From: Chloroflexota bacterium
GTDB lineage: Bacteria > Chloroflexota > UBA11872
Direction of reading: 5' to 3'
Assembly: GCA_022826485.1 (NCBI GenBank)
Contig: JAJDUU010000016.1
Coordinates: 124,001 to 188,000 of the forward strand
DNA: 64,000 nt
Shown: in pieces, positions 1 through 64,000 of the stretch
How positions within the stretch are numbered: position 1 is the stretch's first letter
Layout: each line of letters opens with the position of its first letter
Program-made: the position numbers and the translations under genes
The notes under the pieces: model-generated
Seen by the model: the letters and a program-made list of their open reading frames with translations, nothing else
What the model was told of the DNA's origin: nothing
Databases searched by the model: none

Positions 1-401
1 CGCGCGCTGGAGCGCTCCAGGATGTTGCGCAGGTCGTCGGTGCCGTACTTGACCATGCCTGCCAGGTCCGCGTGGCCCGGCCGGGGCTTGGTGACGGGCG
101 GGATCACGCCGTCGATCGGCTCCACCGACATCTTCTCGCGCCAGTTGGCCCAGTCGCGGTTCTCGATGAGCAGGGCCACCGGACTGCCGAGGGTGCGGCC
201 GTGACGCACGCCGCTGCGGATGGTGACCTGGTCGCGCTCGATCTGCATGCGCCCGCCGCGACCGTAGCCGCCCTGCCGGCGCGCCAGATCGGGATTGATG
301 TCGTCCGCCGAGAGGGCCAGGCCGAACGGCAGCCCCTCGACGATGACCGTCAGTCCGGGGCCGTGCGACTCGCCGGCGGTGAGAAAACGAAGGCGTCCCA
401 T
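1..401 (-). CDS. aroC: Chorismate synthase, N-terminal part (cut by left window edge)
   Basis: Catalyses the last shikimate step, EPSP to chorismate, using reduced FMN. The visible 133 codons start at an ATG whose reverse complement is 399-401. They carry the family signatures in order: [16 protein letters not shown] near residues 11-26, [12 protein letters not shown] near 44-55, a [15 protein letters not shown] segment, and [14 protein letters not shown] followed by [10 protein letters not shown] at the edge. The C-terminal two thirds lie outside the window. It is the last visible gene of the aroF-aroA-aroE-aroC operon, 4 bases after the aroE stop. Function is very secure; nothing can be said about its 3' end. 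Confidence 0.96.
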
Positions 402-405
402 GATG

Positions 406-1269
406 CTAGGCCCCTGGCGCGGCCAGCGCGTGGCGGGCGGCTTCCATCATAGTGCCCACGGGCGCGGGCCGACCCAGCCACCGCTCGAGGCTGGCGGCGC
501 CCTGCAGGACCAACATCTCGAGTCCGCCGAGCACGCGGCAGCCGGTGGACCGCGCCTGCGCCAGCAGGGGTGTTTCCGCGGGGCGGTAGACGATGTCGCA
601 GACGAATAGCCCATCGTGCAGCCACGCGGGCGGCAGCGGCGAGGCCTGTGGGTCGGGTCCGCCGGCCATGCCGAGGCTGGTGGCGTTGACGAGCAGGGCG
701 GCGCGGCGCAGCTCCTGCCGCAGCGCGGGATCGTCGAGGCCGCGGCTGGCAATTCCGAGGGACTGCCCGTCCAGGGCGTCCGCCAACGCGTCGGCGCGGT
801 CGCGGCGCCGGTTGGCCAGCGTGAGATGCGCCACCCCAAGGTCGGCCAGCGCCCAGGCCACGGCCCTTCCGGCGCCGCCGGCGCCCAGCAGCACGGCGCG
901 TGCGCCGGCCGGGTCGAATCCGCCGTGCTCGGTGAGCGCGCGCGCAAATCCCTCCACGTCGGTGTTGTCGCCAATGAGCCGGCCGTCGCGCGCGTCGACC
1001 GTGTTCACGGCCCCCAGACGCTCGGCGGCCGGCGTGCGTTGATCGACCAGCTCCGCCACGCGCAGCTTGTGTGGGATGGTGATGTTGAGACCGCGCCATT
1101 CGCCCCGACGGGCGGCGCGCAGTCGATCGTCGAGGTCCTCCGGCGGCGTCGGGAGGGCGTCATAGACCGCCGCAACGCCCAGGTCGTCCAGCGCCGCCTG
1201 CTGAAACACGGGTGAGAGGGTGTGCCCCAGGGGCCAGCCGATCACGCCGAAGCGGAGGGGCCGGCTCAT
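406..1269 (-). CDS. aroE: Shikimate dehydrogenase (NADP-dependent)
   Basis: A 287-residue enzyme that reduces 3-dehydroshikimate to shikimate in the cytosol. It shows [10 protein letters not shown] (residues 11-20, substrate binding), the NITIPHK motif with catalytic Lys68, GAVNT near 86-90, DNTD near 101-104, and the dinucleotide loop GAGGAGRA (129-136) before an NRRRDRA basic patch, as in NADP-preferring AroE. Length is typical. The ATG overlaps the aroA stop by four bases (ATGA), so translation is probably coupled to aroA. No anomaly seen. Confidence 0.95.
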
Positions 1270-2558
1270 TTGCTGAGAGCCGCCAGATCGTCCCAGAAGC
1301 CGGGATAGGACACGGCGGCGCTGTCGGCGTCATCAATGGTCACGGGTCCGCCGCCCGTCAGGGCGGCGGCGGCCGCCAACATGGCGATGCGGTGGTCGCC
1401 GGCCGCGTCGACGCGGCCGGCGCCGACGCGCTGCCCGCCGGCGGTCACGAAGCCGTCGGGCTGCTCGTCGACCTCGACTCCGAGCGCGGCGAGGGCGGCG
1501 GCGGTGGTGCGCAGCCGGTTCGATTCCTTGGCAGCCAGCTCGGCGGCGTCGCCGAGCCGGGACTCGCCGTCGGCGTGCGCCGCCAGCAGCGCCACGAGCG
1601 GCGCCTCGTCGATGAGCCGCGGGATGAGGTCGCCGCCCGCGTCGGCGGCGCGCAGGGACGACGAGCGGGCCACCACGGTTCCCACCGGCTCGGGCTCGGG
1701 GCGCTCGACCTCAACCGTGACGTCGGCCCGCATGGCGTGCAGGACGTCCAGCAGGCCGGTTCGCAGGGGGTTGAGGCCCACGTCCCGGATCGTGATGGCG
1801 GCGTCGGGATGCACCACGGCCGCCGCGATCCAGAACGCCGCCGACGAAAAATCACCGGGGATGTCGAAATCCAGCGGCGCGAGAGCCTCGTTAGGTTCAC
1901 AGGTGACCGTGGCGCCGTCGGTGGCGACGGCCGCGCCTTGCCCGCGCAGCAGGCGCTCCGTGTGGTCGCGCGACGGCGCCGGCTGCTCGAGCGACGTCGG
2001 TCCCTCGGCTTGCAGCGCGGCGAGCAGCACCGCCGACTTCACCTGCGCGCTGGCCACCGGTGATCGCAGACAGGCGCCGCGCAAGCCGGCCGGCGCGAAG
2101 GCCATGGGGGCGCGGGTGTCGTTGGCGCGGGCGTGGACGTGGGCGCCCACGGCTCGCAGCGGCTCGATCACCCGCCGCATCGGGCGGCGGCGCAGCGAGT
2201 CGTCGCCGGTGACGAACGAATGAAAGGGCCGGCCGGCAAGGATGCCGCTGACCAGGCGCAGGGTGGTGCCGCTGTTGCCGCACCACAGCACGTCGGCCGG
2301 CTCGCGCAGGCCCGAAAGCCCGCGGCCGCGAACCACCAGCTCGTCACCGTGCACGCCGTGCGCCACGCCCAGGGCCGCGACGACACCGGCCGTGGCCTGC
2401 GTGTCGGCGCCGAGCCCCGGTCGTCGGAAGCGCGAGTCCCCGTGTCCGATCGCTCCCAGCAGATACGCCCGATGGGTGATGGACTTGTCGCCCGGCACGC
2501 GCAGCTCGCCGCGCAGGCGGCGCGCGGGATGGACGACGCGGGGGCGCGCCGGCGGCAT
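1266..2558 (-). CDS. aroA: 3-phosphoshikimate 1-carboxyvinyltransferase (EPSP synthase)
   Basis: A 430-residue enzyme transferring enolpyruvyl from PEP to shikimate 3-phosphate. The start is the ATG at 2558, because from there the protein begins immediately before the conserved LRVPGDKSITHRA (Lys25 is the PEP-binding lysine). Longer in-frame starts would run deep into aroF. Other signatures: CGNSGTTLRLVSGILAG, FVTGDDSLRRRPM, a central VKSAVLLAAL, and a C-terminal DHRIAM. The start overlaps the aroF stop (ATGA) and its own stop overlaps the aroE start, so the three genes form a tightly coupled unit. Confidence 0.95.
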   Translation of the reverse strand: MPPARPRVVHPARRLRGELRVPGDKSITHRAYLLGAIGHGDSRFRRPGLGADTQATAGVVAALGVAHGVHGDELVVRGRGLSGLREPADVLWCGNSGTTLRLVSGILAGRPFHSFVTGDDSLRRRPMRRVIEPLRAVGAHVHARANDTRAPMAFAPAGLRGACLRSPVASAQVKSAVLLAALQAEGPTSLEQPAPSRDHTERLLRGQGAAVATDGATVTCEPNEALAPLDFDIPGDFSSAAFWIAAAVVHPDAAITIRDVGLNPLRTGLLDVLHAMRADVTVEVERPEPEPVGTVVARSSSLRAADAGGDLIPRLIDEAPLVALLAAHADGESRLGDAAELAAKESNRLRTTAAALAALGVEVDEQPDGFVTAGGQRVGAGRVDAAGDHRIAMLAAAAALTGGGPVTIDDADSAAVSYPGFWDDLAALSK

Positions 2559-3592
2559 CAGCTCGCCGCAGCGGCGGCCGGCACGGGGCGGCCCAGCGCC
2601 TCCGCCATCGGCACGAGCTTGCCCATGAGCTGCGAGAAGTGCTCCAGGCTGAGGCTCTGCGCCCCGTCGATGAGCGCCGTGTCCGGCGAGGGGTGCACCT
2701 CGAGCAGCACGCCGTCGGCGCCGGCCGCGACCGCGGCCAGGGTCATGGCTTCCACCATGTGCCACTTGCCGGTGCCCTGGGACGGATCGACGACGATGGG
2801 CAGGTGGGTGGCGCGGCGCAGCAGCGGCACCGCGTTGAGATCGAGCGTGAAGCGCGACTCGGTTTCAAAGGTCCGAATGCCGCGCTCGCACAGCAGCACG
2901 TTGGGATTGCCCGCCGCCAGGATGTACTCGGCGCACATGATCCACTCTTCGATGGTGTTCCCCATGCCGCGCTTGAGCAGCACCGGCGTCTCGATCTGTC
3001 CCACCTCGTTGAGCAGCGGGTAGTTCTGGGCGTTGCGGGTGCCGATTTGGAGGATGTCGGCGATGCCGGCGACCTCCTCGACCTGCCGCGGATCGAGAAT
3101 CTCGGTGATGACCGGCAAGCCGGTGAGCGCCCTGGCTTCCTCGAGCAGCCGCAGGCCCTCGGCGCCCATCCCCTGGAAGCTGTAGGGCGAGCTGCGCGGC
3201 TTGAAGGCGCCGCCGCGCAGGATGTGCGCGCCCTGCGCCGCGACATGCTGGGCCGTGGTCAGCAGCTGCTCGCGGCTCTCCACCGTGCACGGTCCCGCCA
3301 TGACGGCGACCGAGCCGTCGCCGATCGTGGCTCCGCCGACGGTGATGCTCGTGCGATCCTGTCCCTCGCGCTGCGCCGCCAGCTTGTAGGGCGCGCCGAC
3401 CGGCATGGCGGTTTCGACGCCCGGCATGCGCTGGATCTGCTGCAGCAGCTCGGGTGGGCGGTGGCCGATCACCGCGATCACGGTCTTCTCGACGCCATAG
3501 AGCATCCGCGTTTCCAAGCCTTCGGCGCGAATGCGCCCGGCGACGGCTTCAATCTGGTCACTGGAGGCCTGCTTGGCCAGGACGACAATCAT
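2558..3592 (-). CDS. aroF: DAHP synthase, type I-beta with ferredoxin-like regulatory domain
   Basis: A 344-residue enzyme condensing PEP and erythrose 4-phosphate, the committed step of aromatic biosynthesis. Residues 1-70 form a small ferredoxin-like domain starting MIVVLAKQ, as in the Thermotoga-type enzymes, where it is the Tyr/Phe feedback site. The KDO8P/DAHP barrel follows: MAGPCTVES (98-106), [16 protein letters not shown] (126-141), [18 protein letters not shown], and the metal-binding CERGIRTFE and VDPSQGTGK segments. ATG 3592 was chosen because it begins the conserved domain and has GGAG eight bases upstream; the longer frame crosses the leader terminator. First gene of the operon, 34 bases after a terminator hairpin, so apparently controlled by attenuation as well as feedback. 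Confidence 0.95.
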
Positions 3593-3625
3593 GGGCGGGT
3601 TCTCCTTCGGTGGAATCCGGGCAAC

Positions 3626-3651
3626 AAAAAAGCAGAGGTCGTGACCTCTGC
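3626..3651 (-). terminator. Intrinsic terminator in the aroF leader (attenuator)
   Basis: On the minus strand a perfect 9-bp stem (GCAGAGGTC / GACCTCTGC, two-base spacer) is followed directly by six T, the form of a rho-independent terminator. It lies between the leader mini-ORF and aroF, 34 bases before the aroF ATG, where it can only reduce transcription of the aro operon itself. A 9-base segment at 3653-3661 next to the stem is complementary to 3700-3708 inside the leader ORF; whether this is a true antiterminator needs folding. Confidence 0.75.
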
Positions 3652-3677
3652 CGCCGGCGCGTCTTCGATCGTGGGAG

Positions 3678-3755
3678 CTACATGGCGTGCACACCCAGCC
3701 GCGCCGGCCGCGTAAACGCGTAGGTATACCGCTCGACCTGGCTGAAGCTTGGCAT
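3678..3755 (-). CDS. Putative aromatic-rich leader peptide of the aro operon
   Basis: A 25-codon reading frame (ATG 3755 to TAG 3678) lies between the probable promoter and the leader terminator. Its middle reads [10 protein letters not shown]: Tyr10, Tyr12 and Phe14, with another Phe at 4, so four of 25 residues are Phe or Tyr and three fall within five codons. This is the expected design of a peptide whose translation stalls when charged tRNA-Tyr or tRNA-Phe is scarce. It contains no Trp. The ribosome-binding site is weak (AGAGACGG about 16 bases upstream). Function is inferred from position and composition only. Confidence 0.5.
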
Positions 3756-3786
3756 GCGTGAGCCCGCGCCGTCTCTGTGCGGCGCG

Positions 3787-3815
3787 AGTGTGCGCGCGAG
3801 GCGGCGATCCGTCAA
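3787..3815 (-). promoter_or_regulatory. Candidate promoter of the aro operon leader
   Basis: On the minus strand, TTGACG (3815-3810) is followed after 17 bases by CACACT (3792-3787). The -35 matches consensus at 5 of 6 positions and the -10 at 3 of 6. Transcription would start near 3780, giving a leader of about 25 bases before the mini-ORF. The divergent DUF2851 gene starts at 3953, so 3593-3952 is the only gene-free stretch over 300 bases in the window and is accounted for by this leader. Confidence 0.4.
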
Positions 3816-3952
3816 CGTTCAAGCTGGGGCGATCGCGGTCGGTTGGTCGCATCGCCCGTCCGGCGCCGCCGATTCGACCGCCGGGGAGCGCGCTCGGGAA
3901 CACTGGAAGCGGCGTGCGACCATGGTGCAGGAGTGCGGGCAGGCGGGGCAAC

Positions 3953-5392
3953 GTGGCGCAGACGCTGAGCGGCGACTGGCGGCCGGCGTCCGAGGCCGAG
4001 CTGGTGGCGGCCTGGCTGCGGCAGGCGACCCGGCGCGGCCCCTGGCGCGACAGCGCCGGTCGGGGCGTCGAGGTGATCTATCCCGGGCGTTGGACCGGCC
4101 TGCCGGGCCCCGACTTGCGCGACGCCGTGGTGAGCATCGACGGCGGGCCGGCGCGCCGCCTCGATCTGGAGGTGCACCTCGACGCCGCCGATTGGCGGCG
4201 TCACGGCCACCACCGCGACCCGGCCTATGCCGGCGTCGGCCTGCACCTGGTGTGGGACGTGGGCGCCCGCGCGCCCGAGGCCGGGCCGCCGCAGCTTGCC
4301 CTGGCGCCGGCGCTGGCCGCGGCGGCCGACCCGGTCGCCCCCGATCCGTTGCCGGACGGCCACTCGTTGCCCTGCGCGCGGCCCGCGCCGCTCGATGCGA
4401 AGTCCCGCCGGGTGATCGTGGCGGCCATCGAGGCGCAGGGGCGGCGGCGCCACGCCGAACAGGCGGCGGTGATGGAAAGCCAGATTGCCGCGCTGGGGCC
4501 CGACCAGGCCCTGCACCAGGCGATCTTGCGCGCGCTCGGCTATCGGCCGAACGCCGCGGCCTTCGAAGCCCTGGGCGGCTGCGTCACGAGCGCCCTGAGC
4601 GAGGCGCTGGCGAGCAACGGCGAGGTCGCCGGTCTGGGCGCGCTCGAGGCCGTGCTCATGGGCGCCGCCGGGTTGCTGCCCATGCAGCGCCGCGGGGCGC
4701 CGGCCGACGGCTACGCGCGCCTGCTGCAGCGCATCTGGCAATCCTATGGAAGCCTCACCTGCCTGCGGGCGGCCGACTGGACGTTGCAGTCGGTGCGCCC
4801 GGCCAATCGGCCCACCCGGCGCATTGCCGCGGCGGCGCGGCTGCTGTCGCGCGCGCCGGATCCGGGCATGACCCTGGTGGAGACGGTGCTGGCGGAGGTG
4901 CGCCGCGCAGCCGACGAATCGGACCCGCGCCGGCTCCTGGCCCGGTTTCAGGTCGCCGAGGCGCCGGACGCCTACTGGGCGCGGCACTTCGACTTTGGGC
5001 GAGCCACGCGGCGCCCGTCCCCGGCGCTGGTCGGCGCCGCTCGGGCGCGCGAGATCCTGGTCAACGCCGTGCTTCCCTTTGCCGCGGCCGTGGGGCATGG
5101 CCGGGGGCAGTCCGACCTGCCGCGGGCGAGCGCCGCGGTCCTGGCCGCGCTGCCGGGCGGCACGTGGAATCAAGACTCGCGCTACATGACGCAGACGCTG
5201 GGCATCGAGCGCCGCGGCCTCGGCGGGGCGGAGGCGCAGCAGGGGCTTCTGCGGCTCCACCGCCGCTGGTGCCGCGACAAGCGCTGCGCGGCTTGCCCCA
5301 TGGCCCGGTGCGTCCGGTCGGAGGGTGCGGTCACGGCCACCGCGTCGGACGTTGCGGGTTCCGCCGCCGCCGGCCGGGCGGAGATTGCGTAG
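3953..5392 (+). CDS. DUF2851 family protein
   Basis: A 479-residue protein of unknown function. Residues about 40-110 match the DUF2851 core: a GRWTGLPGPDLRDAVVSIDG segment, then LDLEVHLDAADWRRHGHH and GVGLHLVWDV, with the HLDxxDWxxHGHH pattern characteristic of the family. The C-terminus ends in a compact cysteine cluster (WCRDKRCAACPMARC), which could bind zinc or an iron-sulfur cluster. The GTG at 3953 is chosen because GGCGGGG lies six bases upstream; the open frame extends further 5' but that part has no family similarity. It is divergent from the aro operon, and the neighbours do not suggest a role. Confidence 0.75.
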   Translation: MAQTLSGDWRPASEAELVAAWLRQATRRGPWRDSAGRGVEVIYPGRWTGLPGPDLRDAVVSIDGGPARRLDLEVHLDAADWRRHGHHRDPAYAGVGLHLVWDVGARAPEAGPPQLALAPALAAAADPVAPDPLPDGHSLPCARPAPLDAKSRRVIVAAIEAQGRRRHAEQAAVMESQIAALGPDQALHQAILRALGYRPNAAAFEALGGCVTSALSEALASNGEVAGLGALEAVLMGAAGLLPMQRRGAPADGYARLLQRIWQSYGSLTCLRAADWTLQSVRPANRPTRRIAAAARLLSRAPDPGMTLVETVLAEVRRAADESDPRRLLARFQVAEAPDAYWARHFDFGRATRRPSPALVGAARAREILVNAVLPFAAAVGHGRGQSDLPRASAAVLAALPGGTWNQDSRYMTQTLGIERRGLGGAEAQQGLLRLHRRWCRDKRCAACPMARCVRSEGAVTATASDVAGSAAAGRAEIA

Positions 5393-5406
5393 GGTCGGGC
5401 GACGGC

Positions 5407-5424
5407 GCGGAGCGCACGCTCCGC
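5407..5424. terminator. Hairpin between convergent genes
   Basis: A perfect 8-bp inverted repeat (GCGGAGCG / CGCTCCGC, two-base loop) lies in the 36-base gap between the convergent DUF2851 and solute-binding-protein genes. It has no T-tract on either side, so it is at best a weak bidirectional terminator or a 3'-end stabilising hairpin. Confidence 0.35.
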
Positions 5425-5428
5425 CGCG

Positions 5429-6787
5429 CTAGCCGGTGGTGTCCAGGGCCAGTTGACGAGCGACGGTCTCCGCCGCGGCCAGCGCCCCCTCGGCCGACTG
5501 CCGGCCGAAGATGGCGGCCTGCACCTGCGCCTGGAGCTCGTGCTCCCAGGTCAAGAACCAGCGCTCCCACACGCGCTCCACGGGGCGGGCGGCGGCCAGG
5601 ATGGACGTCAGGGCGCTCGGGTCGACCCAGCCGGCCAGGTCGTCCGAGACTTCCGCCCGCTCGAGCACCGGGCGGTAGGCGGGTATCAATCCCTCCTGCC
5701 GCAGCCAAAAGGCCGACGAGGCATAGTCGCCGGCCGGGCCCGGCCCGCCGAGGTAGCTCACCAGGTCCACGGCGTCCGCCGGGCGCGGCGCGTTGGCGGC
5801 CACCGCGTAGAGGGGCGTCCAGGCAACGGTGCCCAGCGGCGCGGCGATGCCCGGGATCGGCGCCACGCCGAAGGCGCCGGGCAACGCCTGATTGAGCCGG
5901 CGCAGCACGTGGGCGCCGACGATGCCGAAGATGTGCTGCTCGCGGGCCAGCGCGTCGTAGGTCGCCGAGCCGAAGTCCGGATCGACCACGTTCGACACCG
6001 CGGTGGCGTCGCGCAGCCACTCCAGCACCGCCACCGCGGCGGGGTCCGGGCCGTCCGCCGCCGCCAGGCGCCCGCCCGAGGCATACACCAGGCCCCACCA
6101 GGGAAGGTTGGTGAAGACTTTGGGTGCGAGGTTGAGAGATATTCCGAACTCGACGATCTGGCGGCGGGCCGCGTTGCGGCAAAGCTCGGTGAGCGCCTCC
6201 AGCGTGTCGGGCACCGGCGCGCCCACGCGGTCCAGCAGCCGCCGGTTGTACGCCAGCAGCATGACGTCGGCGTAGTACGGCAGGCCGACCACCTGCCCGC
6301 CGAGCGTGACGGCCTGGCGGGCATGGGGCCACATGGCATCCAGCACCACGCGCCAGGTGTCCTCGGCGCCCAGGGATTGCAGGGCGCGGCCCGACCACCA
6401 GGCGCCGACCAGTCCGTCGCGCGCCTGCACCACGTCGACCGATGGCCGGCGCGTCAGCGCCTCGAGGGCCCTGGCCGGATAGTCCTGCTGGGCCTGCTCG
6501 TGCAGCACGCGAAGGTCGCCGCGGTAGCGTTCGAAGTCGTCCAGCCGTTGCCGCACCAGGTCGGGCCGAAACGGCCAGCCCAAGAGGCGCAACTGCGCCG
6601 GAGCCGGCGGCGCGCTGGGTGGCGCGGTCGGCCTGGCGGTGGAGATGGCGGTTGGCGCCGGCGGTGCGTCGGGCGCCGCGTCGCCGCAGGCCGCGAGCGT
6701 GAGGGCCGCTCCCAGGCCCATCCCGAGGAAACGACGGCGGGAGATGTGGCCGCGCCCAGACCGGGCCGGGGGTTGGACGTTTCGCAT
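5429..6787 (-). CDS. Extracellular solute-binding protein, family 1, twin-arginine lipoprotein
   Basis: A 452-residue ABC-transporter substrate-binding protein of the sugar-binding type. The N-terminus reads SRRRFLGMGLGAALTLAACG (residues about 17-36). It combines a twin-arginine motif with a lipobox (LAAC), so export is probably through Tat with lipid anchoring at the cysteine. A Pro/Ala/Thr-rich linker follows. In the mature part, GGQVVGLPYYADVMLLAYNRRLLDRVG is the usual family 1 signature. ATG 6787 starts just before the signal peptide and has a TACACT box eight bases upstream, suggesting a nearly leaderless mRNA. No permease or ATPase gene adjoins it. The substrate is unknown. Confidence 0.85.
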   Translation of the reverse strand: MRNVQPPARSGRGHISRRRFLGMGLGAALTLAACGDAAPDAPPAPTAISTARPTAPPSAPPAPAQLRLLGWPFRPDLVRQRLDDFERYRGDLRVLHEQAQQDYPARALEALTRRPSVDVVQARDGLVGAWWSGRALQSLGAEDTWRVVLDAMWPHARQAVTLGGQVVGLPYYADVMLLAYNRRLLDRVGAPVPDTLEALTELCRNAARRQIVEFGISLNLAPKVFTNLPWWGLVYASGGRLAAADGPDPAAVAVLEWLRDATAVSNVVDPDFGSATYDALAREQHIFGIVGAHVLRRLNQALPGAFGVAPIPGIAAPLGTVAWTPLYAVAANAPRPADAVDLVSYLGGPGPAGDYASSAFWLRQEGLIPAYRPVLERAEVSDDLAGWVDPSALTSILAAARPVERVWERWFLTWEHELQAQVQAAIFGRQSAEGALAAAETVARQLALDTTG

Positions 6788-6881
6788 AGCGTGGGAGTGT
6801 AGCCCGGCGCGAGCCCCAGGCGGCTCGATGCCGTGCGGGGTGACCGATTGAGACAAAACATACAATTCAACACTGAGAATT

Positions 6882-6911
6882 CTTGACACGCAAGGACTCA
6901 ACGTTTAGCAT
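6882..6911 (+). promoter_or_regulatory. lon promoter with HAIR-like HspR operator
   Basis: CTTGACA (6882-6888), seven bases, then ACTCAAC (6896-6902) matches the HspR operator HAIR (CTTGAGT-N7-ACTCAAG) at 11 of 14 arm positions with exactly the right spacer. TTGACA (6883-6888) inside the left arm is a perfect -35, and 17 bases on is TAGCAT (6906-6911) as -10. A repressor bound here would cover the whole promoter. HspR itself is encoded in the same operon (12759-13169), giving an autoregulatory heat-shock circuit. Confidence 0.7.
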
Positions 6912-6943
6912 TGACCTCGAACGATCACATCGTGGAGCCAAGC

Positions 6944-9352
<2,409 letters not shown>

Positions 9353-9364
9353 GAGGCAGAGCGA

Positions 9365-11296
<1,932 letters not shown>

Positions 11297-11299
11297 CCC

Positions 11300-11824
11300 A
11301 TGAGCGCCACCGAACCCCGTGAGTCCACGTCGGGCATGACCGACGACGCGATGGACGAGCCCCGCGAGCCGGAGGAGGAAGTCGCCGCGCTCCGCGCGCA
11401 GGTCGAGGCGCTCAACGGCCAGCTGCTGCGCGTCCGCGCCGATACCGACAACTACTGCAAGCGTCTGGAGCGCACCACGGAGGAGCTCGTCCGCGACGCC
11501 AGGCGCCGGCTGTTCATGGAGCTGCTGAACCTCGCCGACGACCTCGAGCGGGCGCTGGCCGCGCCGCTCGACGACGGCGCGGCGCTGGCGGAGGGCGTGG
11601 ACCTGACGCTCACGCGGCTGCGCGACGGGCTGGCGGCCCACGGCGTGCGTCGCATGGACGCCGGCGGCGCCTTTGACCCAAACCTGCACGAGGCCGTGGC
11701 GACCGTGGAATCCGGGGACCTGCCCGAGGGTCACATCGTGGACGAGGTCAGTCGCGGCTACCTCTGGGGCGACATCGTGCTGCGCGCCGCCCGCGTGCGC
11801 GTGGCGGTGGCGCCGGCGGACTAG
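11300..11824 (+). CDS. grpE: GrpE nucleotide exchange factor
   Basis: A 174-residue DnaK cochaperone that releases ADP. The acidic N-terminus leads into a predicted long coiled coil ([19 protein letters not shown] onward, about residues 28-75). The beta domain follows, ending in FDPNLHEAV and VRVAVAP-type motifs typical of GrpE ([32 protein letters not shown]). Length is normal. The start lies three bases after the dnaK stop, consistent with translational coupling. Identity is supported by both sequence and position between dnaK and a dnaJ-type gene. Confidence 0.93.
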
Positions 11825-11831
11825 CAGCGCC

Positions 11832-12758
11832 ATGGAATACCGGGACTACTACAAGACGCTGGGCGTCACCCGGCAGGCCAGCGACGAGGAGCTTAAGCGG
11901 GCCTATCGCCGCCTCGCGCGCCGCTACCATCCCGACGTCAATCCCGGTGACCCGCAGGCCGACGCGCGTTTCAAGGAAATCAACGAGGCCTATCAGGTTC
12001 TCAGCGACCCGGACAAGCGCAAGCGCTACGACCGCTTTGGTTCGAATTGGCGCCAGACCGGGTCGTTCGAGGAAGCGTTTCGACGAGCCGGCGCGCCGCG
12101 CGGCGCCGCGCCCGGGGGCTTTGGCGGCGCGGGATTCAGCGATTTCTTCGAATCGCTCTTCGGCAGCATGGGCTTCGGCGGCCAGCGTCCCGGCCCGCCG
12201 CCGAGCGCGGATGTCGAGGATCGGCTGGACATCACCCTGCGCGAGGTCGCCGAGGGCGGCCGGCGCTCGCTGATGTTGCGCACGCCGCAAGCCGACGGCC
12301 ACGTGCGCCAGGAGCGCATCGACGTCAGCATTCCCCAAGGGGTGCGCGACGGCCAGCGGCTGCGCGTGACCGGCAAGGGCAGCATCCGGCCGGACGGCAC
12401 ACGCGGTGACTTGTATCTGCGCGTGGCGGTGGCGCCCGACTCGCGCTTCGAGCGCCACGAGGCGGACCTGCACACCACGGCGACCATCGGACTGTCGGAA
12501 GCCATGCTCGGCGCCAACGTCAACGTCTCCACCGTGAGCGGAAGCACATTGACGGTGCGCGTGCCGCCGGAGACGCGCGACGGCGCTCGTCTGCGATTGC
12601 GCGGCCAGGGATTGCCCACGGCCCGCTCCAATCAGCGCGGCGACATGCTGGTGCGCATTCGCGTGCGGCTGCCGCAGGATCTCTCCCACCGCGAGCAAGC
12701 GCTGTTCCGCGAGCTCGCCGAGCTGCGCGGCGAGCAGCCGCTGCCCCAACGAAGCTAA
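11832..12758 (+). CDS. J-domain cochaperone, CbpA/DnaJ type II (no zinc finger)
   Basis: A 308-residue Hsp40 stimulating DnaK ATPase. The J domain occupies residues 1-68 ([13 protein letters not shown] in [29 protein letters not shown]). A Gly/Phe-rich linker ([16 protein letters not shown]) and two C-terminal beta domains follow. The four CxxCxGxG repeats of classical DnaJ are absent, so this is a type II (CbpA-like) protein occupying the dnaJ position of the operon. The start is ATG 11832, where the J domain begins, seven bases after the grpE stop. hspR follows with no gap. Confidence 0.93.
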
Positions 12759-13169
12759 ATGCGCACGCCCGACGACCTCGATGCCGTCACCGGCCAGGAC
12801 ACCGGCATGCGCGAGCGGCCCGCGGTGTTCATCGGCGTGGTGGCCGAGATCACTCGCGTGCACCCGCAGACGCTGCGGCACTACGAGCGCATTGGCCTGG
12901 TCACGCCGGGACGATCCCGGGGCAACGTTCGCCTCTACTCCCAAGAGGACATCGAGCGCGTGCGGCTGATCCAGCGCCTGACCCATGAGTTGGGCGTGAA
13001 TCTGGCGGGCGTCGAGGTGATTCTCAACATGCGCGAGACCCACGAGCGGCAGCGGCAGGAATCCGAACGCCGAGAGCAACGCTTGGGTGAGCGCCACCAG
13101 TTGGAAGTCGAGCGCCTGACGGCCGAGATCGACCGACTGCGCGCCGCGCTGCGCCGCCTGGTCGGATAG
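12759..13169 (+). CDS. hspR: MerR-family heat-shock repressor HspR
   Basis: A 136-residue DNA-binding repressor. Residues about 20-90 form the MerR winged helix ([28 protein letters not shown], then [18 protein letters not shown]). The phrases HPQTLRxYERxGLV and [11 protein letters not shown] are typical of HspR rather than other MerR proteins. The C-terminus is a charged coiled coil (about 95-133) likely for dimerisation. The ATG follows the cochaperone TAA directly with no ribosome-binding site, so expression depends on coupling. In Streptomyces and mycobacteria HspR acts with DnaK as corepressor at HAIR sites; a HAIR-like site lies at the head of this operon. Confidence 0.9.
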
Positions 13170-13195
13170 CGGGCGGACAAGGAGCCACGACTACG

Positions 13196-15724
<2,529 letters not shown>

Positions 15725-15736
15725 AGCGCACCGGTC

Positions 15737-15761
15737 GGGGAACGGCCCTCACGGCCTCCCC
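15737..15761 (+). terminator. Hairpin after the heat-shock operon
   Basis: GGGGA-AC-GGCC (15737-15747) can pair with GGCCTCCCC (15753-15761) leaving a two-base bulge and a five-base loop. It lies 13 bases after the clpC stop but lacks a T-tract, so it may be a weak or factor-assisted terminator. The remaining bases to 15897 hold no other recognisable feature. Confidence 0.35.
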
Positions 15762-15897
15762 AGCGCGAGGGCCGCTCGTTGACCGGAATGGGCATTGTTC
15801 CGCGCGATTCGCGCCAAGGCAACGAAATTCCGCGGTTGCGGGAGGCGGCACCGTGCCCCACCATTTGCGGCACGGCATCGCCGTGAGAGGTGCGCGG

Positions 15898-16659
15898 ATG
15901 GCTCACTTGGCGTTCGAACGGTTGACACGCGATGAAATCGGCGCGCTGGCGCCCTCGGCGGTGGCGATCTTGCCCACGGCGGCCATCGAGCAGCACGGGC
16001 CGCACAATCCCGTGGGACTCGACACCATGTGCTGCATGGCCGTGGCGCGGAGCGCCGCCCAGGCCGTCGGGCCCGACCTCAACGTGGTCGTGTGCCCGCC
16101 GCTGCACTTCGGCAGCTCCCACCATCACCTGCCGTGGCCCGGCGTGCTCACGCTCACCGGCGACACCTTCGGCACGGTGCTCTACGAGCTACTCGACAGC
16201 CTGCGGATGACGGGCTTTCGCCGCGTGCTGGTGCTGAACGGCCACGGGGGCAACGAGTTTCTGATCCAGCAGACCGCGCGCGACTACGTGATGGCCCACC
16301 GTGAGCTGCATGTCGTGGCCGGCAGCTACTGGGACATCGCCCGCGCGGCGCTGGAGGTCATTCCGCACGACGGGGATTTTTCCATTCCCGGTCACGCGGG
16401 GTCGTTTGAGACGTCGCTGATGCTCCACCTGGACCCAGAGTTGGTGCACACCGATCTCGTACCGGTAGGCGGCCCCAAGTTGCCGCGCAGCGCCGTCGCC
16501 AACGTGACCGAGGTGCGCGACGGCGGATATCTGGGCGACCATCCAACCGGCGTCAGCGACGACGCGTCGCACGGTACGGCCGAGCTGGGCCGCCAGTACC
16601 TCGATGCCGCGGCGACGGTTGTGGCCGCGCAGATTCGGGAGATGGTCGAAACGGCATAG
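15898..16659 (+). CDS. Creatininase-family amidohydrolase
   Basis: A 253-residue metal-dependent hydrolase of the creatininase fold. The family includes creatinine amidohydrolase, mycofactocin MftE and enzymes acting on formamide-type intermediates. Visible metal-site motifs: AAIEQHGPHNPVGLDT near residue 26 (Glu, His, Asp), GSSHHHLPWPG near 75, LVLNGHGGNEF near 115, and GHAGSFETSLML near 165 (Glu). The ATG at 15898 fits the start of the domain; upstream in-frame extension would overlap clpC. No mycofactocin genes are nearby, so the substrate cannot be named. It stands alone between the heat-shock operon and the toxin-antitoxin module. Confidence 0.85.
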   Translation: MAHLAFERLTRDEIGALAPSAVAILPTAAIEQHGPHNPVGLDTMCCMAVARSAAQAVGPDLNVVVCPPLHFGSSHHHLPWPGVLTLTGDTFGTVLYELLDSLRMTGFRRVLVLNGHGGNEFLIQQTARDYVMAHRELHVVAGSYWDIARAALEVIPHDGDFSIPGHAGSFETSLMLHLDPELVHTDLVPVGGPKLPRSAVANVTEVRDGGYLGDHPTGVSDDASHGTAELGRQYLDAAATVVAAQIREMVETA

Positions 16660-16688
16660 CGCCTGCGGGACTTGCTTAAACAGCTTGG

Positions 16689-16718
16689 CTTGCGCAAGTG
16701 CGCAAGTGGTGCTATAAA
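16689..16718 (+). promoter_or_regulatory. Promoter and palindromic operator of the toxin-antitoxin module
   Basis: TTGCGC (16690-16695) and TATAAA (16713-16718) are separated by exactly 17 bases. The -35 is embedded in the 10-base palindrome CTTGCGCAAG (16689-16698), immediately followed by a partial repeat TGCGCAAG (16699-16706). Such repeats over the promoter fit autorepression by the antitoxin, as known for AbiEi. The initiation point falls at about the ATG 16726, implying a leaderless mRNA. Confidence 0.65.
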
Positions 16719-16725
16719 AGCAATT

Positions 16726-17787
16726 ATGAAGATCCCGCCCGAACCCCTGGCTATTCGCCAAACAGCAGAGCGGCTCGCTGAAATCCTTAGCGTCCCGGAC
16801 ATGGCTGCCCATGTCGACTTTGACGTGCGCACCGACGATGGTCGCGCTTGGGATGCCGTTTTCGCCGATCGAGGCCATTGCTTCGTCCTGGAATGGAATC
16901 GGTCAGGCTCCCTCGGGCCTATTGCTAGCTCCATTCGCCAATTACGGACGGCCCAGAGCAACTTTCCGCACAAGGTGACTCCGGTCCTGGCAGTCCCTTA
17001 CATGGGAGAAGCAGCGCAGGAGCGTTGCGCGCAAGCCGAACTCCCTTGGCTGGATCTCTCAGGAAACGCCCGGATCGTCGTGCCCGGCATCTTCTATCAG
17101 AATCTGGGAAATCCCAACCGATTCCGAAGGCCCGGTAGGCCGGAGAGCGCATTTGGACCAAAGGGCTCTCGGATAGCAAGGCTGCTGCTCATCGAGCCAT
17201 CCAAGCCGCAAAGGCAGCGCACAATTGCGGCGAACGCCGGATTGAACGAGGGGCATACGAGCCGGGTCGTAGCCAAGCTGGTCGCAGCCGGTCTCGTAGA
17301 GCGAGCAGAAGACGGCATTCGCGTCCCTGACCGGGAAACGTTGCTCGATGCTTGGCGGGAACAGTACAGATTCGACCGGCATCACGTGATCCGGGGCCAC
17401 ATTTCAGCCCGAGAGGGCGGGTCCCTAACCACGTCAATCGCCGGAGTCTTGTCGAAGGCTGGCGCGCCCCACGCGCTCACGGCACTCCCGGCAGCGTGGT
17501 TGTGGACACGCCATGCCGGTTTTCGCCTCGCGACTGTTTATCTCTCAATCCCCCCCACGGAAAGGATCAAGAAAGACCTCGGCTTCCGCGAGGAGCCTAG
17601 GGGAGCGAACACCTGGCTCGTGGTGCCCAACGACGAAGGCGTCTTCGACGGAGCGAAGCTTGTCGACGGCATACGTTGCGTCCATCCGGTGCAGGCCTAC
17701 CTCGACTTGAAGGACCATCCCGAAAGGTCGACGGAAGCTGCTGCCGAACTCCGGCGGACAATCCTTCGAGACAACGATGGTCTCTAA
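16726..17787 (+). CDS. AbiEi-like antitoxin (type IV toxin-antitoxin system)
   Basis: A 353-residue protein, probably the transcriptional repressor and antitoxin of the pair. Residues about 145-205 form a winged helix (ARLLLIEPSKPQRQRTIA, then GLNEGHTSRVVAKLVAAGLV). The N-terminal 130 residues resemble a nuclease-like fold without an obvious active site; the C-terminal part carries the AbiEi-type LxGxxVHPVQAYLDLKDHPER-like segment near 325. The ATG 16726 is preferred over 16672 because the TATAAA box sits eight bases before it. It overlaps the toxin gene by 11 bases. GC content is lower than in flanking genes (about 60% in a sampled line), consistent with transfer. Assignment rests on domain pattern and partner. 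Confidence 0.7.
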   Translation: MKIPPEPLAIRQTAERLAEILSVPDMAAHVDFDVRTDDGRAWDAVFADRGHCFVLEWNRSGSLGPIASSIRQLRTAQSNFPHKVTPVLAVPYMGEAAQERCAQAELPWLDLSGNARIVVPGIFYQNLGNPNRFRRPGRPESAFGPKGSRIARLLLIEPSKPQRQRTIAANAGLNEGHTSRVVAKLVAAGLVERAEDGIRVPDRETLLDAWREQYRFDRHHVIRGHISAREGGSLTTSIAGVLSKAGAPHALTALPAAWLWTRHAGFRLATVYLSIPPTERIKKDLGFREEPRGANTWLVVPNDEGVFDGAKLVDGIRCVHPVQAYLDLKDHPERSTEAAAELRRTILRDNDGL

Positions 17788-18619
17788 GCCATCGAGCGTC
17801 GATGGGTACGGCATCGAGCAGCTGAGCGTCGTCCGCCGGACATGCCTCTATATGGCAACCAAGCTGGGCGATCTGCTTGATGAGATTGTGGTGGTCGGCG
17901 GACTGGTTCCCTACCTCCTTGTCGACCAAGAAAATCTGCCGTCAGACTTGGAGCCTCACGCGGGCACGATGGACCTCGACTTAGGCCTGGCGTTGGCGAT
18001 TCTGAACCGCGAGCGCTATCGAGAACTCAGATTCAGGCTGAGAGACGCGGGGTTCGAGCCGGACGTCAATGAGCATGGCAATGTGCGATTGCAGACTTGG
18101 GCCGGACTCACGCCCCATCCCGTGACGGTGGATTTCCTGGTTCCCGCCACCGACGAGACGGATACCCCAGGTGCACTTCTCCACATTGAATCTGACCTTG
18201 CCGCAATAGTTACGCCGGGTCTCGAGTTGGCCTTCAAAGATCAGCGCCGAAAAGACCTATCAGATCACACTCCCTCCGGCGCATGGGCTACCCGGAGCAT
18301 TCCGGTATGCGGTCCAGGCGCCTTCACCGTCCTCAAGGCGCTTGCCTTCGGGAACAGGGCGGCGCCAAAAGACGCCTACGACATCTTCTATGTTTGGAGT
18401 GGGGTCGGAGTCACTGAAGTTGCGGAGAGCCTGACTCTCCTTCGGCCCAGCGCCTACATCAATCGTGCGCTCCGTGTCATTGAAAGGGATTTCTCCGACC
18501 ACGATGGGCTTGGTCCCGTGGAAACGGCCCAATTCATCACCCAAGAGCCTGACGACAACGTACAAGCGGACGTTGTGGGTCTCGCGCAGGAGCTTCTTCG
18601 TTTGGTAGGGCGCCAATGA
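17777..18619 (+). CDS. AbiEii-like nucleotidyltransferase toxin
   Basis: A 280-residue protein of the AbiEii/AbiGii (MenT-like) nucleotidyltransferase group. It shows the fold's first signature VVVGGLVPYLLVD (38-50), the metal-binding D-x-D in GTMDLDLGL (63-71), a DFLVP strand near 115, and a C-terminal lysine-containing segment (FTVLKALAF then KDAYDIFYVW, about 185-210) that is conserved in the family. Homologues add nucleotides to tRNA or phosphorylate targets and arrest growth; which reaction applies here is unknown. Translation is coupled to the antitoxin by an 11-base overlap. Sampled GC is about 60%. Confidence 0.72.
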   Translation: MVSKPSSVDGYGIEQLSVVRRTCLYMATKLGDLLDEIVVVGGLVPYLLVDQENLPSDLEPHAGTMDLDLGLALAILNRERYRELRFRLRDAGFEPDVNEHGNVRLQTWAGLTPHPVTVDFLVPATDETDTPGALLHIESDLAAIVTPGLELAFKDQRRKDLSDHTPSGAWATRSIPVCGPGAFTVLKALAFGNRAAPKDAYDIFYVWSGVGVTEVAESLTLLRPSAYINRALRVIERDFSDHDGLGPVETAQFITQEPDDNVQADVVGLAQELLRLVGRQ

Positions 18620-18626
18620 CGCCCTT

Positions 18627-18659
18627 GACCCCGTCGGGTCGTCAGCGAGCCTTGCTCGC
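18627..18659 (+). terminator. Two tandem hairpins after the toxin gene
   Basis: GACCC-CGTC-GGGTC (18627-18640) and GCGAGC-CTT-GCTCGC (18645-18659) form two adjacent perfect stems shortly after the toxin stop at 18619. Neither has a T-tract. They may mark the transcript 3' end between this gene and the convergent RACo-like gene. Confidence 0.35.
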
Positions 18660-18713
18660 GATATCCACCTAAGACGTTAGCCGGTTGGCGCCTGCCTAAT
18701 TGCCGAAGTCGTG

Positions 18714-20606
18714 CTAGCCCGCCACTACTTCCGAAGCCGGGAAGCCCATGGCGTCGCCGAACTGGTCTTGGAAGTCTGGGACGGCGGACAGCTCGACATA
18801 ATGCACGTGGCCGGGTAAGTCCGTGGCGCGCACGCGTGATGTCAGCGACAGCAGGCACATGCGCGCGCCGTGGCCGGCGGCGTTGCCAATGGCCTCCACC
18901 GCCTGCACGGGCACCGGCGGCAGCAGGCCGATGGCCAGGGCTTGCGCCGGGTCGATGTAGCTGCCGAAGGCGCCGGCCAGCAGCACGCGGTCAACGTCGG
19001 ACGGCTGCAAGCCGGCCTCACGCAACAGCACGTTCGTGCCGCAGCGAATGCTGCCCTTGGCCAGCTGCAGGCGACGGATGTCCTGCGCGTGCAGCGCGAT
19101 GCTCTCCTCCGGCAACGCCGGATCGCCCGTGAGCACGAATTCGCCGCCGGTGTCGTCGGGCCGCACCCGGTCGGCCAGCCCCGGAAGCGCCTGCTCCATC
19201 TCGTGCCGCGAGAGCAGCCGTCCGGTGGGCAGCACCGCGCCCACGCGCAGCAGCTCGGCCACGGCGTCGACCAGGCCCGAACCGCAGATGCCCTGCGGCT
19301 CGCCGCCGCCGATCACGTCGACCCCCACCGAGGTCGAGGTGATGCGCACGCGCTCGATCGCCCCTGGCGCCGCGCGCATGCCGCGCGTGATCTCGGCGCC
19401 TTCGAACGCCGGTCCGGCCGGCGCCGCGGTGGCAAAGAGCCGGCGCTGGTGCGCCAGCACGATCTCGCCGTTGGTGCCCACGTCGATGACCAGCGTCGTG
19501 CCGCGACGTCGGCCCAGATTCGTGCTGAGCATCACGCCCACGATGTCGCCGCCGACGTAGCTGGCCACCGCCGGCGCCACCCACACCCAGGCCGACGGGA
19601 GAATCGGGAGGTCGAGCTCCGACGCCCGGAGGGACACTGGATCGACGGTCGTGGGCGCAAACGGCGAATACGAGATCCGCGATGGGTCGATGCCCAGCAA
19701 CAAGTGCGTCATCACCGTGTTGCCCACGAACGTGGCTTCATAGACGCGGTCGGGCCGAACGTCGGCGGCTTCCAGGCAGCGCGTGGTGATGCCGCGCACG
19801 GTGTCCAGGATCGCCCGGTGCAGCCGCTCGACGAACTCCGGCCCGCGCATGGTGGCGCTCATGCGGCTGATCACGTCGCCGCCGTAGATGTGCTGGCCGT
19901 TGATGTCCGACGCCACCGCAATCTCTTGCCCGGTGGTCAGGTCCATCAACGCGCCGACCACGGTCGTGGTGCCGATGTCGAAGGCCAGGCCATAGGCCTT
20001 GCCGGTGGTGTCGCCGCGCTCGACGGATATCACCCGGTTGCCCGCGATCACCACGGTGACGCCCTGACTGATCTCTTCGCCGATGGCCCCCAGGCGGCTC
20101 AGCGCGTCCCGCGTCGGATCGAGATCGCCGGCGGCGGCTGCCAGCTCGTCCTGCACCAGACTCCAGTCGGCGCGAGGATCGTGGAGCGACGGCGGCGACG
20201 GCTTGACATAAATCTTCTGAATGTTGGGATCGAGGCTGATGCGCCCCAATCCGGCGCTCTCCACCACGCGCACGGCCCGAATCCCCAGCGGATGCGAGTA
20301 GACGGCGCCGGCTTCCACCGGATGCTGGCAGGCCAGGCGCCAGCCGCCGGCGAGCTGCGCGATGGCCAACCGGCGCTTGTCGTGCGGCGTGGGCTCGGGG
20401 ACCGCGGCGTCGCGCACCAGCACCCGGCACGTGCCGCAGGTTCCCTTGCCGGCGCACACCGTTTCCACGGGTACGTCGTTGGCGTGAGCGGCGTCGAGAA
20501 TCGTCGTGCCGACCTCGGCCTCGACGGCTCGGTCTTCGGGCAGGAAGCGACACGAAACGGTGCTGGGGACGCTGATGGGGCGGACCTCCGGGGTCGAACG
20601 GGCCAT
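18714..20606 (-). CDS. RACo-like [2Fe-2S] ASKHA-domain activator of corrinoid proteins (DUF4445)
   Basis: A 630-residue protein of the family that uses ATP to reduce inactive cob(II)alamin in corrinoid methyl-transfer proteins. The N-terminal ferredoxin domain ligates a [2Fe-2S] cluster through Cys51, Cys57, Cys60 and Cys93 (CAGKGTCGTC, then LACQ). A linker and the ASKHA ATPase part follow, with GLAFDIGTTTVVGALMDL near 205, VIDVGTNGEI near 370 and GICGSGLVDAVAELL near 435. The usual length is 600-640. The partner corrinoid protein is probably of the type encoded at 46416-47285, 26 kb away. No methyltransferase is adjacent. It is divergent from nuoB. Confidence 0.85.
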   Translation of the reverse strand: MARSTPEVRPISVPSTVSCRFLPEDRAVEAEVGTTILDAAHANDVPVETVCAGKGTCGTCRVLVRDAAVPEPTPHDKRRLAIAQLAGGWRLACQHPVEAGAVYSHPLGIRAVRVVESAGLGRISLDPNIQKIYVKPSPPSLHDPRADWSLVQDELAAAAGDLDPTRDALSRLGAIGEEISQGVTVVIAGNRVISVERGDTTGKAYGLAFDIGTTTVVGALMDLTTGQEIAVASDINGQHIYGGDVISRMSATMRGPEFVERLHRAILDTVRGITTRCLEAADVRPDRVYEATFVGNTVMTHLLLGIDPSRISYSPFAPTTVDPVSLRASELDLPILPSAWVWVAPAVASYVGGDIVGVMLSTNLGRRRGTTLVIDVGTNGEIVLAHQRRLFATAAPAGPAFEGAEITRGMRAAPGAIERVRITSTSVGVDVIGGGEPQGICGSGLVDAVAELLRVGAVLPTGRLLSRHEMEQALPGLADRVRPDDTGGEFVLTGDPALPEESIALHAQDIRRLQLAKGSIRCGTNVLLREAGLQPSDVDRVLLAGAFGSYIDPAQALAIGLLPPVPVQAVEAIGNAAGHGARMCLLSLTSRVRATDLPGHVHYVELSAVPDFQDQFGDAMGFPASEVVAG

Positions 20607-20646
20607 TGTGCGCGAAAGCGTCCGTGAAGACGACGGCGCAACCGCC

Positions 20647-20690
20647 TACAATTGTCGAGGTTTGCGGGGACGACGCAAGCGGACGGAGGT
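20647..20690 (+). promoter_or_regulatory. nuoB -10 box and ribosome-binding site
   Basis: TACAAT (20647-20652) is a good -10 hexamer; no convincing -35 lies 17 bases upstream. GGAGGT (20685-20690) lies nine bases before ATG 20700 and decides that start over an upstream in-frame codon at 20652. Confidence 0.45.
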
Positions 20691-20699
20691 CCGATCACC

Positions 20700-21350
<651 letters not shown>

Positions 21351-21387
21351 GTTTCGACCCCAGGCGCGGCCTTCAGGCCAACCCCCG

Positions 21388-22077
21388 ATGACGACACCTG
21401 ACGGCCGCCTCCGCCTCGAGCTTCACGCCCATACGCACGCGTCCCCCGACTGTGGGCTCAGCCCCACCCGTCTGATCGAATTGCTCCAGGAACGCGGCAT
21501 TCAGGCGCTGGCGGTGACGGACCACAACACCATGGCCGGCGCCTTCGAGATGGTGCGCGTGTCGCCGCTGCCGACCATTTTGGCGGAGGAAATCAAGAGT
21601 ACCGCCGGCGACATCATCGGCCTCTTCTTGGAGGAAGAGATCCCACGCGACATGTCGCCGCGGGACACCGTGGGAGCCATCAAGGACCAGGGCGGGCTGG
21701 TGCTGTTGCCGCACCCGTTCGACAGCCTCCGCCGATCGGCCCTGCGGGAGGCCACCGACGACATTCGCGAGCACATCGATATCCTGGAGGTGTTCAACGG
21801 GCGCACCCTGCGCGAGCGCGACAACCGCACCGCGCAGGACTACGCGCGAGACCACGGCCTGGTGGCGTCGGTCGGCTCGGACTCGCATCTGGCCCGCGAG
21901 GTCGGCGTGAGCTGGCAGTTGATCAAACCCTGGAGCGGGCCCGAGGAGTTCCTCGACAACCTGCGCAAGGCCGAGCTGCACATGGAATTGGCCCCGGCCT
22001 GGGTGCACGCGGGGAGCTCGCTGCACGCCTACGCGACCAAGTTTCGGAAGCGGCTGAATACCTGGTTCGCCCGCTGA
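21388..22077 (+). CDS. PHP-domain metal-dependent phosphoesterase
   Basis: A 229-residue protein with the polymerase-and-histidinol-phosphatase fold. Metal-site motifs in order: ELHAHTHASPDCG (His13, His15), AVTDHNTMAG near 48, Glu in EEIKS near 70, HPF near 110 and VGSDSHLAREVG near 165. Such small stand-alone PHP proteins act as phosphatases or nucleotidases (for example on 3',5'-bisphosphates); the substrate here cannot be deduced. ATG 21388 begins the domain. It is 37 bases after nuoB and 10 bases before the membrane protein gene, so it probably shares their transcript. Confidence 0.82.
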   Translation: MTTPDGRLRLELHAHTHASPDCGLSPTRLIELLQERGIQALAVTDHNTMAGAFEMVRVSPLPTILAEEIKSTAGDIIGLFLEEEIPRDMSPRDTVGAIKDQGGLVLLPHPFDSLRRSALREATDDIREHIDILEVFNGRTLRERDNRTAQDYARDHGLVASVGSDSHLAREVGVSWQLIKPWSGPEEFLDNLRKAELHMELAPAWVHAGSSLHAYATKFRKRLNTWFAR

Positions 22078-22087
22078 CGCGGCGTCG

Positions 22088-23437
22088 ATGACCGGGGCGG
22101 CGGCGTCCGACGGCTGGGCGGCGTTCACGCGGCGCGGGCTGACGCTGTGGCTCCCGGCCTCGGTCAACCTGGGCATCGCCAGCCTGCTGGCCCCGGCCAT
22201 GAACGCCCTGCTGGCGCGGGCCGACGACCCCGAGGCGTCGATCGCCGGATTCTCCGTGGCGCTGGGCGTCATCACTATCGTGGCGCTGCCCCAGTTCCGC
22301 ATTCAGCAGCTGACGCTGGTGTTCCTGCACGATCACCGCGCGCTGCGCAGCCTGCGCCGCTTCGTCGTGATCACCGCCGCGGCCGTCGGCGCGATCGGCT
22401 GCGCCGCGGCGCTCACCCCGCTGGCCGAGCTGATCCTCGAAGGCATCTTTGCCGCCCAGGGCAACCTGCTGACCCAGGCGCGAGCGGCCTTGGTGGCGCT
22501 ATGCCCGCTGCCGGTGTTCATGGTGGCGCGCACGCATCTCCACGGCGCGGCGCTGCGGCTCGGGCAGGCGCGACTGGTCTGGCTGGGAACCGGGCTCGGC
22601 GCCGGGGGCGCGGTCGCCATCTCCGCCGGGCTCATCGCGGCGGGCATGCAGGGAGCGGCCGCGGCCGGCGTGGGCACCACGCTGGCCGCCGGCCTGGAGA
22701 CCGTCATGCTGATGGCGGCCACGCGCAGCCTGCTGCGGCACGGGCTGCCCGCGCATTCGCCGCGCAGTCTCGACCCCAGCCTGGGGGCCGTGGCGCGGTT
22801 CTTCGCCCCGCTGATCTTCGCGTCTCTGCTTCCATCCGCGACCACGCCGATCGTCAACGCGGCACTGGCGCGCACGGCCGAGCCCGAAACGTCGTTGGCG
22901 GCCTTCGCCATCGCCATCGGGCTCTTCCAGTTCCTGACGATCCTGCTCTGGGGCGCCCAACCCTCGATCCTGGCGCTGCTCGCCCGAGGCGATCGCGTGC
23001 GCCGGATCACGGTCTTGACCAACGGAGTCGCCGTCGCCGTCCTGGTCGCGTGCCTGGCGGCGGCATTCCTGCCGCCGGTGAGTCAATTCGTCATCGAGGA
23101 CATCGCCGGCGCCCGGGACCGGCTGGCCGATCTCTCGCTGCTGGGGCTGCGCGTGCTGGCGCCGCTGCCGTTGATTCTGGTGCAGGAGCAGGTCTTCGCC
23201 TCCGCGCTGATGCAGGTCCGGCGCACCCGCCCGATTCTCTACGTGAATCTGTGGCGGCTGGCCGCGCTGTTCGTTTTCGTGGTGGTCGCGCTCAATGTCG
23301 GCGGCCTGCCCGGCGTGGCCGTGGGCGCCGGAGCGTGGGCCGCTAGCCTGATCGTCGAAGCCGTGGCGACCTATGCCTACGGACGTGGCGCCTATCGCCA
23401 GCTCAAGGCCGATGAGGCGTTGACTTTCGGCGGCTAG
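22088..23437 (+). CDS. Polytopic membrane protein, MATE/MOP flippase-like
   Basis: A 449-residue protein made almost entirely of hydrophobic helices (about 12), with the repeated two-bundle arrangement of MOP-superfamily exporters: helices to about residue 215, a hydrophilic connector (HGLPAHSPRSLDPS), then a second bundle to about 430. The short soluble loops are arginine-rich, as expected on the cytoplasmic side. I see no diagnostic residue that would name the substrate, and an ANK-like or MATE-like transporter is equally possible. It starts 10 bases after the PHP gene stop. The 232 bases that follow contain the leader described next. Confidence 0.6.
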   Translation: MTGAAASDGWAAFTRRGLTLWLPASVNLGIASLLAPAMNALLARADDPEASIAGFSVALGVITIVALPQFRIQQLTLVFLHDHRALRSLRRFVVITAAAVGAIGCAAALTPLAELILEGIFAAQGNLLTQARAALVALCPLPVFMVARTHLHGAALRLGQARLVWLGTGLGAGGAVAISAGLIAAGMQGAAAAGVGTTLAAGLETVMLMAATRSLLRHGLPAHSPRSLDPSLGAVARFFAPLIFASLLPSATTPIVNAALARTAEPETSLAAFAIAIGLFQFLTILLWGAQPSILALLARGDRVRRITVLTNGVAVAVLVACLAAAFLPPVSQFVIEDIAGARDRLADLSLLGLRVLAPLPLILVQEQVFASALMQVRRTRPILYVNLWRLAALFVFVVVALNVGGLPGVAVGAGAWAASLIVEAVATYAYGRGAYRQLKADEALTFGG

Positions 23438-23445
23438 CGAATACG

Positions 23446-23559
23446 ATGCTGGTGAGTGCGACGACGTTGAGATTGCAGAAGAACCTGATGGGCACGCATA
23501 GCCGATTCCGCCACGGCACCTCGCTGCCGATTCCGGGAGGAATGTGCCCCGAACGCTGA
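23446..23559 (+). CDS. Possible leader peptide upstream of the ABC exporter
   Basis: A 37-codon frame from ATG 23446 to TGA 23557-23559 lies between the MATE-like gene and a terminator hairpin preceding the ABC ATPase. It begins MLVSATTLRLQKNL and ends GGMCPER. No strong ribosome-binding site is visible and the peptide has no run of one amino acid, so it may not be translated. It is listed because the arrangement (short ORF, terminator, exporter) is typical of inducible drug-efflux leaders. Confidence 0.28.
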   Translation: MLVSATTLRLQKNLMGTHSRFRHGTSLPIPGGMCPER

Positions 23560-23582
23560 CGTCGTAACCCACCACACGCACG

Positions 23583-23629
23583 ACCGCGGACGCCGGGCAC
23601 AGGCCCACTAAACGCTCCGCGGTTTTTTT
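23583..23629 (+). terminator. Intrinsic terminator / attenuator before the ABC exporter
   Basis: ACCGCGGA (23583-23590) pairs perfectly with TCCGCGGT (23616-23623), with an inner GGGC / GCCC stem, and is followed by seven T (23623-23629): a strong terminator shape. A mutually exclusive stem GCGGTTT (23619-23625) / AAACCGC (23638-23644) overlaps its right arm. The ABC ATPase starts 40 bases later. It may simply end the upstream transcript, or be a regulated attenuator. Confidence 0.65.
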
Positions 23630-23669
23630 GTTGTTCCAAACCGCCGCGCCCCAACCGCAAGGATAAGAG

Positions 23670-24515
23670 ATGACTACCGCCGTTGACATTGTCGATTTGG
23701 AAAAATCCTTCGACCCGTCGGGTCTCGTGGGCGAGCTGCTTCGCCTCGTCAGGCGGCCCACGACGAAGGTTGCCGCCCTGCGACGGGTCACGCTACGCGT
23801 GGCGCGAGGCGAGATCTACGGCGTCGTCGGATCGAACGGCTCCGGCAAATCCACGCTGGCCCGCATCGTGGCCACGCTGTTGACCCCCGACGCGGGACGC
23901 GCGCACGTGTTCGGCCACGACGTGGAGCGTGAGGCCACCGACGTGCGCCGCATGCTGAATCGTGTGTCGGTCGACGCGTCCTTCTTTAAGAAGCTGAGTC
24001 CGCTGGAGAATCTCGTCTTCTCGGCACGGCTGTACGACCTCTCGCCGCGCACGGCGGAGCCGCGCGTGCGGCAAATCCTGCAACGGTTGGGCATCAGCGG
24101 ACCTAGCGTCACCCGACCGGTCGAGCAGATGTCGCGCGGCATGCAGCAGAAGGTGGCGGTGGCCCGGGCCTTCCTGACGGCGCCGGTGCTGCTGGTGCTG
24201 GATGAGCCGACGACCGGGCTGGACCCGGCGTCCAAGCGCGACGTGCAGGCGTTCATCCAGGAGGTACGCGCCGGCCACGACGCCACGGTGCTCCTGATGT
24301 CGCACGACATGGACGAGATTGCCCGTTTGTGCGACCGGATGGCCGTGCTCGACGACGGACGAATCGTGGCCCAAGGAACGCCCGCATCGCTGGCCGCGCC
24401 GGGCGAGACGTTGGAAGACGCCTTCATTCGCCTGACGGGGCACGCCCTCGGCGACACCACGAACGAACGCAGCGAGCGGGGCGAGCCCGCCGGCGTCGGA
24501 GAGGAGCAGCCATGA
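23670..24515 (+). CDS. ABC-2 type exporter, ATP-binding protein
   Basis: A 281-residue nucleotide-binding subunit of the DrrA/NatA group. Walker A is GSNGSGKS (54-61), the signature is the ABC-2 variant QMSRGMQQK, Walker B is [13 protein letters not shown] and the switch histidine lies in LMSHDMDE. A roughly 20-residue insertion after the first strand ([13 protein letters not shown]) resembles daunorubicin-resistance and polysaccharide-export ATPases. AAGGA lies six bases before the ATG. The stop overlaps the permease start (ATGA), so the two form one transporter. It is preceded by a terminator-type leader. Substrate unknown; a lipid, drug or polymer are all possible. Confidence 0.88.
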
Positions 24516-25336
24516 TCACCGCCCGGCGCGATTGGCGGGCGTCCTACGCCTTCGTCGAGTTGAATTTCCGCGCCATCCGGCGCTATTGGGGCTGGGAAGC
24601 CGTCTGGCTGGCGTTCGCCATCGTCGAAGCCCTGACGGTGGCGTATATCGCGCCCGGCGGACGGCAGGTCACCGGCGACGCCTTCGCCACCGACCGTCTG
24701 TTGCTCTTTCTGATCATCGGCACCGTGGTATGGGCCTATCTGCAGCAGGTGTTCGACTCGGTCGGCTTCATGATTGCCTGGCAGCGCTGGGAGGGGACGA
24801 TCGAGACCACGTTCATGGCCCCGGCCCGGCGACTCGCCATGGTGGCGGGCACCAGCGCCTTCGCCATTGCCTACGCCTTTGTCCGCGCCCTGCTGGTGCT
24901 GGGGGTGATTTCGCTGTTCTTCGACCTGGATCTGCTCCAGGCCAACTGGCTGACGGCGCTGGCCGTGATCTGCGTCGGCAGCGTGGGATTCCTTGGGCTG
25001 GCGGTCATGGTGGCCGCCCTGCCGCTGCTGTTCCTGGAACGCGGCGAGCAAATGGTGATGATCACCCTCGCGGCGCTGTTGCTGGTGTCGGGCGTGTTCT
25101 ACCCGATCGAGGTGCTGCCGGGCTGGCTACAGGTGGTTGGGCGTCTCTCGCCGGCCACCTACGTGCTCGAAGGCATGCGAGCGGCCGTGCTGGACGGTGC
25201 GTCAATCGGCGACGTGGCCGGGATATTCCCGCCGCTGCTCGCCATCGCGGCGGTCGTGCTGCCACTCGGCATCCTGGTGTTCCGCACCGCCGAGCGCTAT
25301 GCGCTGCGCAGCGGGCGCCTGAAGCGACACGGATGA
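24512..25336 (+). CDS. ABC-2 type exporter, permease
   Basis: A 274-residue integral membrane partner of the preceding ATPase. Six hydrophobic helices can be picked out (about residues 30-50, 65-90, 115-140, 150-175, 180-205 and 235-260). The C-terminal half carries the ABC-2 hallmark region [35 protein letters not shown], where the fifth helix is followed by the conserved P and YxxEGxR-like stretch. ATG 24512 is within the ATGA overlap with the ATPase. No periplasmic binding protein is nearby, consistent with export. Confidence 0.85.
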
Positions 25337-25438
25337 TGCGTCAACGACCAGGGATCGATGGCAAGAGCCAAGCACGCGTCGCGGATGCCGCCAGATCAAG
25401 ACCGCCACGCGCAGCGTCGAATGCGCGACAATCAACCG

Positions 25439-25457
25439 GCGCGCCCAGGAGGCGCGC
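25439..25457 (+). promoter_or_regulatory. GC-rich hairpin embedding a Shine-Dalgarno before hisG
   Basis: GCGCGCC (25439-25445) and GGCGCGC (25451-25457) form a perfect 7-bp stem around the loop CAGGA. The best ribosome-binding site here, AGGAGG (25447-25452), is half in the loop and half in the stem and would serve the in-frame ATG 25462. It could occlude initiation or act as a 3'-end hairpin of the ABC operon (GTTT follows). Confidence 0.4.
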
Positions 25458-25482
25458 GTTTATGTGGGAGCGCACATCAGGC

Positions 25483-26355
25483 ATGGATCCGGTGCAGCTG
25501 GGAATTCCCAAGGGCAGTTTGCAGGACGCGACCATTGAGTTGCTCCGCCGCGCAGGCTGGAGCGTCTCGGTGTCGTCGCGCAACTACGTGCCGGGGATCG
25601 ACGACCATCATGTGCGCTGCAAGCTCGTCCGGGCCCAGGAAATCTCGCGTTACGTCGAGGACGGCAGCCTCGACGCGGGCATCACCGGGCTGGACTGGAC
25701 GCTCGAGAACGCCTCCGACGTGCGCGTCGTCGCGGACCTGGTGTATTCCAAGGCCAGCTTTCAGCCGACTCGCTGGGTGCTGGCCGTGCCCAACGACTCG
25801 CCGGCGCAGTGCGCCGAGGATCTGCGGGGCGGCAAGATCGCCACGGAGCTGGTCAACTTTTCCACCAGGTACTTTCGAGACCGCGGCATCGAGGTTTCCG
25901 TGGAGTTCTCCTGGGGCGCCACCGAGCTCAAGGCGGCCGAGGGCCTGGCCGACGCCATCGTTGAGGTCACGGAAACCGAGACCACGATTCGCGCCCACGG
26001 GCTGCGCGTCATCGAGACGCTCACGACCTCCAATCCGCAGTTGATTGCCAATCACGCCGCCTATGCCGACCCGGACAAGCGGCGCAAGATCGATCAGATC
26101 GCGCTGTTGCTCAAGGGCGCGCTGGAAGCGGAGTCACGGGTGGGACTCAAGATGAACGTGCCGCGGGCACGGGTCGAGGACATCGTCGGCGTGCTGCCGA
26201 GCATCACCGCGCCCACGGTCGCCAATCTCTTTGGCACCGACTGGCTGTCCATCGAGATCGTGGTGTCGGAGCACGAGGTGCGGGAGCTGATCCCGGAGCT
26301 TCGCGCCAAGGGCGCCGAGGGCATCATCGAGTACCCGCTCAACAAGATCGTCTGA
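25483..26355 (+). CDS. hisG: ATP phosphoribosyltransferase, long form
   Basis: A 290-residue enzyme that starts histidine synthesis by joining ATP and PRPP. It has [16 protein letters not shown] at the N-terminus, the bilobal catalytic part with [10 protein letters not shown] and the PRPP-loop-like [14 protein letters not shown] segment, and a C-terminal ACT-like regulatory domain (about 215-290, from [15 protein letters not shown]), which defines the HisZ-independent long form inhibited by histidine. The ATG 25483 matches homologue N-termini; ATG 25462, in frame, has a better ribosome-binding site and would add seven residues. No other his gene is in the window. Confidence 0.93.
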
Positions 26356-27039
26356 TCAGCGGCGCTCGAGACGGCGCGCCAGCCTCGTCAGGGCTTCAGG
26401 GTCGGTGCACGGGCTGTAGTGCCCGGGAAGCACCGCGCGCGCGCCGCGCGCCGACAGACGGCGGGCGGACGCGCGCTGCTCGGCGCGGCTGGTGGCCAGC
26501 CAGGGCACGTTCTCGTGCAAGCGGCCCCGGCTGTGGATCAGGGCGTCGCCCGCCACGAGCACCCGGCCGCGTTGCAGCGACATGCTGCCGGGCGTGTGAC
26601 CCGGTGTGTGCAGTACCGCCCAATCGTCGATTGCGTCGCCTTCCCGCACCGGCGTCACGTCAGTCGGCAGTCGCCAGCGCATGACCCAGGGAACGATCGG
26701 CCAGTAGAGCAGCCCGCGCAGGCCGGGACAAGTCTCGGGCGCCGCCAGAAACGGCACGTCGGCCTCGTGAATCAGGATTGGCGCCCCGGTGCGCCGCTGC
26801 AACTCCACGGCGCTGCCGGTGTGGTCGATGTCGAAATGCGTGAGCACGATGCGGTCGATGTCGGAAGGCTCGACGCCGATTTGGCCCGCCGCACGCAGGA
26901 TCGGGCCGGCCCGTCCCGGCATGCCGGTGTCGACCAGCAGCGTCTCGGCGCCGGTGAGCAGGTAGCACCACGAGCTGAGGAATCGATCCACGGCGTAACA
27001 GCCCGGCGCCACTTCGAATGGCGGCCGGTGCTTGCGCAT
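26356..27039 (-). CDS. MBL-fold metallo-hydrolase
   Basis: A 227-residue metallo-beta-lactamase-fold hydrolase. The metal-binding signature THFDIDHTG (HxHxDH variant: H-F-D-I-D-H), the later HTPGHTPGSMSL, GDALI and the terminal PGHYSP supply the remaining ligands. The first His of the canonical HxHxDH is present but the second is Asp, so the motif reads HFDIDH as in many glyoxalase-II-like members. ATG 27039 is the conservative start; a TTG at 27066 with GGAGGG upstream is a real alternative. It follows the flavin reductase gene in the same direction, 32 bases away. The substrate is unknown. Confidence 0.8.
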   Translation of the reverse strand: MRKHRPPFEVAPGCYAVDRFLSSWCYLLTGAETLLVDTGMPGRAGPILRAAGQIGVEPSDIDRIVLTHFDIDHTGSAVELQRRTGAPILIHEADVPFLAAPETCPGLRGLLYWPIVPWVMRWRLPTDVTPVREGDAIDDWAVLHTPGHTPGSMSLQRGRVLVAGDALIHSRGRLHENVPWLATSRAEQRASARRLSARGARAVLPGHYSPCTDPEALTRLARRLERR

Positions 27040-27071
27040 GCCCCGCCAGTCAGGCCAGGCGGCCAATCGGA

Positions 27072-27551
27072 CTACCCTCCGTAGCTCATCCCCGTCGCGG
27101 ACAGAATCTGCGGCTCGCCGCCGCGCTCGGACCCGCCCACGACCTCGCCGAAGTACACCACGTGATCGCCGGGCTGGCTGCTGCCCACGACCCGGCACTC
27201 GAACCAGGCCACGGCCGCATCCAGGACCGGCGTGCCGGTGTCGTAGGTCGTGACTGGCTCGCCCTCCAGCCGGCCCTCGCCGCTGGTGGACTTGGCCGTG
27301 AACTTGAGCGAAAGGTCCTTGGACCCGTCCGGCAAGATGGATATCGAAAAGACGCCGGTCTCGTCGATGTTTCGCCGGGTGTGCGCGCCGTCCTGTATGC
27401 CCACCGCGACGACGCGCGGATCGAAGGACACCTGGGTCAGCCAGTTTGCCGTCATGCCGTTCGGCTCGCCGTCGGCAGACTTCGAGCCGACCACCACCAG
27501 GCCGTAGACGAGGGCGTTGAGCGCGTCGGATACCGGGTCGCTGTCAGACAT
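27072..27551 (-). CDS. Flavin reductase-like FMN-binding protein
   Basis: A 159-residue split-barrel FMN protein of the DIM6/NTAB group. It begins with ALNALVYGLVVVGSKSADGEPNGMTANWLTQVSFDP, the usual flavin-binding signature. IGIQDGAHTRRNIDETGVFSISIL-like text follows, and WFECRVVGSSQPGDHVVYFGEV near the C-terminus. These proteins supply reduced flavin to monooxygenases or act as small flavoprotein electron carriers. ATG 27551 is chosen over 27563 for its GGGA nine bases upstream. It lies upstream of, and probably is cotranscribed with, the MBL-fold gene. Confidence 0.85.
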   Translation of the reverse strand: MSDSDPVSDALNALVYGLVVVGSKSADGEPNGMTANWLTQVSFDPRVVAVGIQDGAHTRRNIDETGVFSISILPDGSKDLSLKFTAKSTSGEGRLEGEPVTTYDTGTPVLDAAVAWFECRVVGSSQPGDHVVYFGEVVGGSERGGEPQILSATGMSYGG

Positions 27552-27591
27552 GCGAGATCCCATCTAGATGCACGTGCGTTGGCTCCATTCG

Positions 27592-27597
27592 ATTATC
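27592..27597 (-). promoter_or_regulatory. -10 box for the flavin reductase-MBL operon
   Basis: GATAAT on the minus strand lies 40 bases before the flavin reductase ATG. It matches five of six -10 consensus positions. The -35 region is not distinctive. Confidence 0.35.
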
Positions 27598-27702
27598 CGC
27601 GGCCCGCCGCGCCCACGGCAACGCCGCGCGGCGGTTCGGCGGCGAATTCCGCCGGCTACGCTACGATGCCTCGCCGCCTAGATCAGCCGCCGGGGAGCCC
27701 AC

Positions 27703-28605
27703 GTGTCACGCGTCAATCGTTGCATTGAGCTGTTGGAGCAGGGGCAACCCGTCTACTACGACCGGGTCGACCCGCTCGAGCTCAGCTATGACCTCGGCCG
27801 CGAGCTCAGCGGCACCTGGGCCGACTATCTGCGGATCGAGTTCGAGCACCAGGGGCTGGACGCGATCGCCCTGTCGCGCTTCATGCGCGGCATGGTCGAT
27901 GCCGGTCCGACGCGCAGCGGGCATCGCACGCCGACGGTGATGTGCACCCTGCCGGCCACGGGCATGAGCGCCGACGAGGTCCGGCTCAACGCCTGGCAAA
28001 TCCGGCACATTCTCTCGGCGGGTGTTCACGGGCTGTATCTGGCGCACGTGCGCGACCCGGAAGCCGTGCGGGTGTTCGTGGAGGCCTGCCGCTTTCCGCA
28101 TCAGACCGTGGGCATGGGGGATGATCTGGGTATCGGCACGCGCGGCCACGGGGCCGAGGGATATCCGGCGGACATCTGGGGACTGGACGTGTCCGACTAT
28201 GTACGCGTCGCCGATCCCTGGCCGCTCAATCCGGCGGGCGAGCTGGCCCTCGGCATCAAGGTGGAAGACCGCTTCGGCCTGCCGCACGCCGACGCCTGCA
28301 TGGCCGTGCCCGGCGTGGCGTTCGGCGAATGGGGTCCCGGCGACATGGGCCTGTTCTTCGGCCATCCGGAGTGGAAGAACGCCCCCTACAGCCCGGAGAT
28401 GGAGGCAGCCTGGCGTCAGGTGAAGGCCGCCTGCGACCGTGCGGGCATTCACTTCCTCTGCGCCTGGGACGACCCGGCGCTCACGCCCGAGCAACGCGCG
28501 GACCTGCTGATCAACGAGATCGGCGCCAAGCTGATCGCGGCGGGCGACGGGCCCATCCTCGCCGCCGCCGGACGGGCGCTCACCGGCCGCACCATGCCGG
28601 TGTGA
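27703..28605 (+). CDS. HpcH/HpaI family aldolase/lyase
   Basis: A 300-residue class II (metal-dependent) aldolase of the 2-keto-3-deoxy-sugar / hydroxyketoacid group. The barrel shows DYLRIEFEHQGLD (acidic metal region), HILSAGVHGLYLAHVRDPEAV, KVED and a PGVAFGEWGPGDMGLFFG segment, equivalent to the family's IGxxDL region. The GTG start has GGGGAG six bases upstream, and a TACGAT -10-like box lies at 27662-27667. Neighbouring sugar-acid and amidohydrolase genes suggest a catabolic role, but the substrate cannot be read from the sequence. The family identification is sure, the reaction is not. Confidence 0.8.
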   Translation: MSRVNRCIELLEQGQPVYYDRVDPLELSYDLGRELSGTWADYLRIEFEHQGLDAIALSRFMRGMVDAGPTRSGHRTPTVMCTLPATGMSADEVRLNAWQIRHILSAGVHGLYLAHVRDPEAVRVFVEACRFPHQTVGMGDDLGIGTRGHGAEGYPADIWGLDVSDYVRVADPWPLNPAGELALGIKVEDRFGLPHADACMAVPGVAFGEWGPGDMGLFFGHPEWKNAPYSPEMEAAWRQVKAACDRAGIHFLCAWDDPALTPEQRADLLINEIGAKLIAAGDGPILAAAGRALTGRTMPV

Positions 28606-28636
28606 CCGCGCGACCCATGGGCCGGTGAGCGTCAGG

Positions 28637-29707
28637 CTATTCGCGCCCGGGCGCCAGCTTCAGACATACGGGCGCGGGCACGGCGGTCTCGTGCCCCGAG
28701 AACTCGAGCCCGCCTGAAGCCTCGTCGATCCGAAACGTGACGATGTTGCCGGAGTTCTGGTTGGCGGCGAGCAGGAACCGACCGTCGGGCGTGATGAGGA
28801 AGTTTCGGGGAATCTCGCCGCGAGTCGATGTGTGACCAACCGGTGTGAGCCGCCCCGTGCCGGACTCGACCGCGAAAGCCGCGATCGAGTTGTGCCCCCG
28901 GTTCGAGGCGTACACGAATCGACCGTCGGGCGAAGCGTGAATGTCGGCGCAGGTGTTGTCGCCGCTCCACGTCGTGGGAAGCGAGGAGATTCGTTGCCCG
29001 AAGGTGAGCGCCCCAGACTGCGCGTCGTAGTCGTAGGCGGAGACCGTCGAGCTCAATTCGTTGACGGCATAGGCGTGGGCGGCTGATGGATGAAAGGCGA
29101 AATGCCGCGGCCCATCGCCCGGCTCGGCGCGCACCGTCAAGTCCGGTTGCTCGATCAGCCGCCCGGTCGCGTGGTCGATGCGGTAGACGACGATCTCGTC
29201 CATGCCCAGGTCACAGGCGTACACCAGGGCGTTGGCGCGGTCGATCATCACGCAGTGCGCGTGGGCCTGCTGCTGGCGCTGCGGGTCAATCGACGAACCG
29301 TGATGCTGGATGAAATCGGTGCGCGCTCCCAGTGACCCGTCCGCCCGGATCGGCAGGAGACTCACGCTCCCGCCAAAGTAGTTCGCCACGACGACGTAGG
29401 AATCCGTTTGATCCACCTGCACGTGGCACGGCCCGGCGCCCCCGGTGTGCTCCGAGTTGAGCAACGTGAGCGTGCCGTTTTGACCGATCGCGTAGGCCGT
29501 GACCACGCCGTCGCCGGACATGCGTTCGGAAGCGGCGTACAGATGCTCGCCGCTTGGGTCGACGCCCAGAAACGTCGGGTTCTCGATGCCCGGTTGGACG
29601 TCAACGCACTCGACGGCGCCGGTCGCGGCGTTCATGCGGCAGGTGTAGATGCCTTCGGCGCCGAGATCGGTGTAGGTGCCCACGAACAGGGTGAGCTCGT
29701 CGTTCAC
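28637..29707 (-). CDS. Lactonase family seven-bladed beta-propeller (6-phosphogluconolactonase, Pgl/YbhE type)
   Basis: A 356-residue propeller. It starts LTLFVGTYTDLGAEGIYTCRMN, the family N-terminus, and has repeated blade motifs such as PTFLGVDPSGEHLYAASE, GAGPCHVQVDQTDSYVVVANY, GDGPRHFAFHPSAAHAYAVNE, CADIHASPDGRFVYASNRG and PRNFLITPDGRFLLAANQN, each with the conserved PxG-x-xLY/VYxxN pattern. The GTG at 29707 is preferred because AGGAAGG lies eight bases upstream; ATG 29728 in frame would place that site inside the gene. No signal peptide, so it is cytosolic. Hydrolysis of 6-phosphogluconolactone or another sugar lactone is inferred from family. Confidence 0.85.
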   Translation of the reverse strand: MNDELTLFVGTYTDLGAEGIYTCRMNAATGAVECVDVQPGIENPTFLGVDPSGEHLYAASERMSGDGVVTAYAIGQNGTLTLLNSEHTGGAGPCHVQVDQTDSYVVVANYFGGSVSLLPIRADGSLGARTDFIQHHGSSIDPQRQQQAHAHCVMIDRANALVYACDLGMDEIVVYRIDHATGRLIEQPDLTVRAEPGDGPRHFAFHPSAAHAYAVNELSSTVSAYDYDAQSGALTFGQRISSLPTTWSGDNTCADIHASPDGRFVYASNRGHNSIAAFAVESGTGRLTPVGHTSTRGEIPRNFLITPDGRFLLAANQNSGNIVTFRIDEASGGLEFSGHETAVPAPVCLKLAPGRE

Positions 29708-29836
29708 TCCCAAGCCCTTCCTTTGCATGCCGTCGCCGGTGAGGTTGGCGGACCATAGCACCGGGCCCGGCGCGGATGGGTTGATTCGCCGTCCGCAGGC
29801 ACAATGCGGTCGGGGTTGAGATTGGGACGGCCGCCA

Positions 29837-31033
29837 ATGCACACGCATCACCGCGAGTCCCATGGCTTGTCGCCGACGGGACGCACCGTCGTGCGCGCCG
29901 GCAAGCTCTTCGACGGGGTGAGCCGAACGCTCACCGACGATGCCGTGGTCGTGGTTGCCGGCGGTCAGGTGGTCGCCGCGGGGCCGGCCGGCGACGTCGA
30001 GATTCGCCCGGACGACGCGGTGATCGACCTCCGGCCGTGCACGGTGCTGCCGGGCCTGATCGACGCGCACGTGCACCTCATGGGCCAGAACCCGGCGCAT
30101 GCGCATCCGGGTCCGATCGAATACCGCGCGATTCGATCGGCGGCGCAGGCTCGGGCGCTGCTCGAGGCCGGATTCACCACGCTGCGAGACCTCGGGTCGC
30201 AGACGTCCGTGGCTCTCAAGCAAGCCATCGACGATGGCGCCGTGCCGGGTCCGCGGATGATTGCCGCGGGCTACGCCATCGCTCGCACCGGCGGTCCCTG
30301 GTTCGGCATGGAGCCCTCATGGCGCTGGGTGCGGCCCGCCGACGGCGTCGACGCCTGCCGCCAGGCGGTGCACCGCTGCATCCGGGAGGGCTCCAGCGTC
30401 ATCAAGATCGGAACCTCAACCGGGCGGGGCGACGCGGCCTGGGGCGAGATTCCGACCTACACCGTGGCCGAGGTGCAAGCCGTCGTGGAGGAGGCGCATG
30501 CCTGGGGACTGCGCGTGGCGGCGCACGCCATGGGCGACGAGGGGGTGCGCCGGGCGGTGCTCGGCGGGGTCGACACCGTCGAGCACGGCTACAACATCAC
30601 CGACGACACGCTGGGCCTGATTGTCGAGCGCGGCGTCTACCTCGTGCCTACGCTCCGCGCGCGGGCGTTTTCAACCAGCGACGACGGCCGGCGGACCTAC
30701 GCCGACCAGGTCCGTTCGCTGCGACGGGCCCATGCGGCCGGCGCGCGGCTGGCGCTCGGCACCGACACGACCGGCGGCGCCGAGATGCCGCACGGCCACG
30801 AGAACGCGGTCGAGTTCAGACTGATGGCCGAGACCATGGAGCCCATCGATGCGCTGCTGTCGGGCACGCAGATCGCGGCGCGGGCGATGGGGCTGCATCC
30901 CCACGTCGGCAGCCTGCGGCCCGGAGCGGCCGCCGACCTCGTCGCCGTGCGCGAAGACCCGTTACGCGATCTCGACACCCTGCAACGGGTGGAATTCGTG
31001 ATGCAGGGCGGTCGCGTCGTGGTCGCGCCCTAG
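29837..31033 (+). CDS. Metal-dependent amidohydrolase (imidazolonepropionase/prolidase-like, COG1228)
   Basis: A 398-residue enzyme of the amidohydrolase superfamily. Metal ligands and catalytic residues are visible: GLIDAHVHLMG (HxH, near 75), SSVIKIGTS (Lys, near 190, the carbamylated position), RVAAHAMGDEG (His, near 227), DTVEHGYNI (His, near 248) and LGTDTTGG (Asp, near 313). The N- and C-terminal beta sandwich typical of the group (TVVRAGKLFDG; AADLVAVREDPL) is complete. ATG 29837 is used; 29804 in frame is an alternative. Members hydrolyse dipeptides, organophosphates or cyclic amides, and the substrate here is unknown. It is divergent from the lactonase gene. Confidence 0.85.
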   Translation: MHTHHRESHGLSPTGRTVVRAGKLFDGVSRTLTDDAVVVVAGGQVVAAGPAGDVEIRPDDAVIDLRPCTVLPGLIDAHVHLMGQNPAHAHPGPIEYRAIRSAAQARALLEAGFTTLRDLGSQTSVALKQAIDDGAVPGPRMIAAGYAIARTGGPWFGMEPSWRWVRPADGVDACRQAVHRCIREGSSVIKIGTSTGRGDAAWGEIPTYTVAEVQAVVEEAHAWGLRVAAHAMGDEGVRRAVLGGVDTVEHGYNITDDTLGLIVERGVYLVPTLRARAFSTSDDGRRTYADQVRSLRRAHAAGARLALGTDTTGGAEMPHGHENAVEFRLMAETMEPIDALLSGTQIAARAMGLHPHVGSLRPGAAADLVAVREDPLRDLDTLQRVEFVMQGGRVVVAP

Positions 31034-31062
31034 CCCTGGGGCCGGGTGTGCGGCGATCGACC

Positions 31063-32148
31063 CTAGTCGGTCGTCGAACTCCGAACGGAGTCGGTGATGG
31101 CGTCGTGCATTTCGCTGCTCAACTGCGGGAGCGCCGTGCCGCGCCGGTCGAAGTCTTCCGCGACATGGCACGCCACGAGGTGGCCGTCGCCGAAGTCGCG
31201 CAGCGGCGGTTCCTCGTTGAAGCACACATCCTGGACGACGGCGCAGCGCGTGTTGAAGCGGCACCCCTGGGGCGGGTTCGTCGGACTCGGCAACTCGCCC
31301 GGAATGATCAGTCGTTCCCGCTGCTCGGACGGGTCGGGAACCGGAATCGCGTCCATGAGCGCGCGGGTGTAGGGGTGAATGGCGTTGCCGAAGAGCTCCG
31401 GCGTATCGGCCTGCTCCACGATCTTGCCCAGATACATCACGGCCACGCGGTCGCAGACGTAGCGCACCACGGCCAGGTTGTGAGCGATGAACAGATAGGT
31501 GAGGCCAAATTCGCCCTGGAGATCGCGCAGGAGGTTCAGGATCTGCGACTGAATCGATACGTCGAGGGCTGAAACCGGCTCATCGCAAACGAGGAATTGC
31601 GGGCGCAGCACCAGCGCACGCGCGATGCCGATGCGTTGGCGCTGGCCGCCGGAGAACTCGTGCGGATACCGCTGCGCGTAGTGGCTGCTGATGCCGACGA
31701 TATCCATGATTTCGCGGATCTGTTCGTTGCGTTCGTCCGGAGAGCCAATCCCGTGGACTTCGAGGCCCTCGCCGATGATGCCGCCGACGGTGATTCGCGG
31801 GTCCAGGGAACCATAAGGGTCCTGGAAGATGATCTGCATGTTGCGGGCGAGCACCTTGCGGTCGAGCTTCGACACATCCTCGCCGCCGAAGTAGATATCG
31901 CCGCTGGTTGGCGGATAGACGCGGAGGATGGTTCGGCCGACAGTAGTCTTGCCGCAGCCGCTCTCGCCCACCAGGCCGAACGTCTCGCCGCGCTTGATGT
32001 CGAAGGAAACTTCGTCGGCGGCGTGCACGTGGCCGATGGTGCGCAGCAGGATGCCGCCGCGCACCGGAAAGTGCTTGGTGAGCTTCTGAACCGAGACGAG
32101 GACGTCGTCGGAAACGCCGTTGCCCGAGCCGGCAGTCTCGGTGGCCAT
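31063..32148 (-). CDS. Oligopeptide/dipeptide ABC transporter ATP-binding protein (OppF/DppF)
   Basis: A 361-residue ATPase of a peptide or nickel-type importer. Walker A GESGCGKT near residue 60, Q-loop [11 protein letters not shown], signature FSGGQRQR, Walker [13 protein letters not shown] and switch region FIAHNLAVV are intact. The C-terminus carries the Opp-specific extension [15 protein letters not shown] with cysteines that bind an iron-sulfur cluster in some homologues. ATG 32148 overlaps the oppD-like stop (ATGA), so both are translated together. No permease or binding-protein gene is adjacent, so the membrane partners must be encoded elsewhere. Confidence 0.9.
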
Positions 32149-33242
32149 CAGCTTGCCGCCGATCCCGCGGTCGCTCGCGCCTGCGGCAGCGGCTCGCCGT
32201 CGTGTCCGGAGGGTCGCTGGGGATACAGGTGGCAGCGCACCGTGCGCCCATCCTCCAGCCGTTGGAGCTGCGGACGATTGTCACGGCAGATGTTCATCGC
32301 GTCCGGACACCGAGACTGAAACAGACACCCGAGCGGCAGCCGCATCATGTGCGGCACGGAGCCCCGGATGGTTGAAAGCCGTTCGGCGCGATCGGTCATC
32401 AGGCTGGGAATGCTCGTCATCAAGCCGCGGGTATAGGGGTGCTTCGGCGCGGCGAAAAGGGATCCAACGTCGGCGTATTCGACCACTTCGCCGGTGTACA
32501 TCACCGCCACGTCGTCGGCCATTTCCGCAATCACGCCGAGATCGTGCGTGATCAGCAACAGCGCCATGCCCGTCCGGGCCCGGATTTCGCGGATCAACTC
32601 GAGAATCTGGGCCTGAATCGTCACGTCGAGAGCGGTTGTGGGCTCGTCGGCCAGAAGCAATTGCGGTTCGCACGCCAGCGCCATGGCAATCATCACCCTC
32701 TGGCGCATACCGCCCGACAGCTCGTGGGGATAGGCCTTGATCCGTTGCTCGGGTTGCGGAATGCCCACCAGCCGCAGCACCTCGATGGTTCGTTCGTAGC
32801 GCTGCTTGCGGGTGAAGTCGCGGTGCTCGCGCAGGACCTCGCCGATCTGATTGCCCGTGGTGAAGACGGGGTTTAGGGCCGTCATCGGCTCCTGGAAGAT
32901 CATGGAAATCTCGTCGCCGCGCACGCTGCGCATTTCGCGGTCGCTGAGCGTGCGCAGGTCGCGGTCCTGCCACATGACCTCACCTTCGACAATGTCGCCC
33001 GGCGGACGAATCAGGCGCATGACGCTGAGCGCGCTGACGCTCTTGCCGCAGCCGGACTCGCCGACCAGCCCAAGCGTCTTACCGCGCTCGATGGCGTACG
33101 ACACGCCGTCGACGGCTCGAACGATGCCGTCGCGAACGCGGAAGTGCGTGCGCAGGTTGCGCACGGACAACAGCAGGTCGCCCTTTTCGACTCGTTCCGG
33201 AAGCTCCATGCGCGGTTCGGGCGCGCCGTTGCTATTGCTCAT
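32148..33242 (-). CDS. Oligopeptide/dipeptide ABC transporter ATP-binding protein (OppD/DppD)
   Basis: A 364-residue ATPase paired with the downstream OppF-like subunit. Walker A GESGCGKS near residue 60, Q-loop [10 protein letters not shown], signature LSGGMRQR, Walker [13 protein letters not shown] and switch [12 protein letters not shown] are all present, and the C-terminal oligopeptide extension contains [15 protein letters not shown]. The ATG at 33242 is used; a TTG two codons upstream is also in frame. The 203 bases upstream to 33445 contain no gene. Together with its partner it makes a complete nucleotide-binding heterodimer without visible permeases. Confidence 0.9.
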
Positions 33243-33445
33243 TGGCAATACGGCGCGCGGCTCGCGCCGCCAGCCGGAGCCCGTGGGTCGCTCGGACGAT
33301 GCACTGCCAGCATTGCTTGAATCGTTACTCCGTAGGTCGTGGCTCGGTGCTTACCCATGGTCGATGCAGGTTTTCGTCCACGAGCAGCCATTCAGCCGTG
33401 ACAATGAGTTTAGGCGCGGGCGGCCAAGGGCGTCAACGTCCAGCG

Positions 33446-35029
33446 TCATGACAACGCGCGCAGCTCGATGCCTGTGTAGTAGTGGGTCAGGATTTCGTCG
33501 TAGGTGTGCCCGGCCAGCGCCATGCCCTGCGCGCCCCATTGGCTCATGCCGAGGCCGTGGCCGAATCCGCGACCCGTGAGGATCACTGATGGCGGGCGCT
33601 CGAACACGGCGACGTGCACCGCCCCGTTCACCAACTCGATATCGGGCGGCGCCGTGGCGAAGGCGATGCTGCGGCGCACCGAGGTGATGCGGTGCCCATC
33701 TTCCAGCAGCGCGCCGAAGCGGCGCGGCGCGGCGCCGATGAGCTCCACCGAAGTGACCGGGGCGAGCTCCAGGTCGACGAATGCGCTCGGCAAGCCAAGC
33801 GCGGTGCGGACTTGATCACCGTAGAGTTCCATCTCGCCCGCGGTTCCCACGACCAGCACCCGCAGCGGACGTCCTGCCGGCGTGTGCTCCAGGACGCGCA
33901 GATCGACAATCGTGCCCACGTCCCCGTTGCGGAAGGCGCGGTATTCGGCCAGCTCGGGCAGCGGAATCGTCCGCGTCCAGCGATAGCCCTCGGCGCCCCA
34001 CGACACGCTCATCGCGGCGGCGTCGCCGGGTGACGGCACGCTCCGGAGGTAGGGCACGGCCGTTCCCCACACGTGCTCGGAGCTCTCCGTCACGTCGCCG
34101 GCGTTCGCCGAGTAGAGCGCTTCGATCGGCGCGCTGTTGAACACGGCGACGATTCCGGCCGTGGCGGCCACGGCCGCTTGCGTCCGCTCGGACTCGCTGC
34201 GCACGCCGCCATACGCCTGGCAGTTCTGGTTGTCGCAGATGTCGTAGATCTCATTCGGTTGCAGGTGCTGGATGGCATAGGTGCGCGCCGCGACCGCCTG
34301 CGCCTTCAGCGCCTCGATCTCCCAATTGCGGGGCATCTCCGCGCCCACGACCGACGCCAGATAGTCGGCAATGGCGACATGGTTCACGACGAGAAAGCCC
34401 GTCTCCCCGCGACGGATGTCAAATCCTCCGCGGTAGGGCGTGCCGTTCAGCCAGATGACGGCGCGAGGCTCATCCGGCTGCACGTCGAGACGCCGCGGCA
34501 GCTCGAACGTCGCCCAGTCGCCGACCGCCAGGGTCGGGCGCGGCGGGAGGACGCGCGCGGCCACACCGGCTTCGAGGCGAAGCCACCGGCGATGGCGCTC
34601 GAGCATCGCGAGGTCGACGTAGGGACCCAGATGCGCGAGCCCCGGCTCGGCTTCCCGCACCGGACCGTCCACGCGAATCTGCCGCGCCCAGGGCGCCGCG
34701 ATTTCCGCGGTGAACGCCAAGAATCGTGACGAGCGCCCGAAAACGATCCGCTCGCCCGGCGCCATGTCTTGCGGACGGCCATCGATGACCACCGTCGACG
34801 GCCCGTCGGGAACGAGCGTGAGCGTGTGGCCGAAATCGCTGAGCAAGACCCGAACGACCTCGGGCAACGCCAGATTCCGCTGCTGGGCGTCCACGCCGGT
34901 CGCGGCGAGCAGCGCGAGCACCAGCGCAGCGCCACTCGCGGCGGCTATGACCGCGGCTCGCAGTCGCGCGGTTGGACGACCCGTCAGGGCGAGGCGCCAA
35001 TGCGGAGTTGCCTCGCGCGGCGCGCTCAT
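33446..35029 (-). CDS. SpoIID/LytB domain protein, exported
   Basis: A 527-residue extracytoplasmic protein. One hydrophobic segment near residues 22-43 (RAAVIAAASGAALVLALLAATG) is the signal or anchor. The SpoIID domain (about 200-520) shows GFLVVNHVAIADYLASVVGAEMP, then EALKAQAVAARTYA and CQAYGG, and ends with GRGFGHGLGMSQWGAQGMA and ILTHYYTG. SpoIID proteins are lytic transglycosylases acting on peptidoglycan; non-sporulating bacteria have cell-wall homologues. The catalytic Glu of SpoIID corresponds to the Glu in VGAEMP. ATG 35029 was chosen; a GTG at 35050 is possible. It lies downstream of tatA in the same direction. Confidence 0.85.
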   Translation of the reverse strand: MSAPREATPHWRLALTGRPTARLRAAVIAAASGAALVLALLAATGVDAQQRNLALPEVVRVLLSDFGHTLTLVPDGPSTVVIDGRPQDMAPGERIVFGRSSRFLAFTAEIAAPWARQIRVDGPVREAEPGLAHLGPYVDLAMLERHRRWLRLEAGVAARVLPPRPTLAVGDWATFELPRRLDVQPDEPRAVIWLNGTPYRGGFDIRRGETGFLVVNHVAIADYLASVVGAEMPRNWEIEALKAQAVAARTYAIQHLQPNEIYDICDNQNCQAYGGVRSESERTQAAVAATAGIVAVFNSAPIEALYSANAGDVTESSEHVWGTAVPYLRSVPSPGDAAAMSVSWGAEGYRWTRTIPLPELAEYRAFRNGDVGTIVDLRVLEHTPAGRPLRVLVVGTAGEMELYGDQVRTALGLPSAFVDLELAPVTSVELIGAAPRRFGALLEDGHRITSVRRSIAFATAPPDIELVNGAVHVAVFERPPSVILTGRGFGHGLGMSQWGAQGMALAGHTYDEILTHYYTGIELRALS

Positions 35030-35092
35030 CAAGCGCTCAGGCTCCACCACCGCAGGGAATTTCAGCCTGCGGCACGGTGGGAAGCGGTCGGC

Positions 35093-35380
35093 TTAGGCCT
35101 CGGGCTTTTTCTCGGCGGGAGCCTTGGGTGCGCTCTCGGCCGGGGCGTCGGCGCTGGCGACCGTGGTGGCCGGGGCCTCGGGCGCTTCGGCGGCCCCGTC
35201 CTCACCCTCTTCGCCTTCTCCCTCTTCCTCGCCCTCGAGGCCCGCGCGCGCCTCGCTGCGGAACTCGCGCACGCTCTTGCCGAGCGCCTGGCCCACGCCG
35301 GCGATGCGGCCGGCGCCGAACAAGGCGATCACGATGAGCAGGATGATGAGCAACTCGAGCGGGCCAAGTGATGTGAACAC
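35093..35380 (-). CDS. tatA: Sec-independent protein translocase component TatA/TatE
   Basis: A 95-residue protein with the TatA plan: a short N-terminus (MFTSLGPLE), one membrane helix (LLIILLIVIALFGAG, about 10-24), the FGxGR hinge, an amphipathic helix (RIAGVGQALGKSVREFRSE) and a long acidic Glu/Ala/Pro tail. It forms the membrane pore for folded twin-arginine substrates, such as the solute-binding protein at 5429-6787. The GTG start has GAGGGAG ten bases upstream. No tatC or tatB is adjacent. The 5' region contains two dyads listed separately. Confidence 0.9.
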   Translation of the reverse strand: MFTSLGPLELLIILLIVIALFGAGRIAGVGQALGKSVREFRSEARAGLEGEEEGEGEEGEDGAAEAPEAPATTVASADAPAESAPKAPAEKKPEA

Positions 35381-35401
35381 GTCTAATGTCTCCCTCGCTG
35401 C

Positions 35402-35435
35402 GGCAGCGCGAGCGCTGCCCCTAGTGGACTAGTCC
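35402..35435. promoter_or_regulatory. Dyads in the tatA upstream region
   Basis: A perfect 8-bp inverted repeat GGCAGCGC / GCGCTGCC (35402-35419, two-base loop) and the 10-base palindrome GGACTAGTCC (35426-35435) lie 22-55 bases upstream of the tatA start. The first would form a hairpin in the mRNA leader; the second looks like a binding site for a dimeric regulator. The rest of 35381-35596 shows nothing else recognisable. Confidence 0.3.
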
Positions 35436-35596
35436 TCATTGTCGGCGATCTTTCGACGACCGCGAGTGCGACCGCTCGACGCATCGCCGCCAACACGTTT
35501 CCAACCACGGGTGTCCGATACACCGTACGTCACTTTACCTTCTCCCCGTCCCCTGGGACGCGAATCGGCGGCCGATGTCATCGCCAAGGCCCAATC

Positions 35597-36730
35597 CTAG
35601 CCTTGCGCGTTGAGCAACTGGAACCCGAAGTCCAGGAGCACGCCCGCGTCTCGCTCGCGTTGGCTGCTGCCCAGAATCACGACCATGAGCCGCCGGCCGT
35701 CACGTTCAGCCGCCGCGATGATGTTGCCGCCGGCGTCTTTGGTGCGTCCCGTCTTCACGCCCAGCGCGCCCTGATAGGACCACAGCAAGCCGTTGAGGTT
35801 CGAGGCGGTGTAGCTGCCGTGCGCCGGCCCGGCGGGAATCACGTAGGCGCGCGTCGAGACGATGCGCGCGATGAGCGGGAATCGCTCAATGGCGTCGGCG
35901 GCCAGCACCGCCATCTCGAAGGCGGTGCTCTGATGGTCGGGTGCGTCATAGCCCACGGAATTGGCAAATGTGGTGTGGTTGAGCCCGAGCCGCCGCGCCA
36001 GATCGTTCATCTGCGCCACCGTGTACGCCTCGCCGCCGATGCCGTCGGCGACGGTCACCGCGGCATCATTCGCCGACGGCAACAACATGGCGAACAACAG
36101 GTCTTGCAGCGTGAGCACCTCGCCGGGGACCAGGCCGACGACGTTGGGCGGCTGCTCGGCCGCTGCCTCCGGCACCTGAATCCGGATATCGGCCGGCGCC
36201 TGCTCCAGGGCCACGACGGCGGTCGCCAGCTTGGCCAGACTCGCCGGCGCGTGCGGCTCATGGACGTCGCGCCCAAAGAGAATCGTGCGCTGCCCCAGGT
36301 CGACGATCATTGCCGAGGCCGCCGTGATGGGTGGGGCTTCGACCGGTTGGATGAATGGGTCGTCGATGAAGGCGGCATTGGCCGCTCGAGCGAGGGTTGG
36401 CGCGTTGGCCTGCGCGCGCAGCCAGTCGCGGTCGAGCAGGTTCACCACCCGGCCCATATCCGGCGGCGGCGCTTCCACCGCCGAGAAGATCCGCGTGAGC
36501 AGCAAGACGCCGGCAATCGCGGCCAGCAGGACGAGCAGCAGCTCGGCGCCGCGCCGAAAGCGCATCGCCTGCACCCGGCGCACCCGCGGTGCTCTTGGTG
36601 GGTGCCGCACCTGGGCGTGATAGATCGGCGGCGGCACCACGACGCCGGTCGCGTCGGCGTCCAGCATCTCCTCCTGTTGCCAACCGTCCAACGGCCGGCG
36701 CGTCCGGCGATCGCGGGTTCTTGCCGGCAT
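35597..36730 (-). CDS. D-alanyl-D-alanine carboxypeptidase (PBP5-like, peptidase S11)
   Basis: A 377-residue penicillin-binding protein trimming peptidoglycan stem peptides. The three S11 motifs are intact: SxxK at Ser164-Lys167 (HAPASLAKL), SxN at Ser219-Asn221 (LPSANDA) and KTG at 326-328 (GVKTGRTKDAGG). A single membrane segment (about 62-80) anchors it, preceded by a 60-residue basic, proline-rich cytoplasmic tail that is longer than in most family members. Met56 (MRFRRGAELLL) could be the real start. It begins six bases after pyrE in the same direction. An oxidised signal peptidase site is not obvious, so it is probably membrane-tethered. Confidence 0.87.
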   Translation of the reverse strand: MPARTRDRRTRRPLDGWQQEEMLDADATGVVVPPPIYHAQVRHPPRAPRVRRVQAMRFRRGAELLLVLLAAIAGVLLLTRIFSAVEAPPPDMGRVVNLLDRDWLRAQANAPTLARAANAAFIDDPFIQPVEAPPITAASAMIVDLGQRTILFGRDVHEPHAPASLAKLATAVVALEQAPADIRIQVPEAAAEQPPNVVGLVPGEVLTLQDLLFAMLLPSANDAAVTVADGIGGEAYTVAQMNDLARRLGLNHTTFANSVGYDAPDHQSTAFEMAVLAADAIERFPLIARIVSTRAYVIPAGPAHGSYTASNLNGLLWSYQGALGVKTGRTKDAGGNIIAAAERDGRRLMVVILGSSQRERDAGVLLDFGFQLLNAQG

Positions 36731-36736
36731 CGCCCG

Positions 36737-37378
36737 CTACACCACCTGATGCCGCGCGATGTAGTCGAGGCTGCGGCGGTAGTCCGCTTCCCGGATCAAC
36801 TGCTCGCTCATGTAGTAGTTGAGCATGGTGCGCAACGAGAGGATCGGCAGGAGGTGCAGGCCGTGGTGCTGGAGCCGGCGCGCCGCCCCCAGATCGCGAT
36901 CGATGAGCACGATGACGTCGCGCACCACGAGGCCCTGCTCGCGCATGGCGTTGGCCGTGGCGATCACCGAGCCGCCGGTGGTGATCAGATCGTCGATCAG
37001 CAGCGCCTGCTGGCCGGGCAGAAAGCGCCCTTCGAGCAATAGGCCGCCGGACGATGGCTGCGGAGAGAGATACACCAGCGGGATGTCGGTGGCCAGGGAA
37101 TAGGCGGTTGCCAGATGCAAGCCGCCCATGGGGACGCCGGCCACCAGCTCGCATGGCTCGGCGGGATGGTGGAGGCGCGCCACGGCAAGCTCGGCCGTCT
37201 GGCGCACCAACTCGGCGGCGGTGCGGAGAGCGGCCGGAACGGCGATGAGACGCTTCGGGTTTACATAAACCGGCGAATCGACCGTGGATCGGCCGAGAGT
37301 GAAGCTGCCGAATTCGATCCCGCCCAACTCGTAAATCTGGCGAGCTAGACCCAGCGTGGTGTTGTCGTCGGCCGTCAC
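36737..37378 (-). CDS. pyrE: Orotate phosphoribosyltransferase
   Basis: A 213-residue enzyme joining orotate and PRPP to give OMP in pyrimidine synthesis. The N-terminal region ARQIYELGGIEFGSFTLGRS and PVYVNPKRL is typical of PyrE. The PRPP-binding motif is LLIDDLITTGGSVI, and GVPMGGLHLAT precedes it. GTG 37378 is favoured because GAGG lies five bases upstream; GTG 37408 is an in-frame alternative adding ten residues. The C-terminal RTMLNYYMSEQLI is as in bacterial PyrE. It is followed directly by the carboxypeptidase gene. No other pyrimidine gene is nearby apart from pyrH at 58957. Confidence 0.88.
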   Translation of the reverse strand: MTADDNTTLGLARQIYELGGIEFGSFTLGRSTVDSPVYVNPKRLIAVPAALRTAAELVRQTAELAVARLHHPAEPCELVAGVPMGGLHLATAYSLATDIPLVYLSPQPSSGGLLLEGRFLPGQQALLIDDLITTGGSVIATANAMREQGLVVRDVIVLIDRDLGAARRLQHHGLHLLPILSLRTMLNYYMSEQLIREADYRRSLDYIARHQVV

Positions 37379-37564
37379 GCGTGCCTCGCGCAAGGTGCGA
37401 CGCGCCACGCCCGCCGCTGCGGCCTCCCGGGCGGACCCTGCGTCGGGGCAATTATTGAGGCCAGGTCACGCGCGGTCAAGACTCGCGGCGCTCGCGGGGC
37501 CTTGGAGCGCTTCGGCGCGCCTCGCGCGGACCCACGCGTGTCGCCGTGCCCGCCGGCAACACGC

Positions 37565-37570
37565 CTACAA
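37565..37570 (+). promoter_or_regulatory. -10 box of valS
   Basis: TACAAT, identical to the nuoB -10 box, lies 36 bases before the valS GTG start. AGGCG six bases before the GTG is a modest ribosome-binding site. No clear -35. Confidence 0.4.
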
Positions 37571-37605
37571 TGCGTCCGCATCCGGCGTGCTGACAGGCGA
37601 AACCC

Positions 37606-40287
37606 GTGGACCGCGACTCCGTCCATCCTCCCGCCATTCCCGGAATGGAGGGCCCCTACGACGCCGCGCGCGTGGAGACCCACTGGTACGACCGCTGGGA
37701 GGCCGCGGGTCTCTTTGCCCCGTCCGACGACCCCGCCCGCGAGCCGTTTGTCATCGCCATTCCTCCGCCAAACATCACCGGCGCGCTGCACAACGGCCAC
37801 GTGATGTTCGTGGCCTACCAGGATCTGATGATTCGCTGGCACCGCATGCGAGGACGCGCCGCGCTCTGGATTCCGGGCACGGACCATGCGGCCATCGCCA
37901 CACAGGCGGTGATCGAGCGCGAGCTGCGGCGTGAGGGCACGTCGCGGCACGAGATTGGCCGCGAGAGCTTCGAGCGCCGCTTTTGGCAGTGGCGCGACAC
38001 CTTCGGCTCGCGCATTACCCAGCAGCTCCGCCGTCTGGGCACGTCCGCGGACTGGACGCGCGAGCGCTTCACGATGGACGAGCAGCTCTCGCGGGCCGTG
38101 CGCGAGGCCTTCGTGCGCCTCTACGAAAAAGGCCTCATCTATCGCGGGGAGTACCTGGTGAACTGGTGCCCCGAGGACCGCTCGGCCATCAGCGACCTGG
38201 AGGTCGAGCACGAGATCGTGGATGGGCATCTCTGGCACATTCGCTATCCGCTGCGGGACGGCGGCCACATCGTGGTCGCCACCACACGCCCCGAGACGAT
38301 GCTCGGGGATACCGCCGTGGCGGTGCATCCGGACGATGAGCGGTATCGCGATCTGGTCGGCGGCACGGCCGTCGTGCCGGGCATCGGGCGCGAGATTCCC
38401 GTCATCACCGATCCCGAGGTGGACCGCGAGTTTGGCACCGGCGCCGTGAAGATCACGCCCGGCCACGACCCCAACGACTGGCGCATGGGCCAGCGCCACG
38501 GGCTCCCGGTCGTCAGCATCCTCAACGACGACGGCTCATTGAACGACGCGGCCGGCCAGTGGGCCGGCATGGACCGCTTCGACGGGCGCCGCGCGTTCGT
38601 GGCGTACCTCGAGTCCCAGGGCTTGCTCGAGCGCGTGGAGCCGCACAGGTACGCCCTCGGCCACTGCCAGCGCGACGGCGCGGTGGTGGAGCCGCGAATC
38701 TCCCAGCAGTGGTTCGTCAACGCGCGCCCCCTGGCCGACCGCGCCGCGCAAGCCGTCCACGACGGCACGCTCAAATTCCATCCGCAGCGCGCGGCGGCCG
38801 AGTTTCTGCGCTGGATGGAGATGATTCAGCCGTGGTGCATCTCGCGTCAGCTCTGGCTAGGGCACCGCATCCCGGTCTGGTACTGCGGCGCCTGCGGCGA
38901 GACCCTGGTCGCTCGCACCGATCCGGTGCGCTGCACGGCCTGCGGCAGCGACGATCTGGCTCAGGATCCGGATGTCCTCGACACCTGGTTCAGCTCCGGG
39001 CTGTGGCCCTTTTCGACGCTCGGCTGGCCGGACGAGACGCCCGATTTCGAGCGGTTCTATCCCACCGACGTCCTGGAAACCGGCAGCGACATCATCTTCT
39101 TCTGGGTCGCGCGCATGGTCATGCTGGGAATCGAGCTGACCGACCGGCTGCCATTCCACACCGTCTATCTCCACGGCATGGCGCGGCACGCCGACGGATC
39201 GAAGGTCCAGAAATCGAACTATCAGCCCGGCGACGATCCGGCGGAGATCATCGAGCCCTACGGCGCCGACGCCTTTCGCTTCATGATCGTGACCTCAACG
39301 TCCGAAGGCGCCGATCTGCGGATCAACCTCAAGCGCATCGAGGCCTCGGCCCACTTTGCCAACAAGCTCTGGAACGGGGCGAAGTTTGTGATCGGCGCCA
39401 TGGACCGAGCGGCCGAAACCGAGCCGATGGCCGCGCCGACGATCGTCGACGAATGGATCACCGCCCAGTTTGGCGCACTGCATGAGGACGTCGTGCGCCA
39501 CGTGGAGGGCTTTCAATTCGGCGAGGCCGGCCGCCGGCTGCACGAGTTTCTGTGGTCGGAGTTTTTCGATTGGTACGTCGAGGCGGCCAAGATTCGTCTC
39601 TATTCGGGCGCCCCGGGCGAAGCGCAGCGGGCAGCCGAGACGCTGGCTCAGGTGCTCGACGGCAGCCTGCGACTGCTGCATCCGTTCATGCCGTCCCTGA
39701 CCGAAGAGATCTGGCACCACTTCCGGGACGCCGGCGGGGCGCCGGACGCCCCGGAGTGGCTCATGGCGACGCCCATTGCCGAGTCCCCGCCACCCGGCAA
39801 CGCGGAGGCGGTGGGGCAGGTTCGGGACCTGATCGCGATCGTCCAGGGCATTCGCAATGCGCGGCACGAGTCGAATGTCGAGCCGGGCCGAATGATTGAG
39901 GCGCGCATCATCCTGAACGGCGCGGCCGGATTCATCGAGCGCGAGCGGGCCTTCGTGGAACGGCTGGCGCGGGTGGAGCCGTTGTCATTCCACCCCATGG
40001 GCACCCGGTTCGACGACCCGGCGGTGACGGTGCGCACGGCAGGCGTCGAGGTGAACCTGCCCCTCGCGGGGATGATCGACATCGCGGTGGAGCACGAGCG
40101 GTTGGCGCGTGAGCGCGCGGAGCGGCTGGCCGATCTCAAGCGCGCCGAAACTCTCCTGAGCAACGAGGCCTTCACCCAGCGGGCGCCCGCCGCCGTGGTT
40201 GACAAGGAGCGGCAGAAGGCCGCCGCGGCGCGCTCGGCGCTGGACCAGATCGAGGAACGTCTCGAGGCGCTGCCGCCTCCGTCCTAA
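37606..40287 (+). CDS. valS: Valyl-tRNA synthetase
   Basis: An 893-residue class I synthetase. The HIGH-type motif is in PPPNITGALHNGH (53-65). An editing (CP1) domain follows (about 190-330; ATTRPETMLGDTAVAVHP, GTGAVKITPGHDPND), then a zinc-finger-like WYCGACGETLV...CTACG segment, the anticodon domain, and the C-terminal coiled coil of ValRS (RLARERAERLADLKRAE to the end). The KMSKS signature that binds ATP is replaced by KVQKS (533-537) followed by NYQPGDDP instead of SLGN, which is unusual. All else is standard, so the enzyme is probably functional. GTG start; the stop overlaps the convergent nuclease gene by four bases. Confidence 0.93.
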   Translation: MDRDSVHPPAIPGMEGPYDAARVETHWYDRWEAAGLFAPSDDPAREPFVIAIPPPNITGALHNGHVMFVAYQDLMIRWHRMRGRAALWIPGTDHAAIATQAVIERELRREGTSRHEIGRESFERRFWQWRDTFGSRITQQLRRLGTSADWTRERFTMDEQLSRAVREAFVRLYEKGLIYRGEYLVNWCPEDRSAISDLEVEHEIVDGHLWHIRYPLRDGGHIVVATTRPETMLGDTAVAVHPDDERYRDLVGGTAVVPGIGREIPVITDPEVDREFGTGAVKITPGHDPNDWRMGQRHGLPVVSILNDDGSLNDAAGQWAGMDRFDGRRAFVAYLESQGLLERVEPHRYALGHCQRDGAVVEPRISQQWFVNARPLADRAAQAVHDGTLKFHPQRAAAEFLRWMEMIQPWCISRQLWLGHRIPVWYCGACGETLVARTDPVRCTACGSDDLAQDPDVLDTWFSSGLWPFSTLGWPDETPDFERFYPTDVLETGSDIIFFWVARMVMLGIELTDRLPFHTVYLHGMARHADGSKVQKSNYQPGDDPAEIIEPYGADAFRFMIVTSTSEGADLRINLKRIEASAHFANKLWNGAKFVIGAMDRAAETEPMAAPTIVDEWITAQFGALHEDVVRHVEGFQFGEAGRRLHEFLWSEFFDWYVEAAKIRLYSGAPGEAQRAAETLAQVLDGSLRLLHPFMPSLTEEIWHHFRDAGGAPDAPEWLMATPIAESPPPGNAEAVGQVRDLIAIVQGIRNARHESNVEPGRMIEARIILNGAAGFIERERAFVERLARVEPLSFHPMGTRFDDPAVTVRTAGVEVNLPLAGMIDIAVEHERLARERAERLADLKRAETLLSNEAFTQRAPAAVVDKERQKAAAARSALDQIEERLEALPPPS

Positions 40288-41279
40288 CGCGGATCTCCCG
40301 TCGCGTCCTGGGCGGCGCGCACATAGAGCTGACGCAGCGTGGTGGCCCCGCGCACGGCGGCTCCGCTGATGCCGCGCCCCCTGGCGGCGTTCACGTCTTC
40401 GAGCGCCGGCCGCACCTGCGACGAAAGTTGGTCGATGAAATGCAGGGCGATGGCCTCGGGAATCATGGGCTCGACCACGGCCGCGAACTCGCGCGTGCCC
40501 TGATGACTGAGCACCAGGTGCCGCAGGAGCATGGCCGTTTCCGCGTCGCATTTGACCTTGGCAACGGCGGCATCGAGCAGCTGCGCGCCGTGCACCATGT
40601 GGCCTTCCAGGTTCCCCGCCGCGGTATAGGAAAACTCGCTGGTGACGTCGAGCTCCACGACCTTGCCCAGGTCGTGCAGAATCACCCCCGCCACCACCAG
40701 GTCGCGGTCCAGGTCGGGGAACGTTTCGGCGACCCGATCCGCCAGCTGCAGCATCTCGACCATGTGCTCGGCCAGGCCGCCGACCCAGGCGTGGTGGCGA
40801 CCCTTGGCCGCGGGCCAGGTCATCAGCCGCTCGGCAACTACCGGCTGGGCCAGCACGGCCTTGACCACGGCTTGCACCGGGGCGCTCCGAATGGACTCCG
40901 CGGCGCCGTCGATAGCCGCGCGTAGCGCCGAGGGATCACACTCGCTTTGCGGGAGGAGCGCCGTGGCGTCCCACTGCACCTCGGAGCGCTCCATCCGCGC
41001 GAGCTTGACGTTTACCCGCCCGCGAAACTCCTCGGCGCGGCCCTCGACGGTGTAGGTCTGGCCCGCGTCGACGGCGGCCGCGAGCTCCGGCGGAACCGAA
41101 AAGAACAGCGCGTCGATCGAGTCGCGCTCCTGGTCCCGCAGCGTCACCCGAAGGTAGGGGTCCCCGGCGCGACTGGTCCGCACCTCGGGCGCGGCGATCA
41201 CGAACGTTCCGGACACCATCTGGCCGGGCCGAATGTCGGCAATCCTCACGGGCAGCATTCCGGGGACGGGATGGCCCAT
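40284..41279 (-). CDS. YhaM-like 3'-5' exoribonuclease (OB fold plus HD domain)
   Basis: A 331-residue protein with an N-terminal OB-fold (about residues 10-95; GTFVIAAPEVRTSRAGDPYLRVTLRD) and an HD phosphohydrolase domain (about 150-290). In the HD domain HHAWVGGLAEHMVEML and GVILHDLGKVVEL give the His-Asp metal pair, with HGAQLL and HLVLSHQG supplying further ligands. This architecture is that of YhaM/CBF1, which degrades RNA and some single-stranded DNA from the 3' end. Length is close to YhaM (about 314). ATG 41279. Convergent with valS. Confidence 0.85.
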   Translation of the reverse strand: MGHPVPGMLPVRIADIRPGQMVSGTFVIAAPEVRTSRAGDPYLRVTLRDQERDSIDALFFSVPPELAAAVDAGQTYTVEGRAEEFRGRVNVKLARMERSEVQWDATALLPQSECDPSALRAAIDGAAESIRSAPVQAVVKAVLAQPVVAERLMTWPAAKGRHHAWVGGLAEHMVEMLQLADRVAETFPDLDRDLVVAGVILHDLGKVVELDVTSEFSYTAAGNLEGHMVHGAQLLDAAVAKVKCDAETAMLLRHLVLSHQGTREFAAVVEPMIPEAIALHFIDQLSSQVRPALEDVNAARGRGISGAAVRGATTLRQLYVRAAQDATGDPR

Positions 41280-41363
41280 CCTACCCAGGCCGGATGCAGG
41301 GGCACTTCCCAGGGCGCGGCCGGACGGCGAGTGATGGGGATTGCGTTCAGCGCCTGCGAGAGC

Positions 41364-41825
41364 CTATCGACGGCGGCGCCACCACGCGCGAATCCGGTCG
41401 CCAACCGACGACGCGGGGCGGTGATCGTTGAGGTCGATGACCTGGCCGCGCCACATCTGCGGACTAGATGGTCTGGCGGGGCCGGCCCCTGATCGGCGCT
41501 CGATGATGCCGCGGCCGATAGCCAGCACGAACGTGATGCCTCCAGCCAGCGCGAATATGGCGGCCACGGGCCGTAGCGGCGTGGCGTACAGCAGGAGACC
41601 CAGGACGACCAGGCTGGCGGCCGTCACCAGCATCTCGTTGGTGGTGGCGAAGCGACGCCGCAGCCAGGCGCCGAAGGCATCCAGCCAAGGCCCACGCGGT
41701 TGGTCTCGGTCGGGGTTGGGCTGCGACGGCTCGCCACTCGTGGGAGAGTTGAAGTCGCTCTCCTCGAGAATGTCCCGAACTTCCTCGCGCCAGTCCTTGG
41801 TCACGCGCTCTCGTCGCTGCGGCAC
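41364..41825 (-). CDS. Small two-helix membrane protein, function unknown
   Basis: A 153-residue protein. A hydrophilic N-terminal 50 residues leads to two hydrophobic helices (about 63-80 and 85-103: MLVTAASLVVLGLLLYAT; AIFALAGGITFVLAIGRG). The C-terminal cytosolic tail carries a WRGQVIDLNDHRP motif and an Arg-rich end. Similar short proteins with a C-terminal W-R-G-x-x-I/V-D motif occur in other bacteria, in my recollection chiefly Chloroflexota, but no function is known. GTG 41825 is used; GTG 41804 is also possible. A TATACT box lies 11 bases upstream of 41825, suggesting a very short leader. Confidence 0.6.
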   Translation of the reverse strand: MPQRRERVTKDWREEVRDILEESDFNSPTSGEPSQPNPDRDQPRGPWLDAFGAWLRRRFATTNEMLVTAASLVVLGLLLYATPLRPVAAIFALAGGITFVLAIGRGIIERRSGAGPARPSSPQMWRGQVIDLNDHRPASSVGDRIRAWWRRRR

Positions 41826-41911
41826 TGCCTACCGCAAGTATACCCCCGACCCCTCGTTTCCCCGCGCGGTCGCTGTATCCGACGGACCGGCTTCGATATG
41901 CTCCACGCATC

Positions 41912-43498
41912 GTGGCTGCCGTGGCATTTGAGCTCGAAGTCTTTCGCCATCTCTTCGCGTCGGTTGCCGAAGAGATGGGCGTGACGGTGCAGCGCAGCGC
42001 GCACTCTCCCAATATCAAGGAGCGGCGCGATCATTCCTGCGCCGTGTTCGACCACCAGGGCCAGATGGTGGCGCAGGCGGCCCACGTTCCGGTGCACCTG
42101 GGCGCCATGCCCATGGCGGTGCAGGCGGCCATCGACTTCTACGCCGAGGGCACGCCCACCCCGGGCGATCTGATCATCGTCAACGATCCGTATCTGGGCG
42201 GCACGCACCTTCCCGACATCACTACGGTCTCGCCGGTTTTCGTCGGCGAGCCGCTCGAAATGTGGGGCTGGGTGGCCACGCGCGCGCACCATGCCGACGT
42301 GGGCGGCCTGACGCCCGGCTCGATGCCCATGTCCACGGAGCTCTTCCACGAAGGCATCGTCATCCCGCCCCTCAAGCTGGTGGACGCCGGTAAGGTTGAC
42401 GAGCAGCTGATCGAGCTCATCTGCCGTAACGTGCGCACGCCCGACGAGCGGCGCGGCGACCTCGCGGCGCAACTCGCCTCGCACCAGGTGGGCGAAACCC
42501 GGCTGCAAGCGTTTGCGCGACGCTACGGACCGGGCGAGTTGACTCGCATGGCGCGGGATCTCATGGCCTACACCGAGCAACTGGTGGTGGCGCGGCTGCG
42601 CCGCGTGCCGAATGGGACGTATGCGTTCGAGGACTTCCTAGACGATGACGGGCGAGGCGGTCCCTCGACACCGCTGCGGGTCGCCATCACCGTGCGCGAC
42701 GGGCGACTCATCGTCGACTTTGCGGGCACGGCGGCGTCGGTGCCCGGATCGCTCAACGCGCCGTCGGCCATCACTCACTCCGCCGCGCTCTATGTCGTGC
42801 GCTGCCTGGCGGGCGCCGACGTGCCGGCCAACGACGGCGCGCGGGCGGTGCTGGACGTGCGCGTGCCGCTGGGAACGGTTCTGAATCCCCAACCGCCCCA
42901 CGCCGTGGCGGCGGGCAACGTCGAGACGTCGCAGCGAGTCGTGGATCTGCTCTGGGGCGCCCTGGCCCAGGCGCTTCCCGACGAGGTGCCGGCCGCCAGC
43001 CAGGGAACCATGAACAACCTCGTAATCGGCGGAACCGATCCGCGATCGGGCGGTGCCTATACCTACTACGAGACCATTGCCGGGGGCTCCGGCGCGGGAC
43101 CCAGGCGACCGGGGACGAGCGGCGTCCACGTCGCCATGACCAACACGTTGAATACGCCCGTCGAGGCGCTCGAGCTCGCCTATCCGATGCGCGCGCGGCG
43201 CTATGCCTTGCGGCCGGGCTCGGGCGGCGCCGGAGCGCACCGCGGCGGCAACGGCGTGGTGCGCGAGGTCGAAATGCTGGCCCCGGCGTCGGTGACCATC
43301 GTGGCCGAGCGACGTCGGATTGGCCCCTGGGGACTGCACGGCGGCGGCGCGGGCCGGCGCGGGCGTGATCGGATCCGCCGCCGCGGCGGACGCTGGCGTG
43401 ACGTTCCGGGCAAGGGCACGCATCGTCTGGAGGCCGGCGATCTGGTGCAGGTCTCCACGCCCGGCGGCGGCGGCTGGGGCGCTAGCGACGCCGGTTGA
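41912..43498 (+). CDS. Hydantoinase B/oxoprolinase family protein (HyuB)
   Basis: A 528-residue protein of the HyuB/oxoprolinase beta family, which with HyuA hydrolyses N-methylhydantoin, 5-oxoproline or related rings in an ATP-dependent way. Signatures: ERRDHSCAVFDHQGQMVAQAAHVPVHLGAMP near 35, NDPYLGGTHLPDITTVSPVF near 90, TRAHHADVGG near 128, PGSMPMSTELFHEGIVIPP near 140, and a Gly-rich C-terminus. GTG 41912 has no ribosome-binding site, but TATGCT (41897-41902) ends ten bases before it, suggesting a nearly leaderless mRNA. HyuA, its usual neighbour, is absent. The 3' end overlaps the convergent thpR by 17 bases. Confidence 0.88.
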   Translation: MAAVAFELEVFRHLFASVAEEMGVTVQRSAHSPNIKERRDHSCAVFDHQGQMVAQAAHVPVHLGAMPMAVQAAIDFYAEGTPTPGDLIIVNDPYLGGTHLPDITTVSPVFVGEPLEMWGWVATRAHHADVGGLTPGSMPMSTELFHEGIVIPPLKLVDAGKVDEQLIELICRNVRTPDERRGDLAAQLASHQVGETRLQAFARRYGPGELTRMARDLMAYTEQLVVARLRRVPNGTYAFEDFLDDDGRGGPSTPLRVAITVRDGRLIVDFAGTAASVPGSLNAPSAITHSAALYVVRCLAGADVPANDGARAVLDVRVPLGTVLNPQPPHAVAAGNVETSQRVVDLLWGALAQALPDEVPAASQGTMNNLVIGGTDPRSGGAYTYYETIAGGSGAGPRRPGTSGVHVAMTNTLNTPVEALELAYPMRARRYALRPGSGGAGAHRGGNGVVREVEMLAPASVTIVAERRRIGPWGLHGGGAGRRGRDRIRRRGGRWRDVPGKGTHRLEAGDLVQVSTPGGGGWGASDAG

Positions 43499-44108
43499 AC
43501 AGGCGAAAGCCCCGCTCGGCCTCCGCGGCCGGCGGAGCGTCCGCATCGAACTCGACCGCCAACACCTCGCGGTAAACCGCGCCGGCCGGCGACAGGTCGC
43601 TTTCGAAGAGGCAGACGGCGTCCACCGTGTGGGCGCCAAGCGCTTCCAGGCGCGCGGCCTCGAAGCGACGCGCCACGCCCATCCGCGTGGACGGGGTGGC
43701 CTGACGCCCGATGCGCGCGAGCGTGACGTGCGGACTGAACGGCCGGGACCCCATGCGCAGTCCGATGCCCTGCATCTCACGCGTGACGGCCGCCTGGAGA
43801 TCGCGCACGGCGTCGAGGTCGCCGGTCACGCCGACCCAGGCGACGCGCGGCTCGCCGCCCGTGGGAAACGTGCCGCCGCTGCCGAACCTCAGCACGAAGG
43901 GCGAGCGCCCACGCGTCGCGGCCTCCAGACCTGAGCGGATGCTGTCGGCCGAGTGCGCCGGCACTTCGCCCAGGAAGGCCAGGGTCAGATGCAGACTATC
44001 GGCCGACATGCAGCGCACGTCGCGCACGTTGCCGACCAACGAGCGCGCACGTCTGGCGAGCTCGACCCGCAGCTCCTGCGGATAGGAAATGGCGACAAAC
44101 GCTCGCAT
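43482..44108 (-). CDS. thpR: RNA 2',3'-cyclic phosphodiesterase (2'-5' RNA ligase family)
   Basis: A 208-residue two-histidine phosphodiesterase. The two HxTx motifs are LHLTL (His40, Thr42) and PHVTL (His127, Thr129), with the MRAFVAISYPQEL N-terminus and FGSGGTFP loop typical of ThpR. Family members open 2',3'-cyclic phosphate RNA ends. The ATG 44108 lies inside the inverted repeat that overlaps the promoter of the divergent DXS-like gene. No adjacent RNA-repair gene. Confidence 0.87.
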   Translation of the reverse strand: MRAFVAISYPQELRVELARRARSLVGNVRDVRCMSADSLHLTLAFLGEVPAHSADSIRSGLEAATRGRSPFVLRFGSGGTFPTGGEPRVAWVGVTGDLDAVRDLQAAVTREMQGIGLRMGSRPFSPHVTLARIGRQATPSTRMGVARRFEAARLEALGAHTVDAVCLFESDLSPAGAVYREVLAVEFDADAPPAAEAERGFRLFNRRR

Positions 44109-44124
44109 AGGCTGCGAGTATAAT
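44102..44124 (+). promoter_or_regulatory. Promoter of the DXS-like gene with adjoining dyad
   Basis: TATAAT (44119-44124), a perfect -10, is directly preceded by the inverted repeat CTCGCA-TAGGC-TGCGAG (44102-44118) occupying the spacer. No consensus -35 is present, so activation or repression by a protein at the dyad is likely. It is about 77 bases before the DXS-like start and also covers the thpR start. Confidence 0.5.
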
Positions 44125-44200
44125 TTCACGCCTCGGGTGGGCTGATCGTTGGCTGCGCCCGCTGCACGGCTCGGGGCGTACCCACGCGCGAGGTTCAAGC

Positions 44201-45502
44201 ATGGCCGCGGCCGAAGGCGTCCTCATCAGCGACGGAACGACGCCGCTGGATACCGCGCGCCGGCACGAGCTAGGCGAGCAGCTCCGCGACCGCATCCGCC
44301 GCGCCGAATCCGGGGCATCCGCGGCCACCCTGGCTGCCGCCGATTTGGCCGTGGCGATCCACACCACTGTTCCCAATCCGGCGACCACGGTGTTTTGGGA
44401 CGCCGGCGGACATGCCGAGGCCTACCGGCACCTCCTGGGCCTCGAACCATCGACCGCGGCCCCGCCGGCGCCCGGCCGAGCCGTCTCCGAGGCCGTGGGC
44501 GTGGCGGTGGCGCGCATGTTGCAGGGCGACGCGACGTCGATCGTCGCGGTCATCGACGGACAGGGCTTGAGCGCCGGACTGGCGTTCGAGGCGGTCAATC
44601 ACGCGGGGCACCTGCAGCTCCCGTTGGTGCTCGTGCTGGTGGACGCTCCCAGCACGCGTGCCCGCAGCGTCGGCGCCGTCTCGCGTCATCTCACCCGCCT
44701 GCGCGGTCACCCGCGCTACGCCGAGGCCAAGGCCCTGATCGAGCAGGCGTTGAGCCGGATGCCGGCGGGCGGCCAGGCCGTCGAGGTGGCCCGGCGACTC
44801 AAAAACTCCATGCGCGAGTTGCTGATTCCAACCGAAATCTGGGAGGAATTGCTCGGCTTCACCTATCTGGGACCGGTCGACGGGGCCAGCGCCGACGCCC
44901 TGTCGGAATCGCTGGCGCTGGCTCTGGAAGTGCGCCGGCCGGTGCTGCTGCACGTGGCGGCTCCCGCAGGCGCGGCCGTGCGTCGCCCGTCGGCGGACGC
45001 CGTCCGCAACGGCGCCGCGGCAGCGCGCGAGGCCTGGTTGGGGACCGCGGCGGCCGTCCTCGCGGACCTCGCGGAATCCGATGAGCTGTGCGTGACCGTG
45101 AGCGCGGGCAGCACGGCTCGCGCGGCGCTGCACGCCGTCGCCGAACGCGTGCCGGAGCGGTTCCTCGACGTCGAGCTCGGCGAAGCGCACGGCATGTCGC
45201 TGGCGGCGAGCCTGGGCCGGCAAGGCATGCGTCCGGTGGTCGTCCTGGCCGCCTCTCGCGCGCTGGCGACCATCGCGCCCTTGCTCACCGACGCCCCCGA
45301 GGCGGCGTCGCCCCTGACCATCGTGGCCTTTGCCGATGCGGCGGATGATTCGGCGGAGCGAATGCTGCCGCTGGGCGCAATCCCCGGCCTCGACGTGGTT
45401 ACGCCCGCGACGCCCGATGAGCTGCGAGACGTGCTCGCGTCGGCGCTGGCCGGGCGGCGCTGGACCCTGGTGCAGTTGCCCGCGGGCGCCACGCCGGAGT
45501 AA
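44201..45502 (+). CDS. DXS-like (1-deoxy-D-xylulose-5-phosphate synthase) paralogue, degenerate
   Basis: A 433-residue protein clearly derived from DXS: LSAGLAFEAVNHAG near 125, VGAVSRHLTRLRGHPRYAEAK near 160, LLGFTYLGPVDG near 215, LLHVAAPAG, then a pyrimidine-type domain (LDVELGEAHGMSLAASLG, Glu retained). The His-Leu-Gly motif near the N-terminus is gone, the GDG motif of the TPP-magnesium site reads DGQG out of register, the NDN ligand is VDA, and the DRAG...HHG segment is lost. The third (C-terminal) domain, about 180 residues, is absent; normal DXS has about 620. GAGG lies seven bases before the ATG. Activity as DXS is very unlikely, and a regulatory or altered role is inferred. An amidohydrolase gene follows by 18 bases. 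Confidence 0.78.
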   Translation: MAAAEGVLISDGTTPLDTARRHELGEQLRDRIRRAESGASAATLAAADLAVAIHTTVPNPATTVFWDAGGHAEAYRHLLGLEPSTAAPPAPGRAVSEAVGVAVARMLQGDATSIVAVIDGQGLSAGLAFEAVNHAGHLQLPLVLVLVDAPSTRARSVGAVSRHLTRLRGHPRYAEAKALIEQALSRMPAGGQAVEVARRLKNSMRELLIPTEIWEELLGFTYLGPVDGASADALSESLALALEVRRPVLLHVAAPAGAAVRRPSADAVRNGAAAAREAWLGTAAAVLADLAESDELCVTVSAGSTARAALHAVAERVPERFLDVELGEAHGMSLAASLGRQGMRPVVVLAASRALATIAPLLTDAPEAASPLTIVAFADAADDSAERMLPLGAIPGLDVVTPATPDELRDVLASALAGRRWTLVQLPAGATPE

Positions 45503-45520
45503 GCGTCCACCACCGACCCG

Positions 45521-46396
45521 ATGCACGACGATCCGTCCCCAATCATCGACGCCCACACCCACGTCGTGCCTCCGGACGTGGCGGCCGATCGGGAGCGATT
45601 CCTCGAAGCGGATCTCTGGTTTCGCCGTCTCTACGCCAATCCCCGACGCACCCTCGCCACCGCCGACGACGCGGCGCTCGAAATGGCTCGCTCGGGCGTC
45701 ACCACCACCGTTGCCTTCGGTTTCGCGTGGCGGGACCCGAGCCTGTGCGTCCTCAACAACGACTACATCCTCGAACAAGCCGCGGCGCATCCCGAATCGC
45801 TGGTCCCCTATTGCGTGGTGTCGCCGTCCGACCTCGAGTTCAGCATCGTGGAGATGGAGCGGTGCCGGAGGCGCGGAGCTGTCGGCGTGGGCGAGCTGTT
45901 TCCGGAAGGCCAGGGATGGAACCTGCACGACCGCGGCGCGCTGCGGGAATTCGTCGGCGCGGTTCGCGGGCTGGGACTGGTGCTCAACCTGCACGTGAGC
46001 GAGCCCGCCGGCCACGACTATCCCGGCAAGGACTCGACCACGCCCGCAGCCATCTGGCCGCTGATCGAGATGGCGGGCGGCGAGGTGTCCATCGTGCTCT
46101 CACACTGGGGCGGCGGCGCCGCGTTCTACGAGCTGATGCCCGAGGTTCGCGATCTGACGCGCCGGATTTACTACGACTCCGCGGCCAGCCATCTGTTGTA
46201 TGTGCCCCACGTCTTCGACGTGATGGCGCGGCTGGCCCCGGGGCGGATCCTGTTCGGCAGCGACTTCCCGCTCATGACCCAGCGCCGGGCGCTGCGTCAC
46301 GTGCGCGCGGCTGGACTGGATGCGACGGTGATGGCGGCGTTGCTGGGCGGCAATGCCCAAAAGCTGGGACTGGGCGGCGCTCCGAGATTGACCTGA
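45521..46396 (+). CDS. Amidohydrolase 2 family metal-dependent hydrolase (COG2159)
   Basis: A 291-residue TIM-barrel hydrolase or decarboxylase of the ACMSD-related group. Motifs: IIDAHTHVVPP (8-18; HxH), LNLHVSEPAG near 155, IVLSHWGGGAAF near 190 and ILFGSDFPLM near 245 (Asp). Members decarboxylate aromatic acids or hydrolyse cyclic compounds, but the substrate is not identifiable. It starts 18 bases after the DXS-like gene, probably in the same transcript. It ends 20 bases before the convergent corrinoid protein gene. Confidence 0.83.
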   Translation: MHDDPSPIIDAHTHVVPPDVAADRERFLEADLWFRRLYANPRRTLATADDAALEMARSGVTTTVAFGFAWRDPSLCVLNNDYILEQAAAHPESLVPYCVVSPSDLEFSIVEMERCRRRGAVGVGELFPEGQGWNLHDRGALREFVGAVRGLGLVLNLHVSEPAGHDYPGKDSTTPAAIWPLIEMAGGEVSIVLSHWGGGAAFYELMPEVRDLTRRIYYDSAASHLLYVPHVFDVMARLAPGRILFGSDFPLMTQRRALRHVRAAGLDATVMAALLGGNAQKLGLGGAPRLT

Positions 46397-46415
46397 CGGT
46401 CGCGGCGCAGGTTCG

Positions 46416-47285
46416 CTAGCGGGCGAGCTCTCGTTCGATCTCCGCCGAAAGGCGCGCTAGGTGCGATGGGTCGTAGCCCACCTCGGCAGCCTGCTCCACG
46501 AGCCGGCGCGTCTGATCGAGGCCCTCGCGGTGCTGGGCCGATCCAGGCTCTTCGCGCACGGCCACCTGCAACGCGTCCCGTGCTTGGAGATAGAGCTGGC
46601 GCCCCTGCTCTTCCGGCGATTCTTCCTCGACGCCGACGCCTAGCAGGCGCTTGGTCAGCGTGACCGCGGAGGCCGCGTCGGGCGCGTAGCCATCGGCGTT
46701 GATCTCGTCGGCGTAGCGCTGGGTGACCGGCGCGCCGCCGATGATGCACTGCACCTGGTCGTCGAGGCCCGCCGCCTCGACGGCTTCGATGGTGCTGCGC
46801 ATGTTGGTCATCGTGGTCGTCAGCAGCGCCGACATGCCCACGATGTGCGCGCCCTGGCTCAGCGCTTCCTGGACGTATTCGTCGGGGTGGGTGTCGATGC
46901 CGGTGTCGGTGACGTCGAAGCCGGCGCCTTCGAGCATCATGGCCACCAGGTTCTTGCCGATGTCGTGCAGGTCGCCGCGGACCGTGCCGATCACCACGCG
47001 GCCCAGCGGCTCGATCCCGGATTCGGTCAGCAGCGGTCGCAGAATGGCCATACCCGTTTTCATGGCCCTGGCGGAGATCAGGACCTCCGGCACGTAGTAC
47101 TGGTTCGTGCGGAACAACTCGCCGACGACGTCCATCCCCGGAATCATGCCGTCGTTGATGATCGCGCCGGGGGGCACGTCCGCTTCGAGGCAAGCCTTGA
47201 CCAGGCGATCCACGCCCGGAGCGTCGCCCTTGATGATGCTGTCGCTCAATTCCTGGAACGCCGCGTCGATGTCGATATCCGCCAT
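46416..47285 (-). CDS. Corrinoid (B12-binding) methyl-transfer protein, MtbC/MttC type
   Basis: A 289-residue methylcobamide carrier. Residues 1-90 form the helical cap (GMDVVGELFRTNQYYVPEVLISARAM), then the Rossmann B12 domain with the His-on motif GDLHDIGKN (Asp105, His107) and GMSALLTTTMTNM near 160 and IIGGAPVT near 188. From about 215 a charged helical extension (75 residues) is added that simple MtbC-like proteins (about 215 residues) lack. Its methyltransferase partner is not in the window. The RACo-like activator at 18714-20606 is the expected reactivation partner. ATG 47285 begins the cap domain. Confidence 0.9.
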   Translation of the reverse strand: MADIDIDAAFQELSDSIIKGDAPGVDRLVKACLEADVPPGAIINDGMIPGMDVVGELFRTNQYYVPEVLISARAMKTGMAILRPLLTESGIEPLGRVVIGTVRGDLHDIGKNLVAMMLEGAGFDVTDTGIDTHPDEYVQEALSQGAHIVGMSALLTTTMTNMRSTIEAVEAAGLDDQVQCIIGGAPVTQRYADEINADGYAPDAASAVTLTKRLLGVGVEEESPEEQGRQLYLQARDALQVAVREEPGSAQHREGLDQTRRLVEQAAEVGYDPSHLARLSAEIERELAR

Positions 47286-47472
47286 TGCACGTCCTGGGTT
47301 GCGGGGGATTTCTGCCGGGTCGACCGCTGGGTTCTTGGTCGCATTGCGCGGACCGACCCAATCCAGCCGCGAGCGTACCATCACCAACGACTCGCGCGAC
47401 CGCCAATCGAGTCGCGGACGGTCTCGCGGCGCCGTGCCACGATTGGCTGCCTGACATTCGTGAGAGGGTCGC

Positions 47473-48102
47473 GTGCGCTGGGCTCAGGCGTCCGCCGTCG
47501 TGCTCGCCAGCGGCAGTCCGCACAAGCTGGCCGAGTTTCGGCAATTGTTCTGTGGCTCGCCGGTGCGAATCCGGCCGCCGACCGATGTTGCCACTCCACC
47601 GGAGGTCAATGAGACTGGCGCCACGTTCCTGCAAAACGCGCGCCTCAAGGCCGTGGCTTACGCCCAGGCGTGCCGGGCGTGGTGTCTGGCCGATGACTCG
47701 GGGCTGGAGGTCGACAGCCTGGGCGGCGCGCCGGGCGTGCGCTCGGCGCGATACGCCGGGCCGAACGCCACCGACGACATGCGCAATCGCAAGCTGCTCA
47801 CCGCTTTGGCCGACGTGCCGAAGGCGCGACGCACGGCGCGCTTCCGCTGCGCGGTGGTGCTGGCCGCGCCGGACGGGTCGATCGTGTACACGGCCCTGCG
47901 CGCCTGTGAGGGCCGCATCGCGCGCGAGCCGCGGGGCGCGCATGGGTTCGGCTATGACCCGCTGTTCGTCGTGGGCGCGGGCGACCGGACCATGGCCGAG
48001 CTGACGGCGGACGAGAAGAATCGCGTGAGCCATCGCGGGCAGGCGGCCCGCGCGGCGCGACGCTTCCTGGAGCACCGCCTGGCGGCGATGCCGTACGGCT
48101 GA
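47473..48102 (+). CDS. rdgB: XTP/dITP diphosphatase (HAM1 family)
   Basis: A 209-residue house-cleaning pyrophosphatase that removes dITP, XTP and ITP. Signatures: VVLASGSPHKLAEF at 10-23 (phosphate loop), FLQNARLKA, CLADDSGLEVDSLGGAPGVRSARYAG near 85, GFGYDPLFVV near 165 and NRVSHRGQA near 185. GTG start with GAGAGGG six bases upstream. It opens the long plus-strand housekeeping run but is followed by the two SDR genes rather than the usual rph. Confidence 0.93.
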   Translation: MRWAQASAVVLASGSPHKLAEFRQLFCGSPVRIRPPTDVATPPEVNETGATFLQNARLKAVAYAQACRAWCLADDSGLEVDSLGGAPGVRSARYAGPNATDDMRNRKLLTALADVPKARRTARFRCAVVLAAPDGSIVYTALRACEGRIAREPRGAHGFGYDPLFVVGAGDRTMAELTADEKNRVSHRGQAARAARRFLEHRLAAMPYG

Positions 48103-48126
48103 GCGGCGCTTCGTATAGCGGCCCCT

Positions 48127-48837
48127 TTGCTACGCTCCGCCGCGGCAGCGATCCCCCAGTTGCACGTGCCACCCGACGCCCGCGCCGTCTTCGTCACCGC
48201 CGCCGGATCACTCGCCGGGCAGGCGATCGGGCGCCGCCTGGCGCTGGATGGGGCATCCGTCGCGTTTGCCGATGCGGATCGCGGCGTGGCATGCGCGGCC
48301 GCTGAAGCCGTCCGCGCCGGCGGAGGACTCGCGGCGGGATTCGCCATGGACCTGCGAGATTGGGCGTCGACTCGGCGCGCGGTTCAGGCCGCACGCGATG
48401 GCTGGTCTGGGCTGGACCTGCTGGTGAACGTGGTCGACGATTCGCCGACGGCGCCGTTTCTGGCGCTTTCCGAGGATGATCTTGCGGACCCCTTCGATGC
48501 GCCGCTGGTCGGTCTCATGCACGGGGTGCGGGCGGCGGCGGAGCACATGCGGGCCGCCGGCGCGGGGTGCATCGTCAACGTCTTCCCGCTCAGCGGCGAC
48601 GACCACGCGCTCGGCGGCGCCATGGCCGGCGGAGCGGAGATGCTCACCCGCGCCGCTGGCGTGGAGCTTGCCCCGCTCGGAATCCGCGTGACCGGCGTCG
48701 CCGCGACCAGCGTTCGCGAGAACCCGTCGGCCATTGCCGACGCGGTGGCGTTCGCGGTTTCGTCCGACGCCAGCTACGTCACCGGGTCGACCCTGGTCGT
48801 TGCGGAAAGGCACGCCCGGCAGTGGCACGCCCGGTAG
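48127..48837 (+). CDS. SDR-fold protein lacking the catalytic residues
   Basis: A 236-residue Rossmann protein of the short-chain dehydrogenase family. The nucleotide loop is VTAAGSLAGQAIG rather than TGxxxGIG, and the NNAG position is NVVDD. In the active-site helix the Tyr-x-x-x-Lys pair is missing: the segment is LGGAMAGGAEMLTRAAGVELAP, where homologues have YxASKxA. SGDD preserves a serine only. It is therefore probably not an oxidoreductase. It overlaps by 16 bases the gene for an intact SDR, so the pair may form a mixed complex. The TTG start is uncertain; GTG 48166 is an alternative. Confidence 0.72.
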   Translation: MLRSAAAAIPQLHVPPDARAVFVTAAGSLAGQAIGRRLALDGASVAFADADRGVACAAAEAVRAGGGLAAGFAMDLRDWASTRRAVQAARDGWSGLDLLVNVVDDSPTAPFLALSEDDLADPFDAPLVGLMHGVRAAAEHMRAAGAGCIVNVFPLSGDDHALGGAMAGGAEMLTRAAGVELAPLGIRVTGVAATSVRENPSAIADAVAFAVSSDASYVTGSTLVVAERHARQWHAR

Positions 48838-49550
48838 CCATCGTCACCGGCGCCGCCCACGGCATCGGCCGGGCCTGCGCCGCGCGACTGGCGAGCGACG
48901 GGTACGTCGTCGTGTCCACGGATATCGACGACGCGGTGCACGCGCAGGCTGTTGAGGGCCGAATTGAGACGCATGAACTCGACGCCGCCGATATCGCTGC
49001 CGGCCGGTCGCTGGTCGACGATGTCGCGCGACGCCTGGGCGGCGTCGATGCGCTGGTCAACAACGCGGGATACACCGAGCGCCGGTCCATCGAGCAGTTG
49101 GAGACCGCCGAATGGCGCCGCATGCTCGACGTGCACGTGCGCGGACCGCTGTTTCTGATTCAGGCCGTGGCGCGCGACCTGATTCGCCGGGGCGCATCCG
49201 GCGCCATCGTGAACATGACGTCCATCCGGGCCATCGTGGCGGAGCCGGGCCAGCTGCACTACTGCGCCGCCAAGGGCGCGCTGCACGCGCTGGCGCCGGC
49301 GTTGGCTCCGGAGCTGGGCCGACACAACGTGCGCATCAACAACGTCGCGCCGGGACTCGTCGCCACGCGCATGACGGCCTCGGTGCGCGCCGACCCGGAG
49401 TCGCTCTCGCTGCGCCTGCCCCGGCTGCCCATGGGACGCTATGCGGAACCGTCCGAAGTCGCGGCCTGCGTGGCTCATCTGCTCTCGGACGAGGCCCGCG
49501 CCATCTCCGGGCAGACGCTGGCGGCCGACGGCGGATACCTGGCCGGCTAG
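48822..49550 (+). CDS. Short-chain dehydrogenase/reductase (classical SDR)
   Basis: A 242-residue oxidoreductase with intact SDR motifs: VTGAAHGIGRA (cofactor loop), DALVNNAGYTE near 78, NMTSIRA (catalytic Ser near 130), YCAAKGALHAL (catalytic Tyr and Lys near 143 and 147), RINNVAPGLV and a terminal GQTLAADGGYL. The GTG at 48822 is inside the preceding gene and has GGAAAGG 11 bases upstream, so the two are coupled. Substrate unknown; FabG-like or sugar/alcohol dehydrogenase are both possible. Confidence 0.88.
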   Translation: MARPVAIVTGAAHGIGRACAARLASDGYVVVSTDIDDAVHAQAVEGRIETHELDAADIAAGRSLVDDVARRLGGVDALVNNAGYTERRSIEQLETAEWRRMLDVHVRGPLFLIQAVARDLIRRGASGAIVNMTSIRAIVAEPGQLHYCAAKGALHALAPALAPELGRHNVRINNVAPGLVATRMTASVRADPESLSLRLPRLPMGRYAEPSEVAACVAHLLSDEARAISGQTLAADGGYLAG

Positions 49551-49592
49551 GTCGAGTTCGTACACGGCCGCGCCCATGCTCGATACTTGAGT

Positions 49593-50417
49593 ATGCGTGT
49601 CTCCGATCGGCCCGCGTTTCGTCCCTCGCGTCGGCGCGGCCAGAACTTCCTGGTGGACCGCGGCATTCAGCGCCGCATCGCCCAGGCGGCGCAGTTGCCG
49701 CCCGAGGCGGTGGTGCTCGAGATCGGCGCGGGCACCGGCTTGCTCACCGAAGCGCTCCGCCCGCTCGCGTCTCGCGTGATCGCGGTGGAAGTCGAGCCTG
49801 AGCTGGCGGAGCGTTTGCACGAGCGCTTCGCCGAGGACGAGGCGATCCACGTGGTCAACGCCGACGCCCTGGCGTTGGACATCGCCGCGCTGGGCGTCTC
49901 CGACTATCACGTCGTCGCAAACCTGCCCTTCAGCGTCGGCACCCGTCTGCTCATCGAACTGCTGCAATCCGATTCGCCGCCCCAGAGCCTGACGGTGCTG
50001 TTGCAGCGCGACGTGGTCGACCGCGCGTGCGCGTCCCCGGGGAAGATGCGGCTGCTGAGCGTGATCGTGCAGTCATGGGCGCAGCCGCGGCGACTGTTCG
50101 ACATCCCGCCCGGCGCGTTCCGGCCGCGACCCAAGGTCACGTCCACGCTGTTGCACCTGCGGCCGAGGCCGCTCGACGCTCGGGATCGCGCGCGACTGTC
50201 TCGCCGCATCGCCGCTGCCCGCAGGGCGTTCCGGCAGCCGCGCAAGCAGCTGGCCAATGCCCTGGGCTCGCCGGCCGGAATCGACGGGGCGCTCGAGTCG
50301 CGCGGCATCGATCCCAAGCGGCGGCCCGAGACGCTGTCGCTGGAGGAGTGGGACGACGTGGCCGATGCGCTCGCCGCTCAGCCGGCCGCCGCCGTAGCCG
50401 GGTCGGCTGCCACGTGA
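49593..50417 (+). CDS. rsmA: 16S rRNA dimethyladenosine transferase (KsgA/RsmA)
   Basis: A 274-residue methyltransferase that dimethylates two adenosines near the 3' end of 16S rRNA. Signatures: RRRGQNFLVD (13-22), the SAM site VLEIGAGTGLLTEAL (42-56), EVEPELAERL, and VANLPFSVGTRLL near 105, the NLPF(Y) substrate motif. The ATG 49593 fits the domain start and lies six bases after a GATACT box, suggesting leaderless initiation. Its stop overlaps the pth GTG by four bases. Confidence 0.93.
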   Translation: MRVSDRPAFRPSRRRGQNFLVDRGIQRRIAQAAQLPPEAVVLEIGAGTGLLTEALRPLASRVIAVEVEPELAERLHERFAEDEAIHVVNADALALDIAALGVSDYHVVANLPFSVGTRLLIELLQSDSPPQSLTVLLQRDVVDRACASPGKMRLLSVIVQSWAQPRRLFDIPPGAFRPRPKVTSTLLHLRPRPLDARDRARLSRRIAAARRAFRQPRKQLANALGSPAGIDGALESRGIDPKRRPETLSLEEWDDVADALAAQPAAAVAGSAAT

Positions 50418-51017
50418 GCTGGCTCCGGCGCTTTCGGCGCGGATCCAATGAGCCGGGAGCGACGTATCTGATCGTCGGCCTGGGCAATCCGGGCCCCGAG
50501 TACGCCGGCACGCGCCACAACGCGGGCTTCGAGGTGTGCAATCGCCTAGCCCAGCGACGGCGGGATTGGCGCCGCCGGCGCGATGCGCGAACCTGGCACG
50601 GCGAGGTGGCCGGCGTGACGGTGACGCTGCTCCAGCCGCGGACGTATGTCAATGCCTCGGGGCCGGCGGTGGCCCGCGCCTTGAGCGCCGCGGGACTCTC
50701 CACCGACCGGCTCGTCGTGGTGCAGGACGATCTCGACCTGGCGTTTGCGCGCGTGCGCGTGCGAGACGGCGGCTCGTCGGGCGGACATCGGGGCATCGAG
50801 TCCATCCTGCAATCGGTGGGCGGGGCAGACTTCCTGCGCGTGAAAGTCGGAATTGGCCGCCCGCCGCCGGGCATGGACCCGGCGCAATACGTGCTGGAGC
50901 GCTTCGCCGCGTCCGAGCGCGAAGCCATCGACGACGCCTTCGATCGCGCGGCGAATGCGGTGCGGGCGCTGCTGACGCGGCCGCCGGCCGAGGTAATGCA
51001 AGAGGTGAACCAACAGC

Positions 51018-51043
<26 letters not shown>
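50414..51043 (+). CDS. pth: Peptidyl-tRNA hydrolase
   Basis: A 209-residue hydrolase recycling peptidyl-tRNA released by aborted translation. Starting from GTG 50414 the conserved N-terminus is YLIVGLGNPGPEYAGTRHNAGFEV (18-41), with catalytic His35 in the TRHN motif. LLQPRTYVNASGPAVA, VVQDDLDL and GGSSGGHRGIESI follow, as in Pth. It overlaps rsmA by four bases (GTGA) and mfd by 26 bases, so all three are translationally coupled. Confidence 0.93.
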
Positions 51044-54491
<3,448 letters not shown>

Positions 54492-54541
54492 AGACGCCGA
54501 GCGAACCGGAAACCCAAAGGGCAAGGACAACCGACACGACC

Positions 54542-57247
54542 ATGGCCGCACGCAAACGCGCCGCCACCAAGGCGACGAAGACCGCTGGCACGAAAAACCT
54601 CGTCATCGTGGAGTCGGGGCCCAAGGCCGCCACTCTGCAGCGCTTTCTCGGATCGCAATACAAGGTGGTGGCGTCGGTGGGTCACGTGCGCGACCTGCCA
54701 GCCAGCGCGGCCCAGGTTCCCAAGCACCTCAAGGGCAAGAGCTGGTCGACGCTGGCGGTCAACGTGGACGAGGGTTTTCGTCCGGTTTACATAATTCCCG
54801 CGAACCGGAAGGGCGTCGTCGCCGATTTGCGGCGCGAGTTGAAGAACGCCCAAGAGCTGCTGATCGCGACGGACGAGGACCGGGAGGGCGAGGCGATCGC
54901 CTGGCACCTGGTGGAAGTCCTCAAGCCGAAACTGCCGATCCGGCGCATGGTCTTCCATGAGATCACGCGCTCAGCCGTCGAGGAAGCGCTGGGACGGACG
55001 CGCGAGATCGACGCGCACCTCGTGCACGCGCAGGAAGCGCGTCGCGTGCTGGACCGGCTGATCGGCTATCTGGTGTCACCGGTCCTTTGGAAGAAAGTGC
55101 AGAGCGGGCTCTCCGCCGGTCGCGTGCAGACGCCGGCGCTGCGGCTCATCGTCGACCGCGAGCGCGAACGGATGGCGTTTGTCAACGCGGCTTACTGGGG
55201 CCTAGCGGCCACGCTGGCGCCGGCGGACCGCCCCGACGGCGAGTTTTCCGCGCGCCTGATCAGTCTCGGGGACAAGGACATCGCGACCGGCGACGACTTC
55301 GACCCGGCCACCGGCGATCTGCTGACGGGACGATCGGTACGACGGCTCGATGCGGCCGACGCGCGCCGCCTGGCGGCGGCCCTTTCCGAGGCGGCGTTTC
55401 GGGTGGTCGATGTCGACAAGCGTCCTGTGACGCGCCGCCCGGCGCCGCCATTCATTACGTCGACGCTGCAGCAGGCCGCCTCAGGGCGATTGCGATTCAG
55501 CGCCCGCCAGACGATGCGGGTGGCCCAGCGACTCTATGAGAGCGGCTACATCACCTATATGCGCACGGACTCGCCCGCGCTGTCCCAGCAGGCCATCGCC
55601 GCGGCGCGGGCCGAGGTTCGGCAGCGGGCCGGCGAGGAGTATCTCCCGGAGAAGCCGCGCCGGTACCGCGCGCGAGCGGCACGCGCGCAAGAGGCCCACG
55701 AAGCCATTCGGCCGTCCGGCGAGCGCTTCCGGCATCCCAATGACCTGGGCGATGACGTGGACGCCGATGGACGTCGGCTCTACACGCTGATCTGGCAACG
55801 CACGCTGGCCTCGCAAATGCGCGACGCCAATTTCGAGCGGACCCGGGTCCGAATCGAGGCTGACGCGGCTGCCGACGGAACCGCGGTGTTCCAGGCCAAC
55901 GGCCAGGTCGTGGTCTTCGACGGCTTCCTGCGGATCTACGGCGGAGGTGACGACGACCGCATCCTGCCGGACCTGACGGACGGCGAACCGCTCGCGGTGG
56001 TTGGCATCGAACCCACCGAGCACGCCACCCGCCCGCCCGACCGCTGGACCGAAGCCAGCCTGATTCGCGAGCTGGAGCGGCTGGACATCGGTCGTCCCTC
56101 CACCTACGCCACCATTCTGGAGACGATTCAAGACAAATACGTGGCGCGCAAGGGCTCGGCGCTGGTTCCTCGCTGGCACGCGTTCGCCGTGATCCAGCTG
56201 ATGGCCAATCACTTCCCCGAGCTGGCCGATTCAGGCTTCACCGCGCGCATGGAGGACGGGTTGGACCGGGTCGCTGCGGGTGATCTCGACCCGCTGCCCT
56301 GGCTTTCGGCGTTCTATTTCGGGACCAACGGTGCGTCGGCCAATGGCAAGGAAGCTATGTTGCGAGACGGCCTGCACCACCGCATCGATTCGAGCTGGGA
56401 CGCTATCGACGCGCGCGCGGTCTGCACGATCCCTCTGGCCGGTGCGAGCGGCTCGCGCGTGGCGGTCCGCATCGGACGTTACGGCCCCTACATCGAATCG
56501 TCGGAGGGCGAGCAGCGAGCGCGGGTGCCGGAAGACCTGGAACCCGATCAGCTGACCGCCGAGGCCGCCGCCGAGCTGCTGGCGCAGGCGACGCGCGGGG
56601 ATCAGCCGCTCGGCGCCGATCCTGAATCGGGGCTGTCCATCTACCTCAAGCAGGGTCGCCGCGGGGCTTACCTCCAGGTTGGCGAAGGACAAGCCGGGCG
56701 CGGCTCCGGCGGCCGGAAGCGTCCCAAAACCACGAGCGTGTGGCCCACGATCGACCCCGAGTCGATCACCCTTGACCAGGCGCTCGATTTGCTCGCGTAT
56801 CCGAAGCGACTGGGCACGCACCCCGAAACGGGTGAGGACGTGACCGTGCAGGACGGGCCGTACGGTCCCTACGTGAAATGCGGCGACGAGTCTCGCAGCC
56901 TGCCCGGGCGCGGTAATGCCCGGTACGACAAGCTGGCGTCCGTCGACCTGGCCGAAGCCCTCGAGGTGCTGCGCACGCCGCGCCAGACACGCCGGCGCGG
57001 CGAGCCGCCCCCGGCGCTGGCCGAGCTGGGCGCGCATCCGAGCTCGCAAGCGAGCATCACCGTGCGCGACGGTCGCTACGGACCCTACGTCACCGACGGC
57101 ACGCTCAACGCCAGCATCCCCAAGGACCGCGATCCGTCCTCGATCACCCTGGCAGAGGCGGTGGACCTGCTGGCGGCGCGCGCCGAGCGGGTGGCTGCCC
57201 AGGGCGGTCGTCGCCGCGGGCGCTCAAGCAGGCGGCGACGCGCCTGA
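54542..57247 (+). CDS. topA: DNA topoisomerase I
   Basis: A 901-residue type IA topoisomerase relaxing negative supercoils. It has the Toprim domain (LVIVESGPKAATLQRFLG near 20-37, ATDEDREGEAIAWHL near 107), the catalytic Tyr339 in GYITYMRTDS, and the DRLIGYLVSPVLW core. A C-terminal series of basic beta-repeat units follows (GRYGPYIESS, DGPYGPYVKCG, DGRYGPYVTDG), as in the actinobacterial and chloroflexal type without Zn fingers. A variant VESGPKA replaces the usual VESPAKA of the Toprim strand. The 50-base gap from mfd contains AAGGACA upstream of the ATG. Highly basic end (RRRGRSSRRRRA). Confidence 0.93.
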   Translation: MAARKRAATKATKTAGTKNLVIVESGPKAATLQRFLGSQYKVVASVGHVRDLPASAAQVPKHLKGKSWSTLAVNVDEGFRPVYIIPANRKGVVADLRRELKNAQELLIATDEDREGEAIAWHLVEVLKPKLPIRRMVFHEITRSAVEEALGRTREIDAHLVHAQEARRVLDRLIGYLVSPVLWKKVQSGLSAGRVQTPALRLIVDRERERMAFVNAAYWGLAATLAPADRPDGEFSARLISLGDKDIATGDDFDPATGDLLTGRSVRRLDAADARRLAAALSEAAFRVVDVDKRPVTRRPAPPFITSTLQQAASGRLRFSARQTMRVAQRLYESGYITYMRTDSPALSQQAIAAARAEVRQRAGEEYLPEKPRRYRARAARAQEAHEAIRPSGERFRHPNDLGDDVDADGRRLYTLIWQRTLASQMRDANFERTRVRIEADAAADGTAVFQANGQVVVFDGFLRIYGGGDDDRILPDLTDGEPLAVVGIEPTEHATRPPDRWTEASLIRELERLDIGRPSTYATILETIQDKYVARKGSALVPRWHAFAVIQLMANHFPELADSGFTARMEDGLDRVAAGDLDPLPWLSAFYFGTNGASANGKEAMLRDGLHHRIDSSWDAIDARAVCTIPLAGASGSRVAVRIGRYGPYIESSEGEQRARVPEDLEPDQLTAEAAAELLAQATRGDQPLGADPESGLSIYLKQGRRGAYLQVGEGQAGRGSGGRKRPKTTSVWPTIDPESITLDQALDLLAYPKRLGTHPETGEDVTVQDGPYGPYVKCGDESRSLPGRGNARYDKLASVDLAEALEVLRTPRQTRRRGEPPPALAELGAHPSSQASITVRDGRYGPYVTDGTLNASIPKDRDPSSITLAEAVDLLAARAERVAAQGGRRRGRSSRRRRA

Positions 57248-57289
57248 CCGGGCCGGCGGGTTCGGGTCCGTGAATCCAGCGGCCTGCGA

Positions 57290-57321
57290 TATGCTTGGCG
57301 CACGCCCGCGCTGTGCGGGCG
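57290..57321 (+). promoter_or_regulatory. rpsB upstream region: -10 box and leader hairpin
   Basis: TATGCT (57290-57295), the same box as upstream of the HyuB gene, is followed by the perfect 7-bp stem CGCCCGC / GCGGGCG (57303-57321, five-base loop). Transcription would start near 57302, placing the hairpin at the very 5' end of a 120-base leader. Ribosomal protein S2 autoregulates in other bacteria, so this is a candidate control element, but the evidence is structural only. Confidence 0.3.
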
Positions 57322-57423
57322 AATACACACGCCGTCCGATCTGCTGCGCCCTGCCGCGCAAGCGGTTGGCAGTAGAGACGACGACGGCGGATGAGCCAAG
57401 GGCGAACGAAAGGACGATGCAGC

Positions 57424-58456
57424 ATGGCGGTTGCGACCATGCGCGACCTGCTGGAAGCCGGGGTCCACTTCGGGCACCGCACCCCGCGATGGAACCCGAA
57501 GATGCGGCCATTCATCTTTGGGGCGCGCGGCGGTATTCACATCGTGGACCTGCAGCACACCGTGCGCGGCCTGATGACGGCGCAAGCCTTCATTCGATCG
57601 CTGGCGGCCGACGGTGGCGAGATCATCTTCGTCGGCACCAAGCAGCAGGCGCAGGAGGTGGTGCGCGAAGAGGCCGAACGTTGCGGGGCGCACTACGTGG
57701 TGCACCGCTGGCTCGGCGGCACCCTGACAAACTTCGACACGCTGCGCACACGGGTGCAGCGTCTGCGTGAGTTGCAGGCGCGGCAGCAGGCGGGCGACTT
57801 CGAGCGCATGTCGAAGAAGGCCGCGCACGCCCACGCCATCGAGACGGCCCGGCTCGAGAAGCGCATGGGGGGCATCCGCAACCTGTCGCGACTGCCCACC
57901 GCGCTGTTCATCATCGATCCGAAGCGCGAGGCGATCGCCGTCAAGGAGGCGCGCCGGCTGAGCATCCCGATCATCGCGCTCACCGACACGAACTGCGATC
58001 CCGACGACGTGGACTACGTGATCCCCGGCAACGACGATTCGATTCGCGCGGTCCGGGCCGTCTCCGAGCAGATCGCCAACGCCGTCCTGGGTGGCCGTGA
58101 AGAGCACGAGCGGCGCGAAGCCGAGCGCGCGCTTCGGGCCGCCCGCGAAGCTGAGGCCGCCATGGCCGCCGCGGCACGCGCCGAGCAACAGGGCGCGTCC
58201 ACGGCCGACATGGAGGCCGCAATGCTCGAAGCGGCCGGCGAGGCGACAGCGCCGACGTCTTCCACCGAGTCTCCGGAAGCCGCCGAGCCGGCGGCGCCGG
58301 CCGCGGCCAAGCCAGAGGGCGCCGCCGCCGCAGCGCGTCCAGCTCGGGCTCGACGCCGGCCGGCGTCGCGGTCCGGGCCTGCTCCGCGCGGCCGGCGCAA
58401 GCCGCGCGCTGCGGCTCCACCTTCGGGCTCGACGCCACCCCCGCAGGACGCCTCCG

Positions 58457-58464
<8 letters not shown>
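57424..58464 (+). CDS. rpsB: 30S ribosomal protein S2, with long C-terminal tail
   Basis: A 346-residue small-subunit protein. The S2 core fills residues 1-225: ATMRDLLEAGVHFGHRTPRWNPKM, RGGIHIVDLQHT, GGTLTNFDTLRTRV, FIIDPKREAIAVKEA and DTNCDPDDVDYVIPGNDDSIRA. Usual length is 230-260. Here about 115 extra residues form first an Ala/Glu/Arg helix, then an Ala/Pro tail ending in an Arg-rich segment. The tail is probably disordered and RNA-binding. AGGACG lies seven bases before the ATG. tsf overlaps the last eight bases. Confidence 0.95.
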
Positions 58465-60230
<1,766 letters not shown>

Positions 60231-60244
60231 ACGCCAGCACCGAC

Positions 60245-60985
60245 GTGACGGGACCCGACACGGCGACGCCCGACCACGTGGCCATCATCATGGACGGCAA
60301 CGGTCGCTGGGCGCGCAGCCGCCACCTGCCTCGCACCGAAGGGCACCGCGAGGGCGCTCTGCGGGTGCGCGGGATCGCCGAGGCGTGCATCGACGTCGGC
60401 ATTTCCACCCTGACGGTCTTCGCCTTCTCCACGGAGAACTGGGATCGGCCGCACGACGAGGTGGACGTGCTGATGGCCCTGATCCCCGAGCGCCTCGCCG
60501 CCGAACGCGGCACCATTTTCAAGAACGACGTGCGCATTCGCGTGCTGGGCGAGATCGAGTCGCTGCCGCTGGCGGACCGGGTGGCGGTGAGGACGATCGT
60601 CCGCCAGACCGTGAAGCACCAGGCCCTGACGCTCAACATTGCGTTCAACTACGGCGGTCGCTCCGAGATCCTGCGCGCCGTGCGCAACCTCATGCGGGAC
60701 GGCATCGCCCCGGAAGACGTGAGCGAGGACCTGTTTGCGTCCTACCTCTACACCAGCGACATCCCCGACCCCGACCTCGTCATTCGCACGGCCGGGGAGC
60801 AGCGCTTGAGCAATTTCCTCATCTGGCAGGCGGCGTACGCCGAGCTCTACTCCACGCCCACGCTCTGGCCCGACTTCACCCGCGACGAGTTCGACAAGGC
60901 CCTGGCCACTTACCGGCAACGCGAACGCAAGTTCGGGCGCGTGGCGGACCAGCCGCGCGTCGTAAGCGACCTGATCTCCGGATAG
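60245..60985 (+). CDS. uppS: Isoprenyl transferase (undecaprenyl diphosphate synthase)
   Basis: A 246-residue cis-prenyltransferase making the C55 lipid carrier for cell-wall synthesis. Signatures: HVAIIMDGNGRWA (11-23; catalytic Asp17), GHREGALRVRGI, TVFAFSTENWDRP, AFNYGGRSEI, PDPDLVIRTAGEQRLSNFLIWQAAYAELY and the end FGRVADQP. GTG start. It shares the transcript with the phospholipid gene cdsA and dxr downstream, so C5 units, lipid carrier and CDP-diacylglycerol are coexpressed. Confidence 0.95.
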   Translation: MTGPDTATPDHVAIIMDGNGRWARSRHLPRTEGHREGALRVRGIAEACIDVGISTLTVFAFSTENWDRPHDEVDVLMALIPERLAAERGTIFKNDVRIRVLGEIESLPLADRVAVRTIVRQTVKHQALTLNIAFNYGGRSEILRAVRNLMRDGIAPEDVSEDLFASYLYTSDIPDPDLVIRTAGEQRLSNFLIWQAAYAELYSTPTLWPDFTRDEFDKALATYRQRERKFGRVADQPRVVSDLISG

Positions 60986-60991
60986 CGTTCG

Positions 60992-61777
60992 CTGCGCGCG
61001 CGCGTCGTCAGCGGGGCCGTCCTTATTCCGGCCGTGGTGGCGGTCGTCTGGTGGCACCCGGCGGCGCTGGCGGTGCTCGTAATTGTCGGGGCGGCCCTCA
61101 CCGCGCGGGAGCTGGCGCAGCTGCTGGTGCGCAGCCCGCGCCAACACCTGCGGGCGCTCGCGCCGGCGTTGGCGGCGTTGGTGGTGGCGCTGGCGGCAGT
61201 GTCCGAGGGCGAGCGGGTCTGGCTGGGGGCGCTCACCGCCGCCCTGCTGGCCGCCGGGCTGATTGCCCAACTGGCGACGACCGAACAACACCGCTTTGCC
61301 AACTGGGCGCTCGCGGCGGCCGCCGGCGGCTACGCCGGGGCGCTGCTGGGGCTGGCCGCGGTGCTCCGCGCCATGCCCGACGGATTCGCCTGGACGCTGC
61401 TGGCGCTGGTCGTCACCTGGGCCTACGACTCGCTGGCGTTTCTCACCGGACGGAGCATCGGGCGCCACGGATTCATGACGCACATCTCGCCGCGCAAGAC
61501 CTGGGAGGGCGTGGCCGGAGGTACGGCCGCCAGCATTGCGGCCACGGCGGCCTTCATGCCATTTCTGCCGATCGAGGGGTGGCAAATCGTCCCATTGGGC
61601 GTGGCGTGGGCCGCCGCTGCGCAGACGGGCGACCTGGTCGCCTCGATGGTCAAGCGGGACGCCGGCGCGAAGGACAGCGGCCATTTGATCCCCGGCCACG
61701 GTGGTATGTTGGATCGCGTGGACGGCCTGCTGTTCGTGGTGCCGGCCGTGTTCGCCGCCGCCCACTTCATCGGCTAG
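60992..61777 (+). CDS. cdsA: Phosphatidate cytidylyltransferase
   Basis: A polytopic membrane enzyme forming CDP-diacylglycerol. The C-terminal signature KRDAGAKDSGHLIPGHGGMLDRVDGLLFVVP matches CdsA. The first in-frame ATG/GTG/TTG is GTG 61034, but the six codons before it and further upstream read LRARVVSGAVLIPA, the conserved CdsA N-terminus. The only initiator-like codon ahead of that is CTG 60992, seven bases after the uppS stop. I therefore favour a non-canonical CTG start (261 residues); GTG 61034 would give 247. About seven to eight hydrophobic helices can be seen. Confidence 0.85.
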   Translation: MRARVVSGAVLIPAVVAVVWWHPAALAVLVIVGAALTARELAQLLVRSPRQHLRALAPALAALVVALAAVSEGERVWLGALTAALLAAGLIAQLATTEQHRFANWALAAAAGGYAGALLGLAAVLRAMPDGFAWTLLALVVTWAYDSLAFLTGRSIGRHGFMTHISPRKTWEGVAGGTAASIAATAAFMPFLPIEGWQIVPLGVAWAAAAQTGDLVASMVKRDAGAKDSGHLIPGHGGMLDRVDGLLFVVPAVFAAAHFIG

Positions 61778-61826
61778 CCATCCCAAGGCGCGAGCACGCC
61801 GCCGCCCGCACATCCGGAGCGCCCAC

Positions 61827-62987
61827 TTGAGTACCGCACCCAAGCGAATTGTGATCCTCGGGGCAACCGGTTCCATCGGCACCCAGACCCTCGATGTCGT
61901 GCGCGCGCACCGCGACCGCTTCGAGGTGTGCGGCCTGACCTGCAATTCGAGCGCCGACCTGCTCATCGAGCAGATCGAGGAATTCAACGTGCCGGCGGCT
62001 TGCCTGCGCGATGCCTCGGCGGCATCCGCGGAATGGCCGGAAGACTGCGAGCGCTTGCCCTATCCGGAAGGTCTGGAGCAGCTCGCCGCGCGCGACGACG
62101 TGGACATCGTGGTGGTGGCGACGATCGGCGGCGACGTCGGCTTCCGGCCCACAGAGGCTGCGCTCCGAGCGGGCAACTCCGTGGCCCTGGCGAGCAAGGA
62201 GCTGCTGGTGATGGGCGGCCGGCTGTTCCGCGACCTCGCCGACAGCACGGGCGCCCAGATTCTGCCGATCGACAGCGAGCACAGTGCTCTGTGGCAGTGC
62301 CTGGTGGGCGAAGACGCCGGATCCATTCGGCGGCTCATTCTCACGGCGTCGGGTGGGCCATTCCGCGAAACCGACGCCGCCGCCATTCGCGACGCAACCG
62401 CCGCGGAAGCACTCAAGCATCCCAACTGGGTCATGGGGCCGAAGATCACCACCGATTCGGCCAGCTTGATGAATAAAGGGCTCGAGGTCATCGAGGCGCA
62501 CTGGCTGTTCGATCTTCCCTACGACCACATCGAGGTGATCATTCATCCTGAATCCATCGTGCATTCGATGGTTGAATTCCACGACGGCTCCATAAAAGCC
62601 CAGTTGGGAACCCCGGATATGCGTCACCCCATCCAATATGCGTTGGCCTACCCCGAGCGGCTGAACGCCGCCCACTCCAGCCTGGCGTTGGACGAGTTGC
62701 GGCAGTTGCGATTCGAAACGCCGGACCTGGAGCGCTTCCCGCTCCTGCGCGCGGCCATGGACGCCGGGCGGGCGGGCGGCACCGCGCCGGCCACGCTGTG
62801 CGGCGCCGACGACGCCGCGGTCGAGATCTTCCTGCGCGGCGACCTGAGGTTCGGCGAGATGGTGGACGCCGTGCTGGACGCCATGGCGGCGACGTCCGTG
62901 CGGCCACTGGACTCGCTCGACACGGCCCTCGACGCCCATCGGCAGGGCATGGAGCACGTTCGACGGAGCGTCCCGGCCACGTCGTGA
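61827..62987 (+). CDS. dxr: 1-deoxy-D-xylulose 5-phosphate reductoisomerase
   Basis: A 386-residue enzyme making MEP, the second step of the non-mevalonate pathway. Motifs: ILGATGSIGTQTLDVV (10-25; NADPH site), ALASKELLVMGG near 125, PIDSEHSALWQCL near 150 (metal and substrate), TASGGPFRETDA, MGPKITTDSASLMNKGLEVIEAHWLF and HPESIVHSMVEFHDGSI. TTG start with GGAG eight bases upstream. Its stop overlaps rseP by four bases. The presence of true dxr shows the MEP route is used, while the DXS-like gene at 44201 cannot supply its substrate. Confidence 0.95.
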   Translation: MSTAPKRIVILGATGSIGTQTLDVVRAHRDRFEVCGLTCNSSADLLIEQIEEFNVPAACLRDASAASAEWPEDCERLPYPEGLEQLAARDDVDIVVVATIGGDVGFRPTEAALRAGNSVALASKELLVMGGRLFRDLADSTGAQILPIDSEHSALWQCLVGEDAGSIRRLILTASGGPFRETDAAAIRDATAAEALKHPNWVMGPKITTDSASLMNKGLEVIEAHWLFDLPYDHIEVIIHPESIVHSMVEFHDGSIKAQLGTPDMRHPIQYALAYPERLNAAHSSLALDELRQLRFETPDLERFPLLRAAMDAGRAGGTAPATLCGADDAAVEIFLRGDLRFGEMVDAVLDAMAATSVRPLDSLDTALDAHRQGMEHVRRSVPATS

Positions 62988-64000
62988 ATCCCATCCAGGC
63001 CCTGCTGGACTCGGGCGCGAGCATGGTGGTCGTGATTCCCATATTCCTGGCGCTGCTGTCGCTGATCGTGTTCGTGCACGAGCTGGGGCACTACGCCTTC
63101 GCGCGCCGCTTTGGCGTGGCGGTCCACACCTTCGCGATTGGGCTACCGCCGCGCCTGTGGTCGCGGCTGCGCGGCGACGACGCCATCCCGGCCGAGCCGC
63201 TGGCGCAGGAGGCGGCGTCGCCGGTCGACGGCGCGGTGCGGCTCGTGGGCGCCGCCGACCCGGACGATCCCGGCCTGCGGAACCGCATCCTGCTCTACAA
63301 CGACGTCGAACCGCCGACGCGCGCGGAATTGCGCGCCGCCCAGGCGGAAGGGGCCGTGGGCGCTATCTTGGCAGTGCCGCCGGAGCTGACCGTGCACCTG
63401 TCGGGCGCCGACGCACTGGCGCTGCCGGTGGTCCGCGTCGACGCCGAAACCGGAACGGCGATCGCCGCGCGGCTGCGCCAGGGCGAGCTTCAGGCGGAGC
63501 TGCGCCGGGGCCCGCAGGCGGCTTTCGATGCGGCTGGGGCGTCCATTCACCTTGGCGGCACCCGCTTCGCCATCAACGCCCTGCCGCTGGGCGGATACGT
63601 GCGCCTGGCCGGCGAGTCCGGCGACTTCGATGCACCGCAGGGCTTCGCGCGACGCCAGCCCTGGCAGCGCGCCCTGATCCTGGTGGCCGGTCCGCTGATG
63701 AACTTTCTGCTGGCGCCGATCCTCTTCATGGCGGGCTCGCTGATCGCCGACGAGGTCGGAGCGCGCATCGTGGAGGTCGCCGAGGGCTCGCCGGCGCAAA
63801 GCGCGGGCCTGCTGGCCGACTACCGAATCATGGCGGTCGACGGCGCCGCGGTTTCCAGCGTGAGCGGGCTGATCCGCGCCCTTGACGGCGCGGCTGGGCA
63901 ACCGGTCACCTTTGAGATTCAGCGCGGCTCATCCACCGTCACCGTGCGCGCCGTGCCGCGTGCCGAGCCGCCGCCCGGTGAAGGCCCCTTGGGCATTCGC
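62984..64000 (+). CDS. rseP: RseP-like site-2 metalloprotease with inserted PA-like domain (right end outside the window)
   Basis: The first 339 residues of an intramembrane zinc protease. Helix 1 carries HELGH (32-36, the HExxH zinc site). Normally only about ten residues separate it from the beta-hairpin ending in LPLGGYVRL (200-208); here about 140 residues intervene. Residues about 85-178 read like a protease-associated domain: NRILLYNDVEPPTRAELRAAQ, AEGAVGAILAV, LPVVRVDAETG and LRQGELQAELRRGP. Helix 2 (ILVAGPLMNFLLAPILFMAG, 232-251) and a PDZ domain (about 257-326) follow. The second NxxPxxxLDG metal motif lies beyond the edge. GTG start with GTGA overlap with dxr. Confidence 0.88.
   Translation, partial: MNPIQALLDSGASMVVVIPIFLALLSLIVFVHELGHYAFARRFGVAVHTFAIGLPPRLWSRLRGDDAIPAEPLAQEAASPVDGAVRLVGAADPDDPGLRNRILLYNDVEPPTRAELRAAQAEGAVGAILAVPPELTVHLSGADALALPVVRVDAETGTAIAARLRQGELQAELRRGPQAAFDAAGASIHLGGTRFAINALPLGGYVRLAGESGDFDAPQGFARRQPWQRALILVAGPLMNFLLAPILFMAGSLIADEVGARIVEVAEGSPAQSAGLLADYRIMAVDGAAVSSVSGLIRALDGAAGQPVTFEIQRGSSTVTVRAVPRAEPPPGEGPLGIR

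Follow-up and report, generated by a model that had tools for sequence, protein, structure and literature searches.

The open reading frame at positions 44201-45502 of the window, the whole 64,000-nucleotide stretch of Chloroflexota DNA that was analysed, appears to encode a conserved, non-catalytic DXS pseudoenzyme, which most likely serves as a protein-binding partner of the catalytic DXS through an arm in domain I, a reading given a probability of about 0.45. DXS catalyses the rate-limiting step at which the MEP pathway begins, and is a drug target. The role of its domain I loop is puzzling, since this loop can be deleted in vitro, and a natural protein which conserves the segment offers a direct handle on it. 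The gene and its surroundings comprise the following features.

44201..45502, forward strand: gene for the DXS-like pseudoenzyme (433 aa), assigned by profile searches, PDB sequence matches and the residue table.
43482..44108, reverse strand: thpR (LigT-like 2'-5' RNA ligase), the divergent upstream neighbour, assigned by Pfam and synteny.
45521..46396, forward strand: amidohydrolase (Amidohydro_2), the downstream neighbour, assigned by Pfam and synteny.
44119..44124, forward strand: TATAAT, a -10-like hexamer in the spacer between thpR and the pseudoenzyme gene, kept within the genus.

The frame begins with ATG and encodes 433 amino acids with zero internal stops, and is thus intact as originally predicted. 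The strong promoter of the original prediction reduces to the conserved TATAAT hexamer, which reads TATAGT in 10/11 aligned second-genus sequences, while a sigma-70 consensus scan returned zero sites. Homology with DXS through two domains, which had been proposed from alignment by eye, goes beyond chance. The protein matches the Pfam family DXP_synthase_N (PF13292; gathering cut-off 21.2) with 133.4 bits (E=1.2e-38; profile positions 115-273), and only DXS appear among its best PDB sequence matches. The AlphaFold2 single-chain model comprises two domains (mean pLDDT 75.5; pTM 0.60), and DXS structures make up 50/50 of the listed Foldseek matches to this model (TM-score by query 0.61-0.71). The match to the TIGR00204 dxs profile (1.7e-49, 168.9 bits) lies far below the equivalog cut-off of 465.95 bits. 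Domains I and II of the paralogue are homologous to those of TIGR00204 DXS, and the arm motif L.RLR...Y...K.. and the EELGF.YLGPVD region are common to both, but the paralogue lacks the ThDP/Mg motif, an intact catalytic and substrate site and domain III, and conserves the arm that is variable in DXS.

The extent of catalytic loss was tabulated for eighteen orthologues aligned to E. coli DXS, with nineteen catalytic DXS from the family itself and a further 84 DXS in the alignment. Among the orthologues, H49 is replaced by Ala (18/18) and R99 is gone in 17/18, with Arg retained in one row. The GDG motif is lost, with G151 replaced by Asp (18/18), D152 by Glu or Gly (17/18, one row retaining Asp) and G153 by Ala or Gln. 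N181 is replaced by Ala or Thr, H299 is deleted or replaced, D427 is missing in 18/18 and Y392, F395, R398, R420 and R478 are likewise missing. E370 is Gly in 12/18 orthologues, the catalytic Glu having become Gly in the second genus. The H431 motif is gone, and the His found at the aligned column in 4/18 orthologues lies within a poorly conserved, unreliably aligned stretch. A block of ~22 residues (GLSGF..ES.HD..GHA.T) has been deleted or can no longer be recognised, and the same holds for the DRxG..DG.THHG stretch. Domain III is missing in 18/18 orthologues, which are 423-433 aa long, where a three-domain DXS has about 620 residues. The motif losses and the missing C-terminal domain read from the single sequence thus recur throughout the orthologues. 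Judged from what is known of the family, these residues should rule out ThDP-dependent DXS activity of the paralogue through all mechanisms known.

The segments of the gene to which the remaining evidence refers are as follows.

44471..44482, forward strand: codons 91-94, invariant P-G-R-A in place of S-S-T-S of DXS, at the site of the deleted GLSGF..ES.HD..GHA block.
44474..44881, forward strand: codons 92-227, conserved domain I core plus arm, with 72% between-genera identity and 67% of columns invariant.
44555..44563, forward strand: codons 119-121, remnant of GDG (D-G-Q here; D119 invariant across orthologues).
44639..44665, forward strand: codons 147-155, remnant of the NDN/diphosphate loop, V-D-A-P-S-T-R-A-R.
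44681..44881, forward strand: codons 161-227, the arm, equivalent to the DXS flexible-loop segment, delimited by identity, dN/dS and alignment.
45071..45499, forward strand: codons 291-433, a reduced, fast-evolving Pyr-type domain II (identity; dN/dS 0.24-0.35).

Residues of the paralogue that are (near-)invariant but uncommon in DXS concentrate at the former ThDP contacts or next to them in both genera. These include A39 (E. coli DXS H49), H71 (Q81), P91-G92-R93-A94 (123-126), D119 (G151), V147 and A149 (N179 and N181) and R153 and R155 (I185 and E187). V147, R153 and R155 are invariant and A149 occurs in 17/18 orthologues. Since the replacements are common to both genera, the pocket has been rebuilt and is not drifting.

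The arm presents the inverse of the usual DXS pattern. Residues 161-227 of the paralogue align to ~193-255 of E. coli DXS and hence contain the flexible loop (E. coli 198-240). The 84 other DXS, among which Bacillota and Chloroflexota are over-represented, have their lowest domain I conservation here, with a pairwise identity of 0.36 over E. coli 196-243 versus 0.64 and 0.61 in the flanks, while the corresponding values for the paralogue are 0.88 versus 0.80 and 0.75; the arm is the most conserved part of its domain I. The spacing between the NDN loop and GF.Y.GP measures 57-59 residues in almost every other DXS sampled, including those of sister family f2, and 44-45 residues in the catalytic DXS of this family, where the arm stretch consists of unrelated sequence rich in Pro, Ser and Thr. 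Within the family, the arm was lost from the live copy, which retains the active site, and the opposite holds for the dead copy. Gain of the paralogue and loss of the arm both fall on the family stem branch, and so represent a single co-occurrence and not a correlation.

Selection varies along the protein. Median pairwise dN/dS for the whole paralogue is 0.172 in the source genus and 0.175 in the sister genus. It falls to 0.025 and 0.029, respectively, over the arm (residues 161-227) and rises to 0.35 and 0.24 in domain II. The whole-gene values for the catalytic DXS of the family are 0.098 and 0.056 in the two genera. Paralogues of the two genera are 80% identical over residues 161-227 and 67% identical over 114-160, with domain II at 23-35%. 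Few of the protein segments examined are as constrained as the arm and the domain I core. An overlapping gene as the source of the low arm dN was rejected because arm dS is ordinary (0.50 and 0.73), and the constraint thus acts on the DXS-like protein itself. The description of the protein as degenerate suits domain II only, and fails for the strongly constrained arm and domain I core. Selection for a non-catalytic function, as originally suggested, is well supported by the orthologues in two genera, their fixed genomic slot, purifying selection and the fixed pocket replacements. The segment is kept at a dN/dS of about 0.03 in the paralogue and is gone from the catalytic enzyme, and this contrast provides a route to the role of the segment.

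The paralogue occurs in 6/6 genomes of the source genus (82-89% identity) and 12/13 genomes of the sister genus (46-52% identity), the one exception being a 76% complete genome which also lacks the amidohydrolase neighbour. Orthologues of near-constant length thus occupy the same slot in every family genome whose assembly contains the block (18 genomes). The order of fourteen genes, valS, HD/OB protein, small ORF, hyuB, thpR, paralogue, amidohydrolase, corrinoid-binding protein, rdgB, SDR, SDR, ksgA, pth and mfd, is kept in both genera, except where contigs end and for some minor variations; the position beside the amidohydrolase, where orthologues were to be sought according to the original prediction, is conserved in both. 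Two adjacent rdgB matches were observed in each of two second-genus genomes (L142:10281-11687 and L148:3755-5162). A peptide-pattern scan of genome contigs found three same-genus orthologues, and is not exhaustive since several of its patterns fail to match the second genus. Sister family f2 has the same gene block with the amidohydrolase and without the paralogue; at one f2 locus (L188:9400-10629) a hemW-like radical-SAM ORF, named by eye, lies between the amidohydrolase and thpR. Sampling of ~300 genomes across the phylum gave, among the listed matches from outside the family, full-length DXS frames and a few shorter frames located on fragmentary contigs. The paralogue is thus a retained family-level innovation.

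A second, canonical dxs, for which a search had been proposed, is encoded elsewhere in the source genome (L001, G000:C29; 676.5 bits on TIGR00204, cut-off 465.95), and its residues indicate a live catalytic DXS. The source genome also has dxr and ispH, while HMG-CoA reductase was not found in it. The presence of this full dxs means that the MEP pathway has a normal first enzyme and that the paralogue, which is not adjacent to dxs, is extra. In the trees the paralogue forms one clade (support 100/100), and an AU test with the arm columns left out did not reject placement of this clade with the DXS of the family (p 0.40). Over paralogue residues 92-255, identity is highest to other Chloroflexota DXS (52% to L021), versus 38% to the DXS of the family itself. 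The paralogue may have originated as an in-family duplicate or from another Chloroflexota lineage.

A live paralogue in the same genome and purifying selection on the dead copy, the two marks of a pseudoenzyme paralogue, are both found here. The DXS-like protein would be a subunit that binds other protein, most likely the arm-less catalytic DXS. The arm of the DXS-like protein, along with the neighbouring surface of domain I, would restore, in trans, a structural or regulatory function which the catalytic DXS once had in cis, and might set the stability, conformational state or metabolite response of DXS and thereby isoprenoid flux, in a division of labour akin to that of a live enzyme and its prozyme. 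As far as sequence comparison can tell, the arm-specific conservation and the complementary loss from the catalytic DXS favour this partner role. By analogy with prozymes, a subunit or regulator would be the simplest reading, since a dead homologue keeps the arm that the live enzyme lost. The low AlphaFold2 confidence in the arm (pLDDT about 47-59) is compatible with folding on a partner, but also with plain disorder or a shallow alignment. A more elaborate version, offered tentatively, is a two-component bacterial DXS. A second DXS would have arisen by duplication or acquisition, after which the arm disappeared from the live copy and both the active site and domain III from the dead one, and a heteromer with the arm in trans would control the first committed isoprenoid step.

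The conserved arm corresponds to a segment which in DXS is located near the active site. The flexible loop of DXS has very low conservation and plays no part in shaping the active site, and the loop-truncated P. aeruginosa enzyme has kinetics comparable to those of the untruncated enzyme (PMC10504544). Truncation of the loop in E. coli DXS lowers kcat only 1.5-fold, and an allosteric ligand site of P. aeruginosa DXS lies beside the loop, close to the other monomer (PMC13082120). Like the loop-truncated crystallisation constructs delta-paDXPS, delta-kpDXPS, delta-mtDXPS and delta-ecDXPS, the catalytic DXS of the family has lost or rewritten this segment (PMC10504544, PMC13082120), but those constructs were engineered, whereas the change in the family occurred naturally and alongside a separate protein in which the segment is conserved. 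Because loop deletion hardly alters kinetics in vitro (PMC10504544, PMC13082120), the catalytic DXS need not require the arm.

For the same reason, the dispensability of the loop for DXS catalysis in vitro, a neofunctionalised binder that acts independently of DXS stays a serious rival. The pocket of such a binder would have been rebuilt (R93, D119, R153, R155) for an anionic ligand or macromolecule, and its arm would contact some other target. Clustering of the invariant replacements at the former cofactor contacts, and the tolerance of arm loss by the catalytic DXS, make this quite possible, but the strongest constraint lies in the arm and not in the pocket, the arm complements the loss in the catalytic DXS and the ligand is hypothetical. 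Conserved adjacency and a gap of only 18 bp in the source genus could be taken to indicate that the paralogue partners or scaffolds some other protein, such as the neighbouring amidohydrolase, within an operon. Adjacency carries little weight where the whole block is kept, and with the gap widening in the second genus and the amidohydrolase of f2 occurring in the same block without the paralogue, this role is unlikely.

Conservation of a protein with a rewritten pocket could also reflect a new, ThDP-independent enzyme activity. This is rather improbable, given that domain II, which would form half of the site, evolves fast with few invariants, and that a new catalytic constellation is not evident in the invariant residues. 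The fold and family match, on which a still-active ThDP-dependent DXS or transketolase would rest, are outweighed by the missing GDG, Asn181, His49, Glu370 (12/18), Phe395, Arg420 and domain III, and this highly improbable reading was rejected. A decaying pseudogene, suggested by the lost motifs, the lost domain III and the fast domain II, is scarcely credible, being refuted by eighteen intact frames of near-constant length, synteny and dN/dS far below 1, with the arm at ~0.03 in two genera.

The partner reading can be set beside known systems. No earlier case of a bacterial DXS pseudoenzyme was found in a limited literature search, nor is one known to us, and the paralogue may be the first. 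We also know of no complementary arm loss for DXL1 or plant DXS3. Arabidopsis DXL1 and plant DXS3 are likewise divergent DXS-like proteins with absent or doubtful DXS activity, but tomato DXS1-3 are reported to be full-length, with three domains (PMC5368609). A dead paralogue activates its live relative in the case of trypanosomatid deoxyhypusine synthase (PMC3663545) and of the AdoMetDC prozyme (PMC5201418). The likeness is that a dead copy stands beside a live one in a single genome, while the differences are that those pairs are eukaryotic and belong to other enzyme families, with complex formation and activation proven there and inferred from sequence here. The DXS-like dead copy also differs in being without a whole domain.

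Several further observations concern DXS and the MEP pathway among the relatives. The position of E. coli H80 (GHQ) is Asn (SNQ/TNQ) in 21/21 catalytic DXS of the order (families f1 and f2) and His in the 84 other DXS. One second-genus genome has a second dxs of the first-genus type on a 5.2-kb contig (L124, G011:C33), which is probably contamination. Most of the class relatives G021, G022 and G024-G040 (e.g. L172, L175) encode ispH and dxr; among these genomes there is no HMG-CoA reductase and no full-length DXS match. The PF13292 matches in these genomes are short, those of L175 and L172 being split transketolase-like pairs with ORFs of about 280-293 and 356-376 aa. Within the window, dxr, which encodes the second MEP enzyme, is located at 61848-62219 (G000:C41:185848-186219), ~17 kb downstream of the pseudoenzyme gene. 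Comparable linkage of dxr occurs in relatives, including f2, and since f2 has no paralogue, this linkage is probably ancestral.
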